Shown here: positions 1 through 40,822 of the stretch, in pieces
Position numbering within the stretch: position 1 is the first letter of the stretch
How the letters are laid out: every line of letters starts with the position of its first letter
Assembly (NCBI RefSeq): GCF_020176795.1
Contig: NZ_JAIUKE010000055.1
Coordinates: forward strand, 1-40,822
Origin: Streptomyces sp. 8L
GTDB taxonomy: Bacteria > Actinomycetota > Actinomycetes > Streptomycetales > Streptomycetaceae
Direction: 5' to 3'
DNA: 40,822 nt
Notes under the pieces: model-generated
What the model saw: only the letters and a program-made list of their open reading frames with translations
Databases searched by the model: none
Told to the model about the DNA's origin: nothing
Translations under genes and position numbers: made by a program

Positions 1-132
1 CTCCGCCTCAAACTGGCTCCACAACTCCCCAAAATACAACACCGCCCCCCCCGCCCCCCCGCCCCCCCCCGGGGGGCCCCGCCCCGGGGGGGGGCGCGGG
101 GGGGGCCGGGGGCCCGTACGGTGTGGTGCGGT
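1..132. other. Low-complexity C/G-run left edge, no gene seen
   Basis: The first 43 bases are unusually A-rich for this genome. They are followed by runs of C (about 44-70) and then runs of G (about 86-113) broken by single bases. No ORF here has plausible codon use; the frames that cross it only give Pro/Gly-rich strings. It lies just beyond the hairpin downstream of the aldo/keto reductase. I read it as poor assembly next to a strong stem-loop rather than biology. Confidence 0.6.
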
Positions 133-155
133 GCCCGGTGCGCGAGGCACCGGGC
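133..155 (-). terminator. Stem-loop terminator of the aldo/keto reductase gene
   Basis: There is a perfect 9-bp inverted repeat, GCCCGGTGC (133-141) and GCACCGGGC (147-155), with a 5-nt loop. It begins 6 nt downstream of the reductase stop codon on the minus strand. There is no U-tract, as is usual for actinobacterial terminators. Confidence 0.7.
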
Positions 156-161
156 CCGGGA

Positions 162-992
162 TCAGTTGACCTCGGCGGGGTGGCCGCCCAGGCGCCTGCC
201 CTCGTCCAGCGCGGCGAAGGCGGCCAGGTCGTCGTCGTCCAGCTCGAAGCCGAACACATCGATGTTCTCGCGGATGCGTGACGGCGTCACCGACTTCGGA
301 ATGACGACGTTGCCTAGCTGGAGGTGCCAGCGCAGCACGACCTGCGCCGGGGTCCTGCCGTGCTTGTGGGCGATCGCGGCCACGGTCGGGACCTCCAGCA
401 GGCCCTTGCCCTGGCCGAGCGGGGACCACGCCTCGGTGACGATGCCGCGGCTCGCGTGCAGCGCCCGCGCCTCGGCCTGCTGGAGGTGGGGGTGCAGCTC
501 GATCTGGTTGACCGCGGGCACCACGGACGTCTCGCCCGCCAGCACCTCCAGGTGCTCGGGCAGGAAGTTCGAGACGCCGATGGCGCGGGCGCCGCCGTCC
601 GCGAGGATCTTCTCGAACGCCTTGAACGTGTCGACGTACAGGCCCTTGGCCGGCGTCGGCCAGTGGATCAGGTAGAGGTCGACGTAGTCGAGGCCGAGCC
701 GCTTCAGGGAGGCGTCGAACGCCCGCAGCGTCGTGTCGTGGCCCTGCTCGGCGTTCCACAGCTTCGTGGTGACGAACAGCTCGTCACGGGCGACGCCGGA
801 AGCCGCGATGCCCTTGCCCGTGCCCTCTTCGTTGCCGTAGACCGCCGCCGTGTCGATGCTGCGGTAACCCGCCTCGATGGCGGTGCCGACCGCGGCGGTG
901 GCCTCGTCGTCGGGGACCTGCCAGACGCCGAAGCCGAGCTGGGGCATCTCGATGCCGTTGTTGAGTGTGAGGGAGGGGACCTGGCTGCTCAC
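162..992 (-). CDS. Aldo/keto reductase
   Basis: This 276-residue protein is a cytosolic NADPH-dependent aldo/keto reductase of the 2,5-diketo-gluconate reductase type, which reduces aldehydes or ketones to alcohols. The family tetrad is visible: the Asp of SIDTAAVYGNE, the Tyr of the same segment, the Lys of TTKLWN and the His of LIHWPTP. The NADPH-binding IPKSV segment and the C-terminal RRLGGHP tail are also present. The open frame continues upstream to 1175, but that extension is Pro/Glu-rich filler. I chose the GTG at 992 because AAAGGA lies just upstream and the protein then begins with the usual SSQVPSLTLNNG. It appears to be monocistronic, with its own terminator. The physiological substrate cannot be told from sequence. 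Confidence 0.93.
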   Translation of the reverse strand: MSSQVPSLTLNNGIEMPQLGFGVWQVPDDEATAAVGTAIEAGYRSIDTAAVYGNEEGTGKGIAASGVARDELFVTTKLWNAEQGHDTTLRAFDASLKRLGLDYVDLYLIHWPTPAKGLYVDTFKAFEKILADGGARAIGVSNFLPEHLEVLAGETSVVPAVNQIELHPHLQQAEARALHASRGIVTEAWSPLGQGKGLLEVPTVAAIAHKHGRTPAQVVLRWHLQLGNVVIPKSVTPSRIRENIDVFGFELDDDDLAAFAALDEGRRLGGHPAEVN

Positions 993-1146
993 GCGGTGTC
1001 GATCCTTTTCGTCTTCGTCGGGTTCATCGGGTTCGTCAGGTTCTTCGGATGTGTCCCCGGGTCGCTGTGCGCGGCCCGGGTGCGGGGCGGGGCGCGCCTG
1101 CCCCGCGGTGCAGAACGACGGCCCCCGCGCGGGAATTCCCGGCCGC

Positions 1147-1218
1147 ACCGCGATGTGGCACGCCTCACCGATCACCGCGATACGGCACCCCTCGGATCAC
1201 CGCGGTGCGGCACCCCTC
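1147..1218. repeat. Three imperfect direct repeats in the AKR upstream region
   Basis: The 20-bp element ACCGCGRTRYGGCACSCCTC occurs at 1147-1166, 1174-1193 and 1199-1218, with start-to-start spacing of 27 and 25 bp. The last copy runs into the stop codon of the acyl-CoA synthetase gene. Its role is unknown. It could be a regulator site array for the reductase or simple slippage repeats. Confidence 0.55.
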
Positions 1219-3040
1219 ACCGGTACAGCGCCTCGACCTCTCTCGTGTACGCGGCCTCGATGGCCTTCCGCTTCAGCTTGAGCGAGGGCGTCAGCATGCC
1301 GTGCTCCTCGCTGAAGGGGTGGGCCAGAATCCGGAACGTGCGGATCGACTCCGCCTGCGACACGGCCGTGTTGGCGGCCACCACGGCCCGCCGGATCTCC
1401 GTCTCCAGATCCCCGTCGCGCACGAGGTCCTTCGGCCCGAGCTCCGGCTTGCCCTGCACCGACAGCCAGTGCTCGACGGACTCCTGGTCGAGCGTCACCA
1501 GCGCGGCCACGTACGGTCTGTCGTTGCCGACCACGATGCACTGGCCCACCAGCGGGTGCGCCCGCACCCGCTCCTCCAGCGCGGCGGGGGAGACGCTCTT
1601 GCCGCCGGAGGTGACCAGGATCTCCTTCTTGCGGCCCGTGATGGTGAGATAGCCGTCGTCGTCCAGATAGCCGAGGTCCCCGGTGGCCAGCCAGCCGTCG
1701 TGCAGCGTCTCGTCCGTGTTCTTCTGGTCGTCCAGGTATCCGGTGAACACGTTGGGGCCCTTCAGCCACACCTCGCCGTCGTGCGCGATGTGCACCGTCA
1801 TGCCGGGGATGGGGATGCCGACCGTGCCGTACCGGGTGCGCTCGGGCGGGTTGGCGGTGGCCGCGGCGCAGGACTCCGTCAGCCCGTACCCCTCGTAGAC
1901 GGTGACCCCGGCGCCCGCGAAGAACAGCCCGAGCCTGCGGTCCATCCCGGAGCCGCCGGACATGGCGTGCCGCACCCGGCCGCCCATCGCCGCGCGCACC
2001 TTCCCGTACACGGCCTTGTCGAAGAACTGGTGCTGAAGGCGCAGCGCCGCGGACGGCCCGGGGCCCGTGCCGAACGCCTTGTCCTCGACGGCCTCCGCGT
2101 ACCGCACGGCCACGTCCACGGCCTTGTCGAAGGGGCCCGACTTCCCCTCGCGCTCCGCCTTGCGCCGTGCCGCCCCGTACACCTTCTCGAAGATGTAGGG
2201 CACCGCGAGGATGAACGACGGCCGGAACGAGGCCAGATCGGGCAGCAGGGCGCTCGCCCGCAGCTCCGGCTGGTGGCCGAGCTTCACCCCGCCGCGCACC
2301 GCGGCTATCTCCACCATGCGGCCGAAGACGTGGCTGAGCGGCAGGAACAGCAGCGTGGACGCCTGGTCGCCCGGCTTCGAGTGGAAGACGCCCTCGTAGC
2401 GCTCCACCATCGTGTCCGTCTCGAACATGAAGTTGCCGTGGGTCAGGACGCACCCCTTGGGGCGTCCCGTGGTGCCCGAGGTGTAGATGACGGACGCGCA
2501 GGACTCCGGTGTCACGGCGCCGCGGTGCCGCTCCAGGACGTCGTCGCCGAGGTGGGAGCCCGCCGTGCGCAGATGGTCCATCGCGCCCTTGTCGAGCTGC
2601 CACATCTGCTTGAGTTCGGGCAGCCGGTCGATGACCGAGCCGATGGTCATCGCGTGGTCCTCGTGCTCCACCAGACAGGCGGACGCCGCCGAGTCGTAGA
2701 GCATCCACAGCACCTGCTCGGCGGAGGACGTGGGGTACATGGGCACCGACTGGGCGCCGATCGTCCACACGGCGAAGTCGAAGACGGTCCACTCGTAGCG
2801 GGTCCTGCACATGATCCCCACCCGGTCCCCGAAGCGGACGCCGTCGGCGAGCAGTCCCTTGGCCACGGCGGCCACCTCGTCGCGGAACTCCGCGGAGGTG
2901 ATGTCGTGCCAGATTCCGGCCTCGTCCTTGCGGCCGAGCGCGATATGGTCCGGGTTGTCGCGGGCATGATCAAATATGGTGTCGGCGAGACCACCGGAGG
3001 AGGCGGCCGCCACGAGGGGGGGAACGGTGAATTCGCGCAA
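1217..3040 (-). CDS. Long-chain fatty acid--CoA ligase (AMP-binding)
   Basis: This is a 607-residue ANL-superfamily enzyme that activates long-chain fatty acids to acyl-CoA by way of an acyl-AMP. The P-loop motif YTSGTTGRPKG is present, as are the YGLTES motif, the TGDLGYLDDDGYL hinge segment and GRKKEIL in the C-terminal lid. Length and order match the bacterial FadD15-like family. The frame is open to a GTG at 3067, but AAGGAG sits 8 nt before the TTG at 3040 and the protein then starts REFTVPPL, as in relatives, so TTG is the likelier start. It is flanked by same-strand genes with gaps of about 200 nt, so it probably has its own promoter. Chain-length preference is not visible. Confidence 0.93.
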   Translation of the reverse strand: MREFTVPPLVAAASSGGLADTIFDHARDNPDHIALGRKDEAGIWHDITSAEFRDEVAAVAKGLLADGVRFGDRVGIMCRTRYEWTVFDFAVWTIGAQSVPMYPTSSAEQVLWMLYDSAASACLVEHEDHAMTIGSVIDRLPELKQMWQLDKGAMDHLRTAGSHLGDDVLERHRGAVTPESCASVIYTSGTTGRPKGCVLTHGNFMFETDTMVERYEGVFHSKPGDQASTLLFLPLSHVFGRMVEIAAVRGGVKLGHQPELRASALLPDLASFRPSFILAVPYIFEKVYGAARRKAEREGKSGPFDKAVDVAVRYAEAVEDKAFGTGPGPSAALRLQHQFFDKAVYGKVRAAMGGRVRHAMSGGSGMDRRLGLFFAGAGVTVYEGYGLTESCAAATANPPERTRYGTVGIPIPGMTVHIAHDGEVWLKGPNVFTGYLDDQKNTDETLHDGWLATGDLGYLDDDGYLTITGRKKEILVTSGGKSVSPAALEERVRAHPLVGQCIVVGNDRPYVAALVTLDQESVEHWLSVQGKPELGPKDLVRDGDLETEIRRAVVAANTAVSQAESIRTFRILAHPFSEEHGMLTPSLKLKRKAIEAAYTREVEALYR

Positions 3041-3244
3041 TGACTTGCTCCTTGTCGCGCTCCGCACAGCGCCGCGACGCTACCCCACCGCAGAGGGCGA
3101 AAAGAGCCCTTCGGGCGGCCGGAACAGGCGAAACCGCCCCAGGGGAGCGGCCGAAAATCGCCCATTCCGGCAGTGCACGGACAGACATCTGACTGAAGAG
3201 TAAGTACCGCGCGGGGGAATCTCCACCGAATCCGTACGCGTCGC

Positions 3245-4744
3245 TTACGACGCCGCGGCGGCCTTCTCCCGCTCCCGGGGAGCCGTCGCCTCGGTGTGCC
3301 GTGGTGTGCGTACCCAGATCAGCACCGCCGCACCCGCGAGCACCGCGAGGGCCCCCGCGACCATCATCGCGGTGTTCAGCCCCGACGCGAACGCCGAGCG
3401 CAGCGCGTGCTGCGGGACGGCCCCGCGCAGCGACGCGGCGCCCCCGCCGAGCAGCGCCCTCGCGGCGTCTCCCGGACGCGCCGCCGACCCGTGCAGCGCC
3501 GAGGCGATGCCGGACGTCACGACCGTGCCGAAGACGGCGATGCCCAGCGCGTACCCGAGCTGCCTGAAGGTGTTCAGCGCGCCGCCCGCCATGCCCGCCT
3601 CGCGCGGGGGCACCGACGCGAGCGCCGCCCCCGACAGCGCGGGCGACACCAGGCCCACCCCGACACCCGTGACCACGAGCCCGGCGCTCAGAGTCAGCCA
3701 CGACGAGCCCGCGCCCAGCACGGCCTGCGCGAACTCGCCCGCGCCCACCAGCATCGTGCCGATGCCCACCGGATACCGGGCGGGCACCCCGTGCAGCAGG
3801 CGTCCGGAGACCGCCGACACCAGGAACGAGGCGGCCGCCAGCGGCAGCAGCGCCAGACCGCCCGTGATCGGGCTCATCCCGAGCAGCGTCTGGAGCCACA
3901 CCGAGATGTACGCGAGGATCGTGAACGCCGAGGCGCTGAAGACCAGCGCCGTCCCCATCACCGTCACGAACGACGCCCGGCGGAACAGCGCCAGGTCCAT
4001 CAGCGGCTGCGCGACCCGCCGTTCCACCAGCACGAACGCCACCAGCGCCAGCAGCGCGACCGCGCCCGTCACGCCGGTCGGCACCGACACCCACCCGTCG
4101 TCGCCCGCGCGCACCGCCCCGTACGTCACCGCGCCCGCGAACAGCGCGAAACACGCCGTGCCTGCCCAGTCCACCCGCCGGCCGGGGTCCCGCCTCGCCT
4201 CGCGCACGACGCGCAGCGTCAGCCAGACCGCGGCGACGCTCACCGGCAGGTTGATGAAGAAGATCCACCGCCAGCCGAGCCCCTGCGTCAGCACCCCGCC
4301 GAGCACGGGGCCGACCGCGGCGGCCGCACCGTTGACCGCGCCCCACACGCCCAGCGCGACGGACCGGTCCTTGCCCTGGTAGGCGGCGGCCAGCAGGGAC
4401 AGCGTCGTCGCGAACATCGCCGCCGCGCCAAGTCCCTGCACCGCCCGCAGCGCGATCAGTTCGGGCGCGCTCGTCGCCAGGCCGCAGCCCAGCGAGGCCA
4501 GCGCGAACAGCGTCGTGCCCGCCGCGTATATGCGCCGCCCGCCCAGGACGTCGGCCGCCGCGCCCGCCGCGAGCAGCAGCGCCGCCAGCACCAGCGCGTA
4601 AATGTCCATCACCCACTGGAGGTCGCTCAGCGACGCCCCCAGTCCGCCGGCCATCGCGGGCAGCGCCACCACGACGATCGACACGTCCACCAGCAGCATG
4701 AACGTGCCGAGGCAGACCGCCACCAGCGGTCCCCACTTCCCCAT
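3245..4744 (-). CDS. MFS transporter, DHA2 (EmrB/QacA) family
   Basis: This 499-residue integral membrane protein has about 14 hydrophobic segments, the length and topology of DHA2 drug:H+ antiporters. The early LLVDVSIVVVALPAM segment corresponds to family motif D1. LGGRRIYAAG follows in the loop 2-3 region, and GVWGAVNGAAAAVGPVLGG matches motif C of antiporters. The ATG at 4744 was chosen over upstream in-frame starts because GGAGAGAG lies at the right distance and the protein then begins just before the first membrane segment. It is divergent from an Lrp-type regulator whose gene starts 122 bp away, a usual layout for a locally regulated exporter. The substrate is unknown. Confidence 0.92.
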   Translation of the reverse strand: MGKWGPLVAVCLGTFMLLVDVSIVVVALPAMAGGLGASLSDLQWVMDIYALVLAALLLAAGAAADVLGGRRIYAAGTTLFALASLGCGLATSAPELIALRAVQGLGAAAMFATTLSLLAAAYQGKDRSVALGVWGAVNGAAAAVGPVLGGVLTQGLGWRWIFFINLPVSVAAVWLTLRVVREARRDPGRRVDWAGTACFALFAGAVTYGAVRAGDDGWVSVPTGVTGAVALLALVAFVLVERRVAQPLMDLALFRRASFVTVMGTALVFSASAFTILAYISVWLQTLLGMSPITGGLALLPLAAASFLVSAVSGRLLHGVPARYPVGIGTMLVGAGEFAQAVLGAGSSWLTLSAGLVVTGVGVGLVSPALSGAALASVPPREAGMAGGALNTFRQLGYALGIAVFGTVVTSGIASALHGSAARPGDAARALLGGGAASLRGAVPQHALRSAFASGLNTAMMVAGALAVLAGAAVLIWVRTPRHTEATAPREREKAAAAS

Positions 4745-4866
4745 GTCTCTCTCCGAACTCTCATCGGCCAACGGCCCATTCCGTTGCCCTACGATCGGTG
4801 CTGAAGAGCGGCTTCCGGTGGTTTCGGCCACCCCGGCGCCGATGTCCGACATCCAGGAGCGCGGCA
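4745..4866. promoter_or_regulatory. Divergent control region between MFS exporter and Lrp regulator
   Basis: This 122-bp gap must hold both promoters. A possible -10 (TACGAT, 4790-4795) reads rightward. AGGAG at 4855-4859 is the ribosome site for the GTG of the regulator. No convincing palindrome was found. Confidence 0.4.
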
Positions 4867-5874
4867 GTGGCGGAACACCACACATTCGACGACCTGGACT
4901 TCCAGCTGCTGCACGCCTTCCAGATCGACGGCCGCGCCTCCTTCAGCCGGATCGCCACCGTCCTCGGCGTCTCCGACCAGACGGTCGCCCGCCGCTTCCG
5001 GCGCCTGACCGCGGAGATGGAGCTGCGGATCGTCGGTGTGCGGGACGCGGAGCTCCTCGGCCAGGACACGTGGATGCTCCGGCTGAGGGTCAAGCCCGAC
5101 GCGGCCGACGCCGTCGCCCACGCCCTCGCCCGCCGGTCCGACACCAGCTGGATCGGGCTCACGTCGGCGGGCACCGAGATCGTCTGCACGACCTCCTTCT
5201 CCAGCGCGGGGGAGCACGAGGAGCTGATCCTCGGGAAGCTGCCGCGCACGCCGAGCATCACCGACATCCGGGCGCACCAGCTGCTGCACCGGTTCTTCGG
5301 CGGCCCCAACGGCTGGTTCGGCAAGGACGCCGTGCCGGACGCCGCTCTCGTCGCGGCGCTCACCCCCGCGTGGGCGGCGGACGGCGGCGAGCCGGCGGAG
5401 CCGCTGGACCGGGCGTCGCTCGACCCGGCGGGCGAGGCCATCCTGCGGACACTGGAGCGGGACGGCCGGGCGCCGGTCGCCGACCTGGCCAGGAACTCCG
5501 GACTCTCCGAGACCGCCGCCCGCCGCAGGCTCGACCAGCTGCTGCGCTCCGGCGGCGTCTACATCGACGCGGAGTTCTCCACCGAGGCCATCGGCTACAC
5601 CAGCCACGCCATGCTGTGGGTGACCGCCGAGCCCCGGGCCCTGGACGCGGTGGGACGGGCCCTGGCCCGGCAGCCCGAGGTCGCCGCCGTGTTCGCGACG
5701 ACCGGCGAGAGCAATCTGACGGCCGTCGTCATCTGCCGGGGCGTCGCCGAGCTCTACCGCTACCTGAACCGATCCGTCGGCCGCCTCGACGGCGTCCAGC
5801 GCGTGGAGGTCTCACCGGTGCTGCGCCGCATCAAGCAGCTGACGTACGAGGACGGCGGTCGCCGCCGCCCCTGA
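4867..5874 (+). CDS. Lrp/AsnC family regulator with two DNA-binding modules
   Basis: This is a 335-residue transcription regulator, about twice the length of a classical Lrp. It contains two Lrp modules in tandem. The first HTH (about residues 5-55, with FSRIATVLGVSDQTVARRFRRL) is followed by an AsnC-type ligand domain. A second HTH (about 185-230, with VADLARNSGLSETAARRRLDQLL) is followed by a second ligand domain. Such duplicated Lrp proteins are common in Streptomyces and probably pack as pseudo-dimers. GTG at 4867 was chosen for its AGGAG and because the upstream open frame is Arg/Pro filler. It is divergent from the DHA2 exporter, which is the obvious candidate target. The ligand is unknown. 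Confidence 0.9.
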   Translation: MAEHHTFDDLDFQLLHAFQIDGRASFSRIATVLGVSDQTVARRFRRLTAEMELRIVGVRDAELLGQDTWMLRLRVKPDAADAVAHALARRSDTSWIGLTSAGTEIVCTTSFSSAGEHEELILGKLPRTPSITDIRAHQLLHRFFGGPNGWFGKDAVPDAALVAALTPAWAADGGEPAEPLDRASLDPAGEAILRTLERDGRAPVADLARNSGLSETAARRRLDQLLRSGGVYIDAEFSTEAIGYTSHAMLWVTAEPRALDAVGRALARQPEVAAVFATTGESNLTAVVICRGVAELYRYLNRSVGRLDGVQRVEVSPVLRRIKQLTYEDGGRRRP

Positions 5875-5916
5875 GCCGGGCCCCAGGCGGGGCGTCGGCA
5901 CGGCGCGCCGGGACGG

Positions 5917-5932
5917 CGCCGGGCTCCCGGCG
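5917..5932. terminator. Candidate shared terminator between convergent regulators
   Basis: CGCCGG and CCGGCG form a 6-bp stem with a 4-nt loop in the 65-bp gap between the Lrp stop and the LysR stop. It is short but lies where a bidirectional terminator is expected. Confidence 0.35.
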
Positions 5933-5939
5933 GCGGGGG

Positions 5940-6821
5940 TCAGCCGCCGTCCGGCACCGGGTGCAGCCGGTCGCCGCCCGTCAGGATCGCCTTCGCGAGG
6001 GCGTCCGCCGCGTCGCGTGCGGGCGAGGGCCGGGCGTCCCGGGGCCGCAGCAGTACGAAGTCGACGTCGCCGAGATCGGGCAGCCCGGCCCGGGCAGGGA
6101 TCGGGACGAGACCCGGCGGAATCAGGCCGCGCGTGTGCGCCATCGCGCCGAGCCCGGCGCGCGCGGCGGCGATCAGCCCGCTCAGGCTGGAGCTCGTACA
6201 GGCGACGCGCCAGGGGCGGCCCGCCCGCTCCAGAGCCTGAAGGGCCCGCGCCCGCGTGATGCCGGGCGGCGGGAAGAGGATCAGCGGTACGGGGCGGTCC
6301 GGGTCGATCCGCAGCCGGGGCGCGCCGATCCAGGTCAGCGTCGAGCGCCAGACCAGTTCGCCCTGCGCCGCGCCGGTGCGCCGCTTGGCCAGCACCAGAT
6401 CGAGGCGTCCCGCGGCCAGCCGCTCGTGCAGGATTCCGGACAGCTCGACGGTCAGCTCCAGGTCCACCTCCGGGTTCTCGGCGCGGAAGGCCTCCAGGAT
6501 CTCCGGCAGCCGCGTCAGGACGAAGTCCTCGGAGACGCCGACCCGCAGCCGGCCGCGCAGCCTGGTCCCCGTGAAGAAGGCCGAGGCCCGCTCGTGCGCC
6601 GCGAGGATCGTCCCGGCGAAGCCGAGCATCGCCTCGCCGTCCTCCGTCAGCTCCACGCTGTGCGTGTCGCGCGTGAACAGCGGGCGGCCCGTCGCCTCCT
6701 CGAGCCGCCGCACATGCTGGCTCACCGTGGACTGCCGCAGGCCCAGCCGGCGGGCCGCCTGGGTGAAACTGAGCGTCTGGGCCACGGCCAGGAACGTGCG
6801 CAGCTGAGCGGGGTCGTACAC
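5940..6821 (-). CDS. LysR family transcriptional regulator
   Basis: This 293-residue LysR-type regulator has an N-terminal winged HTH at about residues 5-62 (LRTFLAVAQTLSFTQAARRLGLRQSTVSQHVRRLE), a linker helix, and a substrate-binding periplasmic-protein-like domain that starts near GRLRVGVSEDF. The GTG at 6821 is the only start that keeps the full HTH. No strong ribosome site is visible before it. It is divergent from an SBF-type symporter 132 bp away, with an ATC-N9-GAT palindrome between them. It probably autoregulates and controls the symporter in response to the transported anion or a related metabolite; that is inference from layout. Confidence 0.92.
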   Translation of the reverse strand: MYDPAQLRTFLAVAQTLSFTQAARRLGLRQSTVSQHVRRLEEATGRPLFTRDTHSVELTEDGEAMLGFAGTILAAHERASAFFTGTRLRGRLRVGVSEDFVLTRLPEILEAFRAENPEVDLELTVELSGILHERLAAGRLDLVLAKRRTGAAQGELVWRSTLTWIGAPRLRIDPDRPVPLILFPPPGITRARALQALERAGRPWRVACTSSSLSGLIAAARAGLGAMAHTRGLIPPGLVPIPARAGLPDLGDVDFVLLRPRDARPSPARDAADALAKAILTGGDRLHPVPDGG

Positions 6822-6850
6822 AAAGACCAGGTTAGACGGGTCTCCGGCCG

Positions 6851-6871
6851 GTCATCGTGATCCGTGATGAC
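6851..6871. promoter_or_regulatory. Candidate LysR box
   Basis: GTCATC (6851-6856) and GATGAC (6866-6871) form a perfect inverted repeat spaced by 9 nt. It contains the T-N11-A core typical of LysR operators and lies in the divergent gap between the LysR gene and the symporter gene. Confidence 0.55.
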
Positions 6872-6953
6872 AGTCAGAGCCGTACACCGGATTCCCGATC
6901 ATGCGCCCCGGGCCGATCATGGGGAGGCACGACCTGTACCGAGAGTGGAGCAC

Positions 6954-8024
6954 ATGAACCGCCGCACGCTGAAGATGCCCTCCTGGCTGCCGATCGACCC
7001 GTACATCCTGGCGCTCCTCGGGACGGTGGGCCTGGCGGCGCTCCTCCCGGCCTCCGGCGGTGCCGCCCATGTCGCGAGCGGCTTCTCCACGGGAGCGGTG
7101 GCGCTGCTGTTCTTCCTCTACGGCGCGCGCCTTTCGACCCGGGAGGCGCTCGACGGCTTCCGGAACTGGCGGCTGCACCTGACCGTGCTGGTCTGCACGT
7201 TCGTCGCGTTCCCGCTGCTCGGCCTGGCCGCCAGGAGCCTCGTACCGTTCCTGCTGACGCCGCAGCTCTACAACGGCCTGCTGTTCCTGTGCCTCGTACC
7301 GTCGACCATCCAGTCGTCCATCGCGTTCACGTCCATCGCCCGGGGCAACGTCCCCGCCGCGATCGTCGCCGGGTCGTTCTCCAGCCTCGCGGGCATCGTC
7401 ATCACGCCGCTGCTGGCCGCCGGGCTGCTCGGCGGCGGCTCTGTCGGCTTCTCGGCGGACTCGCTGGTCCAGATCCTGCTCCAGCTGCTCGCGCCGTTCG
7501 TCGCGGGCCAGCTGCTGCGCCGCTGGATCGGCGGGTTCATGGCGCGGCACAAGACGGTCCTCAAGTTCGTCGACCGGGGATCGATCCTGCTGGTCGTCTA
7601 CACGGCCTTCAGCGAAGGCATGGTCGCGGGCATCTGGCACCAGGTGACCGTGGTGCGGCTGCTGGAGCTGATGGCCGTCGAGGCGGTCCTGCTCGCCGTG
7701 ATGCTCATGCTGACCTGGCAGGGTGCGCGCCGGCTGGGGTTCGCCAGGGACGACAGGATCGCGATCCAGTTCGCCGGGTCGAAGAAGAGCCTGACCTCGG
7801 GACTGCCGATGGCGAGCGTCCTGTTCGGGCCGCAGGCGAGCCTCGCCGTGCTGCCGCTGATGCTGTTCCACCAGATGCAGCTGATGGTCTGCGCCGTGAT
7901 CGCGAAGCGCCGCTCCCGGGACCCCGAGGCGCGGGAGAGCGAGCAGCACACGCGCGTGGTCGGCGGATCGCCGCCCGCGCGGGAGGCCGCGGCCGAACCG
8001 TCGAGGACCGCAGGCCGGCCGTAG
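6954..8024 (+). CDS. Bile acid:sodium symporter family (SBF-like) transporter
   Basis: This membrane protein of about 356 residues has 9-10 hydrophobic segments and belongs to the SBF-like branch of the BASS superfamily (YfeH type). The LLFFLYGARLSTREAL segment, the LCLVPSTIQSSIAFTSIARGNVPAA crossing region and FAGSKKSLTSGLP are characteristic. Members are Na+-coupled organic anion transporters, but substrates of this branch are mostly undefined. The ATG at 6954 places the first membrane segment about 15 residues in; the open frame extends to 6864. The tail after the last membrane segment is hydrophilic, with many Glu and Arg. It is divergent from the LysR regulator. Confidence 0.9.
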   Translation: MNRRTLKMPSWLPIDPYILALLGTVGLAALLPASGGAAHVASGFSTGAVALLFFLYGARLSTREALDGFRNWRLHLTVLVCTFVAFPLLGLAARSLVPFLLTPQLYNGLLFLCLVPSTIQSSIAFTSIARGNVPAAIVAGSFSSLAGIVITPLLAAGLLGGGSVGFSADSLVQILLQLLAPFVAGQLLRRWIGGFMARHKTVLKFVDRGSILLVVYTAFSEGMVAGIWHQVTVVRLLELMAVEAVLLAVMLMLTWQGARRLGFARDDRIAIQFAGSKKSLTSGLPMASVLFGPQASLAVLPLMLFHQMQLMVCAVIAKRRSRDPEARESEQHTRVVGGSPPAREAAAEPSRTAGRP

Positions 8025-8035
8025 GGCCTGGCGGC

Positions 8036-8065
8036 GACGCCGCGCCGTCCCTGCGCGGAGGCGTC
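8036..8065 (+). terminator. Candidate terminator after the SBF-like transporter
   Basis: GACGCC (8036-8041) pairs with GGCGTC (8060-8065), with an inner GCGC/GCGC pairing and a small bulge. It begins 12 nt after the stop codon. Confidence 0.4.
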
Positions 8066-8150
8066 CCGTGCCCGCGCTGCGGGCGGGCGGGAGCTCTGGA
8101 ACGATGGGCGGTGCGACAGCCTCGGGGCGGACCAGCACGGGAGGAACGAG

Positions 8151-8597
8151 ATGGCCGGACAGTTCGAGGCCACCGTCGACATCGACCGCCCGGTCGAGGA
8201 GGTCTTCGCCTTCCTCGCCGACGGCGAGAACGATCCGAAGTTCAGTCCCCGCGTCATGGAGATGCAGCGGACGACGCCCGGCGCCACCGAGGTCGGCACG
8301 GTCTACGCGAGCACCGTCAAGGACGCCGGGATGACCACCCACCGCGTCTTCCGCATCAGCGAGTTCGACCCGCCGCGCCGTATCCGCTGGACGGAGACCT
8401 CCAAGAACATGGTCACGGTCCCCGAGGGCGGCTACGACCTGGAGGCCGCGGACGACGGTACGACGCACCTGCGCGTCTTCAACAACATGGAGGGGCACGG
8501 CGTGGGCAAGCTCCTCGCCGGCTTCGCCCTGAACGCCGCCCGCAAGGACGGCGACGCGTTCGCCCACCGCATCAAGGACGCCGTCGAGGGCGCCTGA
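8151..8597 (+). CDS. SRPBCC (polyketide cyclase/START-like) protein
   Basis: This is a 148-residue cytosolic protein with the helix-grip fold pattern of the SRPBCC superfamily. It begins FEATVDIDRPVEEVFAFLADGENDPKF, has a central strand-rich section containing FDPPRRIRWTET, and ends in a long C-terminal helix from GKLLAGFALNAARKD. GGAGGAACGAG directly precedes the ATG. Proteins of this size bind small hydrophobic ligands or act as accessory enzymes. The family does not define a substrate, and the neighbours give no further hint. It is convergent with fdhD. Confidence 0.88.
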   Translation: MAGQFEATVDIDRPVEEVFAFLADGENDPKFSPRVMEMQRTTPGATEVGTVYASTVKDAGMTTHRVFRISEFDPPRRIRWTETSKNMVTVPEGGYDLEAADDGTTHLRVFNNMEGHGVGKLLAGFALNAARKDGDAFAHRIKDAVEGA

Positions 8598-8737
8598 CCG
8601 GGGCCTGACTCGGGGGCTTCGCGTCCGGACCCGGGCAGCCCGGCGCCCGGATGTCCCGGGCCGAGGAAAACCGGTGGTCCGGTGGTCGACGCCGGTGGTC
8701 GACGGCCGGACCGCGAAGTGGGGCCCGGGAACGGACC

Positions 8738-8777
8738 GGCCCGGCCGGCGCAGGGGGCGCTCCCCGCCGGCCGGGCC
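8738..8777 (-). terminator. Strong stem-loop downstream of fdhD
   Basis: A perfect 13-bp stem runs from 8738-8750 (GGCCCGGCCGGCG) to 8765-8777, with a 14-nt loop that can itself pair GGGG with CCCC. It lies 22 nt beyond the fdhD stop codon and between convergent genes, so it can serve both. Confidence 0.7.
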
Positions 8778-8784
8778 TCATCCC

Positions 8785-8803
8785 GTGACGCGAGGCGCGT
8801 CAC
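8785..8803 (-). terminator. Small hairpin overlapping the fdhD stop codon
   Basis: GTGACGCG (8785-8792) and CGCGTCAC (8796-8803) form a perfect 8-bp stem with a 3-nt loop. The stop codon (8800-8802) lies inside the arm. It may add to termination or protect the 3' end. Confidence 0.45.
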
Positions 8804-9639
8804 ACCCCGGTGTGGAGGGCGATCCGTTCATCGCCCGCGTACACGTTCATGGAGGGGCCGCGCAGGAATCCCACCAGCGTCAGCCCCGTCTCGGCCGCCA
8901 GGTCGACGGCGAGGGACGACGGCGCCGAGACCGCCGCGAGCACCGGGATGCCCGCCATGACGGCCTTCTGCGCCAGTTCGAAGGACGCGCGCCCCGACAC
9001 CAGCAGGATCGCCCGCGACAGCGGCAGCAGGTCCTCGCGCAGGGCCCGCCCCACGAGCTTGTCCACCGCGTTGTGGCGGCCGACGTCCTCCCGTACGTCC
9101 AGGAGTTCGCCCGACTCGGAGAACAGCGCCGCCGCGTGCAGACCCCCGGTCCTGTCGAAGACCCGCTGCGCCGCGCGCAACCGGTCGGGGAGAGCCGCGA
9201 GCAGAGCGGGCTCGACCAGGACCGGGGGCGTATCGGCGATCTTGAACCGGGCCGTCGTACGCACGGCGTCCAGGCTGGCCTTGCCGCACAGCCCGCAGGA
9301 CGACGTCGTGTAGACGTTCCGCTCCAGCGTGATGTCCGGGACCGGGACCCCGGGGGCGAGCCGCACGTCGACCACGTTGTACGTGTTCTGCCCGTCGTCC
9401 CTGGCGCCCGCGCAGTACACGATCGACTGCACGTCCGCCGCCGAGGCCAGCACCCCCTCGCTGACGAGGAAGCCCGCGGCCAGCGCGAAGTCGTCGCCCG
9501 GCGTGCGCATGGTGATGGCGAGGGCCTTGCCGTTCAGGCGGATCTCCAGCGGTTCCTCCGACACCAGGGTGTCGGGGCGGGCGCTGACCGCGCCGTCCCG
9601 GATGCGTATCGTCCGCCGTCGTTCGGTGACCCGTCCCAT
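8800..9639 (-). CDS. fdhD: Formate dehydrogenase accessory sulfurtransferase FdhD
   Basis: This 279-residue protein carries sulfur from a cysteine desulfurase to the molybdenum cofactor, which activates formate dehydrogenase. The CxxC of [11 protein letters not shown] is the catalytic pair of the family. [17 protein letters not shown] at the N-terminus, the [13 protein letters not shown] segment and [12 protein letters not shown] are all hallmark FdhD stretches. The ATG at 9639 has AGGA about 9 nt upstream and gives the usual length. No formate dehydrogenase gene is in the window. Its presence next to an oxalate/formate antiporter fits disposal of formate from oxalate. Two candidate GntR sites and a long structured leader lie upstream. 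Confidence 0.95.
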
Positions 9640-9709
9640 GTGATCAGTCCTACTCGTATCTCTTCCGCGCCGCCAGACTTCCGCCGGCGCTGCCGTACCC
9701 GCCTGCCCG

Positions 9710-9749
9710 CGTATCCGTGTATTCGCGTATCCGCGTATCCGCGTATCCG
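9710..9749. repeat. Five tandem 8-bp repeats in the fdhD leader
   Basis: The unit CGTATCCG occurs at 9710-9717, 9726-9733, 9734-9741 and 9742-9749, with a diverged copy TGTATTCG at 9718-9725. Such an array is prone to slippage and may vary in copy number between strains. Confidence 0.85.
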
Positions 9750-9809
9750 TCGAGACAGGACCGGCTCCTGGCGCGGGGACCGTCCGGTCACCGCCTCGTT
9801 CGTGCTGTC

Positions 9810-9825
9810 CTGCTGTCCACAGTAG
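9810..9825. promoter_or_regulatory. Candidate GntR operator A2 upstream of fdhD
   Basis: CTGCTGT-CC-ACAGTAG is an inverted repeat with one mismatch between 7-nt arms. It has the same CTGT-N2-ACAG core and spacing as the perfect palindrome at 11109-11124. It lies about 170 nt upstream of the fdhD start. Confidence 0.45.
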
Positions 9826-9875
9826 GCGCGCCCGGCCGCCGTCCGCGCCGGACGACAGCCGCCTCGGCGCGGGCT

Positions 9876-9913
9876 CCCGGGGGAGGCGGCGCGCGTCGCG
9901 CGCCTCCCCCGGG
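9876..9913 (-). other. Perfect 13-bp hairpin in the fdhD leader
   Basis: CCCGGGGGAGGCG (9876-9888) and its exact complement (9901-9913) enclose a 12-nt GC-only loop. It may be the terminator of the upstream reductase gene, whose stop is 135 nt away, or an attenuator in the fdhD leader, because the candidate promoter/operator site lies on its upstream side. Confidence 0.6.
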
Positions 9914-9933
9914 CGATGGCCGGCGGTCCGCCC

Positions 9934-9950
9934 CATTGCATACAGTATTC
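9934..9950 (-). promoter_or_regulatory. Candidate GntR operator A / fdhD promoter
   Basis: The 13-mer CATTGCATACAGT at 9934-9946 is repeated exactly at 38576-38588. On the other strand, GAATACTGTATG (9950-9939) is repeated exactly at 38593-38604. It includes a TATGCA that could be a -10 for leftward transcription of fdhD. Confidence 0.6.
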
Positions 9951-10048
9951 GCTGGGTGGAGTCCCAACGGAAGCCTGTGGACCGGGATTTGTGACGGCTT
10001 GCTCGTGCACGGTGGCGGCCGTCGGCCATCGGCGGTGTGACCGCCGGG

Positions 10049-11029
10049 TCAGGCGGCGGCGAGCGCCGTACCGCGGGCGAGCAGATCGGAGATGGCGGCG
10101 ACCGTGCACAGGGTCGGCACCGGTACGCCGGTCAGGCCGGCGAGTTCCACCACGGCGGCCAGCAGCACGTCCAGTTCGAGCGGCTTGCCCTTCTCCAGGT
10201 CCTGGAGCGTGGAGGTGCGGTGGTCCCCGACGCGTTCCGCGCCCGCGAGCCGCCGTTCGATGGAGATCGCGGGGCGGCAGCCCAGGGACCGGGCGACCGC
10301 CAGGGTCTCGGCCATCATGAGTTCGATGACGCCCCGGGTGGAGCGGTGCAGGCACATCTCCCGCATGGTCGCCCGGGTCAGGGCGCTGATCGGGTTGAAG
10401 GAGATGTTGCCGAGGAGCTTGATCCAGATGTCGTCGCGCAGCTCGGGCTCGACCGGGCACTTGAGCCCGCCCGCCCGCATGGCCTCGCTGAAGTCGAGAC
10501 AGCGGCGCGAGACCGTACGGTCCGGCTCGCCGATCGAGAACCTCGTTCCTTCCAGATGCCGGACCACACCGGGCGCCGCGAGCTCCGTCGCCGCGTAGAC
10601 GACGCACCCGACGGCGCGTTCCTGCGGCAGTACGGCGCTGACCGAGCCGCCGGGGTCGACGCTCTCGATCCGCAGGCCGTCCTGTGGCCCCCCGTGGCCG
10701 TGGAAGTACCACCAGGGGATGCCGTTCTGCGCCGCGACCACCGCCGTCGAGTCCTTGAACAGCGGCTCCACCAACGGCCCGCACGCCGCGTAGGAGTTCG
10801 CCTTCAGGCCGAGGAACACATAGTCGGCGGGGCCCACATCGGCGGGCCGGTCGGTGGCGTGGACGTGCGCGGTGAAGTCCCCGCGCGGACTGAGCACGCG
10901 GACTCCGTGCTGCCTCATGGCCGCGAGGTGCGGTCCACGGGCGATCAGATGGACGTCGGCGCCCGCTCTGTCGAGCGCGGCTCCGACGTAGGCGCCGATG
11001 GCTCCGGCGCCCACAATGGCGACTTTCAC
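10049..11029 (-). CDS. 2-dehydropantoate 2-reductase family (PanE/ApbA-like) oxidoreductase
   Basis: This is a 326-residue NADPH-dependent ketopantoate reductase family enzyme. The Rossmann motif [10 protein letters not shown] is at the N-terminus, AQNGIP carries the conserved Asn, and [17 protein letters not shown] carries the catalytic Lys and both Asn residues of the C-terminal helical domain. The GTG at 11029 has GGAG 10 nt upstream. It is divergent from the OFA antiporter across a region with a perfect ATACTGT-CT-ACAGTAT palindrome. That suggests co-regulation with oxalate genes, where it may reduce a related 2-oxo acid or supply pantoate for CoA. Neither role is shown by sequence. Confidence 0.9.
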
Positions 11030-11370
11030 GTGGGGCTCTCCATTCGGTTTGAGGGAGACCGAGAGAAGCGTCACACTCCGAGTCCATGCCGACTTCCATG
11101 TCGACGATATACTGTCTACAGTATGGGTTCTGTGCCGACAAGCCTTCCGGCGCAGCCCGGGCCCTCCCGTTCCCTTTTGTTTGCGAGCTGTTGACCGGCG
11201 TGCGCGCCGGTCCGCCGTCATGCCGCCGTGACGCTTCCGCGGGCTCCGCCCGTGCGGGCCCGGCCGTCCCGGCCACCGCGGTAACGACCCCGTCAAGCTC
11301 CCGGAACGTCATGAACACGCCGTGACACAGTTCTTCCCAAGAGCCGTTCCGCTTCTTAGAGTTCGCTGCC
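11030..11370. promoter_or_regulatory. 341-bp divergent control region, PanE-like / OFA antiporter
   Basis: The gap contains the perfect palindrome at 11109-11124 about 80 bp from the reductase start and about 250 bp from the antiporter start. The remainder is GC-rich without a recognisable gene. The antiporter ATG has no good ribosome site upstream, so a leaderless or weakly initiated message is possible. Confidence 0.5.
11109..11124. promoter_or_regulatory. Candidate GntR operator B (perfect palindrome)
   Basis: ATACTGT-CT-ACAGTAT is a perfect 7+7 inverted repeat in an otherwise GC-rich gap. Its A/T-rich ends and dyad shape match operators of FadR-subfamily (FCD) GntR proteins. The same half-sites recur at 9810, 9940, 13967 and 38581. 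Confidence 0.7.
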
Positions 11371-12723
11371 ATGACACCCCCAATCGCACCGGCCGGCTGG
11401 AGCCGATGGCTGGTGCCGCCCGCGGCGCTGGCAGTCCACCTCTCCATCGGCCAGGCCTACTCCTGGAGCGTGTTCAAGCCGCCACTCGAATCCGCGCTCG
11501 GCCTCTCGGGAACGCAGAGCGCGCTCCCGTTCCAGCTCGGCATCGTGATGCTCGGCCTCTCCGCCGCCTTCGGCGGCACCCTGGTGGAACGCAGAGGCCC
11601 GCGCTGGGCGATGACCGTCGCGCTGATCTGTTTCTCCTCCGGGTTCCTGCTGTCCGCGCTGGGTGCGGAGACGCGGCAGTTCTGGCTGATCGTCCTCGGC
11701 TACGGGTTCGTCGGCGGGGTCGGCCTCGGCATCGGCTACATCTCGCCCGTGTCGACGCTCATCAAGTGGTTCCCCGACCGGCCGGGTACCGCGACCGGTA
11801 TCGCGATCATGGGCTTCGGCGGCGGCGCGCTCATCGCGTCGCCCTGGTCGCAGGCGATGCTCGACCACTTCGGCGCCGACAGCGACGGCATCGCGCTGGC
11901 CTTCCTCGTACACGGCCTGGTCTACGCGCTGTTCATGTCGCTCGGCGTGTTCCTGATCCGGGTGCCCCGGCCGAAGCCGGACGCGCCGACCGTGCCGGGC
12001 GCGGAACCGGGCGCCGTCATGCTGATCGGGGCCGTGCAGGTGTCGGCGAAGTCGGCGCTGAAGACCCCGCAGTTCTGGTGCCTCTGGATCGTCCTGTGCA
12101 TGAACGTCACCGCGGGCATCGGCATCCTGGAGCGCGCCGCTCCGATGATCACCGACTTCTTCGCGAACACCTCGGCCGCCGTGTCCGCCTCGGCAGCCGC
12201 CGGATTCGTCGCCCTGCTCTCCGCCGCCAACATGGCGGGCAGGATCGGCTGGTCGTCGCTGTCCGACCTGATCGGCAGGAAGAACATCTACCGGGTGTAC
12301 CTGGCGGTCGGCATCATCATGTACCTGTTGATCTTCCTGGCCGGTGACGCCGCCAAGCCGCTGTTCGTCATCTGCGCGATGGTGATCCTGTCGTTCTACG
12401 GGGGCGGGTTCGCGACCCTCCCGGCGTACCTGAAGGACCTCTTCGGCACGTACCAGGTCGGCGCCATCCACGGCAGGCTGCTGACCGCGTGGTCCGTCGC
12501 CGGCGTCCTCGGGCCGCTCATCGTCAACCGGGTCGCGGACGCCCAGTCGGACGCCGGGAAGTCGGGAGCGCAGCTGTACGGCGTCTCCTTCGTCATCATG
12601 ATCTGCCTGCTCGCCGTCGGGCTGATCGCCAACGAGTTCGTCCGGCCGGTGAATCCGCGCCACCACATCGCGACACGGAAGGAGACATCCGATGGCCATG
12701 CCGGCGCGGAACCCGGAGTCTGA
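11371..12723 (+). CDS. OFA-family MFS transporter (oxalate/formate antiporter type)
   Basis: This 450-residue, 12-segment MFS protein belongs to the oxalate:formate antiporter (OFA) family. Family traits are AYSWSVFKPPLE in segment 1, the GGVGLGIGYISPVSTLIKWFPDRPG signature in segments 4-5, and YGGGFATLPAYLKDLFG followed by VGAIHGRLLTAWSVAG in the C-terminal half. It would exchange extracellular oxalate for intracellular formate or a related anion. Its last 32 nt overlap the start of a 48-residue small protein in another frame. The upstream palindrome links it to the GntR regulator 1.3 kb downstream. OFA members also carry other small carboxylates, so the substrate is inferred from context. 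Confidence 0.9.
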   Translation: MTPPIAPAGWSRWLVPPAALAVHLSIGQAYSWSVFKPPLESALGLSGTQSALPFQLGIVMLGLSAAFGGTLVERRGPRWAMTVALICFSSGFLLSALGAETRQFWLIVLGYGFVGGVGLGIGYISPVSTLIKWFPDRPGTATGIAIMGFGGGALIASPWSQAMLDHFGADSDGIALAFLVHGLVYALFMSLGVFLIRVPRPKPDAPTVPGAEPGAVMLIGAVQVSAKSALKTPQFWCLWIVLCMNVTAGIGILERAAPMITDFFANTSAAVSASAAAGFVALLSAANMAGRIGWSSLSDLIGRKNIYRVYLAVGIIMYLLIFLAGDAAKPLFVICAMVILSFYGGGFATLPAYLKDLFGTYQVGAIHGRLLTAWSVAGVLGPLIVNRVADAQSDAGKSGAQLYGVSFVIMICLLAVGLIANEFVRPVNPRHHIATRKETSDGHAGAEPGV

Positions 12724-12838
12724 GGCGGGACCGAGGCGCGGCGGACTGATCGCCCTCGCCTGGGTCTGGGTCGGGGCTCCGTTCGCCTACGGAGTGTACG
12801 AACTCGTGCTCAAAGCCAAACAGCTGTTCACCGGTTGA
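12692..12838 (+). CDS. OFA/MFS transporter small subunit, 48 residues
   Basis: A short gene starts inside the 3' end of the OFA gene in the +1 frame, with GAAGGAG seven nt before its ATG. The product has a basic, polar N-terminus (about 17 residues), then one hydrophobic segment (LIALAWVWVGAPFAYGVYEL) and a short tail KAKQLFTG. Small one-segment proteins of this pattern accompany OFA transporters in many bacteria and are annotated as MFS transporter small subunit. It probably sits in the membrane with its partner and affects stability or function. The overlap implies translational coupling. It is below the length of most gene finders. Confidence 0.85.
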   Translation: MAMPARNPESEAGPRRGGLIALAWVWVGAPFAYGVYELVLKAKQLFTG

Positions 12839-12981
12839 CCTTGTCGCGTCAAGGGGTTGGGCCAAGGATGATGCGGTCCCTCCAAGCGGCGGGGAGGAAT
12901 CCTGTCGATTCACCTGTCTTCGTACTGGTGAGTCGCTGACGAGACTGGAAGATCCAGCCTCGACAGCTAAGGGGGTCCCGC

Positions 12982-13929
12982 GTGACAGGTACGCGTATCA
13001 CCGCGCTCGGGCACTATCAGCCCGCCAAGGTGCTCACCAACGACGATCTCGCGGGCATGGTCGACACCAGCGACGAGTGGATCACCAGTCGGGTCGGCAT
13101 CAAGACCCGGTCGGTCGCGGGGCCCGACGAACCCGTGGACGAGCTGGCCGCGCACGCGGGCGCCAAGGCGCTGGCGGCGGCCGGCCTCGTCCCCGCGGAC
13201 ATCGACCTCGTCCTCGTCGCCACCTCCACCGCCGTCGACCGCTCGCCGAACATGGCGGCCCGGGTGGCGGCCCGGCTCTCCATGGCGTCGCCCGCCGTGC
13301 TGGACATCAACGTCGTCTGCGCGGGCTTCACGCACGCGCTCGCCATGGCCGACCACACCGTACGGGCGGGGGCGGCCTCCCGCGCCCTGGTCATCGGTGC
13401 CGACGAGATGACGGCCATCGCGGACTGGACCGACCGCTCCACCTGCGTCCTGATGGGCGACGGCGCGGGCGCGGCCGTGGTCGAGGCCGTGGGGCCGGGC
13501 GAGAGCCCCGGCATCGGCCCCGTGCTGTGGGGGTCCGTGCCGGAGATGAGCACCGTCGTACGGATCGAGGGCGTGCCGTCCCGGTTCGCCCAGGACGGGC
13601 AGTCCGTCTACCGCTGGGCCGTCACCGAACTGCCGCCCGTCGCGCGCAGGGTGTGCGAGCGCGCAGGCGTCCTGCCCGAGGAGCTCGGCGCGGTCGTGCT
13701 GCACCAGGCGAATCTGCGGATCATCGAGCCGGTGGCCCGGAAGATCGGCGCCGTCAACGCGGTGATCGCGCGCGACGTCGTGGAGTCGGGCAACACGTCG
13801 GCCGCCTCGATCCCCATGGCGCTGTCCAAGCTCGTCGCCAAGGGGGAGGTCGCCTCGGGCGCGCCTGCCCTGCTGTTCGGCTTCGGCGGGAACCTCTCCT
13901 ACGCGGGCCAGGTGATCCGCTGCCCCTGA
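12982..13929 (+). CDS. 3-oxoacyl-ACP synthase III (KAS III) family protein
   Basis: This is a 315-residue FabH-like condensing enzyme. The catalytic triad is intact: Cys113 in NVVCAGFTHAL, His241 in LHQANLRI and Asn271 in ESGNTSAA. The C-terminal GFGGNLSYAGQV glycine loop is also present. GTG at 12982 follows AAGGGGG. KAS III enzymes condense an acyl-CoA with malonyl-ACP, and stand-alone paralogues also act as acyltransferases. No ACP, ketoreductase or polyketide gene is nearby, so this is not the housekeeping fabH operon. It lies between the OFA small subunit and gntR in the same direction with a 143-nt gap. No clear GntR site precedes it. Its role here is unknown. Confidence 0.9.
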   Translation: MTGTRITALGHYQPAKVLTNDDLAGMVDTSDEWITSRVGIKTRSVAGPDEPVDELAAHAGAKALAAAGLVPADIDLVLVATSTAVDRSPNMAARVAARLSMASPAVLDINVVCAGFTHALAMADHTVRAGAASRALVIGADEMTAIADWTDRSTCVLMGDGAGAAVVEAVGPGESPGIGPVLWGSVPEMSTVVRIEGVPSRFAQDGQSVYRWAVTELPPVARRVCERAGVLPEELGAVVLHQANLRIIEPVARKIGAVNAVIARDVVESGNTSAASIPMALSKLVAKGEVASGAPALLFGFGGNLSYAGQVIRCP

Positions 13930-13964
13930 CCTCTCGGCTTGGTGGCCTTGGCGCCCTCACTTGT

Positions 13965-13984
13965 CAGTAGACTGTAGACGATAG
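13965..13984 (+). promoter_or_regulatory. Candidate GntR operator C upstream of gntR
   Basis: CAGTAGACTGTAGACGATAG contains GTAGACTGTA, which is also found on the complement of 38583-38592, and ACTGTAGAC, which is found on the complement of 11109-11124. It is an imperfect site 35 nt before the regulator ATG, placed as expected for autorepression. Confidence 0.5.
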
Positions 13985-14019
13985 CCAATCTGTCGCGGTC
14001 GGCCGGAGAGGGAGATCCC

Positions 14020-14697
14020 ATGTTGTCCGCAGGACTGCCGCACGGCACGGTACCGAAGCTGGAGCGCCCGGGGCCGCTGCGCGAGCGGGTCTACGAGGCG
14101 CTCCTCGAACTGATCATCACCCGTGCCCTGACGCCGGGCCAGCACCTCGTCGAGAGTGAACTGGCAGGCCATCTCGGGGTGTCGCGGCAGCCGGTCCGCG
14201 AGGCGCTCCAGCGGCTGAACACCGAGGGCTGGGTCGACCTGCGCCCCGCGCAGGGCGCGTTCGTCCACGAGCCGACCGAGTCGGAGGCCGACCAGCTGCT
14301 CTCCGTACGCACACTGCTGGAGGCGGAGGCCGCGCGGCTCGCCGCCGCCGCCTCCGACGCCGAGGGCATCGCGGACCTGGAGGCGCTGTGCGGGCAGGGA
14401 GAGCGGGCGGTGGACGACGACGACGTCGATCTGGCCGTCGCGACCAACGCCGCCTTCCACGCGCGGGTGATGGCGATGGCGAGCAACGTCGTCCTGGCGG
14501 AGCTGGCCGGCCAGGTGGACCGCAGGGTCCGCTGGTACTACACGCCCGTGGCCCGCCAGCGCGGGCGGCAGTCGTGGATCGAGCACCGCGAGCTGATCAG
14601 CGCGATCGCGGCCCACGACGAGGCCAGGGCCGTCACCGTGATGCGCGCCCACACCGAGCACACCCGGTCGACCTACCACCACCGCGAGCACGACTGA
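14020..14697 (+). CDS. GntR family transcriptional regulator, FCD subfamily
   Basis: This 225-residue regulator has an N-terminal winged HTH (about residues 17-83: LRERVYEALLELIITR, then ELAGHLGVSRQPVREALQRL) and an all-helical FCD effector domain. The FCD metal-ligand histidines are visible in NAAFHARV, EHRELI and MRAHTEH. GGGAGA precedes the ATG. FCD-type GntR proteins usually bind a carboxylate through a metal ion and release AT-rich palindromes. Candidate sites of one type precede this gene, fdhD, the PanE/OFA pair and the ThDP/sucC pair. I infer that it is the regulator of the oxalate genes, probably a repressor. Oxalate, oxalyl-CoA, formyl-CoA or glyoxylate are possible effectors. Confidence 0.92.
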   Translation: MLSAGLPHGTVPKLERPGPLRERVYEALLELIITRALTPGQHLVESELAGHLGVSRQPVREALQRLNTEGWVDLRPAQGAFVHEPTESEADQLLSVRTLLEAEAARLAAAASDAEGIADLEALCGQGERAVDDDDVDLAVATNAAFHARVMAMASNVVLAELAGQVDRRVRWYYTPVARQRGRQSWIEHRELISAIAAHDEARAVTVMRAHTEHTRSTYHHREHD

Positions 14698-14770
14698 CGC
14701 CGCCCGCGGGCCGTCCGTCCTCCGCGCTCCGGGGCCGGATCGGCAAGTTCCAGGTAACCGCCGCCCGACG

Positions 14771-14796
14771 CTTTGTCTTCAGTGTGGGGAAAGTTG
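14771..14796 (+). promoter_or_regulatory. Motif shared with the ino1-ebo promoter region (copy 1)
   Basis: CTTTGTC-N7-TGGGGAAAG followed by TTG matches 18 of 26 positions of the sequence at 22754-22779 without gaps. A GCTAC...CCAC segment (TAC at 14842) follows 71 nt after the motif start; the equivalent TAC in the second copy follows at 70 nt. It is probably an operator or promoter element of the ROK/ABC unit. Confidence 0.5.
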
Positions 14797-14817
14797 CCGC
14801 TGATTTACTCTCAACTT
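14791..14817 (+). promoter_or_regulatory. Inverted repeat upstream of the ROK gene
   Basis: AAGTTG (14791-14796) and CAACTT (14812-14817) form an inverted repeat spaced by 15 nt, about 100 nt before the ROK start. The stretch is the least GC-rich of the gap, as expected for a promoter/operator. Confidence 0.4.
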
Positions 14818-14914
14818 CTTCCCCCTGCGCGCAACCGCTGCTACGTTCCACTCGAAAGCAGCAGAGGCACGGGGCACCGACGGGTAAGACAGCCGACATG
14901 GCGGGGAGGGGCGC

Positions 14915-16105
14915 GTGAGACGTATGACCGCACGACCCGCGAACGCCCATCAGGCGCGACTGCTCAGGCTGTTGCGCGACGGTGGGCCCAACTCGCGCGC
15001 ACAGCTGGGCGACCAGATCGACCTGTCGCGCTCCAAGCTCGCGGTCGAGGTCGACCGGCTGCTGGAGACCGGACTGGTGGTCGCCGACGGCCTTGCCGCC
15101 TCCCGCGGCGGACGGCGTTCGCACAACATCAGGCTCACTCCCGGCCTCCGCTTCCTCGGTGTGGACATCGGCGCCACATCCGTGGACGTGGCCGTCACGA
15201 ACGCCGAGCTCGAGGTGCTCGGCCACCTCAACCACCCGATGGACGTCAGGGAGGGGCCCGTCGCCGTCTTCGAGCAGGTGCTCGCGATGGCGGCGAAGCT
15301 CAGGGCCTCGGGCCTCGCCGACGGGTTCGACGGTGCCGGCATCGGCGTGCCGGGCCCCGTGCGCTACCCCGAGGGCGTCCCGGTCGCGCCGCCGATCATG
15401 CCGGGCTGGGACGGCTTCCCCGTCCGCGAGGCGCTCAGCCAGGAACTCGGCTGTCCCGTCATGGTCGACAACGATGTGAACCTGATGGCGATGGGGGAGC
15501 AGCACGCGGGCGTGGCGCGCTCCGTGGCCGACTTCCTCTGCGTCAAGATCGGTACGGGTATCGGCTGCGGGATCGTCGTCGGCGGCGAGGTCTACCGCGG
15601 TACGACGGGCAGCGCGGGCGACATCGGCCACATCCAGGTGGAGCCCGACGGCCGGGCCTGCGCCTGCGGCAACAAGGGCTGTCTCGAAGCCCACTTCAGC
15701 GGCGCGGCGCTCGCGCGCGACGCCGAGGAGGCGGCCAGGACCGGAGCCTCGCCCGAACTCGCCACCCGCCTCGCCGCCGCGGGCACACTGACCGCCGTCG
15801 ACGTGGCGGCCGCCGCGGCGGCGGGCGACGCGACCGCGCTCGACCTGATCCGCGAGGGCGGCAACCGCGTCGGCCAGGTCATCGCGGGGCTCGTCAGCTT
15901 CTTCAACCCGGGGCTCGTGGTGATCGGAGGTGGTGTGACCGGCCTCGGGCACACCCTGCTCGCCTCGGTCCGCACCCAGGTCTACCGCCAGTCACTTCCC
16001 CTGGCCACCGGCAACCTCCCCATCGTCCTGGGGGAGTTGGGCCAGAACGCCGGAGTCACCGGCGCGGCCCGGCTGATCAGCGACCACCTGTTCTCGCCGG
16101 CGTGA
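14915..16105 (+). CDS. ROK family transcriptional regulator
   Basis: This 396-residue protein has an N-terminal winged HTH (about residues 10-65, NSRAQLGDQIDLSRSKLAVEVDRLLETGL) and a sugar-kinase-like ROK domain. The domain has the phosphate-1 motif GVDIGATSVDVAV, the catalytic-type DNDVN and the zinc motif CACGNKGCLEAH. It resembles Streptomyces ROK repressors that sit at the head of sugar ABC operons. GTG at 14915 and ATG at 14924 share the GGGGAGG upstream; either may start. It is followed on the same strand by an importer for a ribose/inositol-like sugar, which it most likely represses. The inducer is presumably the imported sugar or cyclitol. Confidence 0.9.
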   Translation: MRRMTARPANAHQARLLRLLRDGGPNSRAQLGDQIDLSRSKLAVEVDRLLETGLVVADGLAASRGGRRSHNIRLTPGLRFLGVDIGATSVDVAVTNAELEVLGHLNHPMDVREGPVAVFEQVLAMAAKLRASGLADGFDGAGIGVPGPVRYPEGVPVAPPIMPGWDGFPVREALSQELGCPVMVDNDVNLMAMGEQHAGVARSVADFLCVKIGTGIGCGIVVGGEVYRGTTGSAGDIGHIQVEPDGRACACGNKGCLEAHFSGAALARDAEEAARTGASPELATRLAAAGTLTAVDVAAAAAAGDATALDLIREGGNRVGQVIAGLVSFFNPGLVVIGGGVTGLGHTLLASVRTQVYRQSLPLATGNLPIVLGELGQNAGVTGAARLISDHLFSPA

Positions 16106-16546
16106 CCGGGCGGCCGCTCTCCCGGTCGCCCGGACCACCGGCGTAACGGAGCACCGGCGCGCATCGCGCTCCGGAGCACCGGCGTACCACCGGGCGGCGC
16201 ACCACACGTACGCCACCGCCCCACCGCCACGCCACCGCCACCGGGCCGCCCAGCCGCTCGTCCCCACCGCGACGCGGCCCACCGCACCAGCACCGCGCAC
16301 CACGGCACCGTCCGTACGGCGGGCGAACGCAGGCCCGCACCGTAGGCGTCCGACAGTACGAGCGAACGAGCGCATCACGCACCAGCGCACCACCGTACGA
16401 GCGCACCACCGCACGACCGCAGCGTCCCACGTGCCACCGCACCACCGCATGAGTGCACACCACCGTACGTGCCACCGCACCGCGGCCCGCGCCGCCCGGC
16501 GCGCACCCGCGCCACCACACGGCCGCACCTGCCGAGGGGATTCGCC
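16106..16546 (+). repeat. 441-bp intergenic region rich in degenerate CACCG/GCACC repeats
   Basis: No gene is supported here. The strand is C- and A-biased, with many imperfect copies of ACCACCG, GCACCAC and CGTACGAGC, densest at 16376-16475. A message through this region would carry few G runs and little stable structure. The ribosome site GAGGGGA precedes the ABC ATPase ATG at 16547. It may contain a second promoter for the ABC genes, but I see no clear one. Confidence 0.5.
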
Positions 16547-18076
16547 ATGGCGCCAGCGCCACCCGACACAGCTCTGCTCACCATGTCCGGCATCACCAAG
16601 ACCTTCCCCGGCGTGCGCGCCCTGGACGGCGTCGACCTGTCCGTCCAGGCGGGCGAGGTCCACTGCCTCCTCGGGCAGAACGGAGCGGGGAAGTCGACCC
16701 TGATCAAGGTCCTCGCCGGTGCCCACCAGCCCGACGACGGCGTCATCACCTGGTGCGGCGAGCAGGTCACCGTGGGATCGCCGACCGCGGCCATGCGCCT
16801 GGGCATCGCGACCATCTACCAGGAACTCGACCTGGTCGAGGGCCTGTCGGTGGCCGAGAACATCTTCCTCGGCCATGAACCCACCGCCGCGGGCTTCGTC
16901 GTGCGCGGCCGGCACGCCCGGAGCCGGGCCGCCGCCCTGCTCCGGCGCCTCGGCCACCCGGAGATCCCGCCCGGCCGGCCCGTCGGCGACCTGTCGGCGG
17001 CCCAGCGCCAGATCGTCTCCATGGCCCGTGCCCTGTCCCACGACGTCCGGCTGATCATCATGGACGAGCCGTCTGCCGCGCTCGACCCCGACGAGGTCGC
17101 CAACCTCTTCCGGATCGTGGCGACGCTCGTCGCGGACAGCGTGGCCGTGGTGTACATCTCCCACCGCCTGGAGGAGATCCGGCGCATCGGCGACCGGGTC
17201 ACCGTGCTCAAGGACGGCAGGACCGTCGCGGTAGGGCTGCCCGCCGCACGGACCCCCACCGCCGAGGTCGTCACCCTGATGACCGGGCGGGCCGTGGAGA
17301 ACGCCTTCCTCCGGCGGACCACCCCGCCACCCGCCGAGGCCGAACCGGTGCTGCGCGTCGAAGGGCTCAGCAGGCAGGGCGAGTTCGCCCCCTTCGACCT
17401 GGAGGTGCGGCCGGGAGAGATCGTCGGGCTCGCCGGGCTCGTGGGCTCCGGGCGCTCCGAGATCCTGGAGACGGTCTACGGGGCGCGCAGACCCACCACG
17501 GGCCGCGTCACCGTCGACGGTAAGGCGCTGCGCCCCGGCAGTGTGCGCTCCGCCGTGCGCGCGGGACTCGGCCTCGCCCCCGAGGAACGCAAGGCGCAGG
17601 GCCTGCTGATGCTCGACACCGTCACGAGCAACGTGTCGGTGTCCACGCTCTCCCGCTTCTCGCGCGGCGGCTGGCTGGACCGGACCGCCGAGCGCACCGC
17701 GGCGCACGCGGCCACCAGGGAACTCTCGCTGCGCCCCGACAACCCCGACGCGGCCGTGCGCACCCTCTCCGGCGGCAACCAGCAGAAGGCGGTCCTCGCC
17801 CGCTGGCTGCTGCGCGGCTGCCGTGTGCTGCTGCTGGACGAACCCACCAGGGGCGTGGACGTCGGCGCGCGCGCCGAGCTCTACGCCGTGATCCGCCGGC
17901 TGGCCGACGACGGCCTCGCCGTCCTGCTCGTCTCCAGCGAGGTGCCGGAAGTGCTCGGCCTCGCGGACCGCGTGCTGGTGCTCCGCGAGGGCCGCGTCGT
18001 CCACCGGGCGCCGGCCGGGGAGCTGGACGAACACCGCGTACTCGACCTTGTGATGGAAGGGAGCCCGACGCCATGA
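16547..18076 (+). CDS. Sugar ABC transporter ATP-binding protein (RbsA/MglA type, two NBDs)
   Basis: This 509-residue ATPase has two fused nucleotide-binding domains. The first has Walker A GQNGAGKST, signature LSAAQRQ and Walker B LIIMDEPSAAL. The second has the degenerate Walker A GLVGSGRSE usual for this family, an intact LSGGNQQK signature and LLLDEPTRGVD. This is the CUT2 class (ribose, xylose, galactose, inositol). It would energise the permease encoded next, with which it overlaps by ATGA at 18073-18076. The ATG at 16547 was chosen for GAGGGGA; the upstream frame is Pro/Arg filler. The cytosolic face of the membrane is its place. Confidence 0.95.
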   Translation: MAPAPPDTALLTMSGITKTFPGVRALDGVDLSVQAGEVHCLLGQNGAGKSTLIKVLAGAHQPDDGVITWCGEQVTVGSPTAAMRLGIATIYQELDLVEGLSVAENIFLGHEPTAAGFVVRGRHARSRAAALLRRLGHPEIPPGRPVGDLSAAQRQIVSMARALSHDVRLIIMDEPSAALDPDEVANLFRIVATLVADSVAVVYISHRLEEIRRIGDRVTVLKDGRTVAVGLPAARTPTAEVVTLMTGRAVENAFLRRTTPPPAEAEPVLRVEGLSRQGEFAPFDLEVRPGEIVGLAGLVGSGRSEILETVYGARRPTTGRVTVDGKALRPGSVRSAVRAGLGLAPEERKAQGLLMLDTVTSNVSVSTLSRFSRGGWLDRTAERTAAHAATRELSLRPDNPDAAVRTLSGGNQQKAVLARWLLRGCRVLLLDEPTRGVDVGARAELYAVIRRLADDGLAVLLVSSEVPEVLGLADRVLVLREGRVVHRAPAGELDEHRVLDLVMEGSPTP

Positions 18077-19161
18077 CACAGCCTGCCTCCGAGGCACAGC
18101 AGGGCGGGGCCGTACCCGCCACGGAACCGCACGGTACACAACCGCGCGCCAAGCGGACGGACGCCGCGGGACGGCCGCCGGGACGGGGCGGCGGCAAGGG
18201 CGGGCCGCGCGCGCTCGGACTCCGCCTCGACGCGCGGGGCCTGTCCCTGCTCGGTGTGCTCGCCGCGCTCGTCCTGGTCGGCGGCATCACGAAGCCGGAC
18301 GAGTTCCTCGCCGTCAGCAACCTCCAACTCGTGCTCACCCAGGCCTCGGTGATCGGTGTGGTGACGGTCGGCGCGACCTTCGTCATCACCAGCGGCGGCA
18401 TCGACCTGTCCGTCGGTGCGATCGTCGCGCTCTCCTCCGTCTGGGCCACCACCGTCGCCACCCAGAGCTACGGCTTCGCCGGGATCGCCTTCACCGCCGT
18501 CGTCGTCGGACTCGGCTGCGGCCTCGTCAACGGTGTGCTCATCGCGTACGGGCGGATGGTGCCGTTCATCGCCACCCTGGCGATGCTCGCCTCGGCCCGC
18601 GGGCTCGCGCTTCAGCTCACCGACGGCAGGACCCAGGTGGTCACCGTCCAGTCCGTACTGGACCTCGGCTCGCGCGACGCGTACGTCCTCGGAGTCCCGC
18701 CGCTCGTCCTGGTCTTCGCGGGCGTCGTGGTCGCGGGCTGGCTCGCCCTGAACAGGACCACCTTCGGGCGCCGCACCGTCGCGGTGGGCGGCAACCCCGA
18801 GGCCGCACGCCTGGCCGGCATCGACGTGCGCAGACAGCGGCTCTGCCTGTACCTGCTGTCCGGGCTGTGCTGCGGCATCGCCGCGTTCCTGCTGGTGGTG
18901 CTCTCCGGCTCGGGCCAGAACACCAACGGCAACCTGTACGAACTCGACTCGATCGCCGCGGCCATCATCGGCGGCACCCTGCTCAGCGGCGGGCGCGGCA
19001 CCATCGTCGGCTCCGTGCTCGGTGTGCTGGTGTTCACCACCATCACCAACATCTTCGCCCTGAACAACCTCCAGACGGACGTGCAGCAGATCGCGAAGGG
19101 CGTGATCATCGTCGCCGCCGTACTGGTCCAGCGCCGGAGCGCCCGCCCGGGCGAGGCGTGA
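18073..19161 (+). CDS. Sugar ABC transporter permease (CUT2 family)
   Basis: This 362-residue inner-membrane permease of the BPD_transp_2/RbsC type has a long hydrophilic, Gly/Pro/Lys-rich N-terminus (about 55 residues) and then 9-10 membrane segments. Family landmarks are VTVGATFVITSGGIDLSVGAIVALSS, the FGRRTVAVGGNPEAARLAGI coupling loop that contacts the ATPase, and IIGGTLLSGGRGTIVGSVLG. It is translationally coupled to the ATPase through an ATGA overlap. Together with the ATPase and the lipoprotein it forms a complete importer. Confidence 0.95.
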   Translation: MTQPASEAQQGGAVPATEPHGTQPRAKRTDAAGRPPGRGGGKGGPRALGLRLDARGLSLLGVLAALVLVGGITKPDEFLAVSNLQLVLTQASVIGVVTVGATFVITSGGIDLSVGAIVALSSVWATTVATQSYGFAGIAFTAVVVGLGCGLVNGVLIAYGRMVPFIATLAMLASARGLALQLTDGRTQVVTVQSVLDLGSRDAYVLGVPPLVLVFAGVVVAGWLALNRTTFGRRTVAVGGNPEAARLAGIDVRRQRLCLYLLSGLCCGIAAFLLVVLSGSGQNTNGNLYELDSIAAAIIGGTLLSGGRGTIVGSVLGVLVFTTITNIFALNNLQTDVQQIAKGVIIVAAVLVQRRSARPGEA

Positions 19162-19274
19162 GGCCGCCCCTGGCCTCCCGCACCGCACCGTGCCGTGCTG
19201 CACCGTTCAACCGGGCCCCACATCCCCATTCCCGCCACACCCGCCGTTCCCCTACGCGAAAGGCCATTGACTCC

Positions 19275-20312
19275 ATGCCTGAGACGAGCCGCAGAGGACT
19301 GCTGTTCGGCACCGCAGCGATCGGCGCGGGTGCCCTCCTGACCGCGTGCACCAGCAACGAGCCCGAGGCGAAGGCCCAGGAGACCGCCGAGCGGCCGGCC
19401 GCCGACGGCAAGCCAGGCAAGCACGTCACCATCGGGTTCGCCGGGCCGCAGGCCGACCACGGCTGGCTCAACGCCATCAACGTGCGGGCCAAGCAGCGCG
19501 CCGAGTCGTACGCGGACGTGACGTTCGTACCGACGGAGGGCTCCAACGACACCGCCGTGCAGATCGGGCAGATCGACACACTGATCAACAAGAAGGTCGA
19601 CGTCCTGGTGGTCCTGCCCGGCGACGGCAAGGCGCTCACCCAGGCGGGCCTGAAGGCGATGCGCGCGGGCATCCCCGTGATCAACCTGGACCGCGTCTTC
19701 GACACCCCGCAGGCGTACCGGTGCTGGATCGGCGGCGACAACTACGGCATGGGCCTCAACGCCGGCCACTACATCGGCGGGAAGCTGAAGGGCAGGCCGG
19801 ACGCCAAGGTCGTCGAGCTGGCCGGCATCGACAACCTCGAACTGACCCGGCAGCGCACCAAGGGGTTCGACGACGCGCTCAGGACGTACCCCAACATCAG
19901 GAAGGTGGCCCGCCAGGCCGCCGACTTCACCGTCGAGTCGGGCCAGGCGAAGATGGCCCAGCTCCTCCAGGCGCAGAAGCAGTTCGACGCGGTCTGGAAC
20001 CACGACGACGACCAGGGGGTCGGCGCCCTGCGCGCCGTCGACCAGGCGGGCAGGGACGGCTTCCTGATGGTCGGCGGCGCGGGCGCCAAGTCCGCCATGG
20101 ACCACATCAAGGCGGACGACAGCGTACTGAAGGCGACGGTCCTGTACCCGCCCAGCATGGCGGCCTCCGCCATCGACCTGGCGCGGGCGCTCGGCCAGGC
20201 CAAGGGCGTCAGCGGGATCTCGGAGTCCGAGATCCCCACGCAGATCGCGGTGTTCTCGGCCGTCGTGGACAGCGCCAACATCGACCAGTACCTGCCGACG
20301 GGCTTCAACTGA
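19275..20312 (+). CDS. Sugar ABC transporter substrate-binding lipoprotein
   Basis: This is a 345-residue periplasmic-binding-protein-like (type 1) sugar receptor. The N-terminus has SRRGLLFG followed by a hydrophobic stretch and the lipobox LLTAC, so it is probably exported (possibly by Tat) and lipidated at Cys26. The mature part starts HVTIGFAGPQADHGWLNAINVRAKQRAE, typical of ribose/inositol-binding family members, with GSNDTAVQIGQIDTLINKKVDVLVV further on. The ligand is not determined by sequence. Downstream dehydrogenase and isomerase genes suggest a sugar or cyclitol oxidised in the cell. Confidence 0.93.
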   Translation: MPETSRRGLLFGTAAIGAGALLTACTSNEPEAKAQETAERPAADGKPGKHVTIGFAGPQADHGWLNAINVRAKQRAESYADVTFVPTEGSNDTAVQIGQIDTLINKKVDVLVVLPGDGKALTQAGLKAMRAGIPVINLDRVFDTPQAYRCWIGGDNYGMGLNAGHYIGGKLKGRPDAKVVELAGIDNLELTRQRTKGFDDALRTYPNIRKVARQAADFTVESGQAKMAQLLQAQKQFDAVWNHDDDQGVGALRAVDQAGRDGFLMVGGAGAKSAMDHIKADDSVLKATVLYPPSMAASAIDLARALGQAKGVSGISESEIPTQIAVFSAVVDSANIDQYLPTGFN

Positions 20313-20388
20313 CCCGCACAGGCTGGTGGGACATACCCGCCGGGAGTGCTGTACCACCGCTCACCGACACAGACGAGGAGTCTCCCCT

Positions 20389-21654
20389 ATGACCCCCACG
20401 CAGGCACCGGAGGCAGCGGCCGGTGCGCCGCCCACACTGGGCGTCGGCATGGTCGGATACGCGTTCATGGGCGCCGCACACTCCCAGGGATGGCGTACCG
20501 CGGGCCATGTGTTCGACCTGCCGCTGCGGCCGCGGATGGCCGCGGTGTGCGGCCGGGACGGGACCGCCGTGCGGGACGCCGCGGCACGGCTCGGCTGGGA
20601 GGCCGCGGAGACCGACTGGCGGGCCCTGATCGCCCGTGACGACGTCCAGTTGGTGGATGTCTGCACCCCGGGGGCCAGCCACGCCGAGATCGCGATCGCG
20701 GCGCTGGAGGCGGGCAAGCACGTCCTGTGCGAGAAGCCGCTCGCCAACTCGGTCGCCGAGGCGGAGGAGATGACCCGGGCGGCTCGGGCGGCCCGGGCGC
20801 GCGGCCAGGTGGCGATGGTCGGCTTCAACTACCGCAGGGTGCCCGCGGTGGCGTACGCCAGGACCCTGGTCGAGCAGGGCAGGCTCGGCACACTGCGCCA
20901 CGTGCGGGTCACCTACCTCCAGGACTGGCTGGTCGACCCCGCCTTCCCGCTGACCTGGCGGCTCCGCCGCGAGGACGCGGGCTCGGGCGCGCTCGGCGAC
21001 CTGGGCGCGCACATCGTCGACCTGGTCCAGTACCTGACGGGGGAGCCGATCGCGGGGGTCTCGGCGCTGTCGGAGACCTTTGTCAGGGAGCGGCCGGTGC
21101 TCAGCGGGGCGTCCGCGGGGCTGTCGGGTGCCGGCGGCGACGCGCTCGGCCCGGTGACGGTGGACGACGCCGCCGTGTTCACCGGCAGGCTCGCCTCCGG
21201 GGCGCTGGCGTCCTTCGAGGCCACCCGGTACGCGGCGGGCCGCAAGAACGCGCTGACCCTGGAGATCAACGGCTCGGCCGGGTCACTGGCGTTCGACCTG
21301 GAGCGGCTCAACGAGCTGTCGTTCCACGACCACACGGAACAGGCCGCGACCGCGGGCTTCCGCCGCGTCCTCGTCACCGAGCCGGAACACCCCTACCTGG
21401 CGGCGTGGTGGCCGCCCGGGCACGTCCTCGGCTACGAGCACACCTTCGTCCACCAGGTGCGCGACCTGGTGGAGGCCGTCGCGGGGGGCGCGGACCCCGT
21501 CCCCTCGTTCGCGGACGGCCTCCAGGTCCAGCGGGTGCTCGCGGCGGTGGAGGAGAGCGCCGCGAACAACGCGCTCTACACGCTCGTACCGCCCCCGTCG
21601 CCCGCCGAGATGCCCGCGTCCGTAACGGCCGCCACGACCGCCGCCCAAACTTAG
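20389..21654 (+). CDS. Gfo/Idh/MocA family oxidoreductase
   Basis: This is a 421-residue NAD(P)-dependent sugar or inositol dehydrogenase-like enzyme. The Rossmann start is [32 protein letters not shown] carries the EKP signature with the conserved Lys, and [18 protein letters not shown] carries the GxHxxD motif that acts in catalysis in this family. GAGGAG precedes the ATG at 20389. The start in the open frame at 20326 is not supported. Only 11 nt separate it from the isomerase gene, so the two are cotranscribed and probably act in sequence: oxidation of the imported polyol or sugar, then isomerisation or dehydration. Confidence 0.93.
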
Positions 21655-21665
21655 GAGAGAGCCGC

Positions 21666-22670
21666 ATGTCACGTCCGTTCACCCTGTTCACCGGCCAGTG
21701 GGCCGACCTGCCGCTGGAGGAGGTGTGCGGCCTCGCCCGCGACTTCGGCTATGACGGGCTCGAACTCGCCTGCTGGGGCGACCACTTCGAGGTCGACAAG
21801 GCACTCGCCGACCCCGGTTACCTGGCCGGGAGGCACCAACTGCTGGAGAAGTACGGCCTGAAGTGCTGGGCGATCTCCAACCACCTGGTCGGACAGGCGG
21901 TCTGCGACGCCATCATCGACGAGCGCCACCAGGACATCCTGCCCGGCCGCGTCTGGGGCGACGGCGACCCCGAGGGCGTACGGCGGCGCGCCGCCGCCGA
22001 GATCGAGAACACCGCGCGGGCCGCCGCGGCCTTCGGCGTGGACACCGTCATCGGCTTCACCGGCTCGCCGATCTGGCACCTGGTCGCGATGTTCCCGCCC
22101 GTGCCGCCCCGGATGATCGAGCGGGGGTACGACGACTTCGCCGCACGGTGGAACCCGATCCTCGACGTGTTCGACGCGGAGGGCGTCCGGTTCGCCCACG
22201 AGGTGCACCCCGGTGAGATCGCCTACGACTACTGGACCACGCACCGTGCGCTCGAAGCGGTGGACCACCGCCCGGCGTTCGGGCTCAACTTCGACCCGAG
22301 CCACTTCGTGTGGCAGGACCTGGACCCGGTCGGGTTCCTCTACGACTTCCGCGACCGGATCTACCACGTCGACTGCAAGGAGGCCCGCAAGCGGCTCGAC
22401 GGCCGCAACGGACGCCTGGGCTCCCACCTGCCGTGGGGCGATCCGCGCCGCGGCTGGGACTTCGTCTCCGCCGGCCACGGCGACGTGCCCTGGGAGGACG
22501 TCTTCCGGATGCTCCGCTCCATCGGCTACGAAGGCCCCGTGTCGGTCGAGTGGGAGGACGCGGGCATGGACCGGCTGGCGGGGGCGCCGGAGGCGCTGCG
22601 CGACCTCAAGCGGTTCGACTTCGACCCGCCGAGCGCGTCGTTCGACGCGGCGTTCGGCGGCGGTGCCTGA
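21666..22670 (+). CDS. Sugar phosphate isomerase/epimerase (AP-endonuclease-2 TIM barrel)
   Basis: This is a 334-residue TIM-barrel enzyme of the xylose-isomerase-like/IolE superfamily. Metal-ligand positions are visible as the Glu of FAHEVHPGE, the Asp-His of NFDPSHFVW, the His of YHVDCKEA and the Glu of [18 protein letters not shown] lies just before the ATG at 21666. It is the last gene of the ABC/oxidoreductase unit and is followed by a 650-bp gap. The exact reaction is unknown; IolE-type dehydration or keto-sugar epimerisation are the nearest precedents. Confidence 0.92.
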
Positions 22671-22695
22671 GCAGCCGGGCCGAGCGCTCTGACGG

Positions 22696-22727
22696 CCGGG
22701 CCTGCCCGGTGGCGGAGGTGTGCCGCC
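22696..22727 (+). terminator. Candidate double-hairpin terminator of the ABC unit
   Basis: CCGGG-cctg-CCCGG (22696-22709) is followed directly by GGCGG-N7-CCGCC (22711-22727). They lie about 25 nt beyond the isomerase stop codon. Confidence 0.4.
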
Positions 22728-22753
22728 GGGCGGTCCGGCCTGCCCGCACACTG

Positions 22754-22779
22754 CTTTGTCCTGGCGCTGGGAAAAGATG
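22754..22779 (+). promoter_or_regulatory. Motif shared with the ROK promoter region (copy 2)
   Basis: CTTTGTC-N7-TGGGAAAAG matches the sequence at 14771-14796 at 18 of 26 positions without gaps. A GCTACCGTCCAC segment follows at the same distance as GCTACGTTCCAC in copy 1 (TAC at offsets 70 and 71). Common control of the importer and the ino1-ebo operon is the simplest reading. Confidence 0.5.
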
Positions 22780-23321
22780 AGCGTATCCATGCGCAAGGTC
22801 TTTCGGTCCGGGACGAACCCGGCTACCGTCCACAGAGGACGCACAGGACAGCGGCCCGGTGTGGCGTACACACCGCGGCCACGTTTCACCACCGGTGCCG
22901 GGCGCGTACCGGAAGCGTACGAACAGCCCACTCTCCGGAGGACTTTCGTGCACAGAGGACGTCCCACAGCCGGAACACCCCCTATCGCGCGGGCAGGTCT
23001 CCTCTCCGCTGCCGCGGGCGGGCGGCCCGGCCCGCACCGCCGGGCGGCGTCGCGCACCCGTACACGTACCAGTAGGCGTACCAGTACCAGCACCGCCATG
23101 GCCCGGACCGGGTCGCCGGCCGCCAGGACCGCCTGACGTCCGGCCCCTGACCGCCGGCGCCCACGCGCCGGGGGTGGGCGGGGAGGCGCCGTACCCCCCG
23201 CCCACCGCCTCGGGCCCGCACACCGCACCGGCGGAGCACGCGTCAGCACACCGCACCGGCACACCGCACCGCGTGAGCGCAGCGCACAGCACACCCGCAC
23301 ATCGGCGGCAGGAGGCAGCCC

Positions 23322-24455
23322 GTGACGACGACCAGCAGCGAATCGACCACAACGCGCACCGGAGTCTGGCTCGTCGGGGCGCGCGGCTCCGTCGCGACGA
23401 CCGCGATCGCCGGGTGTGCGGCGGTGACGGCGGGCCTGCGTCCGCCGACCGGCATGGTCACCGAGACACCGCCGTTCGCGGCGGCCCGCCTGCCCGCGCT
23501 GTCCTCCCTCGTCTTCGGCGGCCACGACACCGCGAGCTGCCCGCTGCCCAAGCGGGCCGAGGCGCTGACCGCGGCGGGCGTGCTGCCCCACGGGCTCGCC
23601 GGCGCCATCACGGCCGAACTGGCCGCCGCCGACGCGGAGATCAGACCCGGCGGCCCGGGCCCCGGCGACACCAGGGACGACGACGAACTCATCGCCGCCT
23701 TCGCCGCCGACATCACCCGATTCACACACCGCGCGGGCGCCGCCCGCACCGTCGTCGTCAACGTCTCCTCGACGGAACCCCTGCCCAGACCCGGCGACCC
23801 GCGCCTGCCGGCCAGTTCCCTGTACGCGGCGGCGGCGCTCCGCGCGGGCTGCGGCTACGTCAACTTCACACCGTCCACCGGCCTGCGCACCCCCGCGCTC
23901 GCCTGCGTGGCGGAGGCGAGCGGACTTCCCCACGCGGGCCGCGACGGCAAGACCGGCCAGACGCTGCTGCGGTCCGTGCTCGCCCCGATGTTCGTGCGGC
24001 GCGCCCTGACCGTACGGGCGTGGTCGGGCACGAACCTGCTCGGCGGCGGCGACGGCGCCGCGCTCGCGGACCCGGCGGCAGCGGCGGCCAAGAACGCGGG
24101 CAAGGAACGTGTCCTCGCCGACGCGCTCGGCGCCGTCCCCGAGGGCGAGGTGCACATCGACGACGTACCGGCGCTCGGCGACTGGAAGACGGCGTGGGAC
24201 CACATCGCCTTCGACGGATTCCTCGGCTCCCGGATGACCCTCCAGACCACCTGGCAGGGGTGTGACTCGGCGCTCGCCGCGCCCCTCGTGCTCGACCTCG
24301 CCCGGCTCGTCGGCCGCGCACACGAGGCGGGCATCGGCGGCCCCCTTCCCGAGCTGGGCTTCTACTTCAAGGACCCGGACGGCCGTATCGTCGCGCTCGC
24401 CGAGCAGTACGAGGAACTGCTGGCCTTCGCCGTACGCCTGGGAGCGGACGCGTGA
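23322..24455 (+). CDS. Myo-inositol-3-phosphate synthase family protein
   Basis: This is a 377-residue NAD-dependent cyclase of the inositol-1-phosphate synthase family, which turns glucose 6-phosphate into 1L-myo-inositol 1(3)-phosphate. VWLVGARGSVATTAIAG forms the NAD-binding fold. SGTNLLGGGDGAALADP and the later DWKTAWDHIAFDGFLG and CDSALAAPLVLDLARL stretches match the conserved catalytic domain. The NAD motif differs from the GVGNCA type of the usual actinobacterial Ino1, so this is a paralogue of another clade. GTG at 23322 follows GGAGG. It heads a tightly overlapping operon with ebo genes and probably makes the cyclitol that the operon uses. Confidence 0.9.
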   Translation: MTTTSSESTTTRTGVWLVGARGSVATTAIAGCAAVTAGLRPPTGMVTETPPFAAARLPALSSLVFGGHDTASCPLPKRAEALTAAGVLPHGLAGAITAELAAADAEIRPGGPGPGDTRDDDELIAAFAADITRFTHRAGAARTVVVNVSSTEPLPRPGDPRLPASSLYAAAALRAGCGYVNFTPSTGLRTPALACVAEASGLPHAGRDGKTGQTLLRSVLAPMFVRRALTVRAWSGTNLLGGGDGAALADPAAAAAKNAGKERVLADALGAVPEGEVHIDDVPALGDWKTAWDHIAFDGFLGSRMTLQTTWQGCDSALAAPLVLDLARLVGRAHEAGIGGPLPELGFYFKDPDGRIVALAEQYEELLAFAVRLGADA

Positions 24456-25594
24456 GCCTCCTGGGCCGTGCCCGCGCCTGGGCCGAACTGCTGCGCGTGT
24501 CGGCGCTGTTCACGGTTCCGGGCGACGCCCTGGCCGGTGCGGCGACGGCAGGTGCGCGCCCCGGCCGCGGTACCGCGCTCGCCATCGGGTCCTCCCTGTG
24601 CCTGTACGAGGCGGGCATGGCGCTCAACGACTGGGCGGACCGCGAGGAGGACGCGGTCGAGCGGCCGCACCGCCCGATCCCGTCGGGGCGGGTCGCCCCG
24701 TGCGCCGCGCTGGGCGCGGCAGGCGCCCTGACGGCGGCCGGCCTGGCCCTGGCGGCCCTGGCGGGGCGCCGAACCCTCGCGGTGTCGGCCGCGGTGGCCG
24801 CGACCGTGTGGGCGTACGACCTGAAGCTGAAACACACCGTCGCGGGTCCGGTCGCGATGGGCGCGGCCCGCTCGCTCGACGTACTGCTGGGCGCGAGCGC
24901 CGCGCCGGGCGGCCGGGCCGGTGCCGCGCTGCCCGGCGCCCTCGCGGTGGGTGCCCACACGGCCGCGGTCACCGCCGTCTCCCGCGGCGAGACCCGGGGT
25001 GGCGCGCGGGCCGCGCCCCTCGCGGCGCTGGCGGCCACGGCCGCGCTGTCGGCGGCGCTGGTCCGCGCGCCCTCTGTCCCGTCCACCGCGCCGCGCGGTT
25101 CGGCGGGGCCGCGCCCCGAGCGGACCGGACCGGGAGCCGCGCGCGGGGACGACCTGCCGGGCCTCCCGTCCGGTGTGTCGTGGCGCTGGCCTGTGCCGGG
25201 GCCTTTGTCCGGTGTGCCGTCGGTCGTGTTCCCACCGGGTCTTCGGTCCGGTGTGTCGCGGCGCTGGCCCGCGCCGGGCCTTCCGTCCGGTGTGCCGTCG
25301 TACGGGGACCCGCCGGGCCCGGTGCCGTGCGGGCTGGCCCCGGACCCCGTCGCGTCGCTCGTCTCCGCCGGTCTCGTCTGTGCCTATCTGGCCACTGCCG
25401 TACGTCCGATGTGGCATGCCCTCCTCAATCCCTCACCACCGCTCACCCAGCGCGCGGTCGGCGGCGGCATCCGCGCCCTGATCCCGCTCCAGTCCGCGCT
25501 GGCCGCCCGCGCGGGCGATCCGCCGACCGCCCTCGCCCTCGCCGGCCTTGTGCCCGTCGCCCGGCACCTCGCCAGGAAGGTGAGCCCCACATGA
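24452..25594 (+). CDS. UbiA-type prenyltransferase (SCO3242-like, EboC role) with repeat insert
   Basis: This 380-residue membrane protein is a UbiA-superfamily prenyltransferase, which moves an isoprenoid from a diphosphate to an acceptor in the membrane. The first Asp motif is NDWADREED (residues 59-67), followed by RPIPSG; the second is YDLKLKHT. It overlaps ino1 by GTGA at 24452-24455. Relatives are about 290 residues long. The excess is a Pro/Gly-rich stretch of roughly 80 residues (about 210-300) that includes four 13-residue repeats. The two flanking halves both keep membrane segments, so the enzyme may still be active. In ebo clusters the UbiA protein is EboC. Confidence 0.9.
   Translation: MSLLGRARAWAELLRVSALFTVPGDALAGAATAGARPGRGTALAIGSSLCLYEAGMALNDWADREEDAVERPHRPIPSGRVAPCAALGAAGALTAAGLALAALAGRRTLAVSAAVAATVWAYDLKLKHTVAGPVAMGAARSLDVLLGASAAPGGRAGAALPGALAVGAHTAAVTAVSRGETRGGARAAPLAALAATAALSAALVRAPSVPSTAPRGSAGPRPERTGPGAARGDDLPGLPSGVSWRWPVPGPLSGVPSVVFPPGLRSGVSRRWPAPGLPSGVPSYGDPPGPVPCGLAPDPVASLVSAGLVCAYLATAVRPMWHALLNPSPPLTQRAVGGGIRALIPLQSALAARAGDPPTALALAGLVPVARHLARKVSPT
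25159..25314 (+). repeat. Four tandem 39-bp repeats inside the UbiA gene
   Basis: Units lie at 25159-25197, 25198-25236, 25237-25275 and 25276-25314. All share GTCCGGTGTG near the same point. Units 1 and 3 resemble each other most, as do 2 and 4, so a 78-bp pair was probably duplicated. Being multiples of three, they keep the reading frame and encode GLPSGVSWRWPVP-like 13-residue repeats. Confidence 0.88.
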
Positions 25595-26451
25595 GCCCGC
25601 GTCTCGGCTACGGCACCAACGGCCTCACCGACCTGCGGCTCGACGACGCCCTCGGGCTCCTCGCGGATCTCGGCTACGACGGCGTCGGCCTGACGCTCGA
25701 CCACATGCACCTCGACCCGCTCGCCCCCGACCTCGCCGGCCGCACCCGCGCCGTCGCCGCGCGCCTCGGCTCGCTCGGGCTCGGCGTCACCGTCGAGACC
25801 GGGGCGCGCTATGTGCTCGACGCTCGCCGCAAGCACGGCCCCACACTGCTCGACGCCGACCCCGCCGCGCGTGCCGCGCGCGTCGGACTGCTGCTGAGAG
25901 CCGTACGCGTCGCCGCCGACCTCGGTGCGTGCGCCGTCCACTGCTTCAGCGGCGCACTCGGCGGGGGCGAGGAGCCGCGGGCGGGGTGGGACCGGCTCGA
26001 AGAGGGCCTCGCACCGGTCCTCGACGCCGCGGACCTGGCCGGTGTTCCGCTCGCCGTCGAACCCGAACCCGGCCACCTCGTCGGCGACCTCGCGTCCTTC
26101 CACACCCTGCGCCACCGCCTGGGCGACCCCCCGTCCCTCGGACTCACACTCGACGTCGGCCACTGCCAGTGCCTCGAACCGGCCCCGCCCGCCGACTGCG
26201 TGCGCGACGCCGCGCCCTGGCTGCGCCACGTACAGATCGAGGACATGCGGCGCGGTGTGCACGAACACCTGCCGTTCGGCGACGGCGAGATCGACTTCCC
26301 GCCCGTGCTCGACGCACTCGACGCCGTCGGCTACCAGGGCCTCACCGTCGTCGAGCTGCCACGCCACTCGCACGCCGGACCCGAACTCGCCCGGCGCTCC
26401 ATCGAGTTCCTCAGGCACGCCCGCGCCCGCGCGAAGGGAGCACGCGTATGA
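25591..26451 (+). CDS. Sugar phosphate isomerase/epimerase-like TIM barrel in the ebo operon
   Basis: This is a 286-residue xylose-isomerase-like TIM-barrel protein. Metal ligands expected in the family are seen in LAVEPEPGHLV (Glu), LTLDVGHCQC (Asp, His), VQIEDMRRGVHEHLPFGDGEIDF (Glu/Asp/His) and VVELPRHSH (Glu). It starts at ATG 25591, overlapping the UbiA stop by ATGA. Its last codons, ARARAKGARV, are the source of two downstream 38-bp duplications. It probably acts on the sugar or cyclitol intermediate of the operon; the reaction is unknown. Confidence 0.9.
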   Translation: MSPRLGYGTNGLTDLRLDDALGLLADLGYDGVGLTLDHMHLDPLAPDLAGRTRAVAARLGSLGLGVTVETGARYVLDARRKHGPTLLDADPAARAARVGLLLRAVRVAADLGACAVHCFSGALGGGEEPRAGWDRLEEGLAPVLDAADLAGVPLAVEPEPGHLVGDLASFHTLRHRLGDPPSLGLTLDVGHCQCLEPAPPADCVRDAAPWLRHVQIEDMRRGVHEHLPFGDGEIDFPPVLDALDAVGYQGLTVVELPRHSHAGPELARRSIEFLRHARARAKGARV

Positions 26452-26489
26452 GACTCGCCCGCGCCCGCGCGAAGGGAGCACGCGTATGA
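26448..26489 (+). CDS. 13-codon mini-ORF 1 linking two ebo genes
   Basis: This ORF starts with an ATG overlapping the TIM-barrel stop (ATGA, 26448-26451) and encodes MRLARARAKGARV. It ends with a TGA overlapping the next ATG at 26486. GAAGGGAG precedes it, so translation is plausible. It arose from the 38-bp duplication. I regard it as a reinitiation relay rather than a functional peptide. Confidence 0.5.
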   Translation: MRLARARAKGARV

Positions 26490-26527
26490 GACTCGCCCGC
26501 ACCCGCGCGAAGGGGGCACCGGTATGA
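26486..26527 (+). CDS. 13-codon mini-ORF 2 linking two ebo genes
   Basis: This ORF encodes MRLARTRAKGAPV. Its start overlaps the stop of mini-ORF 1 and its TGA (26525-26527) overlaps the eboA ATG at 26524. It has the same GAAGGGAG-type ribosome site. Because 38 is not a multiple of three, the three ATGs are in three different frames. Confidence 0.5.
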   Translation: MRLARTRAKGAPV

Positions 26528-27105
26528 GACCCACCCGTGCCACGCTTGCCCCCCGCCTCGACGGCCCGGCCCGCGCGTGGCTGGACGCGGCGCTCGCCGA
26601 GGCCGCCGCACCGGGAGACGGCGCCTGGGAGCTCAGGTTCGCCGCCGCCGGGCGGGTGTGCGGCCAGGACAACGCCGACGACGTCCGCGTCCTGCTCCTC
26701 GACCGCGCCGGGGCCGGAGTCGCGACCCTGGATCGCCTCTACCGGCAGGGCAGCGGCGCCGAGCGGCGCGCCGTCCTGCTCGCCCTGCCGGGCCGCGTCC
26801 CCGGCCCCGAGGCCGTGCCGCTGGTCGAGGACGCCCTGCGGGCCAACGACACGCGGCTCGTCGCCGCGGCCGTGGGGCCGTACGCCGCCGACCACCTGCA
26901 CCCGCACGCCTGGCGGCACGCCGTGCTCAAGTGCCTCTTCACAGGGGTGCCCGTCGAGCAGGTCGCGGGCCTCGCGAGGCGCGCCGCGGGCGATCGCGAA
27001 CTCGCCCGCATGCTCGGCGACTTCGCCGCGGAACGCGGCGCCGCGGGGCGGCCCGTGCCCGCCGGCCTGCACCGCGTACTCGCCCTGACGGGACTGGAGT
27101 CCTGA
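26524..27105 (+). CDS. eboA: EboA domain protein
   Basis: This 193-residue, mostly helical cytosolic protein matches the EboA domain family in length and pattern: RAWLDAALAEAA at the start, VLLLDRAGAGVATLDRLYRQGSGAERRAVLLALP in the middle, and DHLHPHAWRHAVLKCLFTGVPVEQVAGL toward the C-terminus. EboA has no known biochemical activity. In cyanobacteria the ebo cluster is needed for export of a scytonemin precursor to the periplasm. Its start at 26524 lies at the end of a chain of overlapping mini-ORFs, and it overlaps the next gene by one base (TGATG). Confidence 0.9.
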   Translation: MRPTRATLAPRLDGPARAWLDAALAEAAAPGDGAWELRFAAAGRVCGQDNADDVRVLLLDRAGAGVATLDRLYRQGSGAERRAVLLALPGRVPGPEAVPLVEDALRANDTRLVAAAVGPYAADHLHPHAWRHAVLKCLFTGVPVEQVAGLARRAAGDRELARMLGDFAAERGAAGRPVPAGLHRVLALTGLES

Positions 27106-27965
27106 TGCGCATCTTCGACCCCCACATCCATATGACCTCCCGCACCACGGACGACTACGAGGCCATGTACGACAGCGGGGTGCGCGCCCTCGTGGAGCCG
27201 TCGTTCTGGCTCGGCCAGCCCCGCACCTCGCCCGCCAGCTTCTTCGACCACTTCGACGCGCTGCTCGGCTGGGAGCCGTTCCGCGCCGCCCAGTACGGCA
27301 TCGCCCACCACTGCACCCTCGCCCTCAATCCGAAGGAGGCCGGCGACCCGCGCTGCACCCCCGTGCTGGACGCGCTGCCCCGCTACCTCGTCAAGGACGG
27401 CGTCGTCGCCGTCGGCGAGATCGGCTACGACTCGATGACCCCGGCCGAGGACCACGCCCTCGCCGCGCAGCTCCAGCTCGCCGCCGACCACGGCCTGCCC
27501 GCCCTCGTACACACCCCGCACCGCGACAAACGCACCGGGCTGCGCCGCACCGTCGACGCCGTACGCGAGTCCGAGCTGCCGCCCGAGCGCGTGCTGCTCG
27601 ACCACCTGAACGAGACCACCGTCGAGGACGCGGCGGACAGCGGCTGCTGGATGGGCTTCTCCATCTACCCCGACACCAAGATGGACGAGGACCGCATGGT
27701 CGCCGTCCTGCGGGAGTACGGCACCGCGAAGATCCTCGTCAACTCCGCGGCGGACTGGGGGAAGAGCGACCCGCTGAAGACCCGCAAGGTCGCCGACGCG
27801 ATGCTCGCCGCGGGCTTCACCGACCGAGACGTCGAGCAGGTGCTCTGGGCCAACCCCGTGGCGTTCTACGGCCAGAGCGGCCGGCTCCAGCTCGACGTGC
27901 CAGGACCGGGCACCGCCGACGGCGCGCTGCACGAGGGCAACTCCGTTCTGCGCGGCGGGGAGTGA
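27105..27965 (+). CDS. TatD-family metal-dependent hydrolase (EboB role)
   Basis: This is a 286-residue amidohydrolase-superfamily protein. DPHIHM at the N-terminus is the HxH metal motif. VGEIGYDSM carries the bridging Glu, VHTPHRDK and DHLNETT supply further positions, and NSAADWG supplies the late Asp. TatD proteins are nucleases or small-molecule hydrolases. In ebo clusters the TatD-like protein is EboB, with unknown substrate. It starts at ATG 27105, which shares its A with the eboA stop. Four bases separate its stop from the eboE start. Confidence 0.9.
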   Translation: MRIFDPHIHMTSRTTDDYEAMYDSGVRALVEPSFWLGQPRTSPASFFDHFDALLGWEPFRAAQYGIAHHCTLALNPKEAGDPRCTPVLDALPRYLVKDGVVAVGEIGYDSMTPAEDHALAAQLQLAADHGLPALVHTPHRDKRTGLRRTVDAVRESELPPERVLLDHLNETTVEDAADSGCWMGFSIYPDTKMDEDRMVAVLREYGTAKILVNSAADWGKSDPLKTRKVADAMLAAGFTDRDVEQVLWANPVAFYGQSGRLQLDVPGPGTADGALHEGNSVLRGGE

Positions 27966-27969
27966 GGCC

Positions 27970-29139
27970 ATGCGCTTCCGCCACCCCGACGGCTCCACCG
28001 TCCACCTCGCGTACTGCACCAACGTGCACCCCGCCGAGACGCTCGACGGCGTGCTCGCCCAGCTCCGCGACCACTGCGAACCCGTCCGCAGGCGCCTCGG
28101 CCGCGACCGCCTCGGCATCGGCCTGTGGCTCGCCAGGCGCGCCGCCCGCACCCTCGTGGACGACCCGGCGCGGCTGCGCGGCCTGCGCTCGGAACTCGAC
28201 CGGCGCGGCCTCGAAGTCGTGACCCTCAACGGCTTCCCCTACGACGGCTTCGGCTCCGACGAGGTCAAGTACCGCGTGTACAAGCCGGACTGGGCCGATC
28301 CGGAGCGCCTGGCGTACACCACCGACCTCGCACGGCTCCTCGCCGCCCTTCTCCCCGACGACGTCACCGAGGGCACCATCTCCACCCTTCCCCTCGCCTG
28401 GCGCACCGCGTACGGCGCCGAAGCGGCCCGCACCGCGCACGCCGCGCTGGCCACCCTCGCGCGACGGCTCGACGCGTTGGAGGAACTGACCGGCAAGTCC
28501 ATCCGGATCGCCCTGGAACCCGAGCCCGGCTGCACGGTCGAGACCACCGCCGACGCCATCGCACCCGTCGCCGCCCTCGCCTCCGACCGGATCGGCGTGT
28601 GCGTCGACACTTGCCACCTCGCCACCTCCTTCGAGGACCCGCTCGCCGCCCTCGCCGCGCTGGCCGCCGCCGGTGTCACTGTCCCCAAGACCCAGCTCTC
28701 CGCAGCCCTGCACGCCGAGCAGCCGCATCTGCCGGAAGTCCGGGCCGCGCTCGGCGCGTTCGCGGAACCGCGCTTCCTCCATCAGACCCGTACCCGTACG
28801 GCGGCGGGCCTGCACGGCACGGACGACCTGGACGAGGCCCTGGCCGGCGGGGCGCTGCCGGACGGCGGGCCCTGGCGCGCACACTTCCACGTACCCCTGC
28901 ACGCGCCGCCCGCGCCCCCGCTCACCTCCACACTCGACGTGCTGCGCACCGTACTGGCCGCCCTCGTCGCCGTCGCAGAGCCGCGCACCCGCCACCTGGA
29001 GGTCGAGACATACACCTGGCAGGCGCTCCCCGCCGAGCTGCGGCCCCGCACCCGGGGGCGCCTCGCCGACGGCATAGCAGCCGAACTCGTCCTCGCCCGG
29101 GACCTGTTGACCGATCTCGGGCTGAAGGAGCTGCCATGA
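27970..29139 (+). CDS. eboE: Metabolite traffic protein EboE
   Basis: This is a 389-residue TIM-barrel protein of the EboE family. YCTNVHPAETLDGVLAQL and LGIGLWLARRAA near the start, TLNGFPYDGFGSDEVKYRVYKPDW, the LALEPEPG-like metal segment (IALEPEPGCTVE), VCVDTCHLATSF and HFHVPLHAP are characteristic of the family. The metal-binding layout suggests an isomerase or epimerase ancestry, but no reaction is known. GGGGAGTGAGG precedes the ATG. It overlaps the next gene by ATGA at 29136-29139. Confidence 0.92.
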   Translation: MRFRHPDGSTVHLAYCTNVHPAETLDGVLAQLRDHCEPVRRRLGRDRLGIGLWLARRAARTLVDDPARLRGLRSELDRRGLEVVTLNGFPYDGFGSDEVKYRVYKPDWADPERLAYTTDLARLLAALLPDDVTEGTISTLPLAWRTAYGAEAARTAHAALATLARRLDALEELTGKSIRIALEPEPGCTVETTADAIAPVAALASDRIGVCVDTCHLATSFEDPLAALAALAAAGVTVPKTQLSAALHAEQPHLPEVRAALGAFAEPRFLHQTRTRTAAGLHGTDDLDEALAGGALPDGGPWRAHFHVPLHAPPAPPLTSTLDVLRTVLAALVAVAEPRTRHLEVETYTWQALPAELRPRTRGRLADGIAAELVLARDLLTDLGLKELP

Positions 29140-30623
29140 CCCCGCCCGCCACGAACCCACCTGCCACGACGGCGCCTGCCACGACCCCGCCTGCCACGAC
29201 CCCGCCGCCGTCCGAGGGGCCGGTCCCGCTCCTCGTCCTCGACGTCGTCGGCCTGACCCCGCGCCTGCTCGCGCACATGCCGCACCTGACGGCACTCGCG
29301 CGCGCCGGGTCACGGGCAGCGCTGGAGACCGTGCTGCCCGCCGTCACCTGCAGCGCGCAGTCCACGTTCCTGACCGGCACCCTTCCCGCCGAGCACGGCA
29401 TCGTCGGCAACGGCTGGTACTTCCGCGAACTCGGCGACGTCCTGCTGTGGCGCCAGCACAACGGACTCGTCTCCGGCGACCTGCTGTGGGACGCGGCCCG
29501 GCGCGCGTACCCCGGATACACCGTCGCCAACATCTGCTGGTGGTACGCGATGGGCGCGGACACCGACTGGACGGTCACCCCGCGCCCCGTCTACTACGCG
29601 GACGGCCGCAAGGAACCCGACTGCTACACGCGCCCGCCCGCGCTGCACGACGAACTCACCGCGAGGCTCGGCACGTTCCCGCTGTTCCACTTCTGGGGCC
29701 CGGGCGCGGACCTGGTCTCCTCGCAGTGGATCATCGACGCGACCCGGCACATCCTGCGCACCCGCGCCCCCGACCTCGCGCTGTGCTACCTGCCGCACCT
29801 CGACTACGACCTCCAGCGCCACGGCCCCGACGACCCGCGCTCCCTGCGCGCCGCCGCCGACCTCGACACCGCCCTCGCACCGCTGCTCGACGACGCCCGC
29901 CGGGCGAACCGCACCGTCGTCGCGCTGTCCGAGTACGGCATCACCGGGGTGTCCCGCCCGGTCGACATCAACCGCGCCCTGCGCAGGGCGGGACTGCTTC
30001 AGGTGCACACCCAGGACGGCATGGAGTACCTCGACCCGATGGCCTCCCGCGCCTTCGCCGTCGCCGACCACCAGATCGCCCACATCTACCTCCGCAGGCC
30101 CGGGCGGCCGGGGGAGAGCACCGCAGTACGCGAGGCGCTCGCCGGCCTCGACGGCATCGCGGAACTCCTCGACGACGACGGCAAGAAGCGCCACGGGCTG
30201 AACCATCCGCGCTCCGGCGAGCTCGTCGCGATCGCCGAGCCGGACGCGTGGTTCACGTACTACTACTGGCTGGACGACGCGCGCGCCCCGGACTTCGCGC
30301 GGCTCGTGGAGATCCACCGCAAGCCCGGCTACGACCCGGTCGAGCTCTTCATGGACCCGCACGATCCCTACGTCCGGCTGAGGGCCGCCGCGGCGCTCGC
30401 CCGCAAGAAGGCGGGCATGCGCTACCGGCTCGCCGTCGTGCCGCTCGACGCCTCGCCGATCCGCGGCAGCCACGGCCGCCTGCCGGCGAGCGACGACGAG
30501 GGCCCCGTGCTGTTGTGCTCCGAGCCCGGAGCCGTCGGTGGCCGCGTCGCGGCGACCGATGTGAAGTCCCTGCTCCTCGGCCTCGCAGACCCGCACCGAC
30601 CACAGAGGGAGTCCCGCCCATGA
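29136..30623 (+). CDS. Alkaline phosphatase superfamily / nucleotide pyrophosphatase-like protein (EboF role)
   Basis: This 495-residue protein belongs to the type I phosphodiesterase/nucleotide pyrophosphatase branch of the alkaline phosphatase superfamily. LLVLDVVGLTPRLL carries the first metal Asp, VTCSAQSTFLTG the nucleophile region, YLPHLDYDLQRHGPDDP the Asp/His metal pair, and ALSEYGITGV and NHPRSGELVAIAE the rest of the two-metal site. No signal peptide is seen, so it is probably cytosolic. The N-terminus (residues 3-22) is a PATT-type repeat of low complexity. AAGGAG is 5 nt before ATG 29136. EboF in cyanobacterial clusters is of this family. It may hydrolyse a phosphoester or diphosphate of the pathway product. 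Confidence 0.9.
   Translation: MTPPATNPPATTAPATTPPATTPPPSEGPVPLLVLDVVGLTPRLLAHMPHLTALARAGSRAALETVLPAVTCSAQSTFLTGTLPAEHGIVGNGWYFRELGDVLLWRQHNGLVSGDLLWDAARRAYPGYTVANICWWYAMGADTDWTVTPRPVYYADGRKEPDCYTRPPALHDELTARLGTFPLFHFWGPGADLVSSQWIIDATRHILRTRAPDLALCYLPHLDYDLQRHGPDDPRSLRAAADLDTALAPLLDDARRANRTVVALSEYGITGVSRPVDINRALRRAGLLQVHTQDGMEYLDPMASRAFAVADHQIAHIYLRRPGRPGESTAVREALAGLDGIAELLDDDGKKRHGLNHPRSGELVAIAEPDAWFTYYYWLDDARAPDFARLVEIHRKPGYDPVELFMDPHDPYVRLRAAAALARKKAGMRYRLAVVPLDASPIRGSHGRLPASDDEGPVLLCSEPGAVGGRVAATDVKSLLLGLADPHRPQRESRP
29144..29205 (+). repeat. 15-bp tandem repeats at the start of the phosphodiesterase gene
   Basis: CCTGCCACGACCCCG-like units repeat about four times in frame and encode the PPATN/PPATT/APATT/PPATT tract. 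Slippage would change length by five residues without a frameshift. Confidence 0.7.
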
Positions 30624-31666
30624 TCCGCAGGAACACCGCCGACGCCGAGCTCGCCCACCGGCTCTCCCGACGCGGCATGCTCGGCGTCACCGCGGGCGCC
30701 GGCGCCGCCACGCTGCTCGGCCTCGCCGCAGGCACCGCGGGCGCCGCGCCCCTGGCCGCCGCGCGGAAGAGGACGGCCCCGACCCGCCCCGTGCTGCCGC
30801 CCGGGCGCCTCGGCATCCAGCTCTACTCGGTCCGCGACAAGATCCAGGAGATCGGATTCGCGTCCGTCTTCAAGGAGTTGGCTGAGTTCGGCTACGACCA
30901 GATCGAGTACGCCGGCTACACCCAGGGCATCGGGCCGATCACCGTGAAACAGGTGGCCCGGCTCGCCAGGAGTTACGGCCTCGACGGCATCGGCAGCCAC
31001 GTCGGCTACTTCACCGACGATCCGAAGGGCTACAGCTTCGCCACCAGCCTCGGCAGGGTCCTGGACGACGCAGAGGCCCTCGGACTCGAACACATCGGAA
31101 CGGCGTCGAGCCCCAACCGGTACGGCAACACGGTGGACGCCTGGAAGCGGGCCGCCGCGGAGTTCAACACGTACGGCGAGGCCGCGAAGGCCCGGGGCAT
31201 GAAGTTCTACCAGCACAACCACGGCGACGAGTTCGGCTTCGCCACCGACAACCCCGACGTGCGCCTCTACGACGTGCTGCTGGCCGAGACCGACCCGCGG
31301 TACGTGTTCCTGGAGATGGACATCTACTGGGCCTACACGGCGCAGTTCCGCTTCAGCGTCACCCCCGAGGGCAGGCCGCGGCCGTTCGAGCCGATCGACT
31401 ACGTGGTCCAGCAGCCCCACCGCTACCCGCTGTTCCACGTCAAGGACGGCGTCCACGACCCCGACGCGCGCGACGGCTACGACATGGTCGACGTCGGTGA
31501 CGGTGACATCGACTACAAGACCTTCATCCAGAAGGTCAACGCCACCAACAAGGGGCGCACCACCCACAACTGGCAGGTCGAGCACGACCAGCCGGCCGAC
31601 TCCCTCGAATTCGCCCGCAAGTCGGCGAACAGCCTGCACGCGCTGACGGAGAGGGCGAAGGGCTGA
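30620..31666 (+). CDS. Tat-exported sugar phosphate isomerase/epimerase-like TIM barrel
   Basis: This 348-residue protein has a twin-arginine signal: SRRGMLGV is followed by a hydrophobic, Ala/Gly-rich stretch ending near AGAAPLA (about residue 38-40). The mature part is a xylose-isomerase-like TIM barrel with LGIQLYSVRDKI, YQHNHGDEF, YVFLEMDIYW, FHVKDGV and WQVEHDQP as metal-site segments. Tat export implies folding, perhaps with metal, before secretion. It overlaps the phosphodiesterase stop by ATGA at 30620-30623 and is the last gene of the operon. It places one enzyme of the system outside the membrane, which agrees with a trafficking role for the cluster. Confidence 0.9.
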   Translation: MIRRNTADAELAHRLSRRGMLGVTAGAGAATLLGLAAGTAGAAPLAAARKRTAPTRPVLPPGRLGIQLYSVRDKIQEIGFASVFKELAEFGYDQIEYAGYTQGIGPITVKQVARLARSYGLDGIGSHVGYFTDDPKGYSFATSLGRVLDDAEALGLEHIGTASSPNRYGNTVDAWKRAAAEFNTYGEAAKARGMKFYQHNHGDEFGFATDNPDVRLYDVLLAETDPRYVFLEMDIYWAYTAQFRFSVTPEGRPRPFEPIDYVVQQPHRYPLFHVKDGVHDPDARDGYDMVDVGDGDIDYKTFIQKVNATNKGRTTHNWQVEHDQPADSLEFARKSANSLHALTERAKG

Positions 31667-31673
31667 GCCCCGG

Positions 31674-31703
31674 GCGCTCGCGGCCGCCGCAGGCCGGGAG
31701 CGC
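31674..31703 (+). terminator. Terminator of the ino1-ebo operon
   Basis: A 12-bp stem with one mismatch (31674-31685 with 31692-31703) and a 6-nt loop starts 8 nt after the last stop codon of the operon. Confidence 0.7.
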
Positions 31704-31870
<167 letters not shown>

Positions 31871-31925
31871 CGGTGTGACAGGAGCCGTCCGCGGGTGGAG
31901 GTCGCGAGCCGCGGCCCGCGGAGTT

Positions 31926-31950
31926 CCGGCGGACGGCAGCGGTCCGCCGG
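31926..31950 (-). terminator. Terminator of the leftward oxalate operon
   Basis: CCGGCGGAC (31926-31934) and GTCCGCCGG (31942-31950) form a perfect 9-bp stem with a 7-nt loop, 11 nt beyond the stop codon of the second OFA transporter. Confidence 0.7.
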
Positions 31951-31961
31951 TCAGGTGCCGG

Positions 31962-33356
31962 TCATGTCGCCTCGCGGCTGACCGGGTTGGGATTGGGCAC
32001 CGTCCCACGGCGCGGCGCCCCCGGGTGCCGCAGCAGCAACGCCAGGGCCGCCGCCACCAGTGAGATCACACCGGCCGTGACGTAGGCGCCGTTGTACCCC
32101 CAGCTGTCGATGACCATCGATCCGAGGCCGGAGCCGAACAGACCGCTGACCACCTTGCCGCTGTAGGCGATCCCGTAGTTCGTCGCGTTGTTGTTCTCGC
32201 CGAAGTAGTCCGGCACCAGCGTGGCGAACATCGGGTAGAACGCTCCGCCGCCGAACCCGGAGAAGAACGCGAACACCAGGAACAGCCACTCGCTGTGGAT
32301 GTTGCCCGCCCACATGACACCGAACTGCGAGAGGCCGAGGACCAGGATCACCATGATCAGCGCCAGCTTGCGGCCCATGATGTCGGAGAGCCAGCCGACC
32401 ACGGCCCTGCCGACACCGTTGACGACCGAGAGGACGCCCGCGGAGTTCGCCGCGACCAGCGGGCCGAAGCCGACCTCCTTGGCGAACGGGACCTGGAAGG
32501 ACACACCGAAGATGGAGACACCGGCGGTGATCACCAGCAGCACCCAGATGAGCGGCAGCTGACCTGTCTTGATCGCCTCCATGGGGGTGTACTGCTTGAC
32601 GGCCGGCGGGTTCTTCGCCAGGGCCCGCGCGGTCTTGGAGCCGGCCTCGCCCCGCTTCAGCGGGTCGACGTGGGCCGGCCACCAGTTCTTCGGCGGGTCC
32701 TTGAAGAACCAGGCGACCGCCAGCAGGACGATCATGACGTACACGCCGACGAGGTCCAGCACCACATGGTAATTGCTGGTGTCGAACGCGAAGTTGAAGA
32801 TGAAGATGAGCGGCACCGAGCCGTACGCGAAACCGCCGTTGACGAAGCCGGTCGTGCTGCCCCGCCGCTCGGGGAACCACTTGCCGGTCATGTTGATGCA
32901 TGTGGAGTACACGAGACCCGACCCCACGCCGCCGAGCACGCCGAACCCGATGATGGCGAGGAACACATTGTCGAAGTGGGATATCGCGAGGAATCCCAGC
33001 AGGGCCAGGACCGAGCCGAGCAGCACGGCGCCCCGCGGCTTGAGGTAGCCCTTCTCCCGCAGCCATCCGGTCGGGAACGACACGCCCGCCTGGAAGAACG
33101 TCCACACACTGAGAATCCAGAAGGTGTTGCTCTGGGTCCAGTTGTGGGCGTCGGAGAGCACGTCCTCGGCAGAGCCGTACGCGTACTCGAACACACTGAT
33201 CGCGAACATCGCGGCCCACGGCAGCCACATCATCAGCTTGCGCGAGTGGCCGAGGATCTCCCGGTCGCTCTCGCCGATGCGGTAGACGCGGCCCTTGCCG
33301 TCCGTGATCTCGCGGTAGGCGGCCGGCGCCGTCTCCCGCCCTACGTCGCTACTCAT
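31962..33356 (-). CDS. OFA-family MFS transporter, second copy
   Basis: This 464-residue MFS protein has about 12 membrane segments after a hydrophilic N-terminus of about 40 residues. GVGSGLVYSTCINMTGKWFPERRG is the OFA signature, and FGGGAFYPMFATLVPDYFGENNNATNYG is the matching C-terminal signature. It is only distantly similar to the OFA copy at 11371. It is the last gene of the operon with the ThDP enzyme, frc and the acyl-CoA ligase, so oxalate uptake or oxalate/formate exchange is the likely job. ATG 33356 has AAGGAG 11 nt upstream; the open frame extends further without support. The gap to the preceding gene is 79 nt. Confidence 0.92.
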   Translation of the reverse strand: MSSDVGRETAPAAYREITDGKGRVYRIGESDREILGHSRKLMMWLPWAAMFAISVFEYAYGSAEDVLSDAHNWTQSNTFWILSVWTFFQAGVSFPTGWLREKGYLKPRGAVLLGSVLALLGFLAISHFDNVFLAIIGFGVLGGVGSGLVYSTCINMTGKWFPERRGSTTGFVNGGFAYGSVPLIFIFNFAFDTSNYHVVLDLVGVYVMIVLLAVAWFFKDPPKNWWPAHVDPLKRGEAGSKTARALAKNPPAVKQYTPMEAIKTGQLPLIWVLLVITAGVSIFGVSFQVPFAKEVGFGPLVAANSAGVLSVVNGVGRAVVGWLSDIMGRKLALIMVILVLGLSQFGVMWAGNIHSEWLFLVFAFFSGFGGGAFYPMFATLVPDYFGENNNATNYGIAYSGKVVSGLFGSGLGSMVIDSWGYNGAYVTAGVISLVAAALALLLRHPGAPRRGTVPNPNPVSREAT

Positions 33357-33435
33357 GGGTGGTTTGTCTCCTTCGGCTTCCAAAGAACCTGGCCAGCGCC
33401 CCCTGTCCGGACTCTTGGTGCTTTGAGGAGTTCGG

Positions 33436-35580
33436 TTACGTGGTGAGCAGCCCCGCCGCCCGGGCCCACCGGTACTTGGCGCCGAGCGCCTGGACCGGCC
33501 GTTCCGTGGTGTATGGGTACGCGACCACACCGTGCTCGTAGAGGTAGGCGCAGGCCTCCTCCACCTCGGTGTCACCCGCCAGCGACGCGACGACGGGCTT
33601 CTCGATGCCCCGCTGTTTGAACTCCGCCACGACACGGGCCGTCAGCTCGGCGAAGACCATCGGGGGAGTGACGATCGTGTGCCAGTAGCCCAGCACCAGC
33701 GCGTGGATGCGCGGGTCCTCGAGGCCCAGGCGGATCGTCTTCTCGTACGTGGACGGCGGTTCGCCGCCCGTGATGTCGACGGGGTTGCCGGCCGCGCCGA
33801 ACGGCGGGATGAACTTCCGGAACGCCGCGTCCAGATCGTCCGGGATCTCCATCAGCTTCATGCCGTTGTCCACGATCGCGTCGGACAGCAGCACACCGGA
33901 CCCGCCGGCCCCGGTGATGATGACGACGTTGTCGCCCTTCGGCGTGGGCAGCACGGGCAGCGCTCGCGCGTACTCCAGCATGTCGGCCAGCCCCGGGGCC
34001 CTGATCACACCGGCCTGCCGCAGGATGTCGTCGTAGACGGCGTCGTCGCCCGCCAGCGCGCCGGTGTGCGAACCGGCCGCCTTCGCCCCCGCCGCCGTGC
34101 GGCCCGCCTTCAGCACCACCACCGGCTTCTTCGGCACGGTGGCCCGCGCCGCCTCGACGAACGCGCGGCCGTCCTTGAGGTCCTCCAGGTGCATCGCGAT
34201 GCACTCGGTGTGCGGGTCCTCGCCGAACCAGGTCAGCAGGTCGTCCTCGTCCAGGTCGGACTTGTTGCCGAGGCCGACGATCGCGGACACACCGGTCTTC
34301 GTGGTACGGGCGAACCCGAGAATCGCCATGCCGATGCCGCCGGACTGCGAGGTGAGGGCCACACCGCCCTTCACGTCGTACGGCGTGCAGAACGTGGCGC
34401 ACAGGTCCTGCCACGTCGAGTAGTAGCCGTAGATGTTCGGTCCGAGCAGCCGGATGCCGTGCTCCTCGGCGATCTTCACGATCCTGTCCTGGAGTTCGTG
34501 CTCGCCGGTCTCGGCGAACCCGGACGGGATCAGCACCGCGTTGGGTATGCCCTTGCGGCCCACCTCCTCAAGTGCCGCGGGCACGAACTTCGCCGGGATC
34601 GCGAACACCGCGACGTCCGGCTCGCCCGGCACGTCGGTGACGCTGCCGTACGCCTTGCGGCCGAGGATGTCGTCGGCCTTCGGGTTCACCGGGTGGATCT
34701 CGCCGCGGAAGCCGCCGTCGATCAGGTTGCGCATGACCGAGTTGCCGATCTTGCCCTGCTCGTTGGAGGCGCCGATCACCGCGATCGACTCCGGCTGCAT
34801 CAGCCGGCGCATCGAGGTGAGGATCTGCTCGCGGGTGAACGTCCGCCGGGCGGCGGGCGCTTGCCCGGTCAGGATGATCCGCACGTCCGCCGCCATCACA
34901 CCGGAGTCCGTGGCGAACACCGGGTTGAGGTCGACCTCGGCGATCTCCGGGAAGTCGGCGGCCAGCCGCGACACCCGTACGATCAGGCCGGCCAGCGCCG
35001 CGCGGTCCACGGCCTTCCCGCCGCGCACGCCGCGCAGGACCTCCGCGGCGCGGATGCCGTCCAGCATCGAGAGCGCGTCGTCCTCGGTCGCAGGGGCGAG
35101 CCGGAACGTCACGTCCCGCAGGACCTCCACCAGCACACCACCGAGACCGAACGCCACGATCTTGCCGAACGTCGGGTCGGTGACGGTGCCCACGAGCACC
35201 TCGGTGCCCTCCGGCACCATCTGCTGGACCTGGACGCCGAGGATGCGCGCGTCGGCGTCGTACGCCCGGGCGTTGGACACGATCGACGCGAACGCGCCGC
35301 GCACCTCGGACGCCGACTTCAGGCCGATCTGCACCCCGCCCGCGTCGGTCTTGTGCAGGATGTCGGGCGACACGATCTTCATCGCCACCGGGAAGCCGAT
35401 GCGGTCCGCGAGCCGGACCGCGTCGTCGGAGCACTCGGCGAGTGCCTCGGCCGGCGTCGGGATGCCGTACGCGTCGCTGATCGCCTTCCCTTCGGGGGCG
35501 GTCAGCGCCGTACGGCCCTCGGCCAGCGCCGCGTCCAGTACGGCCCTGACGGCCGACCGGGCGGTCTCGTTCTGTGACAC
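33436..35580 (-). CDS. Acetate--CoA ligase (ADP-forming) family protein, fused subunits
   Basis: This 714-residue NDP-forming acyl-CoA synthetase has the ATP-grasp (beta) part first (about 1-235: PVAMKIVSPDILHKTDAGGVQIGL, VAFGLGGVLVEVLRDVTFRLAP, EVDLNPVF). The CoA-binding and ligase (alpha) parts follow from SIAVIGASNEQGKIGNSVMRNL. The phosphohistidine region is GSHTGALAGDD. It reversibly links acyl-CoA hydrolysis to ATP synthesis. GTG 35580 shares its last base with the frc stop, with GGAG 7 nt upstream. In this operon it could recover energy from formyl-CoA or supply acyl-CoA donors for frc; the substrate is not evident from sequence. Confidence 0.9.
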   Translation of the reverse strand: MSQNETARSAVRAVLDAALAEGRTALTAPEGKAISDAYGIPTPAEALAECSDDAVRLADRIGFPVAMKIVSPDILHKTDAGGVQIGLKSASEVRGAFASIVSNARAYDADARILGVQVQQMVPEGTEVLVGTVTDPTFGKIVAFGLGGVLVEVLRDVTFRLAPATEDDALSMLDGIRAAEVLRGVRGGKAVDRAALAGLIVRVSRLAADFPEIAEVDLNPVFATDSGVMAADVRIILTGQAPAARRTFTREQILTSMRRLMQPESIAVIGASNEQGKIGNSVMRNLIDGGFRGEIHPVNPKADDILGRKAYGSVTDVPGEPDVAVFAIPAKFVPAALEEVGRKGIPNAVLIPSGFAETGEHELQDRIVKIAEEHGIRLLGPNIYGYYSTWQDLCATFCTPYDVKGGVALTSQSGGIGMAILGFARTTKTGVSAIVGLGNKSDLDEDDLLTWFGEDPHTECIAMHLEDLKDGRAFVEAARATVPKKPVVVLKAGRTAAGAKAAGSHTGALAGDDAVYDDILRQAGVIRAPGLADMLEYARALPVLPTPKGDNVVIITGAGGSGVLLSDAIVDNGMKLMEIPDDLDAAFRKFIPPFGAAGNPVDITGGEPPSTYEKTIRLGLEDPRIHALVLGYWHTIVTPPMVFAELTARVVAEFKQRGIEKPVVASLAGDTEVEEACAYLYEHGVVAYPYTTERPVQALGAKYRWARAAGLLTT

Positions 35581-36833
35581 TAGATGACTCCGTTCGTCTT
35601 CAGAGTGCTCAGCTCCTCGTCGCCGAGGCCGAGTTCGCCGTAGACCTCGGTGTTGTGCTCGCCGAGCAGGGGGGAACTCGTGACCTTCACAGGGGAGTCC
35701 GACAGCTTGAGGGGGTTGCCGACGGTGGTGAAGGTGCCGCGGGTGGGGTGCTCGACCTCCACGACCATGTCGTTCGCGGCCAGCGAGGCGTCCTCGATGA
35801 TCTCCTTCGTGGACAGGATGGGACCGCACGGGATGTTGTGGGCGTTGAGCTTCTCCAGCACCTCCCACTTGGGCAGTCCCAAGGTCCACTCCTCGATCAG
35901 CTGGAACATCTTCCCCAGCTTGGGCAGCCGTGCCTCGGGCGTGGCCCAGTCGGCGTCGTTGGCCAGCTCGGGCCTGCCGATGAGTTCGGTGATCGGCGCC
36001 CAGCCCACCGGCTGCACGATCACGTACACGTAGTCGTTGGGTCCGCCGGGCGCGCACCGCACCGCCCAGCCGGGCTGCCCGCCGCCGCTCGCGTTGCCGC
36101 TGCGCGGCACCTCGTCGCCGAAGTCCGTGTTGGGGTACTCGCGCAGCGCGCCGTGCCCGAGGCGCTGCTGGTCGCGCAGCTTGACCCGGCACAGGTTGAG
36201 GACGGCGTGCTGCATCGCGACGTTCACCCGCTGGCCGCGCCCGGTGGACTCGCGCTGGTACAGCGCCGCGAGAATGCCGGCCACCACGTGCACACCGGTG
36301 CCCGAGTCGCCTATCTGCGCGCCCGTCGCGGTGGGCGGTCCGTCCTCGAAACCGGTGGTGGCCATCGAGCCGCCCATGGCCTGCGCGACGACCTCGTACG
36401 CCTTGAAGTTGGTGTACGGGCCCTCACCGAAGCCCTTGATGGAGGCGTAGATGATCCGCGGGTTGATCTCCTTGATGCGCTCCCAGGTGAAGCCCATCCG
36501 GTCGACCGCGCCGGGGCCGAAGTTCTCCACCATCACATCGGAGCGGCGGATCAGCTCGGTGAGGATCTCCTTGCCGCGGTCCGTCTTGGTGTTCAGTGTG
36601 ATGGAGCGCTTGTTGCAGTTGAGCATGGTGAAGTACAGCGAGTCCACGTCCGGGAGGTCCCGCAGCTGCTTGCGGGTGATGTCACCGCTCGGAGCCTCCA
36701 GCTTCACCACGTCGGCGCCGAGCCACGCGAGCAGCTGGGTGGCGGAGGGGCCCGACTGCACATGCGTCATGTCGAGGACGCGTACGCCCGCCAGCGCCTG
36801 GGTGGCGCCCGGGGCCTGAACTGCCTGGGTCAT
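35580..36833 (-). CDS. frc: Formyl-CoA:oxalate CoA-transferase
   Basis: This is a 417-residue class III CoA-transferase that moves CoA from formyl-CoA (or another donor) to oxalate. It is closely similar along its length to Oxalobacter Frc from memory: [74 protein letters not shown] with the catalytic Asp176, [10 protein letters not shown], and a glycine loop SGGGQPGW equivalent to the GGGGQP lid. GAGGAG precedes ATG 36833. The gene is 12 nt after the ThDP enzyme and overlaps the ligase by one base. This is the strongest single marker for oxalate catabolism in the window. Confidence 0.93.
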
Positions 36834-36845
36834 GGGAGGGACTCC

Positions 36846-38528
36846 TCACTTGTACATGGTCTGGTTCATCGTTCCCGGCGCGTACGCGTCGGGGTCGACC
36901 CACACGTTGATGAGCGACGGCAGCCCGGACTCGCGCGCACGCCGCAGCGCGGGCCCGATGTCGGCCGGATCGCGGACCTCCTCGCCGTAACCGCCCAGCA
37001 TCTGGGCGAACTTGTCGTAGTGCACGTCACCGAGGGTGTTGCCGATCCGTTCGCGGTCCTTGCCGTACTTGACGGCCTGGCCGTAACGGATCTGGTTCAT
37101 CGAGGAGTTGTTGCCGACGATGCCGACGAACGGCAGGTTGTAGCGCACGAGCGTCTCGAAGTCCCAGCCGGTCAGGGAGAAGGCGCCGTCGCCGAACAGC
37201 GCGACGACCTCCTTGTCCGGCCGCGCCTGCTTGGCCGCGAGCACGAACGGGATGCCGACGCCGAGGGTGCCCAGCGGGCCCGGGTCCATCCAGTGGCCCG
37301 GTGACTTGGGCTGCACGACCTGTCCGGAGAAGGTGACGATGTCGCCGCCGTCGCCGATGTAGACCGAGTCCTCGGTCAGGAAGTCGTTGATCTCGCTGAC
37401 CAGCCGGTACGGGTGGATCGGCGAGGCGTCCGACCTCAGGCTCGGGAGCCTCTTCTCCAGCGCCGCCTGCTCCACGGCCCGCAGCTCGTCCAGCCAGCCC
37501 TTGCGCCGGGCCGCGCCGCCGTTGATCCGGCCGCTCGCCGCCTGGGCGACGGACTCCAGGACGAGGCCGGCGTCCCCGACGATGCCGAGGTCGATGTCGC
37601 GGTTCTTGCCGACCGTGCGGTAGTCCAGGTCGATCTGTACGACCGTCGCGTCGGGGGAGAGGCGCCTGCCGTAGCCCATGCGGAAGTCGAAGGGGGTGCC
37701 GACGATGACGATGACGTCCGCGTTGGAGAACGCGTAGCGGCGCGAGAGCTGGAAGTGGTGGGGGTCGCCGGGCGGCAGCGAGCCGCGGGCGGCGCCGTTC
37801 ATGTACGCCGGCACGTTCAGCGACCTGACCAGGTCGACGGCGGCGTCGGTGCCCCGCGTCGTCCACACCTGGCTGCCCAGCAGGATGGCCGGCTTCTCGG
37901 CCCCGACCAGCAGGTCGGCGAGCTTCTCGATCGCGTCGGGGTCGCCCGCGGTGCGCGTGGAGGCGCGGTACTGGCCGGAGCGCGGCACCCTGGCCTTCTC
38001 CGCAGGGACCTTCGCGTCCAGCACGTCGCGCGGGATCTCCAGGAAGGAGGGCCCGGGCGCGCCGTGGTAGCACTCGCGGAAGGCCATGGAGACCATGTCG
38101 GCGGCGCGCGCGGTGTCGGGCACCGTGGAGGCGAACTTGGTGATGGGCGTCATCATGTCGACGTGCGGCAGATCCTGGAGCGAGCCCATCTTGTGCTGGC
38201 TGTGGGCGCCCTGGCCGCCGATGAGCAGCATGGGTGACTCGGCCCTGAAGGCGTTGGCGACACCGGTGACGGCGTCGGTGGTGCCGGGACCCGCGGTCAC
38301 CACCGCGCAGCCCGGCTTGCCGGTGATGCGCGCGTAGCCGTCGGCCGCGTGGGCGGCGACCTGCTCGTGGCGTACGTCGACGACCTCGATGCCCTCGTCC
38401 ACACACCCGTCGTAGATGTCGATGATGTGACCGCCGCAGAGGGTGTAGACGCGCTCCACCCCCTCCGCCTTGAGTGCTTTGGCGACGAGGTGGCCACCGG
38501 AGATCTGTGCCTGGCTGTCGTCGGGCAT
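36846..38528 (-). CDS. Oxalyl-CoA decarboxylase-like / acetolactate synthase-like ThDP enzyme
   Basis: This is a 560-residue thiamine-diphosphate enzyme of the acetolactate synthase/oxalyl-CoA decarboxylase/2-hydroxyacyl-CoA lyase superfamily. Glu55 in VRHEQ is the ThDP-activating Glu, and GDGAF (446-450) to NN (473-474) is the ThDP-Mg motif. By position next to frc it should turn oxalyl-CoA into formyl-CoA and CO2. It is, however, divergent from Oxalobacter-type Oxc: the Tyr-Glu pair before EMDQ is replaced here by Leu117-Gln118 in MGSLQDLPHVD, closer to hydroxyacyl-CoA lyases and acetolactate synthases. The C-terminus YAPGTMNQTMYK could be the flexible active-site lid. It is the first gene of the leftward operon, with an operator 50 nt upstream. 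Confidence 0.85.
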   Translation of the reverse strand: MPDDSQAQISGGHLVAKALKAEGVERVYTLCGGHIIDIYDGCVDEGIEVVDVRHEQVAAHAADGYARITGKPGCAVVTAGPGTTDAVTGVANAFRAESPMLLIGGQGAHSQHKMGSLQDLPHVDMMTPITKFASTVPDTARAADMVSMAFRECYHGAPGPSFLEIPRDVLDAKVPAEKARVPRSGQYRASTRTAGDPDAIEKLADLLVGAEKPAILLGSQVWTTRGTDAAVDLVRSLNVPAYMNGAARGSLPPGDPHHFQLSRRYAFSNADVIVIVGTPFDFRMGYGRRLSPDATVVQIDLDYRTVGKNRDIDLGIVGDAGLVLESVAQAASGRINGGAARRKGWLDELRAVEQAALEKRLPSLRSDASPIHPYRLVSEINDFLTEDSVYIGDGGDIVTFSGQVVQPKSPGHWMDPGPLGTLGVGIPFVLAAKQARPDKEVVALFGDGAFSLTGWDFETLVRYNLPFVGIVGNNSSMNQIRYGQAVKYGKDRERIGNTLGDVHYDKFAQMLGGYGEEVRDPADIGPALRRARESGLPSLINVWVDPDAYAPGTMNQTMYK

Positions 38529-38575
38529 GGAGTGTTCCTGTCCCTTCGTCAGAACGCGGTGAGGCGCTCCCGGTA

Positions 38576-38606
38576 CATTGCATACAGTCTACGAATACTG
38601 TATGAA
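38576..38606. promoter_or_regulatory. Candidate GntR operator D with overlapping divergent promoters
   Basis: CATACAGT (38581-38588) and ACTGTATG (38597-38604) are perfect 8-bp arms spaced by 8 nt. On the plus strand TTGCAT (38578-38583), 17 nt and TATGAA (38601-38606) make a plausible sigma-70-type promoter for sucC. On the minus strand TTCATA and TATGCA at 16-nt spacing make one for the ThDP operon. A protein bound here would block both. Confidence 0.7.
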
Positions 38607-38676
38607 CCTTGTTATCCCCCATCTCCGGGGGTGGTGTCCAGGGGGCGTGCGGCACTTGACGAAAAAGAGGAGCGGC

Positions 38677-39810
38677 ATGGATCTGTATGAGCACCAAGCC
38701 AGGGAACTCTTCGCAGAACACGGCATTCCGGTCTCCGCCGCCGAAGTCGCGTCGACGCCCCACGGGGCGCGCGCTGCGGCCGAACGGCTCGGCGGGCGTG
38801 TGGTGGTGAAGGCTCAGGTGAAGACCGGCGGCCGGGGCAAGGCGGGCGGTGTGAAACTGGCGGCCGACCCGGCCGCAGCGGAACTGACGGCACGTCAGAT
38901 ACTCGGCATGGACATCAAGGGCCACACCGTGCGGAAGGTGATGCTGGCCGAGACGGTCGACATCGACAGCGAGTTCTACGTCTCGTACGTGCTCGACCGC
39001 GCCGCCGGTACGTTCCTCGCCATCGCCTCGGCCGAGGGCGGCATGGAGATCGAGGAAGTGGCGGCCACCCGGCCCGGGGCCGTCGCCCGCGTCCCCATCG
39101 ACCCCGCGGAGGGTGTCACCGAGGCCAAGGCCATGGAGATCGCCGTCGCCGCGGGCCTGCCCGCCGACACCGCACCCGTACTGCGCGGACTGTGGCAGGT
39201 CCTCGTCCGCGAGGACGCCCTGCTCGTCGAGGTCAACCCGCTGGTGCGGGCCGCCGACGGGCGGATCGTCGCCCTCGACGGGAAGGTCACCCTCGACGAC
39301 AACGCCCGCTTCCGCCAGGAGCGGTGGGGCGAGGCGCCCCGCGACGCGGGCGCCGACCCGCTGGAGGCCGCGGCGGCCGGGAAGGGCCTCAACTACGTGA
39401 AGCTCGACGGCGAGGTCGGCATCATCGGCAACGGCGCCGGCCTCGTCATGTCGACGCTCGACGTGGTCGCGGGATGCGGCGCGCGCCCGGCCAACTTCCT
39501 CGACATCGGCGGCGGCGCCTCCGCCCAGGTCATGGCCGACGGCCTGTCGGTCATCCTCTCCGACCCGTCCGTCAGGTCCGTCTTCGTCAATGTCTTCGGC
39601 GGTATCACCGCCTGCGACGCGGTCGCCGACGGCATCGTACGGGCCCTGGAATCCGTCACGTTGACCAAGCCGCTCGTCGTACGGCTCGACGGCAACAACG
39701 CGGCACGCGGCCGGGAGATCCTCGACCGCCGCGCCCACCCGCTCGTCCGGCAGGTCACCACCATGGACGGCGCGGCGCGCCAGGCCGCCGTCCTCGCCCA
39801 CGCCGCGTGA
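38677..39810 (+). CDS. sucC: Succinate--CoA ligase (ADP-forming) subunit beta, paralogue
   Basis: This is a 377-residue beta subunit of succinyl-CoA synthetase. It has the N-terminal ATP-grasp start [19 protein letters not shown], the nucleotide-binding [30 protein letters not shown], and in the C-terminal half [14 protein letters not shown] and [23 protein letters not shown] precedes ATG 38677. Streptomyces normally keep a housekeeping sucCD elsewhere, so this is probably a second, pathway-specific pair. It is divergent from the oxalate operon across a shared operator. It may regenerate succinyl-CoA as a CoA donor for oxalate activation; that is inference. Confidence 0.95.
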
Positions 39811-39823
39811 GGAGCGATTCGAC

Positions 39824-40732
39824 ATGGCGATCTTCCTGACCAAGGAGAGCAAGGTCCTCGTCCAGGGCATGACCGGCGGCGAGGGCATGAAGCACACCCG
39901 CAGGATGCTGGCCGCGGGTACCGCGGTGGTCGGCGGTGTCAACCCGCGCAAGGCGGGCAGGACCGTCGACTTCGACGTCCCCCGCGGCCCCGACGGCCGG
40001 GCGGGCGCGCCCACACCGGTGCCGGTCTTCGGCTCGGTCGCCGAGGGCATGGCGGCCACCGGCGCCGATGTCAGTGTGATCTTCGTGCCACCGCCGTTCG
40101 CCGGGGCCGCGGTCATGGAGGCGGCGGACGCGGGCATCGCGCTGGCCGTCGTGATCACCGAGGGCATCCCTGTACACGACGCCGTGGTGTTTCAGGCGTA
40201 TGCTGAAGGGAAAGGTACGAGGGTCATCGGTCCCAACTGCCCCGGCCTGATCAGCCCGGGACAGTCGAACGCGGGCATCATCCCCGCCGACATCGCCCCC
40301 ACGCCCGGCCGGATCGGACTCGTCTCCAAGTCCGGCACGCTCACCTACCAACTCATGTACGAACTGCGGGAGATCGGCTTCTCGTCGGCGGTGGGCATCG
40401 GCGGCGACCCCGTCGTCGGCACCACCCACATCGACTGCCTGGCCGCCTTCCAGAACGACCCGGAGACGGAACTCGTCGTGCTCATAGGCGAGATCGGCGG
40501 CGACGCGGAAGAGCGCGCCGCCGCGTACATCGCCGAGCACGTCACCAAACCGGTGGTCGGCTACATCGCCGGTTTCACGGCGCCCGAGGGCAAGACCATG
40601 GGCCACGCGGGAGCCATCGTCTCCGGCTCGTCCGGCACCGCGGAAGCCAAGAAGAAGGCGCTCGAAGGGGTCGGCGTACGCGTCGGCTCCACACCGTCGG
40701 AGACGGCACGGCTGGTACGCGACCGGCTCTGA
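39824..40732 (+). CDS. sucD: Succinate--CoA ligase subunit alpha, paralogue
   Basis: This is a 302-residue alpha subunit of succinyl-CoA synthetase. [15 protein letters not shown] is the CoA-binding start, [19 protein letters not shown] and [12 protein letters not shown] are the ligase core, and [14 protein letters not shown] carries the active-site phosphohistidine near residue 261. Fourteen nt separate it from sucC, and GAGGAG overlaps the sucC stop region. It forms the heteromer with SucC. The sequence [12 protein letters not shown] and a slightly longer loop at [13 protein letters not shown] distinguish it from shorter housekeeping copies, though I could not align them. Confidence 0.95.
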
Positions 40733-40796
40733 CCGCCGCCGGCGCCGTGCCATGTCCGCGGGATCGTGGGACACGGCCCGGCCCGCGCGGACGCCG

Positions 40797-40822
40797 GTGC
40801 GGTCGCGGGACGGCGACCGCAC
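40797..40822 (+). terminator. Terminator of sucCD at the window edge
   Basis: GTGCGGTCGC (40797-40806) and GCGACCGCAC (40813-40822) form a perfect 10-bp stem with a 6-nt loop. A weaker stem (GCCGTG 40744-40749 with CACGGC 40772-40777) precedes it. Confidence 0.65.

Follow-up and report, generated by a model that had tools for sequence, protein, structure and literature searches.

Molybdenum and formate genes may be preceded by long leaders in which a strong hairpin acts as part of an attenuator or riboswitch (the Moco riboswitch is an example), and phase-variable genes carry short tandem units near the gene start. Operon deletions with promoter capture leave a different kind of trace, in which homologous flanks surround a missing middle and the downstream gene is joined to an upstream promoter. 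In GntR-FCD (FadR-type) repressor systems, finally, the gene of a GntR protein with an FCD domain lies within the cluster and a palindromic operator overlaps the promoters of a catabolic regulon. The DNA ahead of fdhD in the Streptomyces stretch analysed here (40,822 nt, hereafter the window) resembles each of these to some degree. The feature is real but was misread in the original prediction, which saw in it a possible attenuator and a possible slippage switch: the leader is very probably the recent scar of an operon deletion that left fdhD behind a captured fdhA promoter/operator, and its hairpin and repeats look like junction filler and not like a conserved control device. Among open-licence papers, no literature on this operon, its operator or its loss was found.

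The fdhD locus and the operon of its relatives

The window belongs to an assembly of 9.08 Mb in 990 contigs, and the relatives retained for comparison were 80 (79 Streptomyces and one 'Actinobacteria bacterium'). Long G and C runs lie close together at 31713–31868 (27 G; 56 C at 92%) and may reflect either a weak spot in the assembly or a genuine homopolymer tract. The genes that frame the leader, together with the regulator gene of the cluster, are the following:

8800–9639, minus strand: fdhD, FdhD/NarQ family, 279 aa, last gene of the former operon (PF02634, 9.4e-71)
10049–11029, minus strand: KPR, ketopantoate-reductase-like (ApbA/PanE), first gene of the former operon (PF02558/PF08546); it precedes fdhA where the operon is intact
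14020–14697, plus strand: GntR-FCD regulator (PF00392 + PF07729)

The PF02634 profile covers FdhD over its full length (positions 1–236 of 237), which places the protein in this family, and an FdhD match at 1e-30 is present in 292 of the 295 genomes of the genus. On the minus strand KPR is followed, after a gap of 409 nt, by fdhD. The extent first given to the leader has been corrected accordingly: the ATG of fdhD is at 9639–9637, and the gap behind the KPR stop covers 9640–10048. A KASIII-like gene also lies close to fdhD, as does an MFS carrier whose best NCBIfam matches, none of which reaches its cut-off, are L-lactate and oxalate/formate carriers. Further to the right there are a formyl-CoA transferase (TIGR03253, above cut-off), a TPP enzyme from the group of acetolactate synthase and oxalyl-CoA decarboxylase (none of the best 25 of 49 matches is above the cut-off of its model) and sucCD-like genes; the GntR-FCD protein is matched by NCBIfam models only far below their cut-offs. 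On the other side, between the convergent fdhD and SRPBCC genes, a perfect 13-bp GC hairpin with no T-run (8738–8777) is probably a terminator shared by both.

In many Streptomyces the order is KPR, then fdhA-fdhB-fdhC (approximately 4.6 kb), then fdhD; in locus L039, for instance, KPR is followed by fdhA (639 aa), fdhB (610 aa), the Fe-S gene fdhC and fdhD. FdhA has Molybdopterin and Molydop_binding domains, FdhB is NuoE/NuoF-like (2Fe-2S thioredoxin-like, Complex1_51K, NADH_4Fe-4S), and FdhC of genome G112 has Fer2 (2Fe-2S), 4Fe-4S and, at residues 232–283, Molybdop_Fe4S4 domains. The alignment of FdhA with TIGR01591 begins only at position 52 (629 bits, below the cut-off of 666), a late start in keeping with an Fe4S4 part that FdhA lacks and fdhC supplies. 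An intact fdhC (>270 residues) stands directly before fdhD in 54 of 110 loci, of which 38 also have fdhA in view. These loci are the best matches to the FdhD of the window and not a random sample of the genus, and the 110-locus counts leave out L001 (the window again) and L124–L130; since L009/L033 and L022/L037, on contigs of equal length, each probably represent one organism present in two collections, the 54 intact loci come down to about 52. The remaining loci are classed as deleted, which means that no intact fdhC stands directly before fdhD; at least one genome so classed, G198 (L021), has a formate dehydrogenase elsewhere.

The window has no fdhABC between KPR and fdhD, and its own genome, searched with fdhA, gave no match at 1e-60. 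At this threshold 281 of 295 genomes have a match; among the matches listed, the identity is at least 66% in 101 of the 295 and the next value is 41%. Six PF00384 loci are retained in the own genome: one is FdhF/YdeP-type, one is an FDH-N-type alpha gene with an Fe-S gene, one reads like a nuo cluster, and C495, C275 and C88 are the remaining three. Enzymes such as the FdhF/YdeP-type and FDH-N-type ones are possible clients of FdhD, which would explain why fdhD was kept. The closest relative found is G112, whose FdhD is 96% identical and whose operon is split over two contig ends (KPR-fdhA-fdhB(start) and fdhB(rest)-fdhC-fdhD).

The junction between KPR and fdhD

The comparison with G112 divides the gap between the two genes into two flanks and a middle:

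9640–9693, minus strand: right flank, with the last fdhC codons, the fdhC-fdhD spacer and the fdhD ribosome-binding site (aligned to G112; score 76 against a maximum of 38 in 100 shuffles)
9694–9914, minus strand: middle, 221 bp in the place of fdhABC (approximately 4.6 kb in L039), with no clear homology to the intact operon except for a possible 27-nt relic
9817–9843, minus strand: possible relic of the fdhC codons T-T-V-C-A-Y-C-G (start of the Fe4S4 domain), 23/27 identical to G112
9915–10048, minus strand: left flank, homologous to the KPR-fdhA spacer of G112, operator region included (local score 123 against a maximum of 47 in 100 shuffles)
9932–9950, minus strand: probable captured fdhA promoter/operator, GAATACTGTATGCAATGGG; an identical 19-mer precedes fdhA in the intact locus L046 (S. 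lushanensis)

The right flank is 87% identical to G112 over 54 nt, and the left flank is 79% identical over query positions 12–134. Among the matches listed for 392 genomes searched, G112 is the only one to match both ends of the scar. At 1e-8, a search with the leader among 61 genomes gave the own genome as the sole match; at 1e-3, 225 of 392 genomes match, mostly with short GC-rich or octamer pieces that lie elsewhere.

The deletion accounts for little of the 221-bp middle, and this filler, with its hairpin and octamers, sets the window apart from the operon deletion scars described above. The stretch at 9817–9843 is possibly a piece of fdhC: it scores 34 against the fdhC tail of G112, a value that 10 of 3000 shuffles attain, and its distance from fdhD is nearly that of the CAYCG codons in G112. 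Its match to five other intact fdhC tails is weak or absent. When the whole operon was searched with the middle, the best match was a different GC-rich stretch, reached by 6 of 100 shuffles. An origin of the filler in other fdh pieces was rejected, as no convincing match was found on either strand of the G112 operon, and so was a mobile or repeated element, as a search of the own genome with the scar revealed no repeat family: apart from the locus itself and its hairpin in inverted orientation, there were 40 short matches, the best of them with E 0.001. A translated N-terminal extension of FdhD was also discarded: the frame is open up to 10029, but the upstream sequences of the relatives are unlike each other.

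The original prediction of a candidate promoter/operator at 9934–9950 (AATACTGTATGCAATGG on the minus strand) holds well: there is a real operator- or promoter-like site at 9932–9950. The presence of the identical 19-mer before fdhA in L046, where ATACTGT begins 57 nt before the fdhA GTG, is the reason to read it as the fdhA operator. Among the 39 intact loci inspected the site precedes fdhA in L046 only, and in G112 the operator before fdhA is degenerate, so that the case for its presence in the common ancestor of the window and G112 rests on L046, L036 and L016; the last two have the order KPR-operator-fdhD, with fillers that differ. By the spacing of L046, the lost fdhA start would fall at approximately 9891, inside the hairpin. 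Three studies give TANNNT as the −10 motif of Streptomyces (PMC4895711, PMC8780764, PMC6742748). TACTGT at 9947–9942 fits this pattern and is a candidate −10 box.

Related sites are found before other genes of the cluster:

11109–11124, minus strand: KPR operator, ATACTGTAGACAGTAT, conserved to within one mismatch in 47 of the 51 sequences taken upstream of KPR
13969–13984, plus strand: operator-like site before the GntR gene, 13/16
38575–38610, no strand assigned: two neighbouring operator-like sites (38575, 38594) between the oxc-like and sucC-like genes

The other four KPR rows (L016, L032, L046, L067) end at the edge of the locus; the 51 rows exclude KPR matches of less than 300 bits or starting after residue 10, and L128 and L129 among them repeat the genomes of L016 and L005. 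Sites like ATACTGT-n2-ACAGTAT stand before KPR (11109), fdhD (9933) and the GntR gene (13969), and the oxc-like and sucC-like genes have two of them in between. When 40.8 kb were scanned with a matrix, KPR, fdhD, 38575 and the GntR gene took the first four places, followed by the second palindrome of the leader in fifth place and then by 38594. The matrix was made from 22 distinct KPR sites and five fdhA/fdhD sites, the window's own two included, and both of these therefore score high by construction. Across the genome, ATACTGTANRCARTA at up to two mismatches is not enriched (7 matches, against 14 in the reversed control), which means that isolated weak sites say little.

As in the FadR-type systems, an FCD-type GntR gene is linked to its putative targets, and several of these are preceded by a common palindromic site, which is ATACTGT-n2-ACAGTAT at KPR and has related forms at the GntR gene, oxc/sucCD and fdhD; the difference is that the pairing of regulator and site is here a putative one. 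The cluster is a probable oxalate/formate regulon under GntR-FCD control, fdhD most likely belongs to the regulon of the 9932–9950 site, and the product of 14020–14697, judging from its neighbourhood, is the likely reader of the operator.

The following history would account for these observations. The gene order of the ancestor would have been KPR-[operator]-fdhA-fdhB-fdhC-fdhD, an operon for a split formate dehydrogenase of the NAD type under probable GntR-FCD control. In the lineage of the window, after the split from G112, approximately 4.6 kb (fdhABC) would have been lost, and 221 bp of other sequence are now found in their place, with the left junction just behind the fdhA operator/promoter and the right junction at the end of fdhC, and the deletion would thereby have moved fdhD behind the fdhA promoter. 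The fdhD transcript probably starts near 9935, so that some 295 nt of scar RNA would precede the gene and the hairpin would lie at about +23 to +60. Since the operator overlaps the −10 motif, a bound GntR protein should block initiation; a GntR-type repressor at 9932–9950 would then open or close fdhD transcription, and expression would follow the operator.

Hairpin, second palindrome and octamers

Three further elements of the leader were named in the original prediction:

9876–9913, minus strand: 13-bp GC hairpin at the left breakpoint, arms 9876–9888 and 9901–9913, loop of 12 nt
9810–9825, minus strand: second palindrome, CTACTGTGGACAGCAG, a weak operator look-alike (12/16 to the operator)
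9710–9749, minus strand: five octamers, CGGATACG on the minus strand, found in none of the other fdhD leaders

The hairpin is as perfect as it was claimed to be, its arms being fully complementary, and on the minus strand it folds with −39.5 kcal/mol (z −4.6, 200 shuffles). Hairpins of its class (arms of at least 13, loop of 3–20) number three in the window and none in each of 15 dinucleotide shuffles, and none of 400 shuffled leaders contains one. Of 110 fdhD leaders, that of the window alone has a 13-bp hairpin, and 39 KPR-fdhA spacers contain none; shorter ones of 11–12 bp occur, at other places, in three further fdhD leaders. The absence of both the hairpin and the octamers from every other fdhD leader indicates that they probably arose at or after the deletion. 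According to the history proposed above, the hairpin, the octamers and the second palindrome would be junction material with at most a passive effect on expression, the hairpin perhaps as a barrier and the palindrome perhaps as a weak second operator.

Among the other explanations, the one that survives best, although it is doubtful, takes the hairpin for a partial terminator, RNA stabiliser or barrier that works without regulation and was kept or tolerated after the deletion. Its stability and position speak for such an effect, the stem at 8738–8777 is similar, and two transcript-end studies report that most mapped ends in S. avermitilis and S. lividans are without a U-rich motif (PMC8780764, PMC6742748). 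Against this, the single occurrence among 110 leaders gives no comparative support and, in the same studies, ends that lack U are the weaker terminators in S. avermitilis (PMC8780764) and are no more structured than random positions in both species (PMC8780764, PMC6742748).

A role of the second palindrome in a repression loop has less in its favour. The palindrome (CTGCTGTCCACAGTAG) is present, but it is imperfect, with 6 of 8 pairs. As the fifth-best matrix location of the window it resembles the operator at 12 of 16 positions, tied with a site at 17462, and this degree of match is reached by only 7 of 1000 shuffled leaders, a rarity that would suit an arrangement in which two operators, at 9932–9950 and 9810–9825 and separated by approximately 123 bp, form a loop over the hairpin and so tighten repression. 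Such a loop is improbable: the palindrome differs from the operator at 4 of 16 positions and has a matrix score of 9.7, compared with 24.7 for the main site, and the codon relic could yield the same letters.

The idea that the hairpin is a regulated attenuator of the fdhD leader, responsive to formate or molybdate, fares worse still. The hairpin is very stable and lies slightly more than 20 nt downstream of the putative start, and the stem of the same class at 8738–8777 (13-bp perfect arms, no T-run) raises the possibility that such stems terminate transcription here. But the hairpin sits at a recent breakpoint, and it departs from the Moco riboswitch and the molybdenum and formate attenuators in being confined to one leader of the 110, with no T-run, no alternative helix and no Rfam match. 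A simple scan and a reading of the letters after the hairpin revealed no terminator with a T-run, a sigma-70 scan of 8550–11500 gave no promoter-like and no terminator-like sites, and when the leader is folded as a whole, the minimum-energy and the centroid structure both retain the hairpin, and no antiterminator helix competes with it. The window has no Rfam family at gathering score, and a riboswitch was rejected on this account. Regulated attenuation at this site is accordingly very unlikely.

The octamer array is a genuine tandem array, as predicted, but of the five repeats only four are identical (CGTATCCG), and one has two changes (TGTATTCG). TRF gives 5.4 copies with 88% match at 9707–9749, and the 8-nt periodicity score is 28/32, whereas none of 1000 shuffled leaders exceeds 23. 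In the rest of the window the score rises to 22 before 9600 and to 32 after 10100, and the latter value shows that the array is not the most regular stretch of the window. In other genomes, stretches similar to the octamers are found at unrelated places, the best being in G306 (84%, 58 nt) and G080 (97%, 29 nt). The first of these genomes has a related octamer run, CGGGTACG/CGAGTACG, of three units (L114:1525–1548), at a place that the search does not relate to fdhD, and another repeat array of this operon is seen in the KPR-fdhA spacer of L047, where GAGGAGCGCCGTAT units are repeated before fdhA. That the array is a slippage (phase-variation) switch is hardly credible: it is interrupted, at the other fdhD loci no octamer exceeds two exact tandem copies and the own genome has exact tandem copies of the unit nowhere else, the similar octamer-rich stretches in other genomes (query 300–342) are what is expected of simple repeats, and FdhD starts with MGRVTE in 12 inspected loci and has its own ribosome-binding site after the array. 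Compared with phase-variable repeats, then, the array is imperfect, lies outside the conserved reading frame and has no counterpart of another copy number among the fdhD leaders compared.

Intact and deleted operons across the genus and a probable promoter within fdhC

In the fdhD tree, the window and G112 are sisters (SH-aLRT 99) with opposite operon states, from which it follows that the change in the lineage of the window is recent. The intact and deleted states are interleaved: the label needs 25 changes on the tree, and 15 of these are forced by strongly supported branches, although this is a quick, unrooted tree of 108 different sequences that does not separate gain, loss and transfer. 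The event in the window is in this way interleaved with other changes at the same place in the genus, a further difference from the deletion scars described above. KPR is still close to fdhD in 11 loci without intact fdhC (window included), where it ends 112–928 nt before fdhD, and the inspected fillers between the two genes are dissimilar to each other. Taken alone, the unrooted tree would also allow a KPR-fdhD arrangement that is ancestral, with fdhABC inserted in other lineages, but this has next to no probability given that tails of dead fdhC still stand upstream of fdhD where the gene itself is missing (tblastn finds them in 23 of the 56 loci, the 14-mer described below in 44) and that the right flank of the window holds the last fdhC codons of G112, both of which argue for loss and not gain.

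These remnants include a short element that may have served fdhD itself. The 14-mer GTGCAGGACAATGA (up to two mismatches, within 300 nt of fdhD) is kept in 44 of the 56 loci without intact fdhC, at distances of 54–170 nt, and the window has lost it. When consensus 14-mers taken every 4 nt were scanned in the same way, those lying 8 nt or more upstream were kept in at most 12 of the 56 loci, the one 4 nt upstream, which overlaps GTGCAGGACAATGA, in 29, GTGCAGGACAATGA itself in 44 and those downstream in 15–32, compared with a maximum of 3 for motifs with shuffled letters. The Asn codon within the element is AAT in 50 of 53 intact fdhC genes (L055 left out), compared with 26 of the 436 Asn codons at its other positions, a comparison between related rows whose p-value is not to be taken literally. 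Both the survival of the 14-mer and the AAT bias fit an fdhD promoter inside fdhC, and the fossil of the dead gene is probably fdhD's own promoter. Its GACAAT departs from TANNNT in the first letter, which is not a T, and 46 rows chosen by similarity to the 14-mer show no conserved −35; the 56-locus counts are the less biased figures. With regard to a wider promoter class in the own genome, the 14-mer has 129 matches there at up to two mismatches, against 58 in the control.

The operator core is found in 5 of the 12 loci without the 14-mer (window included) and in 5 of the 44 with it (Fisher p 0.03, relatedness ignored). Where fdhC is intact, the core is absent from the 700 nt next to fdhD at every locus. 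On balance we lean towards the view that the usual fdhD promoter of Streptomyces is the 14-mer GTGCAGGACAATGR inside the end of fdhC, preserved through repeated deaths of that gene, and that where it is lost fdhD tends to gain the GntR operator/promoter of the deleted operon, the window being a recent swap. If so, fdhD would tend to have switched from its own to pathway-controlled expression where the 14-mer was lost.

With the deletion as the most probable origin of the leader, the attenuator and slippage readings give way to a datable event, in which the loss of a formate dehydrogenase operon would have rewired the maturation gene fdhD to an oxalate/formate regulator. The frequency with which the operon flips between intact and deleted on the tree makes Streptomyces a natural series on the survival of a promoter after the death of its host gene, and on how often the surviving gene captures the operator of a neighbour. 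It also calls for caution, because strong leader hairpins and repeats can be junction debris.

Some minor observations concern the rest of the window and of the genome. A 38-bp tandem repeat (3.3 copies, 90% alike) lies at 26418–26541. On contig C265 of the own genome, an operator-like site is found 78 nt before an FdhF/YdeP-type oxidoreductase gene (L160:3370–3385); fdhF was rejected as a general member of the regulon, as an operator of at least 13/16 precedes it in 2 of 30 loci (own included), which makes it a local extension only. Another operator-like site, with one mismatch, lies approximately 120–130 nt before a cyanase gene on contig C312 (L161:1026–1040).
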